Shown: positions 1 through 64,000 of the stretch, in pieces
Layout: the number at the start of each line of letters is the position of its first letter
Position numbering within the stretch: the first letter of the stretch is position 1
Assembly: GCF_014077005.1 (NCBI RefSeq)
Contig: NZ_JACGVC010000053.1
Coordinates: 124,001 to 188,000, forward strand
Direction of reading: 5' to 3'
DNA from: Colwellia sp. MB3u-45
GTDB lineage: Bacteria > Pseudomonadota > Gammaproteobacteria > Enterobacterales > Alteromonadaceae
DNA length: 64,000 bases
Made by a program: the position numbers and the translations under genes
The notes under the pieces: model-generated
What the model saw: only the letters and a program-made list of their open reading frames with translations
Database searches by the model: none
What the model was told of the DNA's origin: nothing

Positions 1-1
1 C

Positions 2-616
2 TTATTCGCTTTAATGTTATTACCCGTACTCTCATTTGCAGCAGATTATACTGAAGGTGAGCATTACACTAAAGTGAATGAAGACGTTTCGGCGAAATCT
101 GAAGTACGTGAATTTTTCTCTTTTTATTGCGGACATTGTTTTAAATTTGAACCCTTTATGGCGACGTTAAAAACGTCTATACCCGCAGATGCTGACTTTG
201 AAATGAACCATGTAGATTTCTTGCGTGCTGCGTCACCTAAAGTACAACAAATGCTAAGTAAAGCCGTTGTTGTTGCCCACCAAATGGGTTTAGAGAAGAA
301 AATTATTGGCGCACTGTTTAATTACATCCATATCCAAAAAGCGGTATTTACTTCAGAAAAAGATATCCGAAACGTTTTCGTACTCAACGGTGCTGATGGT
401 GAAAAATTCGATAAGTTAATGAAAAGCTTTAGTGTGGTTAGCAAAGCCAATGCGATGAAGAAACAGCAAGACTACTTTGCTAATAAAGGTGCTTTAACCG
501 CAGTACCTACTGTGATTGTTAATGGTAAATACCGTGTTGATCCAGCCGGCTTAGATAGAAACAATTTTGAACAAGATTATATCAAGCTAGTAAATCACTT
601 ATTAACCTTAAAGTAA
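2..616 (+). CDS. dsbA: Thiol:disulfide interchange protein DsbA (5' end outside window)
   Basis: Periplasmic oxidase that introduces disulfide bonds into exported proteins and is re-oxidised by DsbB. The reading frame is open at the left edge and begins inside a signal peptide (LFALMLLPVLSFA before ADYTEG), so probably only a few N-terminal residues are missing. The first internal ATG is at 14. The active site reads FYCGHC near position 130, followed by the alpha-helical insert, and the cis-proline loop reads AVPTVIVNGKY near 500-530; both fit DsbA. The dipeptide between the cysteines is Gly-His, as in eukaryotic PDI, rather than the Pro-His of most DsbA proteins. The length matches the family. 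A bidirectional terminator follows at 692-717. Confidence 0.93.
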   Translation, partial: LFALMLLPVLSFAADYTEGEHYTKVNEDVSAKSEVREFFSFYCGHCFKFEPFMATLKTSIPADADFEMNHVDFLRAASPKVQQMLSKAVVVAHQMGLEKKIIGALFNYIHIQKAVFTSEKDIRNVFVLNGADGEKFDKLMKSFSVVSKANAMKKQQDYFANKGALTAVPTVIVNGKYRVDPAGLDRNNFEQDYIKLVNHLLTLK

Positions 617-691
617 GTTAATCCGTGCCGACATGGATGTAGTGACTGAGTTTTTGTCTGGCATAAAAAACTGACCGTTCATCCGGTAACT

Positions 692-717
692 AAAAAAGAG
701 GCTTTGGCCTCTTTTTT
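692..717. terminator. Bidirectional intrinsic terminator between dsbA and the ATP-grasp gene
   Basis: An 11-bp perfect stem (AAAAAAGAGGC pairing with GCCTCTTTTTT) with a 4-base TTTG loop. The A-run on one side and T-run on the other let it work on both strands, as fits the convergent genes on either side. Confidence 0.85.
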
Positions 718-737
718 ATTGCTTTGCTATTTATATC

Positions 738-1628
738 CTATGTTTTAGCCGTGAACGCTGTCATGCGAGTATCAAAAGCGTTGGCAAAGCGCAGTGCTGA
801 GGCATCGTCCATATTAAAATAAAGCGAAGGCTCAATTAACTCGGCTTCCATTAAGGCAAAGGTGTTTTGATAGCGAACAAAGTCAATGCGCGCGTAGAGT
901 AGTTCACCATGGAGCTTGCTGATAGCTCGCATTGTATTGTTTGCTGCTACCAATAAGGATGGTTCAGGCATTACCGATAATAAGCCACCACCATGCTCTT
1001 CTTGAACACGAAAATCACCTTGGGCTGGGGTTTTTAATATGGTGTGACTGTACTGGCCGTTAAAATAAAACAACGAAAATTCACCTTCTTGGCAAATAGC
1101 AGCCATAAAAGGCTGCACCATCAACTCTCGCTTTGCAAACGCTTGACTTAACTCCGCTACTTTATCTTGATAAGTGTCTTTTGTAAGCCAAAATGTATTA
1201 TCAGCATTGGCACTGACTCGCGGTTTTAAGACTATTTGCTCGGTAGAAAAATGGCTGAAATATCCCGCCATATTGTCAGGGTCAAAAGCCTGTGGCCATA
1301 AGGTCGGTACAATAGTCACTTGTTCAGCGGCTAAGCTTTTTAAGTAGCTTTTATTAATATTCCACTGCACCACATTTAAGCTATTTTCTAACCGGGCGCT
1401 TGATTGATCAATAGCCGACAGTACCTTGAGAAAACTTTCCATGTCATCTTGGTAATCCCATGGGCTACGAATAATAACCGCGGTATAGTCTGACCAATTT
1501 ACGCTGCTATCATGCCAGGAAATCACTTCGGTTTGCCAGCCTAAAGCCAGCATTGGCTGATCAATCAAACAATCATAAGCCTCAAAATTTTCCAAACTGT
1601 CCATGGATAAAATTGCGCATTTTTTCAT
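738..1628 (-). CDS. ATP-grasp superfamily protein (RimK/glutathione-synthetase-like), substrate unknown
   Basis: A 296-residue cytosolic protein. The N-terminal part contains AVIIRSPWDYQDD and VVQWNINKSYL, typical of a family of stand-alone ATP-grasp ligases that includes DcsG of the cycloserine pathway and RimK/GshB-like enzymes. The middle holds the ATP-binding region (QIVLKPRVSANADNTF), and the C-terminal part has YARIDFVRY and an acidic metal-binding stretch, LMEAELIEPSLYFN. ATP-grasp enzymes join a carboxylate to an amine or thiol through an acyl phosphate; the substrate here cannot be read from the sequence. It lies 54 bases downstream of the unknown membrane protein at 1683-2183 on the same strand and may be co-transcribed with it. 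No biosynthetic cluster surrounds it. Confidence 0.75.
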   Translation of the reverse strand: MKKCAILSMDSLENFEAYDCLIDQPMLALGWQTEVISWHDSSVNWSDYTAVIIRSPWDYQDDMESFLKVLSAIDQSSARLENSLNVVQWNINKSYLKSLAAEQVTIVPTLWPQAFDPDNMAGYFSHFSTEQIVLKPRVSANADNTFWLTKDTYQDKVAELSQAFAKRELMVQPFMAAICQEGEFSLFYFNGQYSHTILKTPAQGDFRVQEEHGGGLLSVMPEPSLLVAANNTMRAISKLHGELLYARIDFVRYQNTFALMEAELIEPSLYFNMDDASALRFANAFDTRMTAFTAKT

Positions 1629-1682
1629 AAAATCTACTGCCTCTGCTACATTGGTTAAAGGTTAAAGTGAATAAAACTAAGG

Positions 1683-2183
1683 CTAGTTAGCAAAAATTTC
1701 TGCTGGAAATAATTGCCCATACATAGCTATTGGCATAACAAGCCACTGTTCTGATATTTGATTAAAGCTCAATAATTGCTGCTCAGTGGCATAAAAACTT
1801 AACTGTAATGGAAGTGGTTGGCCGGCAATATCGAGCTTAACATCGAGCGAAAATTGTCGATCAACTATCGGGGCTTGGGCCATTGCCTGACCGCTACTTT
1901 GCTGCCAAGACATCATCATTTGTGCTAATGCTTGGCCAGAAATATTAGCCGGAGCTGCCCGCCAAGTGCGGCCTATCCGCTCAATAGTGAGCACATTACT
2001 TATATCGAGCGTTAAAATAATATTTTGCGATCCGACTAAAGCAATCTCTTGATCGCTAGTGACCTCAGTATTTTCATCTGGCGAGTGAATTTTTTTATTC
2101 GTGGCGTTAATCAATAAAATAAAGCCCATTACCATAATGATAATGACATTATTCCAGCCAGTTTTTGATAATCTGATCATCAT
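1683..2183 (-). CDS. Membrane-anchored protein of unknown function
   Basis: A 166-residue protein that I do not recognise. It starts with two adjacent Met codons, a short basic segment (IRLSKTGWNN) and one hydrophobic segment at about residues 13-27 (VIIIMVMGFILLIN), so it is probably an N-terminally anchored protein with its domain in the periplasm. The rest looks like a small beta-rich domain (LTLDISNVLTIERIGRTW, then LPLQLSFYATEQQLLSFN). There is no cysteine lipobox and no catalytic motif that I can name. It precedes the ATP-grasp gene on the same strand, and the 105 bases to the divergent DUF885 gene presumably carry both promoters. Confidence 0.6.
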   Translation of the reverse strand: MMIRLSKTGWNNVIIIMVMGFILLINATNKKIHSPDENTEVTSDQEIALVGSQNIILTLDISNVLTIERIGRTWRAAPANISGQALAQMMMSWQQSSGQAMAQAPIVDRQFSLDVKLDIAGQPLPLQLSFYATEQQLLSFNQISEQWLVMPIAMYGQLFPAEIFAN

Positions 2184-2288
2184 GCCCCTCAGTACTGCCT
2201 ATTATCTTCATCATACAAAAAAATTGAGCTCATTAGAATATAGCGTTACATTAATAACAATAATATCACCCCAAAATTAAGGCTTCGT

Positions 2289-4028
2289 ATGAAACTAAAA
2301 CCATTAAGTGCTGGAGTATTATTACTCTGTGGCTTATTCAGCGCAACCAGCACGTTTGCCAACCAAAGCAGTGAACAGTTTCAACAGTTACTCAATGAGC
2401 ATTGGCAAAGGGCAAATCAAGAACAAGTGTTTTTTCGAAAAGACCCCGATGCCTTTCGCATGAAGGGTAATTTACCTGAAATGTCAGCAAATGGCCGCGA
2501 ACGTCGGTCAAAATACAATAATGAATTGCTAACGCGTATTGATGATATTGATGTTAATAAACTCTCAGGTGCTGATCAGATCAGCTATCGTTTATTTAAA
2601 TATGAACGCGAAGCGGAAGCAAAAAGTTATCAATTTCAAGATCACCTTTATCCGTTAACTTATTATTCAGGCTTTCATAGTTACTTTGCCGGCGCTCCAG
2701 CCAACATGTCATTTTTAACCGAACAAGACTATAGTAATTATTTAATCAGTCTCGCTGATTATCCACGTTATAACCAAGCACATATCGTTGATCTAAAACA
2801 AGCCATTGCCTTAGATCATACCCATTACTGTGAAAGCTTTAAAGGCTATGAAAAATCAATCAGTAAGCATTTAGTCGCTGATGTACAAAACAGTGTTTTT
2901 TATGCGCCTATGCTGAATATGCCAGCAGTCATTTCATCAACCGAGCAAGCGCAGTATCGCCAGCAAGTAAAAACCTTGATTAAAGAGACTGTTTTACCTG
3001 AGTACCAAGATTTTTATGACTTTTTCACCAAAGAATATATGACCCACTGTCGGACCACTGCTGGCATTAGCAGTGTTGAGGGCGGCGAAGCATACTACCA
3101 ATACTTAATCGAGTATTACACGACCACGGATTTATCAGCTGATGAAATTCATCAAATAGGTCTAGATGAAGTCAGTCGCATACGTACAGAGATGCAGCAA
3201 ATTATTAAAGCTGTGGACTTTAAGGGTGAATTTAAAGATTTTATTGCGTTTTTGCGTAACGACCAGCAATTTTACACCGATAGTGCGATGGATATGCTGG
3301 AAAAAGCCAGCTATATCACCCGTAAAATGGCCGCACAATTACCGAAATGGTTTTCAGTATTACCCAGATCAACCTTCGACATTAAATCCAGTCCAAATGG
3401 TGGTGCCTATTATGTTGCCTCCGATGGCAGTGGTACCACATCAGGCACCTACTTTTTAGAGACTAAAAATTTAAACAGCCAACCTTTATATACTTTAGAG
3501 GCATTAACCTTTCATGAGGCAGAGCCCGGTCATCACTTTCAAAGTGCTATTGCGCAAGAAGTTGATATGGCTGAGTTTCGTAAAACTTTATACCACGCCG
3601 CCTATGGCGAAGGTTGGGGGCTATATTCTGAACGTTTAGGTAAGGAAATGGGCTTTTACCAAAACCCATATAGTGACTTCGGTCGTTTAACCTATGAAGC
3701 ATGGCGTGCTTGTCGCTTAGTGGTCGATACTGGCATTCATGCTAAAGGTTGGACCCGTCAACAAGCGATCGATTATTTAGCCAAGAATACCGCTTTAAGC
3801 ATGGCTGATGTTATTGGCCAGATTGACCGCTATATTACTTGGCCAGCGCAAGCCTTGTCATACAAAATTGGTGAAATCAAAATTCGTCAATTGCGGGCGA
3901 AAGCGGAACAAGCCTTAGGCGATAAGTTCGATATTAGAGCTTTTCATGACCAAATGCTGAAAAATGGTAGCTTACCCATGGCGCTGCTTGAAGAGTTAAC
4001 TATGGACTGGATAGCGCAGCAGTTGTAA
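2289..4028 (+). CDS. DUF885 family exported zinc-peptidase-like protein
   Basis: A 579-residue protein with a Sec signal peptide (MKLKPLSAGVLLLCGLFSATSTFA), so exported. DUF885 proteins are large, mostly helical proteins with a thermolysin-like zinc motif. Here the motif is HEAEPGHHFQ (coding near 3511-3540), preceded by LYTLEALTF and followed by YGEGWGLYSERLGKEMGFY and by RLVVDTGIHAKGWTR, all characteristic family blocks. Length is normal for the family. The substrate is unknown; a peptidase or carboxypeptidase role is inferred from the HExxxGH-type motif. The ATG is the only sensible start because it sits directly before the signal peptide. It is monocistronic, with a terminator-like hairpin behind it. 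Confidence 0.88.
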   Translation: MKLKPLSAGVLLLCGLFSATSTFANQSSEQFQQLLNEHWQRANQEQVFFRKDPDAFRMKGNLPEMSANGRERRSKYNNELLTRIDDIDVNKLSGADQISYRLFKYEREAEAKSYQFQDHLYPLTYYSGFHSYFAGAPANMSFLTEQDYSNYLISLADYPRYNQAHIVDLKQAIALDHTHYCESFKGYEKSISKHLVADVQNSVFYAPMLNMPAVISSTEQAQYRQQVKTLIKETVLPEYQDFYDFFTKEYMTHCRTTAGISSVEGGEAYYQYLIEYYTTTDLSADEIHQIGLDEVSRIRTEMQQIIKAVDFKGEFKDFIAFLRNDQQFYTDSAMDMLEKASYITRKMAAQLPKWFSVLPRSTFDIKSSPNGGAYYVASDGSGTTSGTYFLETKNLNSQPLYTLEALTFHEAEPGHHFQSAIAQEVDMAEFRKTLYHAAYGEGWGLYSERLGKEMGFYQNPYSDFGRLTYEAWRACRLVVDTGIHAKGWTRQQAIDYLAKNTALSMADVIGQIDRYITWPAQALSYKIGEIKIRQLRAKAEQALGDKFDIRAFHDQMLKNGSLPMALLEELTMDWIAQQL

Positions 4029-4049
4029 CGGCTAAGATATTTATATCAT

Positions 4050-4095
4050 GCAAAAAAAAGAGAAACGCTATTAAGTAGTTGTTCTTTTTTTTTGC
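4050..4095 (+). terminator. A/T-rich hairpin after the DUF885 gene
   Basis: GCAAAAAAAAGA at the left pairs imperfectly with TTCTTTTTTTTTGC at the right, 22 bases downstream of the stop codon. The long T-run fits a rho-independent terminator, but the stem is AT-rich and interrupted. Confidence 0.5.
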
Positions 4096-4273
4096 GACTT
4101 ATCCCAGCTTAAGCAATATTGCCCAACCAACTAGTTTTCAAAGCTTAATGGTTATGATCATAGTTATTAAGCGCATACAATAACAACCACTTGCTAGCTA
4201 TTGTCAGTGCTTCCAATTCAATTAACTCAGCTGTTGTGGACCTTAAGATCGACTTGACGCATTTTCATGTCAG

Positions 4274-4325
4274 CCGTTTAGTAACTCAGTTTAGTAGCTC
4301 AGTTTAGTAACGCAGTTTAGTGGTG
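4274..4325. repeat. Four imperfect tandem copies of a 13-bp unit
   Basis: Units begin at 4274, 4287, 4300 and 4313 and follow the pattern CAGTTTAGTAACT with one to three changes each. The array lies in non-coding DNA between convergent genes. Too short and gapless for a CRISPR; probably a slippage minisatellite. Confidence 0.75.
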
Positions 4326-4438
4326 AGTAACTGGCATATCAGCTAAGATTAAAGCCAAGCTTCAGAGGGTAAAATAGGCATAAGATTAAGGCGTAGGTTT
4401 GCGGTGCAAGTTAACGGAGTCATTTTCTATAGGCAATA

Positions 4439-4464
4439 AAAAACCCGGTATAAACCGGGTTTTT
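4439..4464 (-). terminator. Terminator of the rpmB-rpmG unit
   Basis: An 11-bp stem built on AACCCGGT/ACCGGGTT with a 4-base loop; read on the minus strand it ends in a T-run. It lies 17 bases downstream of the rpmG stop codon. Confidence 0.85.
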
Positions 4465-4480
4465 AAATAAGCCGTATCAA

Positions 4481-4636
4481 TTACTTGATTTTAGCTTCTT
4501 TATACATAACATGCTGACGGATGCGAGGATCAAACTTTTTGATTTCCATCTTTTCAGGCATAGTTTTTTTGTTTTTGTCAGTAGTGTAAAAATGGCCAGT
4601 GCCAGCACTAGAAACTAAACGAATTTTATCGCGCAT
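4481..4636 (-). CDS. rpmG: 50S ribosomal protein L33
   Basis: A 51-residue protein beginning [20 protein letters not shown] and ending in [10 protein letters not shown], a clear L33 of the large ribosomal subunit. This version lacks the CxxC zinc pairs of the C+ type: the first half has STAG-like residues and the second half has no cysteine, so it is the zinc-independent form usual in gammaproteobacteria. It starts 9 bases after the rpmB stop codon, so rpmB and rpmG form one operon, as in Escherichia coli. A strong terminator follows. Confidence 0.95.
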
Positions 4637-4645
4637 TGCAATTCC

Positions 4646-4882
4646 TTAAACTTTTTCGCCACGGGCACGGATATCAGTTAATACTGCATCAATACCGTTT
4701 TTATCGATAATACGCATTCCTTTCGGAGTTAAGCGTAATTTAACGAAACTATTTTCACTCTCAACCCAAAAACGGTGAGTTTGAAGGTTAGGTAAAAAAC
4801 GACGACGAGTCGCGTTTCTTGCGTGCGAACGGTTGTTTCCAACCATTGGCTTTTTGCCTGTTACTTGGCAAACTTTAGACAT
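4646..4882 (-). CDS. rpmB: 50S ribosomal protein L28
   Basis: A 78-residue protein with the L28 signature: [20 protein letters not shown] at the start, then the basic stretch [20 protein letters not shown] and the C-terminal [18 protein letters not shown]. It is a component of the large ribosomal subunit. It is the first gene of the rpmB-rpmG operon. Upstream (4883-4960) lies the untranslated leader, with a GC-rich stretch near 4928-4945. The radC-rpmB-rpmG order is the usual gammaproteobacterial one, though here about 500 bases and one possible small gene separate radC and rpmB. Confidence 0.97.
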
Positions 4883-5151
4883 ATGAGTACTCCAAAATTA
4901 ATTTCAGGTCGTGCTGTATTTCCCCAAGACCGTCGCCTCGGGATCCTGAAAAAGGTGGCATATTATAGTGAAAGTGAAAAATGAATGCCAGTATTAATCA
5001 ACTTTAAAGTGAATAGTTTTGAAATATTATATAATTCAATGGTTTAAGTTGAATAATTGATGTGACTTTAGTGTTTCATGAGTCATTATCAGCCGAATCG
5101 AATGTTAATAGCACATTTTTAGTCTATTTTAACCGCTAACTATTTACGTGA

Positions 5152-5337
5152 TCATTCTTTTTGATCTTTTTTAGCCAGTGCATTAGTTAAAATGTCAATA
5201 ATAGCAGACATGGCTACTTGGGTATTAAGTTGAGTATTAAGCGCCAATGCTTGTAGTTGTGCTATTGCTGTTTTACTCAAGGCCAATCTGCTAAGGCGAA
5301 AACGACGGCCGCTGCTTTGCAACTTTTTTTTTGTCAT
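5152..5337 (-). CDS. Possible small basic protein of unknown function
   Basis: A 61-codon frame, MTKKKLQSSGRRFRLSRLAL onward, with a very basic N-terminus and an alanine/leucine-rich, probably helical remainder (TAIAQLQALALNTQLNTQVAMSAIIDILTNALAKK). It lies 48 bases downstream of radC on the same strand and could be read from the same transcript. The ribosome binding site is weak (AAAGAA about 10 bases before the ATG). I do not recognise a family; the length would suit a small DNA-binding or regulatory protein, but this is only a guess. It may not be a real gene. Confidence 0.4.
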   Translation of the reverse strand: MTKKKLQSSGRRFRLSRLALSKTAIAQLQALALNTQLNTQVAMSAIIDILTNALAKKDQKE

Positions 5338-5385
5338 GCCATGTATTCTTTAGCGCTCAAAACAGCTTGCTGAAATACTCACACA

Positions 5386-6063
5386 TCATTCAATCATTCG
5401 GCCATGTTCAGCATACGAATAACAATGACAACCCGCCACAATGATATGATCAAGTACTTTGATATCAATTAACGCCAGTGCTTGTTCTAGTCGACTGGTA
5501 ATTTGATTATCGGCCATACTTGGCTCAGCAATACCCGACGGGTGATTGTGCGCAAGAATAACCGCTCCCGCTTGATATTTTAGTGCGGTCTCAACCACAA
5601 TGCGCGGGTATACTGCAGCAGCATTAATGGTGCCGTGAAATAGCCGCTCAAACTTTATCACTTGATGCTGAGTATTTAAAAAGAGCACCGCGAATACTTC
5701 TCGGGTTTCATGGCGCAGTTCTGCTTTTAAAAAGTTTTGCGTGCTCAGTGAAGACGTTAACGATTGCCCCATTTGCATCTGTTCCGCTAAATAGCGTGTC
5801 GACATTTCTAAACATGCTTGTAACTGGACATATTTTGCAACACCTAAACCATGATGCTGGCAAAAGTCATCTAATCCCGCTTGATATATTTTCGAAATAC
5901 TGCCAAAACTTTTTAATAAATTTCGTGCAAGGTCAACTACATGGCAACCTTGAACGCCTGTACGTAAGAATATTGCTAGCAGTTCGGCATCACTTAAGCT
6001 TTTCGCGCCAAAGTGTAATAACTTCTCTCGTGGTTTTTCACGGTCTGGCCAGTCTTTTAACAT
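5386..6063 (-). CDS. radC: RadC family JAB1/MPN-domain protein
   Basis: A 225-residue protein beginning LKDWPDREKPREKLLHFGAKSLSDAELLAIFLRTG, the RadC N-terminus with its helix-hairpin-helix segment (about residues 20-90). The C-terminal half is the JAMM/MPN metalloprotease-like domain with the HNHPSG motif and downstream Asp (HNHPSGIAEPSMADNQITSRL). Length is equal to the E. coli protein. The cellular role is unsettled; the old DNA-repair assignment was withdrawn, and radC relatives accompany recombination genes. It is divergent from coaBC, with 83 bases between the start codons, the standard arrangement in this class. Confidence 0.93.
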   Translation of the reverse strand: MLKDWPDREKPREKLLHFGAKSLSDAELLAIFLRTGVQGCHVVDLARNLLKSFGSISKIYQAGLDDFCQHHGLGVAKYVQLQACLEMSTRYLAEQMQMGQSLTSSLSTQNFLKAELRHETREVFAVLFLNTQHQVIKFERLFHGTINAAAVYPRIVVETALKYQAGAVILAHNHPSGIAEPSMADNQITSRLEQALALIDIKVLDHIIVAGCHCYSYAEHGRMIE

Positions 6064-6146
6064 AAGTGCATCCTTGCAAAGTGATTTGAATAAAAGTGCG
6101 ATAATGCTATCTTATTGCCCATTGTCGTTATTAAGATTAGCAGTTT

Positions 6147-7403
6147 ATGCAGATTCTTCAGGGTAAAAAAATCCTATTGGGTATCAGTGGTGGCATTGCC
6201 GCCTACAAAACGCCAGAGCTAGTGCGTCGATTAAAAGACCAAGGTGCTGATATTCGTGTCGTGATGACAGAAGGCGCTCAAGCCTTTATCACGCCATTAA
6301 CCTTACAAGCGGTTTCCGGCAATGCGGTATCAAGTAGTTTATTAGATACGCAAGCTGAGTTGGCTATGGGCCATATCGAACTGGCAAAATGGGCTGATTT
6401 TATTTTAATTGCACCCGCTACAGCCGACCTTATCGCTAAAATTGCCGCCGGATTGGCAAATGATTTGCTAACCACGCTTTGTTTAGCGACCGCAGCGCCC
6501 GTGGCTATTGCACCGGCAATGAACCAACAAATGTGGCATAACTTAGCAACACAAAAAAATATTAACACCTTAAAGTCATGGCACTACCGCCTATTTGGTC
6601 CAGGTGCTGGCGAACAAGCCTGCGGTGATGTCGGCTTAGGCCGTATGTTAGACGTGCCTGAGTTAGTTGAATTAACTTGCCAAGCCATCGCAAAAATGAA
6701 TAACCATGATACTGACTTAAATCAGCCAAAACCTTTAACTGGCCAGAAATGGTTAATTACCGCTGGGCCGACACGCGAAGCTATTGACCCTGTGCGTTAT
6801 ATTTCCAACCACAGCTCAGGAAAAATGGGTTTTGCTATTGCCAATGCAGCGCAAAGCCTTGGCGCAGAGGTCACCATCATCTCAGGGCCTGTTAGCTTAG
6901 CAACACCAAAAGGTTGCCAAAAAATAGCGGTAACGAGTGCCACAGAGATGCATCATCAGGCTATCGCGCTTGCGCCTGATGCTGATGTTTTTGTCGCTTG
7001 TGCTGCTGTGGCAGACTATCGTATTGATCATATTGCCAGTGAAAAAATTAAAAAATCTCAAGATACCATGCAACTGAATTTGATCAAAAACCCTGATATT
7101 GTCGCTGATGTTGCTGCATTAGCGCATAAGCCTTTTACGGTTGGTTTCGCCGCTGAAACGCAAAATGTAGAGTATTATGCTCGTGATAAATTGGCCCGTA
7201 AAAATCTTGATATGATCGCCGCCAATAACGTTGCGGCTGCAGGCCAAGGCTTTAACAGTGACAACAATGCGTTAACAGTATTTACCGCTAGCGATAAAAA
7301 AGTTTTACCTTTAATGAGCAAAAATGAGCTTGCCAAACAATTAGTCCAACATATTCACCAAACATGGCAAGGTTCTCGATTAATAACTAGGTCGGGCGGC
7401 TAA
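6147..7403 (+). CDS. coaBC: Bifunctional phosphopantothenoylcysteine decarboxylase / phosphopantothenate-cysteine ligase
   Basis: A cytosolic flavoprotein that carries out the second and third steps from pantothenate to coenzyme A: ligation of cysteine to 4'-phosphopantothenate (CoaB) and decarboxylation (CoaC). The N-terminal CoaC part (residues 1 to about 185) shows [20 protein letters not shown], the catalytic histidine in [11 protein letters not shown], the PAMNxxMW flavin/substrate block and [10 protein letters not shown] with the catalytic cysteine. The C-terminal CoaB part (about 195-410) shows [19 protein letters not shown] and ACAAVADYR followed by KIKKS. At 418 residues the length is normal. 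In most relatives dut follows directly; here slmA does, after a 145-base gap. Confidence 0.96.
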
Positions 7404-7548
7404 TTTCAGGCTTGAACTTCAAGCTTGAACATCAGCTAAATAACGCTATACAATCACGCTAATCTTTTAGTAGTAAACCCATCGGTATAATTTATTCATC
7501 CGTTTGGTCTGACTGTTGAAAATATAATAACAATAGAGAATCAGTTTT

Positions 7549-8133
7549 ATGTCGGCAACTCAAAAACCTAATCGTAAACAACAAATTTTAGAATGTCTTG
7601 CGCATATGTTAGAAACCAGCGCAGGGCAGCGGATCACAACGGCAAAGCTTGCCGCCGAAGTCGGTGTTTCTGAAGCGGCGCTTTATCGTCATTTTCCATC
7701 GAAAGCACGGATGTTTGAAGGCCTAATAGAATTTATTGAAGAATCTATTTTTTCTCGGGTAAACCTGATATTAACCGACCATAAAGAAGCCTTGATTCGT
7801 TGCCATCATATTTTGCATGTATTACTTATTTTTGCTGAGCGTAATCCCGGTATGTGCCGTATTCTTGCTGGTGATGCGTTAATGGGGGAAAATGAGCGTC
7901 TACGGGCTCGTGTGAATCAATTTTTTGAAAAGCTTGAGTCACAATTTAAGCAAGTTTTACGAGAGCGAAAGCTACGAGAAGGTAAAGGTTTCACCATTTC
8001 AGAGCAGGCTTTAGCCAACATTTTAATGGCTTATGCTGAAGGTAAAATTAATCAATATGTTCGCTCTGACTTTACCAAGAAACCCAGTAACGATTTTAAT
8101 GAGCAATGGCAATTTTTAATGGCTGATAAATAG
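7549..8133 (+). CDS. slmA: Nucleoid occlusion factor SlmA (TetR family)
   Basis: A 194-residue TetR-fold protein that binds specific chromosomal sites and blocks FtsZ ring assembly over the nucleoid. The N-terminal helix-turn-helix (about residues 28-55) reads [36 protein letters not shown], close to SlmA of E. coli, and the C-terminal part follows SlmA through IFSRVNLIL and [21 protein letters not shown]. The position behind coaBC also supports the assignment. The start ATG is preceded by AGAGAATCAG, a moderate ribosome binding site. Confidence 0.95.
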
Positions 8134-8206
8134 GCCATTGCTGCACAAAACATCATAACAACAAGCGATTTATTTTCGTTAGTAAGTAAAAATTTAAGGA
8201 AGGCTA

Positions 8207-9679
8207 TTGAGTACGTTAGCACAATTAGAACCAAGCAAGTTATGGCAAATTTTTGATAAAATTTGTAGCATTCCACACCCATCAAAACACGAGCAAAAAA
8301 TATCGCTGTGGATCCAAAACTGGGCAACTGAACTCGGGCTAAGTGTTAAAGAAGACGCCATTGGCAACCTTATTATTAAAAAACCCGCCACGGCAGGGAT
8401 GGAAAATAAAAAGGGCGTTATTTTACAAGCTCATATGGATATGGTGCCACAGAAAAATGCGGCCACTGATCATGATTTTCGTGTCGACCCTATCAAGCCA
8501 TACATAATTACCGAAGCTGATGGCGACTGGGTAACCGCTGAAGGTACAACACTAGGTGCAGATAACGGTATTGGCTTATCATCTGCGTTAGCGGTCTTGG
8601 CCAGTGACGATATTGTACACGGCCCGCTAGAAGTTTTAGTCACCATTGATGAAGAAGCTGGCATGGCGGGGGCTTTTGGTCTTAAAGCCGGTTGGTTAGA
8701 CGGCGACTTGTTAATCAATACTGATTCAGAGCAAGAAGGTGAAGTGTACATGGGTTGCGCTGGCGGCATTGATGGTGAAGCCACTTTCGCTATTAGCAAT
8801 GAAAGTGCGCCTGCAGATGTTGAATCATTTAACTTGTCAATTTCGGGTCTTAAAGGTGGGCACTCGGGTGTCGATATTCATACCGGTCGAGCCAACGCTA
8901 ACCAAGTATTGGTGCGTTTTTTACTCGACGCTAGTAACACCTTAGGTTTGCGTTTAACGGAATTAAATGGCGGCAGTTTGCGCAATGCTATTCCGCGCGA
9001 AGCCGATGCTAGCTTTGTTATTAGCCGTAATAAAATTGAGCCGTTAAAAGCCAAGCTAGCTGAGTATTTAGCAACAGTGCGCCAATCGCTAGGTGCTATC
9101 GAAACCCATATCGAGATGTTATTGATTTCGCCTGAAACCTTTGATGAATGTTGGACGCAAGCCAGCCAAAATACTATCTTACGGGCACTTAACGCCTGCC
9201 CTAATGGTGTGTTACGAATGAGCGATGACATTGAAGGCATTGTTGAAACCTCATTAAACTTAGGTGTTATGCGCAGCAAAGGTAATAAATTTGTCGCCAT
9301 GACTTTGATCCGTAGCTTGCATGACGACGGGCGCTTAGCCGCACAAACCATGGTGCAATCTGTATTTGAGCTCGCTGGCGCAAGTATTAAATTTTCTGGC
9401 GCTTACCCTGGTTGGAAACCTGATACCAGCTCAGCATTAATGCAAACTGTGCGTGACACTTATCAAACACTGTTTAATAAAGTACCTGAAATTATGGTTA
9501 TTCATGCCGGTCTTGAATGTGGCTTATTCAAAACAGCTTATCCGCATTGGGATATGGTGTCATTTGGTCCAACGATCAAATTCCCTCACTCACCGGATGA
9601 AAAAGTACAAATAGTGAGCGTTGAGCGCTATTGGCAGTTATTGTTGGCCGTATTAGCCAATATTCCAGAAAAGTCGTAA
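8207..9679 (+). CDS. pepD: Aminoacyl-histidine dipeptidase PepD (M20C), TTG start
   Basis: A cytosolic di-zinc dipeptidase (peptidase D, carnosinase-like) that cleaves Xaa-His and other dipeptides. M20 metal-binding motifs are present: ILQAHMDMVPQK, the bridging aspartate in GTTLGADNGIGL, the catalytic pair TIDEEAGMAGA, and the C-terminal histidine in GPTIKFPHSPDEKV. The lid domain lies between about residues 210 and 390. Length (490) matches E. coli PepD (485). The chosen start is TTG at 8207 because AAGGAAGG sits 4-11 bases upstream and the product begins STLAQLEPSKLWQIFDKICSIPHPS, matching the family N-terminus; no ATG lies nearby in frame. Confidence 0.94.
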   Translation: MSTLAQLEPSKLWQIFDKICSIPHPSKHEQKISLWIQNWATELGLSVKEDAIGNLIIKKPATAGMENKKGVILQAHMDMVPQKNAATDHDFRVDPIKPYIITEADGDWVTAEGTTLGADNGIGLSSALAVLASDDIVHGPLEVLVTIDEEAGMAGAFGLKAGWLDGDLLINTDSEQEGEVYMGCAGGIDGEATFAISNESAPADVESFNLSISGLKGGHSGVDIHTGRANANQVLVRFLLDASNTLGLRLTELNGGSLRNAIPREADASFVISRNKIEPLKAKLAEYLATVRQSLGAIETHIEMLLISPETFDECWTQASQNTILRALNACPNGVLRMSDDIEGIVETSLNLGVMRSKGNKFVAMTLIRSLHDDGRLAAQTMVQSVFELAGASIKFSGAYPGWKPDTSSALMQTVRDTYQTLFNKVPEIMVIHAGLECGLFKTAYPHWDMVSFGPTIKFPHSPDEKVQIVSVERYWQLLLAVLANIPEKS

Positions 9680-9686
9680 GTGATGC

Positions 9687-9730
9687 TGTAGCGCGTTATT
9701 TTAGTGCGCTACAATTCGCTTTTCTTTTTT
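9687..9730 (+). terminator. Terminator after pepD
   Basis: An 8-bp perfect stem (TGTAGCGC with GCGCTACA), 11-base loop, then a T-rich tail starting about 9716. It begins 8 bases after the pepD stop codon. Confidence 0.7.
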
Positions 9731-9810
9731 CTTTGATACTCTCATATACTCGATTTTATCACTATTTGATTAATTCGGATAAAATCCGACCAGATCAACA
9801 AAATGTTTGC

Positions 9811-9824
9811 TAGACTAAAGTCTA
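9811..9824. promoter_or_regulatory. 14-bp palindrome upstream of crbR, candidate response-regulator site
   Basis: TAGACTAAAGTCTA is a palindrome apart from its central two bases. Its centre is about 62 bp upstream of the start site inferred from a TATAAA -10 box at 9868-9873, which has no good -35 box. A 13-of-14 match is at 16966-16979 before the DUF294 gene. Binding by CrbR is inferred. Confidence 0.55.
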
Positions 9825-9894
9825 ATGAACAACCCATTGTAAACAACCTAAAATAAGGTTGGCATCCTATAAATTTTATAAAGGAAATAACGAT

Positions 9895-10554
9895 ATGATT
9901 CAGCCAGAAAAAATTATAATAGCTGACGATCATCCATTATTTAGACAAGCATTATTAGGGACATTAAAATTAAAACTCACCCAAACACATTGGTTGGAAG
10001 CACAAACTATAGCAGAGCTAGAACAGCAACTACGTGACAATAACGACAGTGATCTGCTATTACTAGATTTGCATATTCCCGGTGCTCATGGCTTTAATAC
10101 CTTGATACATGTACGTAATCATTTTCCACAAATACCGGTTGTAGTAGTATCGGCTCATGAAGACCACGAAACCATACATAAATCTATGGGCTATGGCGCT
10201 TCAGGCTTTATTCCAAAGTCTACCCCCGTTGAAGATATTTATAATGCTATTCAACAAGTCTTATTAGGTAATGTTTGGACACCCGATGCGTACAGTGAGT
10301 CGTCACCGATGCAAGACAATAACAATATTGCAGAGCGTGTTGCTAGCTTGACTCAACAACAATATAGAATTTTAATGATGTTCGCCCAAGGCATGCTTAA
10401 TAAACAAATTGCCTATGATTTAAATGTCTCAGAGGCGACCATCAAAGCGCATGCCACGGCAATATTTCGTAAACTTGATGTGCGTAACCGCACACAAGCG
10501 GTTATCGTTATTGCTCAACTTGATATTTCTGACGTGCAATTACAAGACTGTTAG
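9895..10554 (+). CDS. crbR: LuxR/NarL-type response regulator, CrbR/ErdR-like
   Basis: A 219-residue transcription regulator. The receiver domain (residues 6-120) has the acidic pair ADDHPLF, the phospho-acceptor in LLLLDLHIPG and the conserved lysine in GFIPKST. The C-terminal LuxR helix-turn-helix (about 150-210) reads LTQQQYRILMMFAQGMLNKQIAYDLNVSEATIKAH. In Vibrio and Pseudomonas the regulator CrbR (ErdR) works with the SSF-domain kinase CrbS (MxtR) to activate acetyl-CoA synthetase and carboxylate uptake genes. Here the kinase gene is the convergent neighbour, which supports that pairing. The ATG at 9895 is chosen because AAAGGA precedes it by about 10 bases; an upstream TTG at 9859 has no such site. 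Confidence 0.75.
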   Translation: MIQPEKIIIADDHPLFRQALLGTLKLKLTQTHWLEAQTIAELEQQLRDNNDSDLLLLDLHIPGAHGFNTLIHVRNHFPQIPVVVVSAHEDHETIHKSMGYGASGFIPKSTPVEDIYNAIQQVLLGNVWTPDAYSESSPMQDNNNIAERVASLTQQQYRILMMFAQGMLNKQIAYDLNVSEATIKAHATAIFRKLDVRNRTQAVIVIAQLDISDVQLQDC

Positions 10555-10577
10555 TGTGTAGTTATCTGAACTTTAAG

Positions 10578-10633
10578 CACGAAAGTTGAATCATTAAAGT
10601 TGAATCACGAAAATTGAATCACGAAAGTTGAAA
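10578..10633. repeat. Four tandem copies of a 14-bp unit between crbR and crbS
   Basis: Units start at 10578, 10592, 10606 and 10620 with consensus CACGAAAGTTGAAT, differing at one or two positions. The array starts 24 bases after the crbR stop codon and ends 23 bases before the crbS stop codon, in the gap between the convergent genes. Confidence 0.85.
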
Positions 10634-10656
10634 ATAAGTAAGGTTATCACGAGTCA

Positions 10657-13600
10657 TTATTGCCAATACTTTTCTTGCATTTTTTTCGTTAACATCGAAC
10701 TCATCATCGCTCTAAGCGCGGCAGGTTTTATCAATTTACGCATAAAACCAATATCTGCTACTAGGGCTTTTTCCTCTAGATTACTATCTGTGGTGGCGGT
10801 AATTAACACCGCAGGCACGTAGTGTCGACTCAACTTTCTTAGCTCTGTAATTAACGCGATACCGTTAAAGTCAGCGTCGAGCTGATAGTCAACTAACAGT
10901 ATTTCGATATCGTTTTTGTGCTCAGCAAAAATTGACAGTGCTTGATGATATGAATCCGCGGCCAATACATTGCAACCCCATACTGATAATAGCTCAATCA
11001 TACCACCTAAGACATCAGGGTCATTATCGATACACATCACCGTAACATCGCTTAAACCCAAATTTACCACAGGTTTTGCGACTACTGATTCTCGTTGTGC
11101 TCGAGTGCGTTCAACCCCAACGGTAAATTTACAACCCATATTCACTTGCGAACTCAGCGCTAAAGGGTGACCCAATAATTTAGCTAAGCTTTGGGTAATG
11201 TTTAGCCCTAAGCCTAAACCACCTGCTGATGAATTCTGCTGATTATCTAACTGGGTAAATTGCTCAAAGACCATGGTTTGTTTTTCTTCAGGAATACCTG
11301 GGCCATTATCCAGCACTTGTATATCAATAATATCTCCTTTCGCTCGTGCCCCTAACAATATCTTACCTGGACTGGCATAACGAAAGGCGTTACCAATTAA
11401 ATTTTGCAATATTCGGCGTAATAAACTTCGATCTGAGCGTAACCACATTGAATTACAGCGTACTCGAAACTCCACTTCATGTTCCAAGGCACTGGCAGAA
11501 AACTCTTTGGCAAGATCATCAAATAAAGACTTCAATGAAAAAGAGCTAATATTGAGCTTTATATTACCACTTTCAATCCGGGAAATTTCTGCCAAATCTG
11601 CCACTAGGTCATTGGCTACTTTTAAAGAGTGGTCAATATTGTCTACCTGTCGTTGTTGTGTTGCCGTTAAATTGCCTTGGCTAGCTAAAGCTGAGGTAAA
11701 TAGCCGCGCCGCTTCTAATGGCTGCATTAAGTCATGGCTACAAGCTTTTAAATATAAGCTTTTTTTAATATGCGATTGCTCCGCTTTTTCACGGGCTAAA
11801 GCTAAAGCATCGTTGGTTTGCTCTAATTTTTGTGTTCGCTCAAGCACCCGCGTTTCTAAATCCACATTGGCTTCAATTAAACCTCTCTCGGCTTGACGAT
11901 AGACGGTAATATCAGAAAAGAGCATAACAAAGCCACCACCCGGTAGCGGATTACCTTCAATGCGTATGACTCTACCGTCACTATCTTCTCGTTCAGAGCT
12001 ATGCGGACTGCCATTGCGTAAATGCATTAGGCGTTTACTGACTTGCTCATCAACCTTACCGACACCGCATAAACCTCGCAGTATGTTAAAGCGAATTAAA
12101 TCACTGACGGGGCTACCTTGAAAAACCAGCTCACTGGGGTAGTTAAATAAATCAACATACTTTTTGTTCCAGGCCACAAGGTTTAGCTCACTATCAACAA
12201 TGGAAATCCCTTCACTGGCATTTTCGATCGCACTTTGTAATAAATCTTGGCTATATTGTTGTCGTTGGCTCGACGCTTCTTCTACTAATACCGCGACTTC
12301 GTCTAAAGCAATATCACGACCATCTAACGCCGACGATAAGACTAAACGGGCAGACGATGCTCCCATAACACTCGCCAAAGTATTTTCAGTGTGCTGCAAT
12401 AATTTTTGGTTATACGCCACATTGCTCATTTGTGTTTTGTCTGTTGAACACTGAAATTGTATAAAACTAGCGCTAGATTTCTCTTCACCCACAAAGCGCG
12501 AAAGTAATAGCTCAAGTTCTTGATAGTTTATTTGTTTATTACGTTGTAACTGTAAAACTTTTGGCGCTTTGTATTCCATAAATAAGGATACTTGCATGCG
12601 CTCTTGCACACTTTGACGACTGACATGAGAAAGTAACCACATGGCAATGATGTTAGCTGATAATGACAACAGACTTGCCATTGAATTAGCCGGTAGAAAG
12701 CCTCCTTCAAAGGGGTTTGGATAAAGACCAAACTGTGGCAGAAAGTTGAGTGTTAACCAAGCACCAAAACCAATCACGATTCCGCCATAAACCGCAGTTA
12801 AAGTGGCTCTACGCCAATAAAAAGCGGCGACTAATGCGGGCGTTAATTGGGCAAAAGCACCAAAGGCTATTTCACCTAAAGAACTTAAGGTATCTGGCGA
12901 GGTCATCAAAAACACGCCATAGCCTAATAAAATAACAAATAAAATTAATATTTTACGAATAGTTAATAATCGTAAACGGAAATTATCATAATCTGTTTCA
13001 TGGTGTTTATTTGCTCGATATAACCACGGAAAAACAATTTCATTACTGAGCATAGTACTCAAAGCAATAGAAGAAATGATTACCATAGAACTGGCAGCAG
13101 ATATTGCGCCCAAAAAGGTTAACAAGGTTAACCAAGGTTGTTGCTGATACCAAGGTAGAAATAATACGTAAGCATCAGAGGGGACACTATCGCCCAATAA
13201 TAACTGTCCTGCTAGCCCTAGCGGCACCGCAAAAATTGCAAATATTAATAAGTAAAGTGGAAAAATTCGACGACTAAGCCAAGTATCTTTTTCATCTTTA
13301 AGTTCAACCACCATGACTTGAAATTGCCGTGGTAATGATAAAAATGCCGCCATAGTGATCACTAGCATAGCGAACATTGACATAATATTGGGAAAGTTCA
13401 GTTGTTGTTCAAGATTGAGGACAGTTGACGATCGACGCCAAATTTCCATTGGCGAATCAAAGAGTACGTAGGTAACAAAAATACCAACGGCAGCGAAGGC
13501 AAACAGCTTTACTAAAGATTCAAAGGCTATCGCGAGCATCACACCCGGATGACGTTCAGTCACATCGATATTACGCACACCAAATACTATGGTAAAGCCG

Positions 13601-14094
13601 GCTAAGACTAAACTAACGATTAAACCAAAATGCCAATTAGCTAAACTCTGCTCTGCTTGCAGCTGTTGAAAAGTATAAACAATAGCTTTTAATTGCAGCG
13701 CGATATAAGGCATGGTGCCCACTAACGCGACTATGGTCACTAAAATGGCTAAGTTATGTGATTTACCAAAGCGAGCGGCTAATAAATCAGCGATCGAAGT
13801 AAGATTTAATTTTAAACTAACGCTAATAATGCGTTGAATGAAAGGCCAAGCGAATATAAAGAGTAGTATAGGCCCTAAATATATTGGTAAATGTGAAATG
13901 AAATTACTCGACGCTTGTCCAGTAGTGCCTAAAAAACTCCACGACGTACAGTAAACGCCTAGGGTTAATGCATAAATTATCGCCTGGCTTTTGCGTAATA
14001 ATTTATGACGGTATTTATCTCCAATATAGGCAATAAAAAACAGCAAACCTATATAAGCAAAACTTAAGCCTGCTAATTGCCAATTTGGAAACAT
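10657..14094 (-). CDS. crbS: CrbS/MxtR-type hybrid histidine kinase with sodium:solute symporter domain
   Basis: A 1145-residue inner-membrane sensor. Domains in order: a sodium:solute symporter (SLC5-like) module of about 13 membrane helices (residues 1 to about 505); a STAC-type linker (about 520-610, ELLLSRFVGEE then GASSARLVL); a PAS domain (about 620-740, IENASEGISIVDSELNLVAWN); a coiled coil; a histidine kinase with the phospho-histidine in ACSHDLMQPLEAARL (near 787), N box LIGNAFRYA, and G boxes DNGPGIP and GGLGLGLNI; and a C-terminal receiver (about 1025-1140) with acceptor Asp in LLVDYQLDADFNG. Architecture and length fit CrbS/MxtR, which senses acetate or related carbon state and signals to CrbR. 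CbrA, a relative, is the alternative, but the LuxR-type partner, rather than an NtrC-type one, argues for CrbS. Confidence 0.85.
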   Translation of the reverse strand: MFPNWQLAGLSFAYIGLLFFIAYIGDKYRHKLLRKSQAIIYALTLGVYCTSWSFLGTTGQASSNFISHLPIYLGPILLFIFAWPFIQRIISVSLKLNLTSIADLLAARFGKSHNLAILVTIVALVGTMPYIALQLKAIVYTFQQLQAEQSLANWHFGLIVSLVLAGFTIVFGVRNIDVTERHPGVMLAIAFESLVKLFAFAAVGIFVTYVLFDSPMEIWRRSSTVLNLEQQLNFPNIMSMFAMLVITMAAFLSLPRQFQVMVVELKDEKDTWLSRRIFPLYLLIFAIFAVPLGLAGQLLLGDSVPSDAYVLFLPWYQQQPWLTLLTFLGAISAASSMVIISSIALSTMLSNEIVFPWLYRANKHHETDYDNFRLRLLTIRKILILFVILLGYGVFLMTSPDTLSSLGEIAFGAFAQLTPALVAAFYWRRATLTAVYGGIVIGFGAWLTLNFLPQFGLYPNPFEGGFLPANSMASLLSLSANIIAMWLLSHVSRQSVQERMQVSLFMEYKAPKVLQLQRNKQINYQELELLLSRFVGEEKSSASFIQFQCSTDKTQMSNVAYNQKLLQHTENTLASVMGASSARLVLSSALDGRDIALDEVAVLVEEASSQRQQYSQDLLQSAIENASEGISIVDSELNLVAWNKKYVDLFNYPSELVFQGSPVSDLIRFNILRGLCGVGKVDEQVSKRLMHLRNGSPHSSEREDSDGRVIRIEGNPLPGGGFVMLFSDITVYRQAERGLIEANVDLETRVLERTQKLEQTNDALALAREKAEQSHIKKSLYLKACSHDLMQPLEAARLFTSALASQGNLTATQQRQVDNIDHSLKVANDLVADLAEISRIESGNIKLNISSFSLKSLFDDLAKEFSASALEHEVEFRVRCNSMWLRSDRSLLRRILQNLIGNAFRYASPGKILLGARAKGDIIDIQVLDNGPGIPEEKQTMVFEQFTQLDNQQNSSAGGLGLGLNITQSLAKLLGHPLALSSQVNMGCKFTVGVERTRAQRESVVAKPVVNLGLSDVTVMCIDNDPDVLGGMIELLSVWGCNVLAADSYHQALSIFAEHKNDIEILLVDYQLDADFNGIALITELRKLSRHYVPAVLITATTDSNLEEKALVADIGFMRKLIKPAALRAMMSSMLTKKMQEKYWQ

Positions 14095-14172
14095 AACATT
14101 TCTCTATAACTGATATTAATCATCTGATTATATGGATTTATTCAGAGATGTCATTAAACTTAAAGTTCAACG

Positions 14173-14613
14173 CTAATTTAATGTTTGAGTATAAAACTCC
14201 GCGATATATTGGCCGCCTTTGATGTTAGCAATAATGCGTAATTTTTGCTTATCACCCTTGTTACTAATAGTATTGCGTAAAGGTGTTGGGCTCTGCCAGT
14301 AATAGGCACTATCAATCATGCCTAAAGGGTAAGCACTGGCTTGGTTGTTACTATCAACTAAAAAAAATGTTGCACTATCGAGCGGAAAAGTTGAATTTAA
14401 TGTTGTAGTGCCTGCTTTATCATAAATATTGACCTCAAATGTGCCTGATTTCAACACACACTTTTCATTGATCACATCACAAAGACCAAATGGCACCATA
14501 TTAAATACTCTTTCTTGATCTGCTTTATTTTCGATATAAAAATCTGACGCAATGTAGCCACCCAAGATAAGAAACGGTGCCACTATTAATGCTGTTTTTG
14601 TATGACGATTCAT
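14173..14613 (-). CDS. Single-pass membrane protein of unknown function
   Basis: A 146-residue protein with one N-terminal hydrophobic segment (TALIVAPFLILGGYIASDFYI, about residues 7-27) and a periplasmic remainder that looks beta-rich (CVLKSGTFEVNIYD, then KLRIIANIKGGQYIAEFYTQ). Two cysteines are close together in GLCDVINEKC, a possible disulfide. I do not recognise the family. It lies between crbS and the symporter operon, all on the minus strand: 78 bases before crbS and downstream of the terminator at 14720-14743, so it probably has its own promoter and may be co-transcribed with crbS. Confidence 0.6.
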   Translation of the reverse strand: MNRHTKTALIVAPFLILGGYIASDFYIENKADQERVFNMVPFGLCDVINEKCVLKSGTFEVNIYDKAGTTTLNSTFPLDSATFFLVDSNNQASAYPLGMIDSAYYWQSPTPLRNTISNKGDKQKLRIIANIKGGQYIAEFYTQTLN

Positions 14614-14719
14614 GATTATCCTTATTTTCTCTAGTATTCAAATTCAAAGGTTATTTTACAACTGTGTATCTTACATCAGCTGGTTATCTAGCTTAAAGAC
14701 ATCCTTAACAATAAAAACT

Positions 14720-14743
14720 AAAGGCTCCACAAGTGGAGCCTTT
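14720..14743 (-). terminator. Terminator of the symporter operon
   Basis: A perfect 11-bp stem (AAAGGCTCCAC with GTGGAGCCTTT) and a 2-base loop, followed by a T-rich stretch on the minus strand. It lies about 33 bases after the stop codon of the large symporter subunit. Confidence 0.85.
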
Positions 14744-14775
14744 ATTTAATTGGTATTAAATACCATCACACGCTA

Positions 14776-16515
14776 TTAGTGATCATGTGCTGTTGAAACG
14801 CCACCATGTGGTGTACGGAAGTTTTCAACCAATTGTTGGATATGAGCTGGAGCTGGACCTGTAAATCTTAATACTGTAAAGGCTACAGCAAAGTTAACAA
14901 ATGCGCCGACTGAACCAAAGGCATTAGGTGAAATACCAAAGAACCAGTTAGGACCCATATCACCTAAGAAAGATGTACCTGGAATAAACATAAGGCCTTT
15001 GTGTTGGAACACATAAAGCATAGTTACACCGATACCTGAACACATACCCCATACTGCTGCGGTACCACTCATTTTCTTAGAAAATATACCCATCATTAGT
15101 GCTGGGAATATTGATGATGCAGCTAAACCAAAGGCTAGTGCAACCGTTCCTGCGGCAAAACCAGGCGGATTTAAACCCAACCAGCCAGCGACCAGAACCG
15201 ATATTGTCATCACAACTCGACCTGCTAGTAACTCATTTTTCTCTGTTAAATCGGGCGTTAATATACCTTTCATTAAATCATGGGAAATTGATGAGGATAT
15301 TGCTAACAGTAAACCGGCTGCAGTAGATAAAGCGGCAGCCAAACCACCAGCGGCAACTAATGCAATTACCCAGTTTGGTAAGTTTGCGATTGCAGGGTTA
15401 GCCAATACCATAATGTCACGGTCAACTTTAATCATTTCATTCGTTGTTTTATCAGCGTTGTATTGTATTTTACCATCGCCGTTTTTATCTTCGAATTGTA
15501 ATAAACCAGTTTTTTCCCAGTCTTTAAACCACTGAGGACGTTCAGCATATTCCATATTTTGACCGGCTGCTGGCTCAATAGTGTTCATTAAGTTCAAACG
15601 AGCCATAGCGCCAACTGCTGGAGCAACTGTGTATAACAAAGCGATAAAAACTAAAGCATAACCTGCTGATTGACGTGCTGCTTTTACTGAAGGAACAGTG
15701 AAGAAGCGCATGATAACGTGAGGTAAACCTGCTGTACCAATCATCAGTGACAAGGTATATGCGAACATATTTACTGAGCCACCCATGTTATCAGTAGTGT
15801 ATTCTTTAAAACCAAGATCAGTGACTACCATGTCCAGCTTATCAAGTAAGTAAACACCACTACCATCTGCCAAGGTAGAACCTAAGCCTAGTTGTGGAAT
15901 TGGGTTACCTGTTAACTGTAAAGAAATAAACACTGCTGGAATGGTGTAAGCAAAAATCAATACACAATACTGAGCAATTTGCGTGTAAGTAATACCTTTC
16001 ATACCACCAAGTACCGCATAAACCCAAACAACGAACATACCGATGTAAAGGCCATTATCATAATCAACTTCTAAGAAGCGAGAGAAAGCAACACCCACAC
16101 CTTTCATTTGACCTATGATGTAAGTTAATGAAGCGATGATTAAACAAACAACCGCTACAATACGTGCAGTTTTTGAATAATAACGATCAAAAATAAACTC
16201 AGGTACAGTAAATTTACCGTGTTTACGCATGTAAGGTGCAAGCAACATGGCGAGTAATACATAACCACCCGTCCAACCCATTAGGAATACAGAACCGCCA
16301 TAACCTAAGAATGAGATCATACCCGCCATTGAAATGAATGACGCAGCACTCATCCAATCGGCACCGATGGCCATACCATTTTGCATTGGTGTAATACCAC
16401 CACCAGCGACATAGAAATCACTCGTTGAAGCCGCACGTGCCCACCAAGCAATACCAAAGTAAACGGCGAAAGAACCGAACACGGCAATGTAAGTATAAAG
16501 TTTTAACTCATCCAT
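14776..16515 (-). CDS. Sodium:solute symporter large subunit, VC_2705 subfamily (ActP-like)
   Basis: A 579-residue inner-membrane transporter of the SSF family with about 13 hydrophobic helices. Family marks include FYVAGGGITPMQNGMAIGADWMSAASF near the N-terminus and AAALSTAAGLLLAISSSISHDL near residues 390-415, the sodium-site region. Together with its small DUF4212 partner it belongs to the two-subunit Na+ symporters of the VC_2705 type, related to the acetate permease ActP; acetate or another short carboxylate is the likely substrate by family and by the CrbS/CrbR context. An extramembrane insert at about 315-375 contains DKNGDGKIQY, which resembles a calcium-binding loop. Its start codon overlaps the DUF4212 stop by one base, so the two are translationally coupled. 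Confidence 0.88.
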   Translation of the reverse strand: MDELKLYTYIAVFGSFAVYFGIAWWARAASTSDFYVAGGGITPMQNGMAIGADWMSAASFISMAGMISFLGYGGSVFLMGWTGGYVLLAMLLAPYMRKHGKFTVPEFIFDRYYSKTARIVAVVCLIIASLTYIIGQMKGVGVAFSRFLEVDYDNGLYIGMFVVWVYAVLGGMKGITYTQIAQYCVLIFAYTIPAVFISLQLTGNPIPQLGLGSTLADGSGVYLLDKLDMVVTDLGFKEYTTDNMGGSVNMFAYTLSLMIGTAGLPHVIMRFFTVPSVKAARQSAGYALVFIALLYTVAPAVGAMARLNLMNTIEPAAGQNMEYAERPQWFKDWEKTGLLQFEDKNGDGKIQYNADKTTNEMIKVDRDIMVLANPAIANLPNWVIALVAAGGLAAALSTAAGLLLAISSSISHDLMKGILTPDLTEKNELLAGRVVMTISVLVAGWLGLNPPGFAAGTVALAFGLAASSIFPALMMGIFSKKMSGTAAVWGMCSGIGVTMLYVFQHKGLMFIPGTSFLGDMGPNWFFGISPNAFGSVGAFVNFAVAFTVLRFTGPAPAHIQQLVENFRTPHGGVSTAHDH

Positions 16516-16769
16516 TATGATTCCCCCACGTTATATTTTTTATCAAGGTCGTTCATTTTTTTAGTATACCAAAAAACTAAACCGACAAATGTGTAAATCG
16601 AACCTTGTTGTGCAAACCAGAAACCTAGCTTATACCCACCTAGACGTATCTCATTTAATGGTTCAACAAGCAGTAAACCAAAACCAAATGAAACTACGAA
16701 CCAAATAACAAGACTTATAAATATTAGGCGCAGATTCTCTGACCAATATGTTGCATTACCTTCCATCAT
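16515..16769 (-). CDS. DUF4212 small subunit of sodium symporter
   Basis: An 84-residue membrane protein with two hydrophobic helices (LIFISLVIWFVVSFGFGLLLV and FAQQGSIYTFVGLVFWYT). The pattern YWSENLRLI before the first helix and PLNEIRLGGYKLGFWFAQQG between the helices are the DUF4212 signature. Members are always paired with a VC_2705-type symporter and are taken to be its accessory subunit. The stop codon overlaps the start of the large subunit. AGGAGAGA just upstream of the ATG (two adjacent ATGs) provides a strong ribosome binding site. Confidence 0.9.
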   Translation of the reverse strand: MMEGNATYWSENLRLIFISLVIWFVVSFGFGLLLVEPLNEIRLGGYKLGFWFAQQGSIYTFVGLVFWYTKKMNDLDKKYNVGES

Positions 16770-16965
16770 TCTCTCCTAGCAATTATTCCTATTAAACCTG
16801 TTTAGCTTAATAGGCACAGCGTTTTATGATTTTTATACGCTTTATACCCGTTGTTTAAAGTAATGTTGACTATTAATTCGACCAGCTAGCACAAGCAAAC
16901 TTGGATAAATGAATACTTAACCTACTCCAGGCTACACACTAACAATCTTTTTTCGACTCTCATAT

Positions 16966-16979
16966 TAAACTTTAGTCTA
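16966..16979. promoter_or_regulatory. Second copy of the CrbR-type palindrome
   Basis: TAAACTTTAGTCTA matches the reverse complement of the palindrome at 9811-9824 at 13 of 14 positions. Its centre is about 60 bp upstream of the start inferred from the promoter at 16997-17026, the spacing of a class I activator site. It lies in the divergent region between the symporter operon and the DUF294 gene. Confidence 0.55.
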
Positions 16980-16996
16980 GAACACAGGTGAAATAG

Positions 16997-17026
16997 TTGA
17001 CTTAAGGGTTACAATTCATCTAAATA
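16997..17026 (+). promoter_or_regulatory. Candidate sigma-70 promoter of the DUF294 operon
   Basis: TTGACT at 16997-17002 is a good -35 box. The matching -10 box at 18 bases spacing is TAAATA (17021-17026), a poor match, which fits a promoter that needs an activator. The inferred start is near 17033, 23 bases before the ATG. Confidence 0.45.
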
Positions 17027-17055
17027 CACTAAGGATACTTATTGGAGATATTGCC

Positions 17056-18897
17056 ATGGACTCAGCATTAACCGAAATCAGTGAATTTATACAAGCGATT
17101 CCTCCGATGGATTTATTGCCGAGTAATATCATCGAACAAGTCGTTAAAGAGATCAGTATTTGTTATGTGCGTAGGGGGCAGTCGCTACCTCCAGAGGGTA
17201 TTGTAGAAGCGAACCTCTACATATTACGCAAAGGTGCATTAAGTTATGTCACTGAAAATGATGAGTTATTGGGGAAATATAGTGAAGGCGATATTTGTAC
17301 CGCTTTTTGCCTAAATAATGATGACAAGGCCAAAGTTACCTCTGATGAAGATACTTTGCTTTACAGCATCAACTACCATAACTTTCACCAGCTGGTCAGT
17401 GAATATCCCGATGTACTGGCATTTTTTCAGCAAACATCTGAGCAACGCCTCAATAAAAAAATGCTGCAAGTTAATGAAGACGCTATTTTAAATTCTTCAT
17501 TACTTAATAGCTCAATCGCTCATTTTTGTCATGACCCTGTTTTTACCGTAAGTCCTGACACGAGTATTCAACAAGCGGCCATTTTGATGACAGAACAAGG
17601 TTTTTCATGTTTGGTTATTGTACAAAATGATCAGTTACTCGGCATAGTCACCGACAAAGACATTCGTCGGCGCTGTGTGGCGCAAGGCTTAGGTATTGAG
17701 CAACCGGTTAGCGTAATCATGACCGATGACATGGCGACAATCGATATTAAAAGTACTGCCTATGACGCGTTAATGATGATGACACAAAAGCATATTCATC
17801 ATTTACCTGTCACTGCAGATAGCCAACTCAAAGGCATGGTTACTGTCACTGATTTAATGAATAATGAAGGGCAAAATGCCATTAACATTACCAGTATTAT
17901 TCATAAAGCAAAATCGGTCGACGAACTCATCGAAATCAGTAGCATGATACCCAAACTGCAAATACGGATGGCAAAACTAGGCACTACCGCTGACCATGTT
18001 GGTAAAAGTATTAGTGCCATTACCATGGCGTTTACCATTCGATTAATTGAAATGGCGGAAAAATTATTAGGCCCACCACCTGTGCCTTACGCGTGGTTGG
18101 CTGCAGGCTCGCAAGGAAGACAAGAGCAATTTGCTCACTCAGATCAAGACAACGCCTTAATCATTTCAAACGACATGCAACCACAGCATGGCTACTGGTT
18201 TAAAGATCTTGCTACTTTTGTTTCTGACGGCTTAGCCGCTTGTGGTTTTATTTACTGCCCTGGCAATGTCATGGCGACAAATCCTCAGTGGTGTCAAACA
18301 CAAAAAAAATGGTCACAATATTTTGCCCAGTGGATTAACACACCAGACCCAAAAGCCTTAATGCATTGCAGCACTTTTTTTGACTTAATCACGGTTTATG
18401 GCGAGAGTAATTTACTCGAGCAAGTGCGAGTGAAAATGTTAAAAAAAACCCAAAGTAGCACATTATTTATTGCACACTTATCGCGTAACGCTTTAAATTT
18501 AAGGCCACCATTAGGTTTTTTCCGTGATTTTGTCTTAATTCAAGATGGCGAAAATAAAGCGACACTAGATTTAAAACACAACGGTATTGCCCCAATAGTT
18601 GATCTGGCCCGTATTTATGCACTATCTGAGGGGATTTCTTCGGTCAATACCATAGAGCGATTAAAGCAAGCCGCAGGCACACCTTCATTAACCAAAGCAT
18701 CAGCAGCAAACCTTATTGATGCCTATGAATTTTTAAGTATGCTGCGCATGATGCACCAAGCCAACAAATTACAAAAAGGACAACAGCCTAATAACTACTT
18801 GTCACCTAAAGATATATCTAAACTCGAGCGTGAACACTTAAAAGATGCCTTTAAAGTGATCAAAACCATGCAAGACAGCCGTCAGTCAACTTATTAA
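17056..18897 (+). CDS. cNMP-binding/CBS/DUF294 nucleotidyltransferase-like signalling protein
   Basis: A 613-residue cytosolic protein. Domains in order: a cyclic-nucleotide-binding-like domain (about residues 20-130); two CBS motifs (about 155-270, with GFSCLVIVQNDQLLGIVTDKDIRR and HHLPVTADSQLKGMVTVTDL), which normally bind adenosyl nucleotides; a DUF294 nucleotidyltransferase-like domain (about 300-430) with AAGSQGRQEQFAHSDQDNAL, containing the GS...SDxD metal-binding pattern of GlnE/GlnD-type enzymes; and a DUF294_C helical domain to the end. The biochemical target is unknown. The gene is standard in the neighbourhood of acs/actP-type genes in Vibrio, Shewanella and Pseudomonas, so a role in acetate or carboxylate control is inferred. 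It is divergent from the symporter operon and followed by the exonuclease gene after 15 bases. Confidence 0.9.
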   Translation: MDSALTEISEFIQAIPPMDLLPSNIIEQVVKEISICYVRRGQSLPPEGIVEANLYILRKGALSYVTENDELLGKYSEGDICTAFCLNNDDKAKVTSDEDTLLYSINYHNFHQLVSEYPDVLAFFQQTSEQRLNKKMLQVNEDAILNSSLLNSSIAHFCHDPVFTVSPDTSIQQAAILMTEQGFSCLVIVQNDQLLGIVTDKDIRRRCVAQGLGIEQPVSVIMTDDMATIDIKSTAYDALMMMTQKHIHHLPVTADSQLKGMVTVTDLMNNEGQNAINITSIIHKAKSVDELIEISSMIPKLQIRMAKLGTTADHVGKSISAITMAFTIRLIEMAEKLLGPPPVPYAWLAAGSQGRQEQFAHSDQDNALIISNDMQPQHGYWFKDLATFVSDGLAACGFIYCPGNVMATNPQWCQTQKKWSQYFAQWINTPDPKALMHCSTFFDLITVYGESNLLEQVRVKMLKKTQSSTLFIAHLSRNALNLRPPLGFFRDFVLIQDGENKATLDLKHNGIAPIVDLARIYALSEGISSVNTIERLKQAAGTPSLTKASAANLIDAYEFLSMLRMMHQANKLQKGQQPNNYLSPKDISKLEREHLKDAFKVIKTMQDSRQSTY

Positions 18898-18912
18898 CGA
18901 TAGCCATTTATT

Positions 18913-19611
18913 ATGTTAAACCATCATCCATTAACTCGTTGGCTATTCGGTTACGAAGCACAACGTAAACGTATGTTAAAAAGGGCGCCTGAAGGGCCAT
19001 TGCGTGATTTTCTCAGCGTACCCTTTCCACCGCTTTACACTCCGTTGAACTGTATTCCAATTTTAGCGGTAGATTTTGAAACCACAGGTTTAGATGCGGT
19101 GCAAGATAAGTTACTCAGTGTCGGTTGCGTAGAATTAAACTTTAATCAAATAAAGCTTGGCAGCAGTTATCACCAAATTATTAACGCTAAAGGTAGCTTA
19201 AAGGCCAATAATGTCACTATTCATCAAATAACTGACGACCAAAAAGACCAAGGTCAGCCCTTAGCTGAGGTCATAGAACAATTACTTAAGCGCCTTGCCG
19301 GCAAAGTGATGTTAGTACACTTTGCCCGTATTGAACGACAGTTTTTGCGACAAGCCTGCCTTGAACTCTATGGTATGGCGCCACCATTTCCTATTATAGA
19401 CACCTTAGTGGTCGCTAAAAGAAGACTCGATAAAAGAGATGTAGCCTACGACCCTTCTGAATTAAGACTGTTAGCCTTACGAGAAAAGTACGACCTGCCT
19501 GAGCACTATGCCCACAATGCACTCAATGATGCTATCGCAACAGCTGAATTGTTGTTAGCGCAGTTAAGCGAAAGAAGTAAGGATTTGTCACTGCAGCAAT
19601 TGATTTTATAA
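18913..19611 (+). CDS. DnaQ-like DEDDh 3'-5' exonuclease
   Basis: A 232-residue protein of the DNA polymerase III epsilon-like exonuclease family. Exo I is AVDFETTGLD (near residues 55-64). Exo II reads VHFARIERQFL, with Glu where most members have Asp, a form known in this subfamily. Exo III is HNALNDAIATAELL. It likely removes nucleotides from DNA or RNA 3' ends; the natural substrate is unknown. It lies 15 bases after the DUF294 gene and is certainly co-transcribed with it, a pairing that recurs beside CrbS/CrbR-regulated genes in other gammaproteobacteria. Confidence 0.88.
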   Translation: MLNHHPLTRWLFGYEAQRKRMLKRAPEGPLRDFLSVPFPPLYTPLNCIPILAVDFETTGLDAVQDKLLSVGCVELNFNQIKLGSSYHQIINAKGSLKANNVTIHQITDDQKDQGQPLAEVIEQLLKRLAGKVMLVHFARIERQFLRQACLELYGMAPPFPIIDTLVVAKRRLDKRDVAYDPSELRLLALREKYDLPEHYAHNALNDAIATAELLLAQLSERSKDLSLQQLIL

Positions 19612-19845
19612 GTTGAGCATTAACCTATTTGCTAGAGAAATAGCCACTACGATTGAAATACTTAAGGTGCTGCACAATAACTTTGCCACACCATGGCGCC
19701 TATACCTGCTGTATTTTAATAGACAGACTTTGCACGCCGAGCACGGCTATGCGGCTAAATTATTTTAGCCAAATGCAGAAAATAGCTTGGTCTATGGTCA
19801 AACTATGAGATAATTATGGCCGCAATCACATACCTATGGTCAATT

Positions 19846-20082
19846 ATGAAACTTTTAGTTCGCAACCTTTCTCGTACGACAACCGAACAGGAACTCCGTA
19901 TTTTATTTTCTGCTCATGGCACTGTCACTGAATGTAACTTAGTTTTAGACCAAGAAACGGCCAAATCAAAAGGTTTTGCTTTTGTTGTAATGCCTGATGA
20001 AAAAGAAGCAAAACTAGCCTTGTCTAATCTACATGAAACCAAAATCGCAAAAAATAAAATTCGTGTGAAAATCGCGCAATAA
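19846..20082 (+). CDS. Small RNA-binding protein, single RRM domain
   Basis: A 78-residue protein consisting of one RRM fold. RNP2 is KLLVRNL at the N-terminus and RNP1 is KGFAFVVM near residues 43-50, spaced as in the glycine-rich RNA-binding proteins of marine gammaproteobacteria and cyanobacteria. Such proteins bind single-stranded RNA and are often cold-induced; target RNAs are unknown. The start at 19846 places RNP2 directly after Met. An upstream in-frame ATG at 19816 would add ten residues of unlikely sequence. It is monocistronic, with a strong terminator behind it. Confidence 0.85.
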   Translation: MKLLVRNLSRTTTEQELRILFSAHGTVTECNLVLDQETAKSKGFAFVVMPDEKEAKLALSNLHETKIAKNKIRVKIAQ

Positions 20083-20101
20083 TTTTAGCCAAACAATAGA
20101 A

Positions 20102-20130
20102 AAAAAAGCCAGCTCTATGCTGGCTTTTTT
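20102..20130 (+). terminator. Terminator after the RRM gene
   Basis: AAAAAAGCCAGC pairs with GCTGGCTTTTTT around a 5-base loop, 20 bases after the stop codon. Confidence 0.92.
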
Positions 20131-20389
20131 GTCACTAAATAAAACTAAAGCTCGTTAGTACTTGCAGAGTGACCATGCAGCTATTATGACGATATTTTTT
20201 CATCTGTTAGCTTGTGCTGTTTTTCATAGCTTAGTGATTTAATCTGCCATTTTAATAACGCTTACAAGCTCAATTGAGCTTGTAAGTGTAACTCTATGTA
20301 ATCTTTTGTAAATTCAGTCAATTAAGGTTTATTATTAAAATACTTTAATTTAGAATGATCGTTCACTCTAAATTTAAAAGGTATTTAAC
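20131..20389. other. Leader region of the efflux operon
   Basis: About 260 bases without a gene. It carries the inverted repeat at 20347-20374 near the efflux start codon and a smaller repeat, AAGCTCAATTGAGCTT, at about 20267-20282. No small ORF is convincing. Confidence 0.5.
20347..20374. promoter_or_regulatory. 28-bp imperfect inverted repeat, candidate repressor operator
   Basis: The half AATTTAGAATGATC faces GTTCACTCTAAATT; the outer eight bases of each arm pair perfectly and the centre is GATCGTTC-like. It lies 16 bases before the ATG of the efflux adaptor gene and resembles AcrR/TetR-type operators. The downstream TetR-family gene at 26296 is the obvious candidate to bind it. Confidence 0.6.
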
Positions 20390-21568
20390 ATGCAGTGTTC
20401 CCGCACCGTTTTATTTGTATTATCAAGCCTCATAGGTTCCGTTGCTTTAACGGGTTGTGATATCGCTGCCGAGCAGTCACAAGTTTTAGCACCTCAAGCT
20501 GTGCCTGTAGGTGTGGTGACATTAAAAAGCCAATCATTAACGCTTAAAAAAGAATTACCTGGTCGCATTAGTGCCTTTCAAATCGCTGATATTCGTCCTC
20601 AGGTAAGTGGTATAGTGCAATCGCGTTTATTTACTGAAGGCAAGCGAGTTGAGCAAGGCCAAGCGCTTTATCAGATTAATCCTGCCACATTTAAAGCTGA
20701 ACTAGCGGCGAGCGAAGCCGCTGTGGCAAAAGCGCAAGCCAGCATTGCAAGCAGTAAAGCTAAAGCTTCACGCTATAGCGAGCTATTAAAAATTAAAGCA
20801 GTAAGTCAGCAAGACTTTGATGAAGCTGATGCGTCATACAAACAAGCGAAAGCCGAATTACTAACCGCTAAGGCACAACAACAAAGTGCGCAAATTAATC
20901 TTGATTATAGCCATGTCTCGTCACCCATTAGCGGACAAATTAGTAAGTCGAGTGTCACTGTAGGTGCTTTAGTCAGTGCCAATCAAACCACTGCGCTTGC
21001 AACAGTGACTCAGCTTGACCCAATCTATGTCGATTTAACGCAATCAAGCAATGAACTAACCAAACTTAAAAAAGCGATAGCGTCAGGTGCTTTGACGGTT
21101 GACTCGACAAGTCAAACAGACGTTGAACTCATCATGGAAGATGGTGCAACTTATGCTCATAAAGGCACATTACAGTTTTCTGAAGTAACCGTAGACCCAA
21201 GTACGGGCTCGGTAACCCTGCGCGCTAAATTTCCTAACCCGGAAAAATTATTATTGCCAGGCATGTATGCCCGCGCTTCTATCATTGAAGGCGTAAAAGC
21301 CAACGCTATTTTAGTTCCTCAGCGTGGCGTAAGTCGAAATACTAAAGGCGAGCCAACAGCAATGGTGGTCAGTAAAGACAATAAAGTTGAAAGCCGTATT
21401 TTAGCTGTTGATAGAACAGTGGGTTCAAATTGGTTAGTAACAAGTGGATTGGCTGATGGCGACAAATTGATTGTTGAAGGTTTGCAAAAAATTCGTCCCG
21501 GTGCCCCAGTTGTTTCATCTGAAGTTGGCTCATCTGCTGCAGCATCTTCTGTAAATAAAGCGCAATAA
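20390..21568 (+). CDS. RND efflux periplasmic adaptor lipoprotein (AcrA/MexA family)
   Basis: A 392-residue adaptor that links the inner-membrane RND pump to the outer-membrane channel. The N-terminus is a lipoprotein signal with lipobox ALTGC (residues 19-23). Next come the lipoyl/beta-barrel segments (GRISAFQIADIRPQVSGIVQ), a coiled-coil hairpin (about 100-175, rich in Ala, Lys and Gln), the second lipoyl half (NLDYSHVSSPISGQISKS) and the C-terminal membrane-proximal domain ending in IRPGAPV. The length is typical. It is the first gene of a three-gene operon; the RND gene starts 12 bases after its stop codon. Substrates are probably multiple drugs or bile-like compounds by family; nothing in the sequence fixes them. 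Confidence 0.93.
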   Translation: MQCSRTVLFVLSSLIGSVALTGCDIAAEQSQVLAPQAVPVGVVTLKSQSLTLKKELPGRISAFQIADIRPQVSGIVQSRLFTEGKRVEQGQALYQINPATFKAELAASEAAVAKAQASIASSKAKASRYSELLKIKAVSQQDFDEADASYKQAKAELLTAKAQQQSAQINLDYSHVSSPISGQISKSSVTVGALVSANQTTALATVTQLDPIYVDLTQSSNELTKLKKAIASGALTVDSTSQTDVELIMEDGATYAHKGTLQFSEVTVDPSTGSVTLRAKFPNPEKLLLPGMYARASIIEGVKANAILVPQRGVSRNTKGEPTAMVVSKDNKVESRILAVDRTVGSNWLVTSGLADGDKLIVEGLQKIRPGAPVVSSEVGSSAAASSVNKAQ

Positions 21569-21580
21569 CGGAGCATTGTA

Positions 21581-24500
21581 ATGTCACGATTTTTTATTGA
21601 TAGACCTATATTTGCATGGGTACTTGCTATCGTGGTGATGCTTGCGGGTATTTTAGCTATTCAAAATTTGCCTATCGCACAGTATCCATCGATCGCGCCA
21701 CCTGCTGTTAGTATTACAGCAACTTACCCGGGCGCCTCAGCACGTACGCTTGAAGATACAGTAACACAAGTTATTGAGCAGAAAATGAAAGGGCTTGATG
21801 GCTTGCTTTATATGTCGTCAACGTCTGAGTCTAGCGGCTCTGCTACATTGACGCTTTCATTTAGTGCTGACACTGACCCTGATATTGCTCAGGTTCAGGT
21901 GCAAAATAAATTGGCAACCGCAACACCATTGCTACCAGAAGCAGTGCAAAGACAAGGTGTTGTCGTTGCTAAATCAGCTCGAAACTTTTTAATGGTTTAC
22001 GCTTTCGTCTCGAAAGATGGCAGCATGAGCAATATTGATATTGGTGATTATGTTTCATCGAATGTGCAAGATATTGTCTCGCGCGTAGAAGGTGTGGGTG
22101 AAGTGCAATTGTTTGGCTCTCAATATGCCATGCGCATTTGGTTAGACCCAGCAAAACTTGAAAGCTATAAACTGACACCAGCCGATATTAGTGCCTCTAT
22201 ATCAGAGCAAAATGCCCAAGTATCAGCAGGTCAATTAGGTGCTATGCCCGCTATTGCTGGCCAGCAACTCAACGCGACAGTAACCGCACAAAGTCGGTTA
22301 CAAACACCGGCTCAATTTGAAGAAATTTTAGTTAAAACCAGTAGCGATGGCTCTGTTGTGCGCCTTAAAGACGTAGCGAGTGTCGAACTCGGTGGTGAAA
22401 GCTACCGTGTAGTTGCCCGTTATGATGGTCAACCTGCCTCAGGTCTAGGTATTAAACTTGCCAGTGGCGCCAACGCACTTGATACGGCTGATGGTATTAA
22501 AGCCGCGATAAATGAGCTTGAACAATTCTTTCCTGAAGGATTAGAAGCCGTTGTTCCTTACGACACAACACCCTTTGTTTCTTTATCAATAGAAAAAGTT
22601 ATTCACACTTTAATTGAAGCCGTTGTTTTAGTATTTATTGTCATGTATCTATTTTTACAAAACTTCCGCGCGACACTCATTCCAACCATTGCGGTACCTG
22701 TGGTGCTGCTTGGTACGTTCGGTATTCTATATACTTTTGGCTATTCAATAAATACGATGACCATGTTTGCGATGGTATTGGCTATTGGTTTATTAGTTGA
22801 TGACGCCATCGTCGTGGTAGAGAACGTAGAACGATTGATGACCGAAGAAAAACTATCGGCGGTTGAAGCAACACGTAAATCAATGGATGAAATAAAAGGT
22901 GCCTTAGTCGGTATCGCTATGGTGCTTTCAGCGGTATTTATTCCGATGGCATTTTTTAGTGGTTCTACCGGTATTATCTATCGTCAATTTTCAATTACGC
23001 TAGTCTCTGCGATGGGGCTTTCGGTATTAGTTGCACTTATTTTAACGCCAGCACTGTGTGCTTCGTTATTAAAACCAAGTCATGTACACGACAACAGCTC
23101 ACTAATCGGTAAATTTTTCTCTGGCTTTAACCGTGGTTTTGATAAAACTAACGCCGGTGCGCAAGGCTTTGTTAGCCGAATGATCCAAAACTCTAAACGT
23201 TACTTGCTTATTTATGCTGTGATTGTTGGTGGTATGGTCTACGTGTTTTCAAACTTACCGACTGCATTTTTACCTGATGAAGACCAAGGTATTTTGTTTA
23301 ACCAAGTTTCATTACCCGCAGGCTCTACAACTCAACAAACGTTAGAGGTAGTTAAGAAAGTAGAAGATCACTTCTTGAACGACCAATCTGAAGCCGTTAA
23401 TGGTATTTTCACGGTAACAGGTTTTAGTTTCGCCGGTTCAGGGCAAAACTCAGCGATTGCCTTTGTAAATCTTAAGCATTGGGATGAACGCCAACGTGAC
23501 GATTTATCGGTACAAGGTGTTGCGGGTAAAGCGATGGGATATTTTTCTACGATAAAAGAAGCCTTTGTCTTTGCTTTCCCACCGCCAGCGATTATGGAAC
23601 TAGGTACTGCCAACGGCTTTAATATTTTTTTGCAAGACCGTGTTGGTCTTGGCCATGACGCGCTGCTAGCCGCTCGAAATCAGTTATTAGGCTTAGCAAG
23701 TCAAAGCCCAATCTTAGCGGGCGTTCGTCCTAACGGCCAAGAAGACATGCCAGAGTTACAACTTGATACTGATTTAGCGAAAGCTGAAGCACTTGGCGTT
23801 TCGCAAAGTGCTATTAACAGCACGCTTTCAACAGCATGGGGTAGTAGTTATGTAAATGACTTTATTGACCGTGGTCGCGTGAAAAAAGTGTATATGCAAG
23901 GTGATGCAAAATCTCGTATGGTGCCAGAAGATTTAAATAAATGGTATGTACGTAACAAGAATGGTGACATGGTGCCTTTCTCGGCATTTTCTAGCACTTA
24001 CTGGACCTACGGCTCACCACGTTTAGAGCGTTATAATGGTTTTTCAGCAATGGAAATTCAAGGTAGTGCAGCGCCCGGCTACAGTACGGGTCAAGCAATG
24101 GATGAAATGGAGCGTTTAGTTAAACAGCTGCCAAATGGTATTGCATCTGAGTGGACAGGTATCTCGTTCCAAGAGCGTTCAAGTAGTGGGCAAGCTCCTT
24201 TACTTTATGGTCTTTCATTACTGTTTGTATTTTTATGTTTAGCGGCATTATATGAAAGCTGGTCGGTTCCATTCGCTATTATGTTAATTGTGCCTTTGGG
24301 TATATTTGGTGCAATTATGGCGGCTTTTTTCGGCGGTTTATCAAACGATATTTACTTACAAGTAGGCTTGTTGACTACCATAGGTTTAGCCTCTAAAAAT
24401 GCGGTATTAATTGTTGAATTTGCCATTCATAAAATGGATGAGGGCTTAGGCCTAGTTGATGCCGCTGTCGCCGCAGTACGCCTTCGTTTACGTCCTATCT

Positions 24501-24715
24501 TGATGACCTCTATGGCCTTTATTTGTGGTGTTTTACCTCTAGCTATTGCATCAAGTGCTGGCTCGGGTGCGCAAAACGCCTTAGGTATTTCAATTATTGG
24601 CGGCACACTTGCCTCATCAATTTTGGTGGTGGTATTTGTCCCGATGTTCTTTGTCTTAGTGCGTCGTATCTTCCCTGGTAAAGTTAACGATTCTATCAAG
24701 GAGAGCGCAGAATGA
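21581..24715 (+). CDS. RND multidrug efflux transporter (AcrB/MexB, HAE1 family)
   Basis: A 1044-residue inner-membrane proton/drug antiporter. The start [23 protein letters not shown] is typical of HAE1 pumps. Twelve membrane helices lie in two sets, each after a large periplasmic loop. Conserved features seen are [16 protein letters not shown] with the two transmembrane Asp residues in helix 4 (near residues 405-412), the helix 10 Lys in [14 protein letters not shown], and the porter-domain block [28 protein letters not shown]-like sequence precedes helix 8. Length equals AcrB. The stop codon overlaps the start codon of the outer-membrane factor by four bases (ATGA), so the two are translationally coupled. 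Confidence 0.96.
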
Positions 24716-26172
24716 ATTTAAAAAATCGTTCTTTTAACGCTGGTAACGTCCACAAGCGCCAGCTGAAAACCCTGACGGTAAGTGCTATTACGTTAGTTGT
24801 TTTGAGTGCTTGCCAATTAGCACCTGAGCAAAATAAACTTGCACTACCTGTACCTGATGCCTATGCATCAGGTACCAATCAAGCACAAGTTACGCCACTA
24901 AAATGGCAAGAGTTTTTTAACGACAAAAGCCTGCAAGCATTAATTGCACAAAGTCTTGAGCATAATAAAAATCTCCAAATTGCCATGCTTAATGTCCAGC
25001 GTGTACGTGGGCTTTATCAAATTGAAGACTCAGCGTTATATCCATCGTTAGATTTTAATAGCTCGGGTACTCGCCAACGTTTACCCGCTGATTTATCAGC
25101 AGGAAACAAGGCGACAATAAGCTCACAATATGGCGCAACAGTAGGTATAACCTCCTACGAGCTTGATATTTGGGGTAAGGTAGGTAATCAATCAGCACAA
25201 GCCTTACAAACCTTATATTCTACTGAGCTTAGCCAATACAGCACGCAAGTGACGTTAGTGGCTGAACTGGCTAATGCCTGGCTTAACTATGCTGCCGATC
25301 AGCAATTATTAACGCTTTCTAGAGAAACCTTGAATTCTCAGCAAGAGTCTCTGTCGCTGACACAAAAAAGCTTTGATTTAGGCGCAGCCTCAAAACTTAC
25401 GCTTGAGCAACTTAAAAGTACCGTCGCTACCGCAAAAATTGATATCGCAAAATATAAGCGCTTATTAAAACGTGACAAAAATGCTTTAGACTTACTTGTA
25501 GGTAAACCAGTCGCGAGTGATTTCCTGCCAAGTAAGTCACTGAATTCGTTGCTTACCTTACCAGAAATACCGGTTGGCTTGCCGTCTGACTTATTAACGC
25601 AACGGCCAGACATTAAAGCCGCAGAACATCAACTATTAGCAGCAAATGCCAATATTGGTATTGCGCGTGCCGCTTTTTATCCAAGTATTAGCTTAACGGC
25701 AAATGTCGGCTCGGCTTCAAGTGATTTAAACAGCTTATTTGATTCAGGCTCTGGATCATGGAGTTTTGTACCTTCGATTCGCTTACCTATTTTTAATATG
25801 GGTCGTAACCAAGCGGGGTTAGATGTCGCTAAAGCTGAGCAAGCAATTGCCTTGGTGACTTATCAGCAAAAAATTCAGCAAGCGTTTCGTGAGGTGGCTG
25901 ATATACTTGCCGATAGAGAAGGTTATCAAGCGCAATTAACCGCACTTGATATGTTGCTACAAAGTCGTCAATCGACATTTGATTTATCTCAAGCACGTTA
26001 TAACAAAGGGGTGGATAGTTACTTACAAGTTCTTGATGCACAAAGAACCTGGTATAACGCTCAGCAGCAAAATATTATGGGTCAACAAGCTTTACTTGCT
26101 AGTCAAATTAGCTTGTACAAAGTCGTTGGCGGTGGCTGGGAACAAAGTGCTAAAACTGGTCAACCTGAGTAA
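24712..26172 (+). CDS. RND efflux outer-membrane factor lipoprotein (OprM/NodT family)
   Basis: A 486-residue outer-membrane channel protein of the TolC/OprM type. The N-terminus is a lipoprotein signal with lipobox VLSAC (near residues 30-34). Two OEP repeats follow, with [55 protein letters not shown] and [20 protein letters not shown] as family marks. It completes the tripartite pump encoded by the two genes before it. It overlaps the pump gene by four bases. A long perfect hairpin follows the stop codon immediately. Confidence 0.94.
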
Positions 26173-26211
26173 TTTTATCAGGGTACATAATTATTATGTA
26201 CCCTGATAAAA
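26173..26211. repeat. 18-bp perfect hairpin after the efflux operon
   Basis: TTTTATCAGGGTACATAA pairs without mismatch with its complement at 26194-26211 around a 3-base TTA loop. It starts within one base of the outer-membrane-factor stop codon. No T-run follows on the plus strand, so it is not a textbook terminator; it may stabilise the efflux mRNA 3' end, slow read-through into the regulator gene, or stop transcription weakly. Confidence 0.8.
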
Positions 26212-26267
26212 CCCAGTGGTAAATTCATTTTTGAAATGTAAAAACGCTTAATTAAACACTATTTTCG

Positions 26268-26283
26268 TACCGGTAGTCCGGTA
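26268..26283. promoter_or_regulatory. 16-bp inverted repeat before the TetR-family gene
   Basis: TACCGG TAGT CCGGTA, with six-base arms and a four-base spacer, ends 12 bases before the chosen ATG. The sequence resembles operators of TetR-family proteins and would suit autoregulation. Confidence 0.5.
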
Positions 26284-26295
26284 ATGGAGTTTCGT

Positions 26296-26907
26296 ATGAA
26301 AACCAAAAGACATTCAGATCCTGCGCTTGCTCAAGCACGCAGAGAGCAAGTGCTTAGCGCTGCAGCTGATTGTTTCCGCCGTAAAGGTTATCACGGTGCA
26401 GGCATGGCTGAAATATCTCGCACAGCGGGAATGAGTGCTGGGCATATTTATAATTATTTTGATAGTAAAGAAGCCATTATAGAAAGTATTATTGAAAAAG
26501 ATATGGAAGAAATGTTCTCTATCTTTCAGCAGTTTGAAGACCATCCCAGTGATGTGTTAACCGCACTGTTAGATGGCTTAAATATTGGTGTGCAAAGGCA
26601 CATGGATACTGGTTCATGCGTTGTTGATTTAGATATGATGGCTGAAGCGGGCAGAAACCATAAAGTCGCAACGCTATTGCGCGACGCAGATGCACAAGCA
26701 AGAAATCGCATGAGGCAACTATTAACCAGTGAAAGAAGTCTGTTAAAAGATCATTCTGAACAAGAACTTGAAAGCCGTATAAATGTTATATTTTCGGTGA
26801 TGGCCGGGTTATTACTAAGAAAAGTTCTTTACCCAGAGCTCACTGAAGAAACCGTATTAATAGCACTTCGACCCGCCATGAAAACATTACTTATGCCATT
26901 TGAGTAG
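26296..26907 (+). CDS. TetR/AcrR family transcriptional regulator of the efflux operon
   Basis: A 203-residue regulator. The N-terminal helix-turn-helix (about residues 25-55) reads GYHGAGMAEISRTAGMSAGHIYNYFDSKEAIIESI, a standard AcrR-like DNA-binding domain; the rest is the helical ligand-binding domain with VVDLDMMAEAGRN. The ATG at 26296 is chosen because GGAG lies seven bases upstream; an ATG at 26284 overlaps the inverted repeat region and has no ribosome binding site. It follows the efflux genes in the same direction, unlike the usual divergent arrangement. Control of the RND operon is inferred from position. A terminator follows. Confidence 0.88.
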   Translation: MKTKRHSDPALAQARREQVLSAAADCFRRKGYHGAGMAEISRTAGMSAGHIYNYFDSKEAIIESIIEKDMEEMFSIFQQFEDHPSDVLTALLDGLNIGVQRHMDTGSCVVDLDMMAEAGRNHKVATLLRDADAQARNRMRQLLTSERSLLKDHSEQELESRINVIFSVMAGLLLRKVLYPELTEETVLIALRPAMKTLLMPFE

Positions 26908-26927
26908 CAACAGTAGGGCTTAAAGTT

Positions 26928-26951
26928 AGCCAACGGATTTGGCTTTGTTTT
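26928..26951 (+). terminator. Terminator after the TetR-family gene
   Basis: AGCCAA pairs with TTGGCT over a 5-base loop, then TTGTTTT. It lies 21 bases after the stop codon. The remaining bases to greB (to 27191) show nothing else that I can name. Confidence 0.65.
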
Positions 26952-27191
26952 CGTCTATAAGATGATTTTAAGATTTTTATTAATCAAGAAACAATGGTTC
27001 TTCCTCCCTTGATTAACCAAGCCATACCGGAAAATTACTGAGTTTATTGCTTAGCTTTACAAAATTTATCTTCGGCTACGGCTAATCTCCTAGCATGACA
27101 TGCAATAATACTTTGAAAACTAAGCTCGCGTCCCTAAATTGAGTGACTTAACCACTATGTATTTAGTACTAAACTAGTGAATTATTTGTCC

Positions 27192-27668
27192 CTATGATTG
27201 CTCATATTGAATATCACTAATGTACCAAATTTTTTCACCTGTTGGCGTTTTCACTACCACCTCGTCATCAACGGATTTTTTTAAGCAAGCGCGTGAAATA
27301 GGTGAGTCGATTGAAGAAAAATCGTTGCGGCCATAGATCTCTTCTGGGCCGACAATACGAAACTTTAGCGTTTCATTATCGTCATTGTTTAAACTCACCC
27401 AAGCCCCAAAAAATACTTTACCTTCTTGCTGTGGTCCGTAATCAACAATCTTTAGCTCTTCAAGTATTTTGCGGAGATAGCGCACACGGCGGTCTATTTC
27501 ACGTAGGCGTTTTTTGTTGTACTGATAGTCAGCATTTTCACTGCGATCACCTAAGCTTGCCGCCCACGATACTTTACGAGTGGTTTCAGGACGGTCTTCA
27601 CGCCACAGTTTATTTAACTCTTGTTGTAATAAAACATAACCCGCTCGGGTGATTAATTTTGTTTTCAT
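27192..27668 (-). CDS. greB: Transcription elongation factor GreB
   Basis: A 158-residue protein that binds the secondary channel of RNA polymerase and stimulates cleavage of backtracked RNA. The N-terminal coiled coil runs from about residue 5 to 77, with the acidic tip SLGDRSENADYQYNKKRLREID, and the C-terminal FKBP-like domain contains RIVGPEEIYGRNDFSSIDSPISRACL. The KLWREDRPE stretch and EELKIVDYGPQQEGKVFFGAWV distinguish GreB from GreA. Length is equal to that of E. coli GreB. It is monocistronic. Confidence 0.95.
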   Translation of the reverse strand: MKTKLITRAGYVLLQQELNKLWREDRPETTRKVSWAASLGDRSENADYQYNKKRLREIDRRVRYLRKILEELKIVDYGPQQEGKVFFGAWVSLNNDDNETLKFRIVGPEEIYGRNDFSSIDSPISRACLKKSVDDEVVVKTPTGEKIWYISDIQYEQS

Positions 27669-27974
27669 AACTTGTACTATCGTTTCAATAATTGGCGATG
27701 AAGAGTGGTTAGCTGCACATAATGCAAAAAATCAAACACTCATTTACCTGTCATAATATCGTGAAATACCTGGCTAGGCTAGTGATACCAATTAGCCTAA
27801 CTTATGAAGCCATTGAGTATAATTATTGTTTGATAACAAGCGAGTGTATGAACAGCAAGGTATTGTTGATAAAGCCAAAAGGGCACTAAGGTATTGAGTT
27901 TTCTATGGCTTTAAAATGAAAAATACCGCGAGGTTACGCGGTATTTTAGCTTACTTTTGTTCTAATGGTTTGGG
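27669..27974. other. Intergenic region between the OmpA-like gene and greB
   Basis: About 300 bases without a gene. It must carry the greB promoter and contains the OmpA-like gene's terminator at 27920-27947. Nothing else is evident. Confidence 0.6.
27920..27947 (-). terminator. Terminator of the OmpA-like lipoprotein gene
   Basis: An 11-bp stem (AAATACCGCG core with CGCGGTATTT) and a 6-base loop; the minus-strand side ends in TTTTTCATTTT. Confidence 0.8.
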
Positions 27975-28604
27975 CTATGTTTGCTTTGGAATGATCTGAA
28001 TTTCAACCCGGCGATTAAGCGCGCGGCCATTAGCCTTCATGTTATCAGCCACAGATCGAGACTCACCATAACCTATGGTTTTTAAACGACTAGCAACAAT
28101 ATCTTGATTGGTTAGATATTGCTTAACACTGCCGGCACGTTGCTCAGATAAATTTTGATTAAACTCTGCTCCACCTTGGCTATCCGTATGGCCTTCAATG
28201 CTCAACAAGGTTTTCTCATATTTATTTAACACCCGTGCGATATCGTCTAGCGTGCTATAAAAGCCAGAAGTAATATAAGCTTGGCCAATGGCAAAAGTGA
28301 TATTGGCCGGCATAATTAAACGTAAATTATCACCTTCGCGCACCACTTCAATACCTGAGCCAGATAATTCGTCACGAAACTCTTGCTCTTGTTTATCCAT
28401 ATAATCGCCAATAGCCACGCCAGCAAGTGCACCAATGGCAGCGCCCCAAACAGCACGTTTATTCTTATGGTTACTGGTCGACTTACCGAGAATAGCGCCA
28501 GTAATTGCGCCAATAGCGGCACCTTTTTCTTTATTGGTGCTTGCACAACCACTAAACGCTAACGAAAGAACCACTAAACTGATGATAGATTTTTTGAATT
28601 GCAT
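27975..28604 (-). CDS. OmpA-family lipoprotein with glycine-zipper segment
   Basis: A 209-residue outer-membrane lipoprotein. The signal peptide ends in the lipobox AFSGC (near residues 16-20). A glycine-zipper segment follows (GAAIGAITGAILG and GAAIGALAGVAIGDYM), a pattern of membrane-inserting helices. The C-terminal OmpA domain (about 95-205) carries the peptidoglycan-binding motif IEGHTDSQGGAEFNQNLSEQRA and NRRVEIQI, so the protein probably ties the outer membrane to peptidoglycan, like YiaD/Pal. The start is placed at 28604 because it opens the lipoprotein signal; a longer frame to 28694 adds 30 residues that would bury the signal. AAGG lies about ten bases upstream. Confidence 0.9.
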   Translation of the reverse strand: MQFKKSIISLVVLSLAFSGCASTNKEKGAAIGAITGAILGKSTSNHKNKRAVWGAAIGALAGVAIGDYMDKQEQEFRDELSGSGIEVVREGDNLRLIMPANITFAIGQAYITSGFYSTLDDIARVLNKYEKTLLSIEGHTDSQGGAEFNQNLSEQRAGSVKQYLTNQDIVASRLKTIGYGESRSVADNMKANGRALNRRVEIQIIPKQT

Positions 28605-29005
28605 AAATACGACCTTAAGGAGAATAATACGATTTGAAATAACTTGTTTTATCATACCAAGGAAAAATGAATGGCAGATGAACAAGCGTGGCAATAAGCT
28701 TAGACTTTAACTTTCTCTCTAACTTTAACTTAAGTGATTGTATCAATGTTACCCGCATAAATAACATCTTAAAGCTTAACTCTTTCCATCGCGGGCCTAT
28801 ATTTACAAAAGTGTGGGTTATTGGCGTAATGCTGGAGTGATGACCGAACTGCTTAATACCGCTAAATAGAGGAGGTTTGAGAGGAGCCTGAATATAAAAA
28901 CACCACGGCTAGCGTGATGTTTTATTTAAATAACGGATGATGTTAACGTTCAAAGTAGGCGTATAAAATTTAAGGTATAAAGTTAGCTTTATACCTTACA
29001 TAGCC
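28605..29005. other. Intergenic region with two hairpins
   Basis: About 400 bases without a convincing gene. It carries the OmpA-like gene's promoter, a hairpin at about 28897-28924 (AAAACACCACG with CGTGATGTTTT, one mismatch) and the hairpin at 28971-28998. Confidence 0.55.
28971..28998 (-). terminator. Hairpin downstream of the M16 peptidase gene
   Basis: A perfect 12-bp stem (TAAGGTATAAAG with CTTTATACCTTA) around TTAG, eight bases after the stop codon. The minus-strand tail AAATTTTAT is only moderately T-rich. Confidence 0.6.
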
Positions 29006-31894
29006 CTATTGAAATACCGCATCAACAGCGATCACTTCAACATTTTTACTGGCTAACTTCAGTTGATAGCTTTCGATAATTTTATCGCTGGCTAATAACT
29101 CAGCTGGTTTTTCAGCATTATATTTCAATGATGAAACTTGCTCTGACAACAAGCGTTTTTTCATGTCTTCGCCGTCACCTGAAATAAAGACATAGTGAAT
29201 ATTATCAGTTTGTAAGTTTTCTTTAATCACTCGATTGACATCGGCTAAAGATAATTTAGCAAATTGCCCACGTACATAGTTAACAAATTCTTCGGTTTGA
29301 TAAAACTCACTATCAAGGGCGTAACCTAGTTGCTGATCTTGGCTCGCTACTAGTTGAGGCGCATAGTTAGTTAAATAATTACGCGTTGCTTGAAAGTCTT
29401 TTTCGCTCATACCCTTTTCAATTAGCTTATCTAATTCGTATAACGCGGCCCGGGTCGCAAAATGGGCGTCATTGTTCGAACGTAATGGTCGCAGCCATAC
29501 TTGAAAAATTTGACTAGAACGGCCTAAGTTTGCATCTGGCTTAGTTTGGTACATGCCACGCGGGAAATATTCGATATAGGAATAATCACCGTAGTTCATA
29601 CCACGTGCTTGGCGTATTTGTTGATACAAGTAGCTATTTGAGCTTCTGTGTTCACCAAAGTATGAACGCACTAACCATAGCGCGGCCCAATCTGTATCGT
29701 TACGAATAGTATCGATTGGAAAACCGAATGAAACCGCGGTTGATTGCGCATTTTTTTCAACTATGGTTGCATGATGACCTTTTAACACCGGCGCTTTTGC
29801 AATGCTTAAGCGTTTTTCATCACCCACAGGTAAGGTTGCAAAATCACTCAATAATTGGGCTTTTAAATCACGTGGCAGTGCGCCCGTTATACCCACATGC
29901 AATTTAGCCTGCGTAAGTTGAGCGTGATAAAAAGCCTGCACATCATCAAGGGTAATCGCTGCTAAATCAGATAAGTCGCCGCTATTATAATGCGCGTAAG
30001 CGTGACCTTGATAAAGTTCGCTATAAAGCACTTCTTTACCTAACTCTTCATCATTAGACGATTTAAGTCCTGATTCAATACCGTCAATTAACTCTTTTTT
30101 CAGACGTTTAAAGTCATCTTCGCGCCAGCCTGGGTTAAGTAATTGGTCACTGATTAATTGATACCAAGGTTGTGCATTGTCTTTATGCACACGACCCGTA
30201 AACGAGATCATTTCTTTATCTAGCTGAGACGAAAACTGTCCAGCTAATGGATATAAACCTTGTTGTATTTCTTTATAGCTACGCGTTTGTGAGCCACCTT
30301 GGGTCAACATACTTGCCATTAATGCCGCAACGCCTTTTTTACCTGCGGGATCAGCCGCGGCACCGGTATAAAACAAAAAGTTAACATCAATCAATGGTGA
30401 GTCATTGGTATTATCTAATAGCGCAAATTGTGCTTTACTCGCTGGCGTTTTTTTCACTTCACGTTTTGTCACCGCCGCGTTTAAATCAACTTCTTGCTCA
30501 AACCCCGTCACCTTATCTAATGCCGATAACGTAACCGTCGTGCGGTTATCATCAATAAAATATTTATTAGCGATACGCTTAATATCGTCAGCGGAGATAT
30601 TATCGAAGCTGTTATAAAGGTGATTAATCGTTTCAGGGTCGCGATCAAAGTGCATGTAGCTTGCTAGGGTTGAAGCAATTGACTCTGAAGAGTCTAAGCT
30701 ATTGACGAAGCTATATTTTAAGTTAGATTTTAAATTATCAAGCTTTTCTGTTGAGACTAATTCAGTGCGCGCTTGCGCGTAAGTTTGATTGATGGCATCA
30801 CGCACAATCGCTAAATCTTTTTCTTCGTTCACTTTAATAAAAACGTGACGTAAACCGGCATCTTTTGTCGCTGGATTGTAGTTAAACATTTGGCTTGCCA
30901 ACTGCTTGTCAACGACGAGTTCTTGATACAAGGCTGAGTTATTGGAAAAGTATAATTCAGAGATTAAATCTAATGCCGCGCGATCTTTTTTCTTGGGTTG
31001 CCAATCAGCCCCTTTATACGACACTAATAACCAATGGCCCGGTAAACCGTCAAATTTTTCATGGACATATTTCGCCGCTTGTTGTTTTGGCTCTGGCGTA
31101 ATGTCATTAACAAAATCACCTCTTTGCCAATTACCCCAATGTTTTTCTACCATTGCCATAGTCGCTGCGGGCTCGACATCGCCAACAATGACTAACGAAA
31201 CATATTCTGGCTTATAAAACTGTTTAAAGAACTTTTTGCCATAAGCAACTTGCTCAGGCATAGCTTCTACGTCTTCAAAAAAACCCATGGTAGTATGTTT
31301 ATAAGTATGGCTGTCAAAGGCCTCTTTGCGCACAGCAGCAAGTAATTTACGCACAGGACTGGCATTATTTTTTAAGTATTCACCTTTAACCGTTAATGCT
31401 TCAGTTTTAAATTGTGCTTCGGTGTAAGTTAGATTTTTAAAATGATCTGCTTGGATCTCTAATACTTTATCTAAGTGATCTTTAGAGAAATCTAAATGAT
31501 AGTTAGTGTAATCGTTGGTGGTGTAGGCACCATTATCAACACCGGCATTTTTAAATAAATCAGCATAAACCGCTTGTGGAAATTTTTCTGAGCCTTTGAA
31601 CATCATATGCTCGAAAAAATGTGCAAAGCCGGTTCTACCCACTTCGTCTTCATCACGAGAGCCAACTGAAACTGGAATTTGCACAGAAACCAGATCAGGA
31701 TAATCGGTTTTTACAATCAGCACGCGTAAGCCATTGTCTAATTCTTTAAAAACATAATTTTGACTGAATACTTTGTTGGTATTGCTGGCAACGGCGGCAC
31801 TTTGTGCTGTTGAATTTTGGTGAGTTTGGGTGGCTATACAAGCCGACAGCGTCAAGCTGGCCACAATGGCCACTGCTAGATATTTTATTTTCAT
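29006..31894 (-). CDS. M16 family (insulinase-like) zinc metallopeptidase lipoprotein
   Basis: A 962-residue exported peptidase. The signal peptide ends in lipobox LSAC (near residue 18), so it is probably a membrane-attached lipoprotein. The first M16 domain has the inverted zinc motif HFFEH (His92, Glu95, His96) and the downstream ligand Glu172 in VKGEYLKN. The second, inactive M16 half runs from about residue 500, with LLSVRSYFGEHRSSNSYLYQ-like sequence near 770 containing the R/Y substrate-clamp region. The length fits two fused M16 units, like pitrilysin-family proteins. It degrades peptides; natural substrates are unknown. The ATG at 31894 follows AAGGG by about eight bases; a TTG two codons earlier is less likely. 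Confidence 0.93.
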   Translation of the reverse strand: MKIKYLAVAIVASLTLSACIATQTHQNSTAQSAAVASNTNKVFSQNYVFKELDNGLRVLIVKTDYPDLVSVQIPVSVGSRDEDEVGRTGFAHFFEHMMFKGSEKFPQAVYADLFKNAGVDNGAYTTNDYTNYHLDFSKDHLDKVLEIQADHFKNLTYTEAQFKTEALTVKGEYLKNNASPVRKLLAAVRKEAFDSHTYKHTTMGFFEDVEAMPEQVAYGKKFFKQFYKPEYVSLVIVGDVEPAATMAMVEKHWGNWQRGDFVNDITPEPKQQAAKYVHEKFDGLPGHWLLVSYKGADWQPKKKDRAALDLISELYFSNNSALYQELVVDKQLASQMFNYNPATKDAGLRHVFIKVNEEKDLAIVRDAINQTYAQARTELVSTEKLDNLKSNLKYSFVNSLDSSESIASTLASYMHFDRDPETINHLYNSFDNISADDIKRIANKYFIDDNRTTVTLSALDKVTGFEQEVDLNAAVTKREVKKTPASKAQFALLDNTNDSPLIDVNFLFYTGAAADPAGKKGVAALMASMLTQGGSQTRSYKEIQQGLYPLAGQFSSQLDKEMISFTGRVHKDNAQPWYQLISDQLLNPGWREDDFKRLKKELIDGIESGLKSSNDEELGKEVLYSELYQGHAYAHYNSGDLSDLAAITLDDVQAFYHAQLTQAKLHVGITGALPRDLKAQLLSDFATLPVGDEKRLSIAKAPVLKGHHATIVEKNAQSTAVSFGFPIDTIRNDTDWAALWLVRSYFGEHRSSNSYLYQQIRQARGMNYGDYSYIEYFPRGMYQTKPDANLGRSSQIFQVWLRPLRSNNDAHFATRAALYELDKLIEKGMSEKDFQATRNYLTNYAPQLVASQDQQLGYALDSEFYQTEEFVNYVRGQFAKLSLADVNRVIKENLQTDNIHYVFISGDGEDMKKRLLSEQVSSLKYNAEKPAELLASDKIIESYQLKLASKNVEVIAVDAVFQ

Positions 31895-32057
31895 TATCAA
31901 TCCCTTTATTGTTATGCTGATATCTTATGAAATTGATGATGTATTTTCACTATTTTCAGCATAAATGTAGCTAATAGTCTGTAACAAAATACATACATCA
32001 TCAATACCACCAAACAAATTCAGCAGCAATGCCGTCGCGATAAAAAGAGAACTGAGC

Positions 32058-32888
32058 ATGATGAATAATAATTTTATAGATAAAACCGTTATCATTACCG
32101 GCGCCTCTGCCGGTGTGGGTGCTGCAACGGCAAGAACTTTTGCCCACTTAGGGGCGAATTTAGTCTTAGTGGCTCGTGGACAAGCGGCATTAGATAAAAT
32201 TACTGAAGAGCTAGCAAGGACAACATCGGTCATCAATATTGCCATGGATATTAACGATCCCGCCGCCAATGAAAGTTTGCTGGTAAAAGCAGCGCAGGCC
32301 TTTGGTTCGGTTGATGTCTTGATCAACAATGCTGGTTTTCATCAACGTGGTGAGGTAGAAAGTAACCAGGCACATGATCTAGCCAAAATGGTTGATGTTA
32401 ATTTACGTGCGCCGATTCAATTGTCTTGCTTAATCTTGCCGTATTTACGCAAAGCGGGTGGCGGTGCAATCGTTAATGTTGGCTCGCTAGCTGGCAGAAC
32501 GCCATTGCAGGGCGCGGCAACTTATGCGGCAACAAAAGCAGGCTTGCGAGCATTTACTTACTCGTTAGCCGATGAGCTAAAAGGGACAGGGATTTATGTT
32601 GGCGTGGTTTCACCTGGGCCTATTGATACCGGTTTTATTATGTCAGAAATAGATCAGGTAGAAGACATAGTGTTCTCACAAGCCATGAGTAGTGCCCAAC
32701 AAGTTGCCGATGCTATTGTTAGTATTGCCCGTGGTGAAGCAACCGAAATATCCTTACCCAGAGCCAGTGGCTGGTTAACAACCGTGTCTTATCTTTTCCC
32801 GACACTGCGAAGAGTATTACGACCAGCACTTTATCGCAAAGGCCGCAAAGCGAAAGAGCAGTACAAGCAAGGTAACACTAAGCTTTAA
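32058..32888 (+). CDS. Short-chain dehydrogenase/reductase (SDR)
   Basis: A 276-residue NAD(P)-dependent oxidoreductase. The cofactor motif is TGASAGVG (residues 14-21), followed by NNAG (90-93), and the catalytic set is Ser143, Tyr156 and Lys160 (YAATK). An arginine after the second strand (LVLVARGQ) suggests a preference for NADP(H). The C-terminal part ends in a hydrophobic/basic tail (TTVSYLFPTLRRVLRPALYRKGRKAKEQYK), which may hold the protein at the membrane as in some lipid-acting SDRs. The substrate is unknown. Two ATGs are adjacent at 32058 and 32061. It is monocistronic between a divergent M16 gene and a convergent cyclophilin gene. Confidence 0.9.
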   Translation: MMNNNFIDKTVIITGASAGVGAATARTFAHLGANLVLVARGQAALDKITEELARTTSVINIAMDINDPAANESLLVKAAQAFGSVDVLINNAGFHQRGEVESNQAHDLAKMVDVNLRAPIQLSCLILPYLRKAGGGAIVNVGSLAGRTPLQGAATYAATKAGLRAFTYSLADELKGTGIYVGVVSPGPIDTGFIMSEIDQVEDIVFSQAMSSAQQVADAIVSIARGEATEISLPRASGWLTTVSYLFPTLRRVLRPALYRKGRKAKEQYKQGNTKL

Positions 32889-33015
32889 CACTAAGCCTTA
32901 GTATTAGGCCTTAATATAAAATGGTAATACTAAACCGTAACAGCGATTGAAATAATTCAGCCCTAATCAGTCGTGCTATTTATCTACGTTGACGTCTTAT
33001 TTAATGAAAGTAGTG

Positions 33016-33969
33016 TTATTGAGCGAGTAAGCGGGTTAACACTGGCGTTTGGCAGACATCAAGTACCGCCGGTGGTTTTTTAAAAAAGAACGCATCGTCA
33101 CGTTTAATACGCTCAGTTAATTTAGTGGCAAACAATTTACTTTCGGTATTTTTCACCGCTAAATGAATTTGTTTTTCTGCGGGGACATCTGCCATCATTT
33201 GCATCGATACAATGAGCGTATAGTCAGCACTTGCTACTTCAGCCTCACCCTCTACGGTCGCGGTGCGTGTTATCGCTTGCACATGATTCATGCCATAAAT
33301 AACGCGACCAAATATGCTCATAATACGATCTAAATATCTTGGTGCTTGACCATTAGTAATATAAAAATGACTAGAGCCTGAATTGGCATCGTTACCACGT
33401 GCCATGGCAATAATGCCCGGACAATGCGTTAACCAAGCAGTATCTTCGCTCGGGTTATGAGCCAGCGCAAAGCCGTCTTTAAAGCCCGTTTGCTCGGCAA
33501 ATAAATCCTTGTTTTGTACTAAGGTAAATTGCCAGTTTTTATTGGTTGGCCATTCGCCTTCAAGTGCTAACAAAGGTACTGAGCTATCAAGGCTGCTGTC
33601 TTCCTCGGGGCCAGCCTGAGCAACAAAACCATCAATAACCCGATAAAACTTGTTGCCATCGTAATGCCCAGCTTGGGTTAAACGCATAAATTGTTCAACA
33701 TGCCTTGGCGAGAATTGTGGCGCTAACTCAATCACGACTTCACCGTAAGGTAAGCTTAACAACACCATGTTTTCAATAGCGACTGTTCGCCACTCATCTT
33801 GATTATTAGCCGGTTGACCAACGATGGGTGTTATTGTGTTTTCTTTAACCTCTTGCTTGGCATGTACTGTGGTACTTAATATTAGGGTACTTAATACGAT
33901 GAGACTTAACGACAAAGTTAAGTGGTAAAAAATTATCAGCGGGCTTAAAAACAGCTTACAAAATTTCAT
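33016..33969 (-). CDS. Periplasmic peptidyl-prolyl cis-trans isomerase, cyclophilin type
   Basis: A 317-residue exported protein with a long signal peptide ending near VHA (residue 37). The cyclophilin domain (about 70-250) contains VIELAPQFSPRHVEQFMRLTQAGHYDGNKFYRVIDGFVAQ, with the catalytic Arg in FYRVI, and AMARGNDANSGSSHFYI. It catalyses proline isomerisation during folding of exported proteins. It is longer than PpiA of E. coli (190), with an insert (DSSLDSSVPLLALEGEWPTN) and a C-terminal extension of about 60 residues; larger cyclophilins of this kind occur in Alteromonadales. It is monocistronic and divergent from the DUF445 gene. Confidence 0.9.
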   Translation of the reverse strand: MKFCKLFLSPLIIFYHLTLSLSLIVLSTLILSTTVHAKQEVKENTITPIVGQPANNQDEWRTVAIENMVLLSLPYGEVVIELAPQFSPRHVEQFMRLTQAGHYDGNKFYRVIDGFVAQAGPEEDSSLDSSVPLLALEGEWPTNKNWQFTLVQNKDLFAEQTGFKDGFALAHNPSEDTAWLTHCPGIIAMARGNDANSGSSHFYITNGQAPRYLDRIMSIFGRVIYGMNHVQAITRTATVEGEAEVASADYTLIVSMQMMADVPAEKQIHLAVKNTESKLFATKLTERIKRDDAFFFKKPPAVLDVCQTPVLTRLLAQ

Positions 33970-34278
33970 GAAATCCCTTTTTTATTTTTATCTAAGGTTA
34001 TCTAACTATGTGATTGATTGTTTAATATTTCACCAAAGATTGCAAACCAAAAGATAAAATTTACCGCCAGTTTTTAGCAAAAGTAATATCAAATAAATGA
34101 ATTATTGGCGCAACAGCAGGCAATTGATACCATATAGCAAAATGAGCAATAGCCAGAGGATTCATGATTTCCCCATTCAAAAGGGTTAAAATAAAAAATG
34201 GCTGTGTTATAAAATTTATAAGTAGCCGACGTAATTAATCAAATAGTTATAACTGACCTTAACATTGACGGAGTTTTT
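33970..34278. other. Divergent promoter region, cyclophilin and DUF445 genes
   Basis: About 310 AT-rich bases without a gene. It should carry promoters in both directions; GTTATAAAATTTATAAG near 34207-34223 offers a -10-like element toward DUF445. No other structure stands out. Confidence 0.5.
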
Positions 34279-34989
34279 GTGAATAAAAGTTTTATCACCA
34301 ACTTTTTAGCCCTAATTGCTATTATTATTGGCTATATTGTCAGCAACAATATTATTTTTACCCTAGGTTTATTTGCCTTGTCGGGTGCAGTAACCAATTG
34401 GCTTGCTATACACATGTTGTTCGAACGCGTGCCTTTTTTATACGGCTCAGGGGTTATTCCCGCGCGCTTTGAAGACTTTAAAATTGCCATTCGTGCTTTA
34501 ATGATGGAGCAATTTTTTACCGAAGAAAACATTGACCGTTTTTTAGCCGGTAACGACAACCCGGCCACGGCCATTAATCTTGCCCCCGTTATTAATAAAG
34601 TCGATTTATCGCCAGCCTTTGATAATTTAGTCATCGTCATTGAACAGTCTTCTTTTGGTGGCATGTTAGCTATGGTAGGTGGCACTGAAGCATTACAACC
34701 TATGCGTGAGCCCTTTATTGAAAAAATGCGCGCATCGGTCATTGAAATTAGCCAAAGTGAAGAATTTAATGCCATTCTTCGGGAAGAGTTAGAACAACCT
34801 AGTATCATGGCTGGCATGCGCGATAAGGTAAGCGATATTATTGAAAAGCGCCTTAATGAATTAACGCCACAACTCGTCAAAGAAATTGTGCAAAAAATGA
34901 TCCAAGAGCACTTAGGTTGGTTAGTGGTTTGGGGGGGCGTATTTGGTGGTATTATTGGCTTTATTGCCGCCATAGCAACCAAGTTCTAA
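34279..34989 (+). CDS. DUF445 family membrane protein
   Basis: A 236-residue inner-membrane protein with hydrophobic helices at the N-terminus (FLALIAIIIGYIVSNNIIFTLGLFALSGAVTNWLAIHMLF) and C-terminus (LVVWGGVFGGIIGFIAAIATKF) and a helical, mostly soluble middle. The block GAVTNWLAIHMLFERV followed by GVIPARFEDFK is the DUF445 signature. Its function is unknown. GTG at 34279 is used, with CGGAG nine to thirteen bases upstream; no ATG lies in frame before the first membrane helix. It is monocistronic, with a terminator directly after it. Confidence 0.88.
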   Translation: MNKSFITNFLALIAIIIGYIVSNNIIFTLGLFALSGAVTNWLAIHMLFERVPFLYGSGVIPARFEDFKIAIRALMMEQFFTEENIDRFLAGNDNPATAINLAPVINKVDLSPAFDNLVIVIEQSSFGGMLAMVGGTEALQPMREPFIEKMRASVIEISQSEEFNAILREELEQPSIMAGMRDKVSDIIEKRLNELTPQLVKEIVQKMIQEHLGWLVVWGGVFGGIIGFIAAIATKF

Positions 34990-35488
34990 AGCATCTGCTC
35001 ATCAGTAGTCAGTAACCAGATAATTGTTACTGACTACTTTGCTCTAACCGGCTGATTTATTACTCAGGTCGCTTGCAAGCTCATTCACCCGTTTCGTCAA
35101 GAAGTTAATGTCGCTAATGACATAGCTTAATTACAAGGTTAAAAAAGTAACTCATAAAGTTACTCATAAAGTCACTAAAACTTTCATTATATGAAATTTT
35201 AGCTCGTCTAGTGTTTAAAGCTAAACCAATAAATAGACAGCTAAAATCTTGCCGTAATCACAGCCGATTCAATCCCCTAGCTATATTTGTTTATTAATTA
35301 ACCAGCGATAACTATCCGTTATCAACGAGACTTTTTTCAGCTATTTACGGTGGAAATTTTTAATCTTTATGCTTTAATTTTCACCTGATAGCCGTTATGC
35401 TAGCGCTTTAATAACAGGGATTAATGCCACAACTCCAAGCTCGGAGTTCAACCGCTCAGCTCCCTCTCTTGTAAAAGGTACACCCAAA
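34990..35488. other. Long leader region before the aromatic aminotransferase gene
   Basis: About 500 bases without a gene. After the terminator at 35004-35040 it holds short direct repeats near 35146-35175 (GTAACTCATAAA, GTTACTCATAAA) and a small hairpin at 35431-35448 (AACTCC with GGAGTT) 40 bases before the start codon. No leader peptide rich in aromatic codons is obvious. Confidence 0.55.
35004..35040 (+). terminator. Terminator after the DUF445 gene
   Basis: A perfect 13-bp stem (AGTAGTCAGTAAC with GTTACTGACTACT), 9-base loop, then a short T-run. It starts 15 bases after the stop codon. Confidence 0.7.
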
Positions 35489-36676
35489 ATGTTTGGTCGC
35501 TTATCAGCGTTGCCTGCCGATCCTATTTTAGGCTTGTTGGCTAAATATCGTGAAGATTCAAATCCTAAAAAAATTGACTTAGGTGTTGGCGTTTACAAAA
35601 ATGAAGCCGGTCACACGGCAGTTTTACAATGTGTAAAAGCCGCTGAAAAACATCGACTCGATACTGAAGATACCAAGGTTTATATTGGTCCAACAGGTTC
35701 AGCACTTTTTAACGAAGAAATGGCTAAATTAATTTTTGGTCATCATAAAGTGTTGCTAGAAAATCGTACACGCACCATTTCTACTCCGGGTGGCACAGGG
35801 GCATTACGTGTAGCAGCTGAATTTATTAATTCATGTAAAGCGGGTGCAACTATTTGGGTAAGTAACCCAACATGGGCGAATCATACTGGTGTATTTCAAG
35901 CCGCAGGGTTAAATGTTAAAACTTATCCTTATTATGACTATGAAAACAAAACCCTTGATTTTGATGGCATGCTAGCGGCATTAAAAGAAGTTAAAGCCGA
36001 TGATACGGTATTACTACATGCTTGTTGTCATAACCCAAGTGGTATGGACTTAAGCAACGAGCAATGGCAACAAATTGTTGAAGTGGCAAAAGATATTGGC
36101 TTTTTACCGCTGATTGATATGGCTTACCAAGGTTTTGGTGAAGGCTTAGACGAAGACGCTTACGGTCTACGATTAATGGCTGATAGCGTTAAAGAAATGA
36201 TCGTTTGTAGCTCATGTTCAAAAAACTTTGGTTTGTATCGTGAGCGTATTGGCGCTTGTTCTATTATTGGTGAAAGCTCACACAGTGTTGATATCGCTAA
36301 TTCAGTATTGCTCAGTGTTGTGCGCTGTATTTATTCAATGCCGCCAGCACATGGTGCGGCCTTAGTAGAAACTATTCTGCATTCAGACGAGTTACGCGCC
36401 CAATGGCACAGTGAGCTACAAAAAATGCGTGACCGCATTAACGGCAATCGTCAGCTATTAGTAGATAAACTTATTGAAAATGGCGTAACGCGCGACTTTA
36501 GCTTTATTCCACGTCAAAAAGGCATGTTTTCTTTCTTAGGCATAACCCCTGAGCAAGTACAACAATTGCAAGACGAATACAGTATTTATATGGTGGGTTC
36601 AAGCCGTATGAGTATTGCCGGCATTGCTAATCGCAACGTTGACTACTTAGCGCAATCAATCGCGAAAGTGCTATAA
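35489..36676 (+). CDS. tyrB: Aromatic/aspartate aminotransferase, class I
   Basis: A 395-residue PLP enzyme of the aspartate/aromatic aminotransferase subgroup (AspC/TyrB). It moves amino groups between aspartate or aromatic amino acids and 2-oxoglutarate in the cytosol. The PLP lysine is Lys245 in SSCSKNFGLYRER; supporting cofactor residues are Asn182 (HNPSGMD), Asp210 and Tyr213 (DMAYQGFGEG) and Arg253; the substrate arginine near the C-terminus is in GSSRMSIAGI. Length matches E. coli TyrB/AspC. The MFGRLSALPADPILGLLAKY start is usual for gammaproteobacterial members annotated as aromatic transaminases, but AspC-type specificity cannot be excluded. It is monocistronic with a long leader. 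Confidence 0.88.
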   Translation: MFGRLSALPADPILGLLAKYREDSNPKKIDLGVGVYKNEAGHTAVLQCVKAAEKHRLDTEDTKVYIGPTGSALFNEEMAKLIFGHHKVLLENRTRTISTPGGTGALRVAAEFINSCKAGATIWVSNPTWANHTGVFQAAGLNVKTYPYYDYENKTLDFDGMLAALKEVKADDTVLLHACCHNPSGMDLSNEQWQQIVEVAKDIGFLPLIDMAYQGFGEGLDEDAYGLRLMADSVKEMIVCSSCSKNFGLYRERIGACSIIGESSHSVDIANSVLLSVVRCIYSMPPAHGAALVETILHSDELRAQWHSELQKMRDRINGNRQLLVDKLIENGVTRDFSFIPRQKGMFSFLGITPEQVQQLQDEYSIYMVGSSRMSIAGIANRNVDYLAQSIAKVL

Positions 36677-36686
36677 GTTATTATTA

Positions 36687-36725
36687 AATAACTCCATGCA
36701 TTCATATTATGTGTGGAGTTATTTT
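36687..36725 (+). terminator. Terminator after the aminotransferase gene
   Basis: AAATAACTCCA pairs with TGGAGTTATTT; the loop is about 16 bases and the 3' side ends in TTTT. Confidence 0.65.
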
Positions 36726-37010
36726 CGATTTTACTCTCAACCGACCACTCTCAACCGAGCACTAGCATAACGCCCAAAGATAACTGCATTTTTAAACATT
36801 GCTTGCCAAGTATTTTTCAGATTCACCTCATCTCCATAACAAACCATTTCACTAAGCTAAAGTTAACTTCAGCAGCAGTATATTTAAAAAAGAAAAACAA
36901 GAAAGAGAATGCGTATATAATATGTTGAGCTAGAAAAATTATTGCGTCATGAAAAACCTAACATGAGTCTAAGGTAATGAGTGCCGCAAGTTTTATCAAA
37001 GGATATATGG

Positions 37011-37415
37011 ATGATTAAACCCACAGCAATAGATCATATCGTATTACGCACAGTCCAATATCAGGCGCTTATTAACTTCTACTGCGAGGTTTTAGGTTGT
37101 GTTGTAGAGCGCACATTGCCAGACGATATCGGTTTAACTCAACTCCGTGCTGGCTCTGCGCTTATCGATATAGTTGATGTAAATGCCGCCTTAGGTAAAG
37201 CTGGCGGTCAAGCGCCACAAGCCACCGGCAACAACCTTGAGCACTTCTGCCTGCAAATAGAAAAATTTGATGAAAACGAATTAAAATCTTATCTCCAAGG
37301 TAAGGGAGTCGAGGTGGGTGAATTTGAAGAAAGATATGGCGCGCAAGGTATGGGCCGTTCACTCTATTTAAAAGATATTGCCGGCAATAACATTGAACTG
37401 TGTGCCGCTAGATAA
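37011..37415 (+). CDS. VOC (glyoxalase/bleomycin-resistance) superfamily protein
   Basis: A 134-residue protein made of the paired beta-alpha-beta-beta-beta units of the vicinal-oxygen-chelate fold. Likely metal ligands are His9 (AIDHIVLRT), His near 78 (NNLEHFCLQI) and Glu near 129 (GNNIELCAA). The pattern DHIVLRTVQYQALINFYCEVLGCVVER is typical of lactoylglutathione-lyase-like members of unassigned substrate. The ATG at 37011 is chosen because AAAGGA lies eight to thirteen bases upstream; a GTG at 36981 would add ten residues without a ribosome binding site. It is monocistronic. Confidence 0.85.
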   Translation: MIKPTAIDHIVLRTVQYQALINFYCEVLGCVVERTLPDDIGLTQLRAGSALIDIVDVNAALGKAGGQAPQATGNNLEHFCLQIEKFDENELKSYLQGKGVEVGEFEERYGAQGMGRSLYLKDIAGNNIELCAAR

Positions 37416-37978
37416 AATAAAGCGTTAAGAGCGATTAATGTTCAGGTGCTAGCCACGGCTGTATTGACGTTTCATCACCAATCAACAGCGGCAAGATTAA
37501 CGCTAAGACTGTCGTTTTATTATTGCAGCACGCGTTACTTTGTTAAATTTAGCGGCCAGACAAAAGTCGCGTACTCATCAAAGTAAAATGATGACAGATT
37601 TAATTTCGGCATCATTAATACCCTTCTCTTTATATCGATATAACTAATAACAATGCAGTTTTTTCACCTTCGATGACTCATTCGTCTGTACATTGAATAT
37701 CCCAGTGCTAAGCTCATTACATAACGAATGATGAGCTCATACCTGAGCGATTAACTGATTGTAGCAGGTTGAGGTTGAGGTTTAGGTTTAGTCGCGAGTT
37801 GAGCACAAACAATAAAAGCAAATTAAGTATTTGAAACCAGGTGAAGTAAGGCTTGAACATTTGCCATTCCAAGCCTAGCTGATGATAAATCAAATACTAT
37901 GATAAGTTTGCATGCTGTTTATCCCAAATTAGCAACATTTGAATATGTCTTACATGTAACCAACTTGGTATAGTGCAA
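37416..37978. other. Intergenic region before the giant kinase gene
   Basis: About 560 bases without a convincing gene in either direction. It contains a hexamer repeat at 37767-37790 (GGTTGA twice, GGTTTA twice). The kinase promoter should lie near the right end, where no strong -35/-10 pair is evident to me. Confidence 0.55.
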
Positions 37979-40900
37979 ATGATAAATTTTCAAGGCTACA
38001 AGGTTGTAAAGGAACAGCAAGAGGTTTCAAGCTCTGTACAAGTATTTATTGTAAAAAATGATAAAGAACAAAAATTTTTAGTTAAGTGCTTAAAAAAAAC
38101 AACGAATAACCAAGCGCTTGTTCGTTTTAAACATTGTTTAGCTTTACAAAGTCAATTGCCCGTCGAGCAACTAATCGCGCCGCTTGAAATTTACGACGAA
38201 GCACAATATTGCTACGCGTTACTACCTTTCTCGCCTCACACACGAACGCTGGCGGAATTGTCATTAACCCCCCTTTCATTAGCCAGTAAGTTACAGATTT
38301 CTATCAATATTTGTCAGCTTTATGCCCAGTTACATCAACTCGGTTTTATTGTGAATAACATTTGCCCTGAACATATTTATATCGATGAAAATTTTCAGCC
38401 GCTATTATACGATTTAAGTTTTGCGACAAAAATTTCTGCACTGCATAAAAAGACCGCTAACCTTAGTGTTGAACGACCTTATTTAGCCACATTAGCGCCT
38501 GAAGCTAGTGGCAGAATGAATCATGTTATTGAAGTTTACTCTGACTTTTACTCTATCGGTGCGAGCTTATTCAACTTATTTACTGGTCGCTTACCTTTTA
38601 TTTATGCGGATGAAATGGAGCTGGTGCATGCCCATATTGCCAAAACCCCCGCACTTGCCAACCAATACAATCAAGACCTACCCACAGCCATCGCCAAGAT
38701 ATTAGCGCGCTTATTAGAAAAAGAACCTTCCCAACGTTATCAAAGCGCGATTGGGCTTAAAGCAGACTTTGTTCATTGCGCTACTGACTTAAAAAACTTC
38801 GCCGAGGTTCGAGAGTTTACGCTGGGTAAAAAAGACTTCAGTAATAAACTCATTTTTTCAGCGGCTATTTTTGGCCGTGAACAAGAACAAGCTAGGTTAC
38901 TACAAGCTTTTAACTTTGTTGAGCAACATAAAAGTAGTCAAATCTGTTTGATCAACGGCCACTCTGGATCAGGAAAGTCTCGTCTTATTAAAGAGTTACA
39001 CCGACCTATTATTGAAAAAAAAGGCTATTGTGTTCAAGGTAAATACGAACAATATAAAAAAAACATTCCCTATTTTGCACTGATTCAAGCAACAACAGAA
39101 CTTATCGAGCAACTGCTGGGCGAGAGTGAAGCCAGCCTAAGCAACTGGAAAAAGATCTTTCTTAGCGCTTTACAAGGTAAGGGGCAATTATTGGTAGAAT
39201 TGGTGCCAGAACTAGCACTTATTATTGGCGTGCAACCCACTCTTGCGGAATTGCCAGCAGAAGAAACTCGCAACCGTTTTAACGCGACACTGGTCAATTT
39301 TTTACAAGCCTTTGGCCAGCAAAATAGCATTGTGACTATTTTTATTGATGATATGCAATGGGCTGATATCGCCAGTATCCAATTATTGCAGCATCTAGTC
39401 AGGGCTAAATATAGTACACATTTACTGCTGATTATTGCGTTTCGAGACAATGAGATAATTGCTACCCAACCATTAAATTCACTGTTAGAAGCGATAAAGC
39501 AAACACAGGCTTTTAATACCCAGATTAATTTATTAGCACTCGATGCTAGCACAATTAAACAATTTATTGCTGCGTCGCTGGCACTTAAGCCTGAAAAAAC
39601 ACAACAGTTAGTTGATATCGTTATTGAAAAAACGGCCGGTAATCCTTTCTATATTAAAGAATTTATTAAGTCTTTAAATCAACAAGGCATATTAACTAAA
39701 AATAAACAAAATTATTGGCATTGGGATGAGCAACTAACACACAAACTTGCGGCAACCGACAACGTGATTGAAATAATGGCGTTGCGGTTAACCCATGTTT
39801 CAAAAGCAGGTCAAAATATATTATACCATGCGGCATGTATTGGTAGCCTTGTCTCTGTGAGGTTATTAACCCAAGTGCTTGGCGTAACCGAGCAAGAGAT
39901 TGAACGAGAGTTACGGCCTTTAATTGCCGATGGTTTATTCATTGCTTATTCACAAGACCAGCAAATCGAAAGCTTAGAACAAGTTAAGTTTTCGCATGAT
40001 AAAATACAACAAAGCGCTTATTTGCTCACCAACCCGATCGAAAAAGCACTTATCCATTACAAAGTTGCCCAGTATTTTATCGCAGAGATAGCGACTAAAA
40101 CACCAAAAAAATTAACCACTGAAGAGAACATTTTTGCTTACATTGAGCATCTAAACTTAGCCTCATCTTTGTATATTGAACAGGGTAATGAAAAGTTATT
40201 AGCGCATTTTAATAATATTGCCGGTGAAAAATCTTTAGAAATAAACGACTACAATAGTGCACTTTATTACTTTGATCAGGCTGAAGACTATTTAGGTAAA
40301 CTGCATTGGCAGCAAGCATATGCTTTAAGCCTTCGCATCGTATTAGGCAAAGCCAATGCGCTATACTTCCTGCAAGCCTATGACGAAGGTAATTTACATT
40401 TTCAACAACACCATACGCTGATTCACGACGTGATTGATCAAGCAGGTTTTGCCAAAACTCAAGTGCTATCACTGATTGCACAAAACGAAATGCAAAAAGC
40501 CTTAGATTTAGGTATGACCACATTAGCAAGTCTCGCTATTAGACTGCCTCAAGCTAGCGAACCGCTGAATTACTTAGCCATAGAGCAACAATATCAGGAT
40601 GGCAAAATTACTGACCTGATTAACTTGCCCGCCATGACCGACAAACGTAAGTTGTTGGCCTTAGATATCCTTAACGCCATTCAAACACCGGCTTATTTAT
40701 TAAGCCCTGTAGCCTATATGCGTATGGCTTATACGGCACTTGAGTTATGTTTAACTGCGGGGATTTCTGCGCTAAGTGCGAAAGTATTTGCTAGCCATGG
40801 TTTAATATTATGTGGTGTATTCAGTCGTTTTGAAGCCGGCTCAGCTTTTGCCGCTTTAGCAAAAGAGGTTAATCAACAATATCCTTCTGAGCCTATTTAT

Positions 40901-43900
40901 GTCGAGCTTGAGTTTATTCATAAAGTCTCTATTGCTCATTGGACATCGCCACTGAGTATGACCTTAAAGCCATTAGAGGAAAACTTTTATCGTGGTATTG
41001 AGTGTGGCAGCATTGAGTATGCTTTTCACAGTGCATTACTTTATAGCATGCACTGTTTATTCAGTGGTAAAAACCTTGTTACCTGTCAAAAAACAATGGC
41101 TCGATATGCTGAGTTAATGGCAAGTAAAAAACAGCATTATCATCGTGTGATAATGCAAGTGTGGCGACAGTTAATTAGCAATTTACAAGATGAAAATGCC
41201 CAGGTGAAAAACTTACAAGGTGAGCACTTTGATGAGGTATTACAACTACCGATTTTAATGGTAACGCAAAATATTAACACGCTGTTTTGCTATCATTTAG
41301 CGGTGATGATCCAAGCCTATTTATTTAATAATATGACTCAAGCTCATGCACAAATGCTGCGGGCACAAGCTTATCTACATTCAGTTATTTCTTTATATCA
41401 TTTTGGTGAGTTTCATTTTTATGCTGCCTTAATCCGTGCTCAGTATTGTCGTCATAAAACCACTGAGCAACAAGACAGTAGTTATCATGAAAATATCGTA
41501 CAGATCAATACTAGCCTTGATCTAATGGCGCAATGGGCCAACAGTAGCCCAGACAATTATCGCCATAAAGAAAAACTTATCCGCGCTGAATTACAATTTT
41601 TGTTACAAGACAGCGCCGCATGGCAAAGTTACGATCAAGCTATTGCGCTGGCCAAGCAGTACTTAGCGCCTCATCATATTGCCTTAGCTAATGAACTGGC
41701 CGGCAATTACTGGTTAGCCGCCAATAAAAAGTCGCTAGCAACAGAATATTATCAGCAAGCTGTTAATGGCTATCAAGTTTGGGGAGCCAAGCATAAAGCG
41801 CAACAATTATTAACCTTGCGCCAATCACTGTTAAGTGCACAAGGTCATGACCGCGATAACCTGCCCAGTGCTCAACAGCACAATAGTGCCCAAGTGTTTG
41901 ATCTGGCCTCAGTGCTAAAAGCCTCTGAAACCTTAAGTGGTGAAGTCGACTTATCCGCATTTTTACACCGAATGATGGCTATCATTATTGAAAACGCTGG
42001 CGCACAAAGTGGCGCTTTATTATTGCAAAGTGATGGTATTTTAAATATCGAAGTCGCCTTGTCTCGTGATGGTATTGCCAATACCCAACAGCAACTGTTG
42101 CCTTACTCGATTATTAACTTGGTTTCTCGCACCCTAAAAGCGCAAGTATTAACGCATCTCAATGTTCAAGAGCATTTTTTATTAGATCCTTACTTTGCAG
42201 CTCATCAGCCCAAATCAATGCTCTGTTTTCCCAGTATAGTCAAAGGCAATTTACAAGGTATTGTCTACCTTGAACATTACGATATTGCAGGCGTATTTAA
42301 TGATGAACGGGTTAATGTCCTGCAGCTGCTTGCTAATCAAACCGCTATTTCGTTTGATAATGCCAAACTGTACCAGCTAATACTCAATTACAGTCGAAAT
42401 CTTGAAGATCAAATTTATCAACGTACCAAAGAATTGGCCGCAGAAAAAATTAAAGCAGAACAAGCCAGCCAGGCTAAATCTAATTTTTTAGCCAATATGA
42501 GCCACGAGATCAGAACACCCATGAACGCGGTCATTGGTTTAAGTCAATTAGCTTTGCGCACCCAACTGTCAGTAACACAACAAGATTATTTAGAGAAAAT
42601 ACAAGACTCCTCCACATCATTATTAGCTTTAATTAACGACATTTTAGATTTTTCAAAAATAGAAGCCGAAAAACTCACCCTAGAGTGCATTGCGTTTTCT
42701 CTACCCGAAATACTGCAACGTGTGGTTAATATTTGTAGCCTAAAAGTGCATGAAAAAGGTGTAGAGTTTGTTATTGATATCGCCGCCAACGTCCCAAAAA
42801 TAGTTAAAGGTGATCCACTGCGTTTACAACAGGTGATCGTTAATTTGGCTAATAATGCTTTGAAGTTTACTCATGTGGGCTCTATTAATATCTGCATTGA
42901 AAAGCACAGTGAAAATAGTCAAACAACCTGCCTAAAATTTTCGGTACACGACACCGGCATAGGCATGAGCCAGCAACAGCAACAAGGCTTATTTCAATCA
43001 TTTAGCCAAGCCGACGATTCAGTCACCCGTAAATACGGTGGTACGGGTTTAGGTTTAGCTATAAGTAAACAATTAACCGAGCTAATGCATGGCGAAATTT
43101 CACTGAAGAGTGAACTCAATGTTGGCTCAACCTTCAGCTTTACCGCACGCTTTGAACAGGCTCAACAAGTGGCTGACATTATGCCAACCATCAACCGACA
43201 AGTGCTATCTAAGTTAAAAGTTTTAGTTGCCGATGATAACGATATCGCCAGAAAAGTATTAATCAAAGCGTTAGCTGATATTGAAATTTATGCCGATGGG
43301 GTCGAAAACGGTGCACAAGCATTAGCGGCGGTATGCTCTGCACAACAAACTAACACCCCCTATGATATGGTCATGATGGATTGGAAGATGCCTAATATGG
43401 ATGGCATCCAAGCAGCAAAGCATATTCAAGCACAAATAAAGAAAAAATTGCCTCATATATTAATGGTTTCTGCCTTTGATAAAGACGAAGCAAAAGCTTT
43501 AGCCGTTAATACGGGTATTGAACAATTTCTTGAAAAACCGATTAATCCATCGGCATTAACTAAGGTCATTGTTGAATTATTAAACACAGAGAGCGAATAT
43601 ATTCTTGTGGAAAAAATCCAGCCAGAACTCATAGTCCCCAATTTAAGTGCCTATAGCGTCTTATTGGTTGAAGATAATATGATCAACCAACAAGTGGCAA
43701 AAGAGTTTCTAGCCGACACAAAAATCACCGTAGCATGTGCCGAAAATGGCCTTGTTGCCTTAGAAAAGTTGGCCACTCAAAGATTTGACTTAATCTTGAT
43801 GGATATTCAAATGCCAGAAATGGACGGTTTAACCGCAACGAAAGAAATTCGTCGAACGCTAACATTACAAGACTTGCCGATTATTGCTATGACCGCACAC

Positions 43901-44677
43901 GCGATGAAAGGCGATATAGAAAAAAGTATCGCTGCCGGCATGAACCTACACCTGACCAAACCTATTGATCCTGAATTATTATACCAAACACTCAAGCAGT
44001 ATTTAGTTAAGCCAAACGCTGCTATCAAGCATAAGCCAGCTAACTCAGCGCAATCGAGTAACACTCAGGAAAAATTAGCTAAACTTCGTCAAACTACTAT
44101 TTTAGCGGTTGATGACGCGGTTAAAAAGCTGCAAGGCAAAGAAAGTCTTTATACTGAATTGATCTATGACTTTTGGTTAAATTATCAAGTACTGGCAAAA
44201 GTCATGGTGCAATTTTATCACTTGGAGCAAACAGACGTTCTTTATCGCAGTGCGCACTCGTTAAAATCAACCGCACGATATATTGGTGCGGTTGCATTGG
44301 CGGCAAGTGCTAGTGCCTTGGAAAACGAAATTCATCATCAAGGTCAAGATATTAAATTAAAACTCAACCAAGTTACTGCAGATTTAGACGTTATTATTGG
44401 ACAATTAAATAGTATTTATCATTCGTTAATATTAGCGAAAAATGACCAGCCCCTTAACCACCAAAAAGTGAAGGAAATTATAGTAAAATTAAAGCCTTAC
44501 TTAATATCTGCTAACATTAAATCACAAGACATTAGCCAACAGTTAATGGAGCTTAGCGATCAAACACCTTACTATCAGCAGACAGTTAACATCCAAACAT
44601 TAGTCAACAACTTTGACTTTGATGAAGCTTTAGCGGCATTATTAACATTAGAGCAAAAAATAAGCAACGCCAACTAG
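37979..44677 (+). CDS. Giant hybrid signalling protein: kinase-like domain, ATPase, GAF, histidine kinase, two receivers, HPt
   Basis: About 2232 residues, of the family annotated as trifunctional serine/threonine kinase, ATP-binding protein and sensor histidine kinase. Order: Ser/Thr-kinase-like domain (about 5-265); AAA/AAA16-type ATPase (about 295-600) with Walker A GHSGSGKS and Walker B IFIDDMQWAD; a long helical-repeat region (about 680-1290); GAF (about 1320-1465); coiled coil; HisKA with the phospho-His in MSHEIRTPMNAV (near 1508); HATPase with NLANNALKFTH, DTGIGM and GTGLGLAI; receiver 1 (VMMDWKMPNMDG); receiver 2 (ILMDIQMPEMDG); and HPt with His in RSAHSLKSTARYIGA (near 2092). All relay residues look intact. 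The kinase-like head has lost key residues (VNN where relatives have HKD, no glycine loop). No membrane segment is seen. ATG at 37979 is used; GTG two codons earlier is possible. A receiver-GGDEF gene follows after 18 bases. Confidence 0.9.
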   Translation: MINFQGYKVVKEQQEVSSSVQVFIVKNDKEQKFLVKCLKKTTNNQALVRFKHCLALQSQLPVEQLIAPLEIYDEAQYCYALLPFSPHTRTLAELSLTPLSLASKLQISINICQLYAQLHQLGFIVNNICPEHIYIDENFQPLLYDLSFATKISALHKKTANLSVERPYLATLAPEASGRMNHVIEVYSDFYSIGASLFNLFTGRLPFIYADEMELVHAHIAKTPALANQYNQDLPTAIAKILARLLEKEPSQRYQSAIGLKADFVHCATDLKNFAEVREFTLGKKDFSNKLIFSAAIFGREQEQARLLQAFNFVEQHKSSQICLINGHSGSGKSRLIKELHRPIIEKKGYCVQGKYEQYKKNIPYFALIQATTELIEQLLGESEASLSNWKKIFLSALQGKGQLLVELVPELALIIGVQPTLAELPAEETRNRFNATLVNFLQAFGQQNSIVTIFIDDMQWADIASIQLLQHLVRAKYSTHLLLIIAFRDNEIIATQPLNSLLEAIKQTQAFNTQINLLALDASTIKQFIAASLALKPEKTQQLVDIVIEKTAGNPFYIKEFIKSLNQQGILTKNKQNYWHWDEQLTHKLAATDNVIEIMALRLTHVSKAGQNILYHAACIGSLVSVRLLTQVLGVTEQEIERELRPLIADGLFIAYSQDQQIESLEQVKFSHDKIQQSAYLLTNPIEKALIHYKVAQYFIAEIATKTPKKLTTEENIFAYIEHLNLASSLYIEQGNEKLLAHFNNIAGEKSLEINDYNSALYYFDQAEDYLGKLHWQQAYALSLRIVLGKANALYFLQAYDEGNLHFQQHHTLIHDVIDQAGFAKTQVLSLIAQNEMQKALDLGMTTLASLAIRLPQASEPLNYLAIEQQYQDGKITDLINLPAMTDKRKLLALDILNAIQTPAYLLSPVAYMRMAYTALELCLTAGISALSAKVFASHGLILCGVFSRFEAGSAFAALAKEVNQQYPSEPIYVELEFIHKVSIAHWTSPLSMTLKPLEENFYRGIECGSIEYAFHSALLYSMHCLFSGKNLVTCQKTMARYAELMASKKQHYHRVIMQVWRQLISNLQDENAQVKNLQGEHFDEVLQLPILMVTQNINTLFCYHLAVMIQAYLFNNMTQAHAQMLRAQAYLHSVISLYHFGEFHFYAALIRAQYCRHKTTEQQDSSYHENIVQINTSLDLMAQWANSSPDNYRHKEKLIRAELQFLLQDSAAWQSYDQAIALAKQYLAPHHIALANELAGNYWLAANKKSLATEYYQQAVNGYQVWGAKHKAQQLLTLRQSLLSAQGHDRDNLPSAQQHNSAQVFDLASVLKASETLSGEVDLSAFLHRMMAIIIENAGAQSGALLLQSDGILNIEVALSRDGIANTQQQLLPYSIINLVSRTLKAQVLTHLNVQEHFLLDPYFAAHQPKSMLCFPSIVKGNLQGIVYLEHYDIAGVFNDERVNVLQLLANQTAISFDNAKLYQLILNYSRNLEDQIYQRTKELAAEKIKAEQASQAKSNFLANMSHEIRTPMNAVIGLSQLALRTQLSVTQQDYLEKIQDSSTSLLALINDILDFSKIEAEKLTLECIAFSLPEILQRVVNICSLKVHEKGVEFVIDIAANVPKIVKGDPLRLQQVIVNLANNALKFTHVGSINICIEKHSENSQTTCLKFSVHDTGIGMSQQQQQGLFQSFSQADDSVTRKYGGTGLGLAISKQLTELMHGEISLKSELNVGSTFSFTARFEQAQQVADIMPTINRQVLSKLKVLVADDNDIARKVLIKALADIEIYADGVENGAQALAAVCSAQQTNTPYDMVMMDWKMPNMDGIQAAKHIQAQIKKKLPHILMVSAFDKDEAKALAVNTGIEQFLEKPINPSALTKVIVELLNTESEYILVEKIQPELIVPNLSAYSVLLVEDNMINQQVAKEFLADTKITVACAENGLVALEKLATQRFDLILMDIQMPEMDGLTATKEIRRTLTLQDLPIIAMTAHAMKGDIEKSIAAGMNLHLTKPIDPELLYQTLKQYLVKPNAAIKHKPANSAQSSNTQEKLAKLRQTTILAVDDAVKKLQGKESLYTELIYDFWLNYQVLAKVMVQFYHLEQTDVLYRSAHSLKSTARYIGAVALAASASALENEIHHQGQDIKLKLNQVTADLDVIIGQLNSIYHSLILAKNDQPLNHQKVKEIIVKLKPYLISANIKSQDISQQLMELSDQTPYYQQTVNIQTLVNNFDFDEALAALLTLEQKISNAN

Positions 44678-44695
44678 CTTAGGTATAGAAATATA

Positions 44696-45649
44696 ATGCA
44701 ATCACTCAACAAGGAAGAAGGCCGTAGGGCGCATGAACAAAGCTATACGCTATTGTGTATTGACGATGAGAGCGTTAACTTAAAAGTATTAGCATCAATC
44801 TTCAAAGATCACTACAACGTGGTGGCTTGTAAAAGTGCTAAACAAGGTTTTCAACTCGCTTTGCAGGAAAACCCTGATATTATTTTGCTTGATGTACTGA
44901 TGCCAGAAGAAAACGGTTTTGAGCTTATGGCAAAGCTAAAAAAACACCCTCAGTTAGCCAGTATTCCCGTTATTTTTATTACCGGTTTACAAGAGGTAGA
45001 AGATGAAGAAAAAGCTTTAATGCTCGGCGCTTGTGACTATATTCAAAAGCCCTTTAACTACAGTATTGTGAGGGCAAGGGTTAACACGCATTTAGAAATT
45101 ATTCGTCAACGTAATTTATTGCAAAGATTTGCATTATTCGACAGTTTGACCGAGTTACCCAATCGCCGAAAATGGCTGCAAGACAGCACTGAAAGTTGGC
45201 TAACTGCTCAGCATGCTCAAACTGCTATGGTGTATGGCATTATCGATGTTGACCACTTTAAAAAATACAATGATCATTATGGTCACCAACAAGGTGATGT
45301 GGTTTTACGTAAAATTGCTCAAACCATTAAACGCAACTTATACCATTATAATGGCGCTATTTTTCGCTGTGGTGGTGAAGAGTTTTATTTTTATTTTCCT
45401 GTGGTTCTAAACTGTAAAGCCTCAACCGTGCTGGCTGTTTGTCTTAACAGCATAACTGAGCTCGCTATTGAACATCTCGCGGTGAACACGATTGGCCATG
45501 TTTCGGTAAGTATCGGCGCTATACAAGTCATTCCTCATAAAAATACCAGCATTGAGCAAATTATGCAGCAAGCTGATGAAAGGCTATATTTAGTTAAAAA
45601 AGACACTCGAAATGCTTTTAACCTGCTCGAACTTGATCAAAGCAATTAG
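44696..45649 (+). CDS. Response regulator with diguanylate cyclase (receiver-GGDEF)
   Basis: A 317-residue cytosolic protein. The receiver (about residues 17-130) has LLCIDDESVN, the phospho-acceptor in IILLDVLMPEENG and the Lys in YIQKPFN. The GGDEF domain (about 145-310) has DSLTELPNRRKW, the metal-binding DVDHFKKYNDHYGHQQGD and the active-site variant CGGEEF, so synthesis of c-di-GMP is expected. The product-inhibition site is not conserved: the RxxD position before GGEEF reads HYNG. It starts 18 bases after the giant hybrid kinase gene and is almost certainly its phosphorelay output, in the manner of PleD/WspR-type regulators; this link is inferred from position. Confidence 0.92.
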   Translation: MQSLNKEEGRRAHEQSYTLLCIDDESVNLKVLASIFKDHYNVVACKSAKQGFQLALQENPDIILLDVLMPEENGFELMAKLKKHPQLASIPVIFITGLQEVEDEEKALMLGACDYIQKPFNYSIVRARVNTHLEIIRQRNLLQRFALFDSLTELPNRRKWLQDSTESWLTAQHAQTAMVYGIIDVDHFKKYNDHYGHQQGDVVLRKIAQTIKRNLYHYNGAIFRCGGEEFYFYFPVVLNCKASTVLAVCLNSITELAIEHLAVNTIGHVSVSIGAIQVIPHKNTSIEQIMQQADERLYLVKKDTRNAFNLLELDQSN

Positions 45650-45844
45650 CAAATACCGCTCGACATTGCCTGATTCAAGCAAAAAACATCAGGCATTGCC
45701 AAGACAAATTAATGGGCAACCTGCCAGATTTTAGTTATAGTGCGCGTCATTAACACTGACTACGCCAATTGAAATAGTGCGCAATTCATGACAGTAATTG
45801 GCCTTACTAGTAGCTGTTACTTACTCAGCTACCAAGGATAAATT

Positions 45845-46468
45845 GTGACAACTAAAGGCAACCTTTTCATTCTATCTGCCCCTAGTGGCGCAGGTAAATC
45901 GAGTTTAATCTCCGCTTTACTTAAACAAACATCAGCAAGACCCATGCAAGTGTCTGTTTCACACACAACACGCGATCCTCGTCCCGGTGAAGTCGATGGT
46001 CAACACTATCACTTTGTGAGCGAAGAGCAATTTAAAGGTGCCATTGCGGATAAACACTTTTACGAATACGCCGCCGTGTTTGGTAACTTCTATGGCACCA
46101 GTGAAATAGCGATAGATCAACAGCTTGCACAAGGCATTGATGTTTTTCTAGATATTGACTGGCAAGGTGCACAGCAAGTTAGAATAAAGAAACCAGACGT
46201 AACCACCATCTTTATTAGCCCACCATCAAAACAAGCATTAGAAGAGCGCTTGCGTGGCCGTGGCCAAGACAGTGAAGAGGTTATTCAAGCACGCATGGCG
46301 CAAGCAAAAGCAGAATGTTCACACTATCAAGAATTTGACTACATTATTATCAATGATGATTTTCAGCAAGCCTTAACGGACCTGACTACAGTAGTAAACA
46401 ATCAGCGTTTAAAGCGCAGTCAACAAGTTTGCCAGCACCAAGGCTTATTTGCAGAATTATTAGCGTAG
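45845..46468 (+). CDS. gmk: Guanylate kinase
   Basis: A 207-residue cytosolic enzyme converting GMP and ATP to GDP and ADP. The P-loop is [12 protein letters not shown] near residue 10, and the GMP-binding residues are in [22 protein letters not shown] and [16 protein letters not shown] at 45845 is the start, with AAGGA ending about six bases upstream; the product then begins [19 protein letters not shown] as in other Gmk proteins. It opens the gmk-rpoZ-spoT-ridA-trmH-recG block, which has a standard order. Confidence 0.97.
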
Positions 46469-46542
46469 AGCGCTTGCTTACTTACCGTTAGATCAAGTAA
46501 ACTACGCGACTATTTTATAAATTTAATTGCTGGAGTGACCAA

Positions 46543-46818
46543 ATGGCTCGCGTAACTGTTGAAGATGCCGTAGAAAAAGTCGGTAACCGTTTTGATTTGG
46601 TGCTAATTGCATCTCGTCGTGCTCGTCAAATTGCTACGGGCGGAAAAGACCCATTGGTTGATCCTGAAAATGACAAACCAACAGTAATAGCTTTGCGTGA
46701 AATCGAAGCCGGTCTTATCACCACTGCAGTAATGGACAAGTCTGATCGTCATGAACAAGTACAACAAGATGATGAAGAATTAGACAAGATTGCAGCCATT
46801 GTTGGTGGTAATCAATAA
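46543..46818 (+). CDS. rpoZ: DNA-directed RNA polymerase omega subunit
   Basis: A 91-residue protein with the omega signature [34 protein letters not shown]. It helps assemble the beta' subunit and takes part in ppGpp binding by RNA polymerase, which suits its place before spoT. It starts 74 bases after gmk with TGGAGTG ahead of the ATG. A strong terminator follows, so read-through or a separate promoter is needed for spoT. Confidence 0.97.
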
Positions 46819-46850
46819 TATTCGCTTACGTTTAACGTTAATTGCGACAT

Positions 46851-46892
46851 AAAAAACGCGTAAATTACCTCACAGTAATTTACGCGTTTTTT
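46851..46892 (+). terminator. Strong terminator between rpoZ and spoT
   Basis: An 18-bp perfect stem (AAAAAACGCGTAAATTAC and its complement) with a 6-base loop and T-run, 32 bases after the rpoZ stop codon. Confidence 0.9.
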
Positions 46893-47028
46893 ATTATCTG
46901 TTAAGTTTGAGTAAATTAATAATAAAAATTCGTGCTAGCGCGCTTAAACATTGGCATAGCGGCAAAATAATCGTATTCTAAACCTATTGCTAAAAGCTGA
47001 GCCACTCTCATCATTAAGGAATTACTGA

Positions 47029-49134
47029 GTGTACCTTTTTGAACCACTAAAAAAACACGTATCAAGTTATCTATCCAAGGTACAAATTGACCTACTAAAG
47101 CAGGCCTATATTGTTGCGCGTGAAGCACATGACGGCCAAATGCGCTCAAGTGGTGAACCCTATATAACGCACCCAGTGGCCGTTGCCCTTAATCTTGCGA
47201 AAATGCATTTAGATCACGAAACCTTAATGGCTGCTTTGCTACATGACGTGATTGAAGATACCGCGACCACTAAAGACCAGTTAGCTGAATTATTTGGCCA
47301 TACGGTGGCAGAGCTGGTTGAAGGTGTGAGTAAACTCGACAAGCTCAAATTTGATAATAAAGAAGAAATGCAAGCGGAAAACTTTCGCAAAATGGTTTTG
47401 GCCATGGTGCAAGATATTCGTGTTATTTTAATCAAACTTGCCGATCGCACCCACAACATGCGAACTTTAGGGGCATTGCGACCTGATAAACGTCGACGAA
47501 TAGCCCGTGAAACATTAGATATTTATGCGCCAATCGCCAATCGCTTGGGTATTCATGACATTAAAAATGAACTGGAGACTTTAGGCTTTGAAGCCCTCTA
47601 TCCGATGCGCGCACGAGCATTAAAGTCAGCGGTAAAACAAGCACGTGGCAACCGTAAAGAAATTATCAACAATATCCAAGCAGAGTTGACCAGCCGCCTA
47701 GCGGAAAATGGCATTAAAGCTCAAGTTATTGGCCGAGAGAAACATCTTTATTCCATCTATAAAAAAATGCAAAATAAAGAATTAATGTTCAATGAAGTCA
47801 TGGACATTTATGCCTTTAGAATTATTGTTGGTGACAAAATTGATGACTGTTATCGCGCTTTAGGCGCCGCCCATAATTTGTATAAGCCGATTGAATCACG
47901 CTTTAAAGACTATGTGGCGATTCCAAAAACTAACGGCTATCAATCACTGCATACCTCTTTAATTGGCCCTCATGGTATTCCCGTTGAAATTCAAATTCGT
48001 ACCCACGATATGGATCAAATGGCCGATAAAGGTGTTGCCGCTCACTGGTTATATAAACAAGACGGCAAAGACACCGGCACTACAGCGCAAATGAAAGCCC
48101 GTCGCTGGATGCAAAGTTTATTAGAATTACAACAAAGTGCGGGTAGCTCATTTGAGTTTATCGAAAATGTAAAATCAGATCTTTTTCCAGAAGAAATTTA
48201 CGTTTTTACTCCCGACGGCCGTATTATCGAATTGCCTATGGGGGCAACAGCGGTCGATTTTGCTTATGCAGTGCATACCGACGTTGGTAACTCATGCGTG
48301 GGCGTAAAAGTTGAACGTAAACCTTACCCATTAAGCCAACCCTTAGATTCAGGCCAGACTATCGAAGTGGTGACCTCTTCTGCTGCCCGACCTAACGCGA
48401 CTTGGCTAAACTTTGTCGTTACTGCAAAAGCGCGCTTGCAAATTCGTACCTACTTGCGCTCACAAGAAAAAACTGAGTCTCTTGCCTTAGGTCGACGCTT
48501 ACTAAGCCACGCGCTTGGGACAACAAAACTCGCAGACATTGCCGCAGAAAAACTGTGCCAAGTGGTTAAAGACACCGGCAATAAAACTACTGAAGAATTA
48601 CTGATCAATATAGGTCTTGGTAATGCATTAAGCATAGGTATCGCTAAACGTTTAAAAGACGAATTTACTGACGAGTCTGATATACAACCAAAGACTAAAA
48701 ATAAAATGCCGATTAAGGGCACCGAAGGTATGATGGTCAGTTATGGTAAATGCTGTAGACCTATTCCTGGTGATTCTATTCTGGCTTATTTAAGTCCTGG
48801 TAAAGGCTTAATGGTACACCAACATGGCTGTAGAAATAATAAAGGTCATGAACAAGGTAGTTTGTTCCCGGTTCGATGGGATACAGATATTGACCGCGAT
48901 TTTATTGCCAAATTACGTATCGATATTCTCAATCATAAAGGTGCTCTTGCCGCCTTAACCAGTGTGGTTGCCCGTTGTGGCTCAAATGTTCACACACTAA
49001 ATTCTGGTGAGAAAGAGTCCGGACTGTACCTGATTGATATAGAAATTACCTGTCGGAACAGGGTTCACCTTGCCAAAATCATCCGAAAAATTAAAGTCAT
49101 GGGCGACGTTCAACGCGTTGTGCGTAACAAATAG
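47029..49134 (+). CDS. spoT: Bifunctional (p)ppGpp synthetase/hydrolase SpoT
   Basis: A 701-residue cytosolic protein that makes and mainly degrades (p)ppGpp. The hydrolase domain (about 20-190) has an intact metal-binding HD motif ([10 protein letters not shown]) and [13 protein letters not shown]-type sequence, which separates it from RelA. The synthetase domain (about 200-370) has [13 protein letters not shown] and [11 protein letters not shown]-like [11 protein letters not shown] (about 385-450, [28 protein letters not shown]), helical/zinc-finger-like (CCRPIPGD) and C-terminal ACT domains follow. GTG at 47029 is used, with AAGGA about ten bases upstream. The length equals E. coli SpoT (702). 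Confidence 0.96.
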
Positions 49135-49151
49135 GAAAGCTTAGGAATACT

Positions 49152-49541
49152 ATGAAAACAATTATTAATACAGAAAACGCTCCCAGTGCAATCGGTACCT
49201 ATAGCCAAGCGGTAAAAGTCAATAATACCGTCTATCTATCAGGTCAAATTCCCTTAGTGCCTGAAACAATGGAAATTATTTCTGAAGATTTTGCTGAGCA
49301 AACACAACAGGTATTTAAAAATATTGTCGCCGTATGCGAAGCGGCCGGTGGCAATATCAATGACATGGTAAAAGTGAATATATTTTTACAAGATTTAGCC
49401 AACTTCGCTACGGTTAACGAAATTATGAGCCAATATTTTCAACAACCTTACCCAGCAAGAGCCGCGGTACAGGTAGCGCGTTTGCCAAAAGACGTTGCCA
49501 TCGAAATTGACGGTATTATGGAATTACCCAATTACAGTTAA
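49152..49541 (+). CDS. ridA: RidA family reactive intermediate/imine deaminase
   Basis: A 129-residue protein of the YjgF/YER057c/UK114 family. RidA hydrolyses 2-aminoacrylate and related enamines/imines released by PLP enzymes such as threonine dehydratase, protecting other PLP enzymes. The family marks are [26 protein letters not shown], the catalytic arginine in [14 protein letters not shown], and the C-terminal VAIEIDGI. Length is typical. It sits 17 bases after spoT and is co-transcribed, as in many gammaproteobacteria. Confidence 0.95.
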
Positions 49542-49621
49542 CATTAAGCCATAACACTACTTACCGGCAAGCAACACTGATAAAAGCTTGCCAATATTTT
49601 ACTCAACGTTAGAACCAGTAT

Positions 49622-50332
49622 ATGACTCCGGATAGACTACAAAGAATTAACAGCATGTTAGATCAACGCCAACCTGATTTAACCGTATGTATGGAAGGTG
49701 TGCACAAAACTCATAACCTAGCTGCCGTAGTTCGCACAGCAGATGCGGTTGGTGTTAGCGATGTACATGCCGTATGGAAAAATGAAACCATGCGTATCTC
49801 TGGCGGCAGTGCGGCAGGTAGTCAAAACTGGATAGAAGTGCATAATTATAACCGCACCGAAGACGCAATTACCGAGTTAAAAAAGCAAGGTATGCAGGTG
49901 CTGGTAACTAACTTGTCAGCTACAGCTGTCGACTTTCGTGAGATTGACTATACCAAGCCAACCGCTATTATTCTTGGACAAGAAAAGTTTGGCGCCTCGG
50001 CTAAAGCACTTGAAATGGCTGACCAAGACATTGTGATTCCTATGGTGGGCATGGTGCAGTCATTAAATGTTTCTGTTGCTTGTTCAGTGGTGTTATATGA
50101 AGCACAACGCCAGCGTCAAGCGGCGGGGTTATATCAACAACCCAGAATATGCCAACAACGCCGTCAACGGATATTATTTGAAGGTGGCCATCCTATTTTT
50201 GCTACCGCCTGCCAACGTAAAGGCTTAGCCTATCCAGAGATTGATGAAGCTGGACAAATTGTGGCATCAGAGCAATGGTGGCAGCAAATGCAAATGACCC
50301 AAGCTGCTTGGCAAGATATTGATAACGAATAA
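49622..50332 (+). CDS. trmH: tRNA (guanosine(18)-2'-O)-methyltransferase
   Basis: A 236-residue SPOUT-family enzyme that methylates the 2'-oxygen of G18 in the D-loop of tRNAs using S-adenosylmethionine. The N-terminus MTPDRLQRINSMLDQRQPDLTVCMEGVHKTHNLAAVVRTADAVG contains the catalytic Arg and Asn region; motifs 2 and 3 of the trefoil knot are IILGQEKFGAS and DIVIPMVGMVQSLNVSVACSVVLYEAQRQR. Length fits E. coli TrmH (229). It lies between ridA and recG as usual; recG follows after 29 bases. Confidence 0.96.
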   Translation: MTPDRLQRINSMLDQRQPDLTVCMEGVHKTHNLAAVVRTADAVGVSDVHAVWKNETMRISGGSAAGSQNWIEVHNYNRTEDAITELKKQGMQVLVTNLSATAVDFREIDYTKPTAIILGQEKFGASAKALEMADQDIVIPMVGMVQSLNVSVACSVVLYEAQRQRQAAGLYQQPRICQQRRQRILFEGGHPIFATACQRKGLAYPEIDEAGQIVASEQWWQQMQMTQAAWQDIDNE

Positions 50333-50361
50333 ATTTCAAACTGATATCAAAGGAGTCAGCG

Positions 50362-52461
50362 GTGCCTCGCGCAATGGAAGCCTTAACTAATTTAGCCCAA
50401 ATCCCTGTCACTACCTTAAAAGGTGTCGGACCCGGTATGGCGACTAAGTTGGAAAAAATTGGTCTAGTGTCACTACAAGACTTACTTTTTCATTTACCGT
50501 TGCGTTATGAAGACCGCACACGTGTTACCGCAGTGCGTGATCTTATGCCAGGTCTCTTCACCAATATTATTGGCGAAGTTACCCAAAATGAGATAATACA
50601 AGGCAAGCGTAGAATGATGTTAGTCACTATCAATGATGGTACTGGCAGTATTAATCTACGTTTTTTTCACTTTTCAGCTAGTCAAAAAAATAGCCTAGCT
50701 GTCGGGCTCAATATCCGCTGCTATGGTGAAATTAATCGTGGCATGCGTGGCTTTGAAATAGTACACCCAGAATATAAAGCCCTAGATCAAGATCAAGCAT
50801 TAACCGCCGCTGAAGAAACCCTAACACCGGTTTATTCAACCACCGACGGTTTACGACAAATTTCTTTACGCAATCTAACCGAACAAGCATTAAAGCACTT
50901 GCAGAGCGGCAAAGTAGAAGAATTATTGCCGGTTGAAATTAGTCATCAACAATATAGCTTAGCTGAAGCACTCGCCTTAATTCACCGGCCACCCCCAGAG
51001 ACCTCAGTGGTTTTAATGGAAGATGGCAAACACCCAGCACAGCTTAGGCTGATCAAAGAAGAATTATTAGCCCATAACCTCAGCATGTTAAAATTACGTG
51101 CCGCCAATGATCATCACCCCGCCGTTGTTCTGGCTATAGACACTCAACTAGAGAAAAACTTTTTAGCGTCACTGCCTTTTACACCGACAGGCGCACAAGC
51201 AAAAGTGACGGCAGAAATACGCACTGACCTGTTAAAACCTATGCCCATGATGCGTTTAGTACAAGGTGACGTAGGCTCAGGCAAAACACTCGTTGCCGCA
51301 TTAGCTGCATTAACCGCTATTGGCCAAGGTTTTCAGGTGGCCTTAATGGCACCAACAGAAATATTGGCAGAACAACATGCGATTAATTTTGAAAAATGGT
51401 TTGGGCCACTGAGTATTTCAGTTGGCTGGCTGGTAGGTAAAACCAAAGCCAAAGCAAGACGCCATGCCTTAGAGCAGATCGAAAATGGTAATATGCAAAT
51501 GGTTATTGGCACGCATGCTTTGTTTCAAGAGCAAGTGATATTTAACAAACTAGCCCTGGTTATTATTGACGAACAACATAAGTTTGGCGTCCACCAGCGT
51601 TTATCTTTACGTGAAAAAGGCGCATGGCAAGGCCATTACCCCCATCAGTTAATCATGACAGCTACGCCTATTCCGCGTACTTTAGCCATGACAGCTTATG
51701 CAGATTTAGACACTTCAGTGATTGACGAATTGCCACCGGGACGAACCCCTATTACCACAGTCGCCTTGCCGGACAGTCGCCGAGATGATGTTGTTGAACG
51801 CATTCGTCAAGGTTGCACCAAGGATAACCGTCAAGTTTATTGGGTGTGTACGCTAATTGAAGAGTCCGAGGTATTACAATGCCAAGCCGCGGAAGATACG
51901 GCGGTGTATTTGCAAGCACAATTATCCGCCTTAAAAGTGGGTTTAGTTCATGGCCGAATGAAGGCGGATGAAAAACAAGCCGTGATGGAGCGTTTTAAGC
52001 TTGGCGAACTGGATGTCTTAGTAGCAACAACCGTTATTGAGGTGGGTGTGGATGTGCCTAATGCGAGCTTAATGGTGATTGAAAATCCCGAACGTTTAGG
52101 CTTAGCACAACTACATCAATTACGCGGCCGTGTTGGTCGTGGCTTAGTGGCTTCTCACTGTGTGTTAATGTACAAAGCACCTTTGACTAAAACTGCCACC
52201 AAACGCTTAAAAGTACTCAGAGAAAGTAACGATGGTTTTGTTATCGCGCAAAAAGATCTCGAAATTCGTGGGCCGGGTGAATTACTTGGCACCAAACAAA
52301 CCGGTTTGGCGGATCTAAAAATTGCTGACCTGCAACGCGATGCCCACTTAATACCAGAAGTACAACAAGATGCTCACCTGATATGGCAAAAATACCCAGA
52401 GCAAGCCAACGCGCTGATTAATCGCTGGTTAGCCAACCGTGAAAAATATTCTAATGCCTAG
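50362..52461 (+). CDS. recG: ATP-dependent DNA helicase RecG
   Basis: A 699-residue helicase that reverses stalled replication forks and processes Holliday junctions and R-loops. The N-terminal wedge/OB part has PVTTLKGVGPGMATKLEKIGL and LLFHLPLRYEDRT. The helicase core has Walker A GDVGSGKT, the DEQH box (IIDEQHKFGVHQR), TATPIPRT, and in the second RecA domain VIEVGVDVPNASLMVIENPERLGLAQLHQLRGRVGRG. The C-terminal segment includes RGPGELLGTKQTG. GTG at 50362 is used because AAGGAG precedes it by six bases; ATG at 50374 is the alternative. It is the last gene of the spoT block. Confidence 0.96.
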   Translation: MPRAMEALTNLAQIPVTTLKGVGPGMATKLEKIGLVSLQDLLFHLPLRYEDRTRVTAVRDLMPGLFTNIIGEVTQNEIIQGKRRMMLVTINDGTGSINLRFFHFSASQKNSLAVGLNIRCYGEINRGMRGFEIVHPEYKALDQDQALTAAEETLTPVYSTTDGLRQISLRNLTEQALKHLQSGKVEELLPVEISHQQYSLAEALALIHRPPPETSVVLMEDGKHPAQLRLIKEELLAHNLSMLKLRAANDHHPAVVLAIDTQLEKNFLASLPFTPTGAQAKVTAEIRTDLLKPMPMMRLVQGDVGSGKTLVAALAALTAIGQGFQVALMAPTEILAEQHAINFEKWFGPLSISVGWLVGKTKAKARRHALEQIENGNMQMVIGTHALFQEQVIFNKLALVIIDEQHKFGVHQRLSLREKGAWQGHYPHQLIMTATPIPRTLAMTAYADLDTSVIDELPPGRTPITTVALPDSRRDDVVERIRQGCTKDNRQVYWVCTLIEESEVLQCQAAEDTAVYLQAQLSALKVGLVHGRMKADEKQAVMERFKLGELDVLVATTVIEVGVDVPNASLMVIENPERLGLAQLHQLRGRVGRGLVASHCVLMYKAPLTKTATKRLKVLRESNDGFVIAQKDLEIRGPGELLGTKQTGLADLKIADLQRDAHLIPEVQQDAHLIWQKYPEQANALINRWLANREKYSNA

Positions 52462-52819
52462 ACTGAGATCCGAACACTTGGGTAAATGACACTATTTACT
52501 CATGACCTTTGAACAGCAAAAAATAGCGGTAAAAATCACTTCTTGATAAGCTTCTTTGAGCCTGATTTATCTTCTATCCATTCGGTTAACTCAGTGTGCT
52601 ACTTTTTCCTGCAAAAAAAGGGCTCAATTTAAGCCATACAATTCAATCAGTCGTCATGTGACGTATCAAGTTTATAACGCCGTATTTTTTAATTTTAACC
52701 GTTAAAAATGAACAGCTAATTAATCAACTTGCTATTAATAACCCCCACCGTGATCTCAAGTGTTAATTAATCTAAAAAAATGCGGTAAACTAAGTCTAAT
52801 TATAGTTAACAGCGAAATC
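52462..52819. other. Intergenic region between recG and ubiE
   Basis: About 360 bases without a convincing gene. A weak hairpin, GGTAAATGA with TATTTACTC-like pairing, lies near 52481-52502. The ubiE promoter should be near the right end. The sequence TAAACTAAGTCTA near 52786-52798 is similar to the palindrome at 9811 but one base shorter. Confidence 0.5.
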
Positions 52820-53611
52820 ATGATGTCTTCACACGATCAAAATCATCCGATTAATAATGACACTAGTGACGAAAACACGACCCATTTTGGCTTTCAAACG
52901 GTCGAAAAAAATGAAAAAGAGTCGAAAGTTGCCAGCGTGTTTCATTCTGTTGCTCAGCAATATGACGTGATGAATGATTTAATGTCATTTGGCATTCATC
53001 GCTTATGGAAACGTTTTACTATCGATGCCAGTGGCGTACGCCCGGGTAATAAAGTACTAGACTTAGCCGGTGGTACCGGCGATTTAACGGCAAAATTTTC
53101 TCAACTTGTTGGCCGTGAAGGTAAAGTTATCTTAGCCGATATCAATAGCTCAATGCTCAATGTTGGGCGCGATAAGTTGCGTGACCTGGGTTTAGTGCAA
53201 AATATTGAATACGTGCAAGCCAACGCGCAATATTTACCGTTTGAAGATAATACCTTTGATATTATCACGATAGCTTTTGGTTTACGCAATGTGACCGATA
53301 AAGACATGGCATTGCGCTCTATGTATCGTGTGCTCAAACCAGGTGGCCGTTTATTAGTTTTAGAGTTTTCAAAACCAGAACATGAGTTAGTCAATAAGGC
53401 CTACGATTTCTATTCTTTTAACATCTTACCTAAAATAGGTGAGATAGTGGCAAAAGACGGTGATAGTTACCAATATTTAGCCGAGTCTATTCGCATGCAC
53501 CCTGATCAAGAAACCCTGAAAACCATGATGGATACCGCTGGCTTTGAACAAACCAGTTTCAAAAATTTAACCGGTGGGGTAGTGGCACTGCATAAAGGTT
53601 ATAAGTTTTAG
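52820..53611 (+). CDS. ubiE: Demethylmenaquinone/ubiquinone C-methyltransferase UbiE
   Basis: A 263-residue S-adenosylmethionine-dependent methyltransferase that methylates the quinone ring in ubiquinone (and, where present, menaquinone) synthesis. The family blocks are [30 protein letters not shown], the SAM motif [49 protein letters not shown], and the C-terminal [15 protein letters not shown]. The start is placed at the first of two ATGs at 52820; a longer frame to 52760 adds a hydrophobic stretch unlike the family. The N-terminal 30 residues are hydrophilic and rich in Asn, Asp and His, a little longer than in E. coli. It leads the ubiE-ubiJ-ubiB operon. Confidence 0.96.
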
Positions 53612-53615
53612 CCTT

Positions 53616-54257
53616 ATGCCTCAAACTATTAGTCAGCAACTCATGTTTGCTCAAGCCCTAAGTGCGATACTTGAAACCGTTATCAATCAGTTTCTGGGCT
53701 ATAATTTGCACGGTATTCGGGCTTTAAAGCCATTGTCTGAGAAAACACTCACCATTAAATTGGCAGAATTACCGTTTCCTTTAAGCTTTACCGTTAGTGA
53801 TGAAAAAATTCATGTTAGCAGTAATGATGCACATAACGATTGCTGTTTAATCACCAGTATCAGCAGCTTAATTGAGTTAAAAAAAGAGCAACAACTGACG
53901 GATTTAATTAAAAAAGATAAACTCGATATTCAAGGTGATTTAAAAGTAGCTCAGCGCTTTGCTGACATTGCTCAAACACTTGATATTGATTGGCAAAGTG
54001 AGTTAGCCAAACGTATTGGTGATATTCCTGCTTACAAATTAGGCCAACTGGGTCGCAAGCTATTAAAGACCTTAAACTTTGCGGGGACAAAAATTCAAGC
54101 AGATGCCAGCGAGTGGCTCATACATCAGAAGCGACTAATCATAACAGCCACTGAAATGTCTTATTTTAATCAGGATGTTGAAGATGTAGAACAACAAGTT
54201 AGTGCTTTAAGCCAACGACTTGAACAATTAACTAAACACATAAGCAAATTATCATAA
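53616..54257 (+). CDS. ubiJ: Ubiquinone biosynthesis accessory factor UbiJ (SCP2 domain)
   Basis: A 213-residue protein with an N-terminal SCP2-like lipid-binding domain (about 15-115) and a C-terminal helical part ending in a coiled coil (VEDVEQQVSALSQRLEQLTKHISKL). UbiJ binds ubiquinone intermediates in the cytosolic Ubi complex. The position between ubiE and ubiB, five bases after ubiE and six before ubiB, is diagnostic. Length fits the family (201 in E. coli). Confidence 0.93.
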   Translation: MPQTISQQLMFAQALSAILETVINQFLGYNLHGIRALKPLSEKTLTIKLAELPFPLSFTVSDEKIHVSSNDAHNDCCLITSISSLIELKKEQQLTDLIKKDKLDIQGDLKVAQRFADIAQTLDIDWQSELAKRIGDIPAYKLGQLGRKLLKTLNFAGTKIQADASEWLIHQKRLIITATEMSYFNQDVEDVEQQVSALSQRLEQLTKHISKLS

Positions 54258-54263
54258 GGGTCT

Positions 54264-55832
54264 GTGGTGAGTAGTAAACGTTTATACAAAATAGTAAAAA
54301 CCTTTCTTCAGTTTGGGCTTGATGAGCTTCTACCTGAAAAGTACCTGCCATGGTATATAAAAATATTGCGCAGCTCATTGTTTTGGCTGAAAAACAAACA
54401 CCAAGACAAAACTCAGGCGCAGCGCTTTCGCATGGCGATAGAGTCATTGGGCCCGGTATTTGTTAAGTTTGGCCAAATGCTCTCCACCCGTCGAGATTTA
54501 TTGTCAGACGACTTCGCCAATGAATTAACTTTATTGCAAGATAAAGTGGCTGCGTTTGCTGGTGAAGATGCCGAAAAAATTATTATCGCGGCCATTGGCG
54601 CCGAAATTTTTGCAGAACAATTTAAAGATTTTGATCTAACGCCTTTAGCATCAGCCTCTATTGCCCAAGTGCACACGGCTACCTTGTTACAACCAGAGGG
54701 CGAGCAAGAGGTGGTGTTAAAAGTATTACGACCTAATATTACAGCAACCATCATCGCTGACCTGAACGTCATGTCACTTTTTGCCAACATTGTTGCTCGT
54801 TGGTTACCCGATGGCAAACGTTTACATCCTCTAGAAGTTGTCGCTGAATATAAAAAAACCATGTTAGAAGAATTAGATTTAAACCGTGAAGCGGCTAATG
54901 CGATGCAATTAAAGCGTAATTTTAGCCAAGGGCGAGATAGCGACAAGGTGCTTTATGTGCCTGAAGTCTACAGCGAATATTGTTCAAAAAATGTCATGGT
55001 AATGGAACGTATTTATGGCGTAGGTGTTGGTGACGTTGAGACCTTACTAGCAAAAAACGTTAACATGAAATTACTCGCTGAACGGGGCGTTGAAGTATTT
55101 TTCACTCAAGTATTTCGAGACAGTTTTTTTCATGCTGATATGCACCCAGGTAACGTATTTGTTGACGCAACAACCCCAGACGATCCCACTTGGATTGCCA
55201 TTGATTACGGTATCGTTGGTACCTTAAACCGCGAAGATAAACGCTATTTAGCGGAAAATTTTGTGGCTTTTTTTAACCGTGACTACCGTAAAGTGGCACA
55301 ATTACATGTTGATTCAGGCTGGGTACCCAGTGACACTAGTGTTGATGAATTTGAGTTTGCCATACGCACCGTATGTGAGCCTATCTTCAACAAACCTTTG
55401 TCTGAAATTTCTTTTGGTCAGGTATTAGTCAATCTTTTTAATACCGCACGTCGCTTTAATATGGAATTACAACCCCAGCTAGTTTTACTGCAAAAAACCC
55501 TACTTTATATCGAGGGCTTAGGCCGACAGCTTTACCCGGCTTTAGATCTTTGGCAAACCGCCAAGCCATTTTTAGAAAAATGGGTCAAAGAACAAATGGG
55601 CATCAAAGCGGTTATTAAGAAAGTAAAAGACAACTTACCCTTTTGGAACGAAAAACTGCCCGAGATACCTGACTTAGTCTACGATTACTTAAAAACTAAT
55701 CGAACAGCACAACGTCAGCAATTAATAACATTGAAACAAATACAGTTGCAACAACAGCAACACAGCAAGCAAATAACCAAACTGGTCGTTATAGCCACGC
55801 TAGTTATTTGCTTGACCATTAGCTTTACTTAA
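54264..55832 (+). CDS. ubiB: Ubiquinone biosynthesis protein UbiB (atypical kinase-like ATPase)
   Basis: A 522-residue ABC1/ADCK-type protein needed for ubiquinone synthesis, acting as an ATPase with the Ubi complex. The family KxGQ motif is [15 protein letters not shown], the alanine-rich loop is [14 protein letters not shown], and the kinase-fold residues are [13 protein letters not shown] and [11 protein letters not shown]. One or two C-terminal hydrophobic segments ([19 protein letters not shown]) anchor it to the inner membrane. GTG at 54264 or the adjacent GTG at 54267 is the start; AAGGG lies four to eight bases upstream. It overlaps no gene but is tightly spaced after ubiJ. Confidence 0.95.
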
Positions 55833-55933
55833 TAACCATTTGAGATTGACTAGATACAGGGCTAGAACCCAGTACTTTAGGTTAAGTCTTAAATCTAAGT
55901 AATAAAAAACAAATTAATTCAACAGGATCAAAC

Positions 55934-56413
55934 ATGACTAACAACGAAGTTTTACATCACATTCGTTATATCTTTAGCTTAAACAATGAAAAAATATCCG
56001 CTATTTTTCAATTGGCCTCATGCCCACAAAGCGATGAAGAAATTAATAATTTTTTCCGCAAAAATGGTGAACAAGCCTTTGCTCGTATTGCTGATAATAT
56101 CTTAGCGAGCTTTCTAGATGGCTTAATAATAGAATGTCGAGGAGCAAAAGAGGGTGCGCAAGCGCAGTTGGATCAACCAATAAATAACAATATTGTCTTT
56201 AACAAAGTAAAAATCGCTCTGGCGTTAAAAGCTGAAGATATTATTGCCTTGCTTGACTCTGCTGAATTAACCTTAAGTAAACATGAACTCAGTGCTTTTT
56301 TCCGTAAACCTGAGCACAAACACTTCCGCGGTTGTAACGATGACACCTTATTGAAATTTTTTAATGGCTTACACTTAAAAAATCATCAAGCTATTGTAGA
56401 AATAAAAGAGTAA
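55934..56413 (+). CDS. DUF1456 family protein (YehS-like)
   Basis: A 159-residue cytosolic protein consisting of two related DUF1456 units (about residues 3-70 and 85-152). Each contains the pattern xxNxxLhxIRyIFxLNxxkI or its equivalent, followed by FFRKxGexxFxxxxDxxLxxFLdGL; here NEVLHHIRYIFSLNNEKI and, in the second half, FNKVKIALALKAEDI with SAFFRKPEHKHFRGCNDDTLLKFFNGL. The function of YehS is unknown. Length fits. AGGATC precedes the ATG by several bases. It is convergent with the diguanylate cyclase gene. Confidence 0.9.
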   Translation: MTNNEVLHHIRYIFSLNNEKISAIFQLASCPQSDEEINNFFRKNGEQAFARIADNILASFLDGLIIECRGAKEGAQAQLDQPINNNIVFNKVKIALALKAEDIIALLDSAELTLSKHELSAFFRKPEHKHFRGCNDDTLLKFFNGLHLKNHQAIVEIKE

Positions 56414-56428
56414 TAGGACTTAATAACA

Positions 56429-56456
56429 CTAGCTAGGCTATCTATGGTCTAGCTAG
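56429..56456. terminator. Hairpin shared by convergent genes
   Basis: CTAGCTAG at 56429-56436 pairs with CTAGCTAG at 56449-56456 across a 12-base loop. It overlaps the stop codon of the cyclase gene. There is no long T-run, so termination is only suggested by position. Confidence 0.4.
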
Positions 56457-57435
56457 CCTTCTCTGCCACTGTTTTCTCTGCCACGACACAATTACGGCCA
56501 TTATCTTTTGCTAGATATAACGCCGCATCTGCTCGACTGATCCAAGCTTCAGCGGTTTCACCCTGTCGATATTGTGCGATACCAATAGACACAGTCAAGG
56601 GTATGTCATCAGCAAAAGTAGTTTTTTCGATTAAAACCCGTAACTTTTCCGCCACTTGTTTAGCCTCGGTAACGTCAACTTTTAAGGGTAAAATAATAAA
56701 CTCTTCACCACCATAACGATATAAAGCATCCATTGATCTACTATGTTTTTGAATCAAGGCGACCAACTCAACCAAGACTATATCGCCATTAGCATGGCCA
56801 TAATCATCATTAATTTTCTTAAAGTGATCTAAATCTAATAACAATAATGAGACGTTAGAAGCCGCTCTCTTTTGATCAGCAATAATATTTTCCAGTGTTT
56901 GGTCTAAGGCCCGGCGATTACCCGACGAGGTTAAGGGGTCAATACTGGCTAATAAGGCCAACTTACTATTGGTTTTATCGTAGTTATCAAAAATCACATA
57001 AGAAAACACCGCGGTTAAAAACAAGCTGAAATTGATGGTTAAAAATTCTAAAGTACTGTTAGTGGGAAATAATGTGATGGCAATAACCATAATAGCGACA
57101 AAACATATTGTGCTAGCTGGTCGCACGGGCAATATATAGTAAAAGGAGATTATAGCGGGGTACAACCAAAATAAATGTGATTGTCCACGTATAACCACGA
57201 CAGTCACAATAGCAATAGAAAGGAAGATGGTGAATGCCAGTTTTGCAGTATTGGCCTTGCGGGTACAATAAACAAATACAAAAAAAATCGTGGTCACAAC
57301 CACAAGTGCGGCATCTATAGAGGCCATAACCATATCACCATTAAGCCAGCGTAAATAGACAAATGGCGAAATGGCAATAGCCGCCAACGCACTGAATATC
57401 AGTAGCATTTTTTCTGATGCTGAACGTTTTGTCAT
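56449..57435 (-). CDS. Membrane diguanylate cyclase (GGDEF)
   Basis: A 328-residue inner-membrane protein. Five or six hydrophobic helices fill about residues 8-150 (for example ALAAIAISPFVYLRW, AALVVVTTIFFVFVYC and FSLFLTAVFSYVIFD). The GGDEF domain (about 165-315) has DPLTSSGNRRALDQ, the metal-binding DLDHFKKINDDYGHANGD, the active site YGGEEF and an intact inhibitory site RSMD nine residues before it, so it should make c-di-GMP with product feedback. The membrane module is not one of the named sensors that I can recognise. It is monocistronic. Confidence 0.92.
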   Translation of the reverse strand: MTKRSASEKMLLIFSALAAIAISPFVYLRWLNGDMVMASIDAALVVVTTIFFVFVYCTRKANTAKLAFTIFLSIAIVTVVVIRGQSHLFWLYPAIISFYYILPVRPASTICFVAIMVIAITLFPTNSTLEFLTINFSLFLTAVFSYVIFDNYDKTNSKLALLASIDPLTSSGNRRALDQTLENIIADQKRAASNVSLLLLDLDHFKKINDDYGHANGDIVLVELVALIQKHSRSMDALYRYGGEEFIILPLKVDVTEAKQVAEKLRVLIEKTTFADDIPLTVSIGIAQYRQGETAEAWISRADAALYLAKDNGRNCVVAEKTVAEKAS

Positions 57436-57568
57436 TTAACTTTCCCGTACTCTACTGGTTATTTTCTTGAAGATATTAACTGAGCCATCAACTTTTAAGA
57501 TAAAAAAGTGATATAAATAATTCATATAGATGATGCAAATTGCTAAATAAGAGTCATAGCAGTGTATA

Positions 57569-59587
57569 TTATTTTTTATTTTTTAACATCTCTCGTAAAC
57601 CCGCTACGCCCATTTGTGCCGTGGCTTGCTTTTTTTCAATGCTTTGCTTAGTTTGCGTTAATTCCCAGCTTAAATCATCTTGCGGTAATTCATGTAAAAA
57701 CCGACTGGCTTCTGTACGAGAAACTTCGCCATACTGTCGCCGTTCTCGGGCATAAGTAAATATTAACTCTCGCTTGGCCCGTGTAATGCCCACATAGGCT
57801 AAACGACGTTCTTCTTCTACATTACCCTCATCCATACTGGTTTGATGAGGCAATAAACCTTCTTCCATGCCAATGAGAAAAACATAAGGAAATTCTAGGC
57901 CTTTTGAACCATGCAAGGTCATTAACTGAACTTGGTCAGTATCTTCTTCATCCTCATTGCGCTCCATCATGTCACGCAAGGTTAAGCGTGTAACTACTTG
58001 CGCTAAGGTCATGGGTTCTTCATCTTCTACACCTTCGAGCATTTGCGTTACCCAACTAAACAACTGGGTCACGTTTTTCATACGCATTTCAGCCGCTTTT
58101 GCGCTCGGTGAGCTATCGTATAACCAATCTTCATAGTTAATTTCACGCACCATTGAGCGCAATACCACAGAGGTATCGCCACGCTCGGCATGATCGGCGG
58201 TTTCGACTAACCAACGGGTAAATTTTTGCACACTGATCAGACCGCGACCACCCAGATGTTGCTCTAAGCCTAATTCGAAACTAGCGGTAAACATACTAAT
58301 TTGACGCATATTAGCGTAGCTACCCAGTTTTTCTAGTGTGGTTGGGCCAATCTCTCGGCGCGGAACATTCACAATCCGTAAAAAGGCATTATCATCGTCT
58401 GGATTTACTAACAGCCTTAAAAACGCCATCATGTCTTTGATTTCAGCACGAGAGAAAAACGAGGTGCCACCGTTGATTTTATAAGGTATACGGTTGGTCA
58501 TTAGCGCTTTTTCAAGTAAGCGCGCCTGATGATTACCACGATATAAAATCGCATAATCTTTATATTTACTCTTATTTAAAAAGCGGTGGCCAATTAATTC
58601 ACCTACCACGCGCTCAACCTCGTGGTCTTCATTTTTAGTTTGTAGCACCCGTAACGCCACGCCGTAATTGAGCTCACTAAATAGCGCTTTGTCATAAACA
58701 TGCGGGTTATTAGCAATCAGCGTATTGGCACATTTTAAAATACGGCCACTGGAACGGTAGTTTTGCTCAAGCTTAATCAGCTTAAGATTGGGATAGTCTT
58801 TGCCTAATAGCACTAAATTTTGCGGTTTAGCGCCACGCCATGAGTATATTGATTGGTCATCATCACCTACTACGGTCAACAAGCCTTGCTCACCGGTGAT
58901 CTGCTTGATTAATTCATATTGACTGGCATTAGTATCTTGATATTCGTCCACTAACATATATTGAATTTTTTGCTGCCAACGCGTCCGTACTTCTGGGTAA
59001 TTTCGCATTAACAGTGTTGGAATTAAGATCAAGTCATCAAAGTCTAGCGCGTTATAGGCTTTCATATGCTTTTGATACAGGGCATAAAATTCGGCAAAAA
59101 GTTGGGCATCAGCATCACTAGCATGTTTCATCGCGGCGTCTGGCAGTAACAATTCATTTTTCCAATGGGAAATCATTGTCTGCAATTTATTTAATAAATC
59201 TTTATCGCCCTCAAGTTGCTCTTGGGTAAGCTCCTTTAATAATGCCAGGCTGTCTTGATCATCAAACAAGGTAAAGCCGGGCTTGTAACCTAAGGTTTTT
59301 AATTCTTTACGAATAATGTCTAAGCCCAATGAGTGGAAGGTAGAAACAGTTAAGCCACGGGTTAGTGACTTATCCATCATCTTAACCACCCGCTCTTTCA
59401 TTTCACGCGCCGCTTTATTGGTAAAGGTTACCGCCGCAATATGTTTAGCTTTATAACCGCAATTTTGAATTAAATACGCAATTTTCTGACAAATAACCCC
59501 AGTTTTACCACTGCCTGCTCCCGCTAATACTAAGCATGGACCTTCAACATATTTTTTTGCTTCATTTTGACCTGGGTTTAATTTCAT
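57569..59587 (-). CDS. rep: ATP-dependent DNA helicase Rep
   Basis: A 672-residue superfamily 1A 3'-5' helicase that clears proteins ahead of replication forks. The N-terminus [29 protein letters not shown] contains the Q motif and Walker A. Further motifs are [19 protein letters not shown] (Ia), [18 protein letters not shown] (II), [15 protein letters not shown] (III), [13 protein letters not shown] (IV), [29 protein letters not shown] (V) and [17 protein letters not shown] (VI). Length is equal to E. coli Rep (673), which with the sequence separates it from UvrD. The C-terminal tail is short and basic ([15 protein letters not shown]). It is monocistronic and divergent from ubiK. Confidence 0.95.
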
Positions 59588-59763
59588 TGCTGGGCTTTAA
59601 CTCAATTGATGAATAAGATAGTCGCCGTCGATTTTACCTGTTTTTATAACAAGACAACATCAACTTTCTCTCTAGTTAGGTAATTTTTTAGCAGCTTTAA
59701 TGCAGATATTATGATGAAAAGCGCTTACAATAACTTTACTATTGACCAAAAAAGAACTTTCTC

Positions 59764-60015
59764 ATGATTAGTGCTAAAAAAATAGAAGAACTCGCCAAAC
59801 AAGTCACTGATTCAATGCCTGACGGATTAAAAGATTTTGCCAATGATATGGAAGATCGCACTAAAATGGTTTTGCAGCGTAAATTGTCACAACTTGATGT
59901 AGTAACCCGTGAAGAATTCGATGTGCAAACCCAAGTGTTAATTAAAACCCGCGCTAAATTGACCGATCTTGAAGCAAAAGTTACGGCCTTAGAAGTAAAG
60001 TTAGCCGAAAAATAG
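59764..60015 (+). CDS. ubiK: Ubiquinone biosynthesis accessory factor UbiK
   Basis: An 83-residue protein of the BMFP/YqiC family. UbiK forms a complex with UbiJ and supports aerobic ubiquinone synthesis. The family pattern is seen in IEELAKQVTDSMPDGLKDF, an amphipathic N-terminal helix, and a C-terminal trimeric coiled coil (EFDVQTQVLIKTRAKLTDLEAKVTALEVKLAEK). Its partner gene ubiJ lies 5.5 kb away in the same window. It stands alone between rep (divergent) and the DUF418 gene (convergent). Confidence 0.93.
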   Translation: MISAKKIEELAKQVTDSMPDGLKDFANDMEDRTKMVLQRKLSQLDVVTREEFDVQTQVLIKTRAKLTDLEAKVTALEVKLAEK

Positions 60016-60068
60016 CCCTGTGTTTACCGCCTTAAAGTAATAATAGGCCTAACAAAATAGTGCATTTA

Positions 60069-61670
60069 TTATAGGCGCATAGTTTGTATTTTTTTATAAG
60101 ATAAACAGCGCCATAGCCATTCTAATGGCCCAAAGGCGTAGTGAGTTAACCACCAGCGTGACAACCGCAGTTGCAGCACAATAATAGCGAAAGCAATTAA
60201 CATTTGTGGTGCCCGAGATATTTCACCAAAATACCCGCCAGCATAACCATAAAATATTGTCGTTAAAATCACTGAATGCATAATGTAATTGGTTAATGCC
60301 ATTCTGCCCATAGGAATGAATGCGGCTAAACGCTTGCGCCATTTCTGAGCCGTTAATAAAGCCATGATCAAGCCAAAATAGCCCGCCGTCATGACAAACT
60401 GGCCAATAAAAAATAATGTTTCACCGACCACTTGTAATAACATCACTTGCTTCGCCACCGGATGTTGTTCGACTAACAAGCCACCGACTTCCAATACAGT
60501 TCCTAACCCAAGACCGAGATAGGCCATAATTTTGAAAGCGAGCGCGTGCTCTTGATAGTGTTTCATTATCGAGCTAGACACTAACCAATAACCTAAAATA
60601 AATATTGGCAGCAGCATGGTAAAAGCAAAGGGTAGGGTAAACGTCAGCATAAATAAGGCGAAATTAAGACGAAACTCTGTCGCCTGCCAATAGTTACCTT
60701 CAGTAAAAACCTTATTTTCTTCTAGCACCGCGGCTTGCATTTCGGCTTGCTGAGCGACTATGGCTTGCGCCTGCAGTTCTATTGATGCTTGAGGAAAAAG
60801 TTCCAGTGCAGTTTCAACGCTGTCAGTGATAGCGGTTGTCGGTTTTACTGGCGCTGAGGTTGTAGCTAGGGCTGGGCTTGAGCTTGGATCTGAAGCTAAG
60901 CTTGATGACTCAATATCTCCCTTGATATCAGGTATTGTGCTTGCTGCTATTAATGCTTGCGTTGTTGTTAGCGCTTCACTGTTTTGTTGAGCGGATGTTG
61001 TCTGGACTAAATTTATCGCTTCAACACGTTCAGCTACTTTTATTTGTTCATGCCATTGGGCGGTCAAATCTTCAGTACTATGGCTTAACCCAAAGCCAAT
61101 ACCGCTGATTACAGAAAGTAAAATAGGCACCGACAGCCACACCAGGGCTAATTTTAAAAATGATGTTGGATTATCATAGGGCTTAAATAGCGGCTTTTTA
61201 AGTAAGGTCACCCAAGCCAATAGTAACAAGCCGGTAAAACCGTAATCATGAAGAATATCACCCCCCCATAAAAACACCATATGTAGAAAACCAAAGACCA
61301 TTAACACTAGCATACGGCGCGAAAACCAAGCGCCAAAGGGTCGCTTAGCGGCTTTCGCTCTAATCAACATCACCGCAAACCCCATGCCGAATAATAAAGC
61401 AAATAAGGTATAAAACTTACCTTCAACAAAACAACGAATGAGCCAGCCAATGGCATGATCTAGACCGGTTAAACTGGTGTCTTGGCTGCCTAAACTACTA
61501 ATGGCACGGTTAAACCACTCAATGTTCATTAACAGAATGCCAATCAGCGCCAAGCCCCTAAGAATGTCCATGGCATCAATACGTTCGCTGATGGTAATCG
61601 GTGTTAAGTTTTCAATTCTTGGACTTAAAGAGGCACTCGACTCAGGCACATTGGCTTGAATGTTTGACAT
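60069..61670 (-). CDS. DUF418 family membrane protein with a long low-complexity insert
   Basis: A 533-residue inner-membrane protein. The N-terminal block RIDAMDILRGLALIGILLMNIEWFN is the signature of the DUF418/YeiB family, and the C-terminal DUF418 domain follows with GRMALTNYIMHSVILTTIFYGY and FGPLEWLWRCLSY. About ten hydrophobic helices are visible. The family is usually about 380-420 residues; here an insert at about 205-310 adds roughly 100 residues rich in Ser, Thr, Ala and Gln (for example SSSLASDPSSSPALATTSAP) between two membrane helices. The function is unknown; relations to acyltransferase-like membrane proteins are proposed for the family. It is convergent with ubiK. Confidence 0.88.
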   Translation of the reverse strand: MSNIQANVPESSASLSPRIENLTPITISERIDAMDILRGLALIGILLMNIEWFNRAISSLGSQDTSLTGLDHAIGWLIRCFVEGKFYTLFALLFGMGFAVMLIRAKAAKRPFGAWFSRRMLVLMVFGFLHMVFLWGGDILHDYGFTGLLLLAWVTLLKKPLFKPYDNPTSFLKLALVWLSVPILLSVISGIGFGLSHSTEDLTAQWHEQIKVAERVEAINLVQTTSAQQNSEALTTTQALIAASTIPDIKGDIESSSLASDPSSSPALATTSAPVKPTTAITDSVETALELFPQASIELQAQAIVAQQAEMQAAVLEENKVFTEGNYWQATEFRLNFALFMLTFTLPFAFTMLLPIFILGYWLVSSSIMKHYQEHALAFKIMAYLGLGLGTVLEVGGLLVEQHPVAKQVMLLQVVGETLFFIGQFVMTAGYFGLIMALLTAQKWRKRLAAFIPMGRMALTNYIMHSVILTTIFYGYAGGYFGEISRAPQMLIAFAIIVLQLRLSRWWLTHYAFGPLEWLWRCLSYKKIQTMRL

Positions 61671-61733
61671 AAAATTTCCTTTTTTATTAAGATTTTTAGC
61701 TTTAAATTTGTCTAAATAATATAAAAAACTTTA

Positions 61734-61762
61734 AAAAAAAGCAGCTTTACGCTGCTTTTTTT
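61734..61762 (-). terminator. Terminator after ilvA
   Basis: AAAAAAAGCAGC pairs with GCTGCTTTTTTT around TTTAC, 24 bases beyond the ilvA stop codon. Confidence 0.9.
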
Positions 61763-61785
61763 ACAAAAATAACATCAACAAAAAA

Positions 61786-63366
61786 TCAGGTAAGAAAGGC
61801 TTGATAAGCCTGGTTGTCAGTTTCTTCTTGCCACTCATAATCGAGCGCTTTTAAGTGCGCAAAAAAATCAGTTTCCTGGGTTTTTTGTACTTCAAAGCCG
61901 GCTAACACTTGGCCAAAAGCTGCACCGTGGTTACGATAATGGAACAAGGTAATGTTGTAATGCTCACCCAAAGTATCGAGAAACTTCTCTAACGCGCCCG
62001 GATATTCAGGAAATTGAAAGCGAAAAATACGTTCTTGCGCTGACAATTCATTTTTACCGCCAATCATGTATCTGACATGCAGTTTAGCTAATTCATTTTC
62101 CGTAAAGTCAGCTAATTCATAATCTTGTTGCTGCAAGCTTTGTATTAAATTTTTTCGGTCAGTAGCTTCACCACTTAGGCGCACACCAACAAAAATATTG
62201 GCACGTTGCGCTTGGTTTGTTAGCTCAGCGTTGTCGGCATAACGGTAATTAAATTCAGTGATCACTCGTCCAGCAAGTGCCTTACAAAAGTTTCTAAAAC
62301 TGCCTTTTTCTTCTGGTATTTTGACCGCAAACACCGCTTCTTTTTGCTCACTTAATTCACAACGTTCTGAGATATAGCGCAAGGTATGAAAGTTCATATT
62401 GGCGCCAGAAAGAATCGCTACCAAAGACTCGTTACCTTGACTAGTGTGACAATATTTTTGTAATCCTGCTAAGGATAATGCGCCAGCGGGTTCTGCAATA
62501 ACTCGCGTTTGTTCAAAAATATCTTTTATCGACGCACAAATTTCATCGGTCGTCACTGTTATGACATCGTCACAGTAATGCTTAATTAAATCAAAGGTAT
62601 GCTCACCAATACGCTTAACCGCAACCCCATCAGCAAATAAGCCAACTTGGTCCAAATCAACCGGTTTGCCGGCGGCAAATGCTGCTTTTAAACAGGCAGA
62701 ATCTTCGGCCTCAACACCAATAACTTTAATATGGGGTTGTAATTGTTTTAGGTAAACTGACATACCTGCTAATAAACCACCACCACCGACAGGAATAAAC
62801 ACCGCATCTGTGTGAGGGTGTTGTTGTAATAACTCTTTTGCCACCGTACCTTGACCAGCAATAATGTCAACATCATCAAACGGCGGTACTACAGTTTTAT
62901 TTTCAGCTTGGGCATAGGCTATAGCGGCTTGTTGTGCCTCATTAAAGTTCTTACCCACTAAGCGCACATCGGCACCAAAACGCCGTACATTATCCACCTT
63001 GATATCAGGTGTGGTAATGGGCATGACAATGGTGGCTTTAACACCTAATTTATTTGCCGCTAATGCTAAGCCTTGTGCGTGATTACCCGCAGATGCAGCA
63101 ATAACGCCGTCTAAGCATTGCTGCTCAGACAAGTTGACTAATTTGTTATAAGCACCACGTAATTTAAAAGAATGTACCGGTTGTTGATCTTCTCGTTTAA
63201 GAAAAATTTCATTACCTAAACGTGCTGATAATTTAGTTAATGGCGTTAGCGGTGATTCAATCGCTACATCATAAACTGGCGCAAGCAATATCTTGCGTAA
63301 ATAGTCTAAACCTTGCCCTTGTATAGCCTGGGCTTTTACTAATTCTACTTGTTCTGCATCAGTCAT
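61786..63366 (-). CDS. ilvA: Threonine ammonia-lyase, biosynthetic
   Basis: A 526-residue PLP enzyme that converts threonine to 2-oxobutanoate and ammonia, the first committed step of isoleucine synthesis. The PLP lysine is in [27 protein letters not shown] and the glycine-rich VGGGGLLAG hold the cofactor phosphate. Two ACT-like regulatory domains fill about residues 340-520 ([23 protein letters not shown] and [21 protein letters not shown]), so isoleucine feedback is expected. The start is ATG at 63366, matching the family N-terminus, with GGTGA about eight bases upstream; it overlaps the ilvD remnant's stop codon by eight bases, as in an ilvDA operon. Upstream in-frame starts would lie inside ilvD. 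Confidence 0.94.
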
Positions 63367-63772
63367 TGTTGTCACCATTAAAATTGCCATCCAGTAATTC
63401 ACGATTACGCACTGCGCCTTGGATCATGGCATCAGCACAGTGAGCGTTGATCATGTATTCCACTGAATCAGCAATTAAATCGCGTGATGGCAAGCTATAA
63501 AGCATGCCGCTATGACCCATAGCAATACCATCATCAACCGCTATAGTATTAAATTCTTTTGCTACGCCACCAGCGCCTTCAATGGGACGAGCAACTAATT
63601 GGCCCATATCTTTCAAATGCACATGGCCGGGTACAAATTGGGTAAAAGAGTTCACGACCGCAATAATAGGTTTACCAAAATCACCATCTGTCATCCCCGT
63701 AGCGCGCCAAAGCGCCCGAGCTCCGGCCATATTTCGCCCTTGAGTAGAAGTTGCTGATCTTAATCTTGGCAT
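63359..63772 (-). pseudogene. ilvD: Dihydroxy-acid dehydratase ilvD with large in-frame internal deletion
   Basis: IlvD is normally about 610-620 residues and dehydrates dihydroxy-acids in valine and isoleucine synthesis. Here the frame has only 137 codons. Residues 1 to about 117 are a normal IlvD N-terminus ([20 protein letters not shown], then [20 protein letters not shown] and [19 protein letters not shown]) up to NAHCADAM, where the family continues VCISNCDKITPGM. Instead it passes straight to [19 protein letters not shown], which resembles the family C-terminus (ADKGAVRD). About 480 codons, including iron-sulfur cysteines, are missing without loss of frame. The start and the overlap with ilvA are preserved. 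It cannot be an active dehydratase. A real deletion or a misassembly would both explain it. Confidence 0.85.
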
Positions 63773-63883
63773 GACCTTAGTTCCTGTATATATATGGCTA
63801 TTAATAAGCGCGATAAATGTTAAAAATTATGTTAAAAATTCACTCGATAATGCGCTTTTAACATAACTATTATTTTTTGGATT

Positions 63884-63917
63884 TGTTCAGCGTTCATCAA
63901 TCGAAAAACGCTGAACA
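63884..63917. repeat. 11-bp stem hairpin upstream of ilvD
   Basis: TGTTCAGCGTT pairs perfectly with AACGCTGAACA across a 12-base loop. No T-run follows on either strand, so it is more likely an mRNA structure or protein site than a terminator. Confidence 0.7.
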
Positions 63918-63957
63918 TTTAAGTAGTTAATATCGGCATATCGCCAAACTAACTAAA

Positions 63958-63983
63958 GCCCCGAACAGAGATGTTACGGGGGC
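63958..63983 (-). terminator. GC-rich terminator or attenuator upstream of ilvD
   Basis: GCCCCG and AACA pair with TGTT and CGGGG(G)C around GAGA; one A is bulged. On the minus strand the stem is followed by TTTAGTTAGTTT. It could end an upstream gene or act as the ilv attenuator. Confidence 0.6.
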
Positions 63984-64000
63984 GAAATCAGCGAGCACTA

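Follow-up and report, generated by a model that had tools for sequence, protein, structure and literature searches.

The window analysed here, a 64,000-nt stretch of the genome of Colwellia sp. MB3u-45 (G000), contains a minus-strand open reading frame of 137 codons (window positions 63772..63359) between ilvE and ilvA, in the gene order ilvG-ilvM-ilvE-stub-ilvA. It is an open remnant of a long-type IlvD: residues 1-117 aligned to positions 1-117 of 616 in the long DHAD model NF009103 (E = 3.1e-73) and were 93-97% identical to the ilvD proteins of 15 genomes of the genus. An earlier note on this DNA had claimed that ilvD was shortened to 137 codons by an internal in-frame deletion, and both the reading frame and the NF009103 match bear this out. 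At 247 bits the stub scored below the curated cut-off of that model (710 bits), which places it outside the long-type DHAD family proper. In the whole genome, the match to the stub was located at C53:187422-187721, within a 502-kb contig.

The native N-terminal part of the stub (codons 1-116 of long-type ilvD), recognised by identity to the genus ilvD genes and by NF009103, occupies 63425..63772 (minus strand), and the C-terminal ilvD tail with its stop codon occupies 63359..63418 (minus strand). Intact IlvD of Colwellia sp. C1TZA3 (G008) carries NCDK from residue 121, GSCSG from 193 and SGGTSG from 517; the native part of the stub ends at 116, and its only cysteine is Cys 112. Required active-site residues are therefore missing, namely both remaining Cys ligands of the cluster, the catalytic Ser and those Mg ligands that follow Cys122 (residue roles taken from the literature and general background). 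Compared with the long-type [4Fe-4S] DHAD (NF009103 / PRK12448, the E. coli IlvD type), the stub is alike in its first 116 residues, its place in ilvGMEDA and its overlap with ilvA, but 487 codons are gone and the active site is absent.

The stub stop overlaps the presumed ilvA start by 8 nt (ATGACTGA), an overlap that the earlier note had rightly described as kept, and GGTGA, judged by eye to be Shine-Dalgarno-like, lies 5 nt ahead of the presumed ATG. Read from this ATG, ilvA (biosynthetic threonine ammonia-lyase, 61786..63366, minus strand) scored 736.7 bits against TIGR01124 (cut-off 411.3) and was the only copy above that cut-off in a search of its own genome. In the family search ilvG, ilvM, ilvE and, nearby, ilvC also exceeded their cut-offs.

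Upstream of the stub, the ilvE-ilvD spacer contains a conserved, RNA-hairpin-like inverted repeat of ~ 40 nt, found by eye at 63827..63866 (minus strand) and occurring at one place in the genome. It was present in all 17 genomes of the genus group, in the ALOHA_DT_125 MAG and in a further family genome, G370 (cut by eye, 19/19 rows used). Compared with shuffles, which are a weak control since the rows are related, 90.9% of cells were paired (against 85.3% for shuffles and no more than 53.5% after sliding the repeat), five pairs were changed on both sides (2.7 in shuffles, 3/500 reaching 5) and the covariation score was 0.164 (0.080 in shuffles, 0/500), while the 12 further pair types were not unusual (71/500 shuffles). 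A paired change from U-A to G-C at one position was common to MB3u-45 and Colwellia sp. MB02u-6 (G012), and G-U pairs were common at two positions. The frequency of G-U suggests that the repeat acts as RNA rather than as a DNA operator, possibly terminating or attenuating transcription ahead of ilvDA; because it persists where ilvD is gone, a role for ilvA would fit. A search of Rfam with the repeat gave no real match (one at chance level, E 0.49, far below the gathering score). Consensus scans of the region said little: they revealed no promoter on the stub strand (one match on the other strand, with 1.8 expected), and their one terminator-like hit (63525-63507, minus strand; 0.5 expected) fell within the stub. 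A GC-rich spacer hairpin considered in MB3u-45, MB02u-6 and C1TZA3 was rejected, as its folding hardly surpassed that of shuffles (z = -1.89, -0.91 and -1.66, respectively).

Structure and age of the deletion

The earlier note had the N-terminal 117 and last 20 or so residues joined directly at CADAM/QGAVRN, with an Ala-Asp pair at both ends (CADAM and, in the family, SADKG) as the possible short homology. Both ends are native, but the native N-terminal part stops at codon 116; the next two codons, 117-118 (Ile-Gln), derive from the interior of intact ilvD, where it reads 'DAMIQGA', and everything after them belongs to the C-terminal tail. Instead of one join at the Ala-Asp pair, the DNA has a double junction (63414..63434, minus strand; compared with C1TZA3 and the relatives G006, G013 and G005), left by a deletion in two parts, 156 and 1305 bp, each at short same-frame direct repeats, in agreement with the more general proposal of deletion through short homology. 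The first repeat, TGATGCCATG, is a 10-mer at 63434-63425 with two copies 156 bp apart in C1TZA3 and G005 (Asp-Ala-Met codons). The second, AAGGCGC/AAGGTGC, has its copies 1305 bp apart, one around codon 170 and the other close to the C-terminus; the AAGG(C/T)GC pair is exact in G013 and G005 and has one mismatch in G006, while in C1TZA3 no C-terminal copy was found. In the stub, a single TGATGCCATG is followed by the interior Ile-Gln codons, a single AAGGCGC (63420-63414) and the C-terminal tail. The lengths add up accordingly (137 + 52 + 435 = 624 codons, as in several intact relatives), the ilvD genes of ten relatives having 618-624 codons. Such a two-part deletion would be the product of two steps or of one complex event. 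Separately, the ilvD of G001 (L041) stays open for 598 codons and has an aberrant C-terminal tail, which looks like the result of a frameshift close to the end of the gene, by mutation or sequencing error.

Exact direct repeats of at least 7 bp were in frame in 78/125, 89/136 and 100/137 cases in three intact ilvD genes (62-73%). Because most such repeats are in frame anyway, a kept frame can be explained without selection and is by itself weak evidence for it, and we rejected it as an argument. The claim that the frame was kept and would preserve coupled translation of ilvA therefore stands in part: the frame is kept and coupling is possible, but being in frame says little on its own.

An identical two-part junction was found in a separate assembly, that of MB02u-6, where the stub has lost another 87 nt in frame (29 codons) between two ATGGG words, leaving 108 codons. 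With the junction repeated there, accompanied by an extra deletion and by ordinary divergence around it, the chance of an assembly error in the window genome, one of the options raised previously, is close to nil. The two genomes differ by ~ 4-5% in ilvG, ilvM, ilvE and ilvA, so the deletion would be old if common by descent. A tree of these four genes returned ((MB3u-45, MB02u-6), C1TZA3) with support of 100 at both nodes, and V108I, carried by both stub species but by none of the other 15 genomes, speaks for a common origin of the two stubs. Recent introgression of the deletion was considered and is not supported, as differences lie close to the junction on both sides.

An alternative is that the stub is a plain decaying pseudogene in which the two species acquired part of the deletion late and independently, each by way of the same repeats, its apparent constraint being inherited from intact forebears. 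Recurrence of that one step is made plausible by the 156-bp TGATGCCATG repeat, which ranks first in length among the exact direct repeats of G005 ilvD and joint second among those of C1TZA3 ilvD, and the stem branch of the stub pair has a dN/dS of 0.018, no different from background (2dL 0.75). On the other hand, the 1305-bp junction is one of 125-137 direct repeats of at least 7 bp, making its double use unlikely, and both the shared V108I and the substitutions flanking the junction, which speak against recent transfer, are at odds with late origins. We consider this explanation unlikely, though far from negligible.

A second ilvD gene and the operon slot in relatives

A search of the MB3u-45 genome identified a complete short-type gene, ilvD2, at L005:6841-8622, in line with the earlier suggestion that another ilvD might exist. 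It scored 721.6 bits against TIGR00110 (cut-off 618) and 790.5 bits against NF002068 (cut-off 644, positions 4-557 of 559), which assigns it to the short-type DHADs. The third relative retrieved was Edd (TIGR01196, 906.9 bits, cut-off 708), and the same search gave no other relative besides the stub and ilvD2. Between the two stub species ilvD2 had a dN of 0.0054 and a dS of 0.168, and is therefore under strong constraint. Loss of DHAD with a requirement for isoleucine and valine, which the earlier note had listed as an option, is thus very improbable: some family genomes do lack any IlvD match (33/395), but here a complete ilvD2 above its cut-off shows low dN/dS, and ilvG, ilvM, ilvE, ilvA and ilvC all exceed theirs.

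Like short-type DHADs in general (NF002068 / PRK00911; plant chloroplast, M. tuberculosis), ilvD2 is alike over its full length, aligning end to end with the plant DHAD chains 5ym0, 9jpi and 5ze4, and carries all three Cys ligand motifs; it differs in that its host is a gammaproteobacterium, where it lies apart from the ilvGMEDA operon. At the first cluster ligand position it has Cys (in NPCNMH), as opposed to Gly (in VPGHVH) in the native long type. According to PMC9543379, this position is Cys in [2Fe-2S] dehydratases and Gly in E. coli-type [4Fe-4S] enzymes, the [4Fe-4S] type being more oxygen-sensitive. Since ilvD2 has the Cys of this [2Fe-2S] rule and the native gene the Gly, we infer a swap of cluster type from [4Fe-4S] to [2Fe-2S], with ilvD2 predicted to perform the lost DHAD step.

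Outside Colwellia/Psychromonas, the closest sequences to ilvD2 among the best 80 of 389 candidates were from Bacteroidota (68-71% identity), with two Gammaproteobacteria MAGs lower (63-65%). In a tree built by a quick method from 96 rows (94 different), which combined these best 80 of 389 candidates with chosen loci and so is no neutral sample, ten Colwellia/Psychromonas rows (8 genomes) formed one group (SH-aLRT 100) with seven Bacteroidota rows as sister (96), the nesting within another phylum expected of a foreign gene. The surroundings of ilvD2 differ between genomes (L005, L038, L040, L206): MB3u-45 and MB02u-6 have one flank only in common, C1TZA3 shares ~ 200 nt or less, and Psychromonas only the gene and ~ 50 nt. 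These differing flanks suggest that the gene may have moved.

Within the genus group (n = 17), a long ilvD above cut-off was present in 15 genomes (in G001 covering model positions 2-520 only), the exceptions being MB3u-45 and MB02u-6. C1TZA3, sister to these two, has both the long and the short ilvD intact, as displacement predicts for a relative, and Psychromonas sp. MB-3u-54 also has two ilvD genes. More reduced loci were observed elsewhere. The stub of the ALOHA_DT_125 MAG has a different junction, at which LATSADK... follows directly on the N-terminal 56 codons; its start is lost and it contains four stops, and ilvA there keeps its own start (the contig ends 219 nt into ilvA). G370 has a short scar with a few codons of each ilvD end. 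C. marinimaniae (G284) and TT2012 (G345) have ilvM adjoining ilvA and no trace of ilvE or ilvD1 between them. All four look like later stages of the same loss.

Across the wider family, 16/395 genomes (MB3u-45 and MB02u-6 included) had the short type as best ilvD, a set picked by eye from the best E-values (about 1e-216 to 1e-224) that leaves out odd intermediate values (e.g. G122, G217, G385); G253 was dropped from it, its ilvD apparently being a long type split over contigs, and G018 was added as a genome with both types. A second ilvD match above cut-off was seen in 0/14 re-searched short-only genomes. Directly upstream of ilvA, these 14 had ilvE in two cases (G205, G251), ilvM in three (G423 and the above G284 and G345), the scar in one (G370) and ilvD fragments in two (G338, broken; G365, last 33 codons); five (G318, G221, G184, G134, G298) had no ilvD1, ilvE or ilvM within 1.5 kb (only ~ 1.0 kb in G298), and no ilvA was found at E 1e-100 in G276. 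None of the other reduced loci examined held an open stub of the shape seen in the window.

A different short-type ilvD, 57-59% identical to that of Colwellia, was observed in 12 genomes of four other genera (L207-L216, L218, L222), namely 11 of the 14 short-only genomes and G018; 11 of the 12 had no long ilvD above cut-off. Since it forms a separate group (SH-aLRT 100), short types may have entered the family at least twice. In C. marinimaniae (L202), ilvD2 adjoins ilvC, ilvE is absent from the ilvGM-A cluster, and the sole ilvE-like match in the genome is 31% identical. As to the family genomes lacking an IlvD match, all of the 20 that were itemised fall in three genera (g10, g50, g52), with sizes of 2.1-3.0 Mb and completeness of 98-100%; they are perhaps branched-chain amino acid auxotrophs.

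Constraint on the stub

Selection on the stub was assessed with a two-rate codon model written for this analysis (codons 1-116, 17 genomes). The dN/dS of the two stub tips was 0.13 (likelihood profile about 0.04 to 0.4), significantly below 1 (p = 0.00036) and above the 0.0068 of the other branches (p = 0.00017); it is thus ~ 20 times that of intact ilvD, yet below neutral. Masking the codon beside the MB02u-6 deletion gave 0.10 (p = 0.00012), and control runs with four pairs of intact tips in the foreground gave 0.0001, 0.0001, 0.034 and 0.0001. In a seven-genome run, stub tip lengths (0.26, 0.26) were close to those of the flanking ilvE (0.24, 0.26) and ilvA (0.25, 0.23), with more scatter in ilvG (0.20, 0.33) and ilvM (0.10, 0.31); tip dN/dS in this run was 0.027 for ilvE, 0.059 for ilvA, 0.048 for ilvG and 0.18 for ilvM. 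The two stubs differ by 9 synonymous and 4 non-synonymous changes, 13 in all over 88 common codons, and all of these postdate the deletion if it was shared by descent. Only on that condition, and on few substitutions, does the value of 0.13 depart from the dN/dS near 1 expected of a neutral pseudogene.

Based on these 13 differences over 88 codons, the stub dN/dS suggests that the stretch ahead of ilvA is still translated, or that the peptide has a role. A functional small protein selected on its amino acids, for instance a partner or regulator of the branched-chain amino acid pathway, would account for a dN/dS below 1 (also with the codon masked) and for a synonymous rate close to that of ilvE and ilvA. 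Against it stand the small number of differences, the 20-fold relaxation from intact ilvD, the additional 29 codons lost in MB02u-6, the missing active-site residues and the lack of a similarly shaped open stub at the other reduced loci examined, so that we regard it as distinctly unlikely. Coupled translation into ilvA would be the likeliest reason for an open stub, although by itself it leaves a constraint on amino acids unexplained. It is not required everywhere, because in the ALOHA lineage ilvA keeps its start despite a stub with stops and a lost start. A wider proposal, in which the stub, its enzyme function lost, would have been retained in the ilvA transcription unit as a leader that is translated or as a small protein, under amino-acid selection and with the conserved RNA hairpin at its head, and a displaced enzyme would have become a control element for its operon neighbour, is speculative and on the whole unlikely.

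A proposed gene displacement part-way

We propose, with a probability of roughly 0.8, that the stub is explained by a xenologous gene displacement caught part-way. This is based on the second gene, the junction common to two species, a sister with both genes, the more reduced loci elsewhere and a dN/dS below 1. The forebear shared with C1TZA3 probably already held the short-type ilvD2, nested among Bacteroidota sequences; once the enzyme step was covered, the native long-type ilvD of ilvGMEDA would have been lost as short direct repeats gave rise to internal deletions, most likely in an ancestor common to MB3u-45 and MB02u-6, and what remained was a stub that lacks the active site. This stub may persist because it lies between the upstream spacer element and the start of the sole biosynthetic ilvA, where an internal deletion would drop the enzyme while translation into ilvA continues. 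The flanks of ilvD2, alike on one side only in the two stub species and shared little beyond the gene with C1TZA3, make a single vertical acquisition less certain, and the stub does not show the dN/dS near 1 that a plain pseudogene leads one to expect.

As in known cases of xenologous (non-orthologous) gene displacement with pseudogenisation, a foreign gene of predicted equal function is present and the native one is intact in the sister and broken here; the difference lies in several decay stages within one operon slot and in a stub below the neutral rate. Displacement is well supported and ordinary in kind; what is unusual is that its stages are visible and that the stub is relaxed but not yet neutral. 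Titles and opening lines of abstracts on ilvD in Colwellia and on related subjects contained nothing describing this case.

Colwellia and its close kin thus present a graded series, from both genes through an open stub, a shorter open stub, a stub with stops and a short scar to no trace, along which an essential enzyme, inferred to be oxygen-labile, would be replaced by a presumably oxygen-stable one from another phylum. The series also carries a warning that an in-frame stub by itself is no evidence of selection. With it, the order and cost of displacing an operon gene become testable, including whether a neighbour needs the dead gene.
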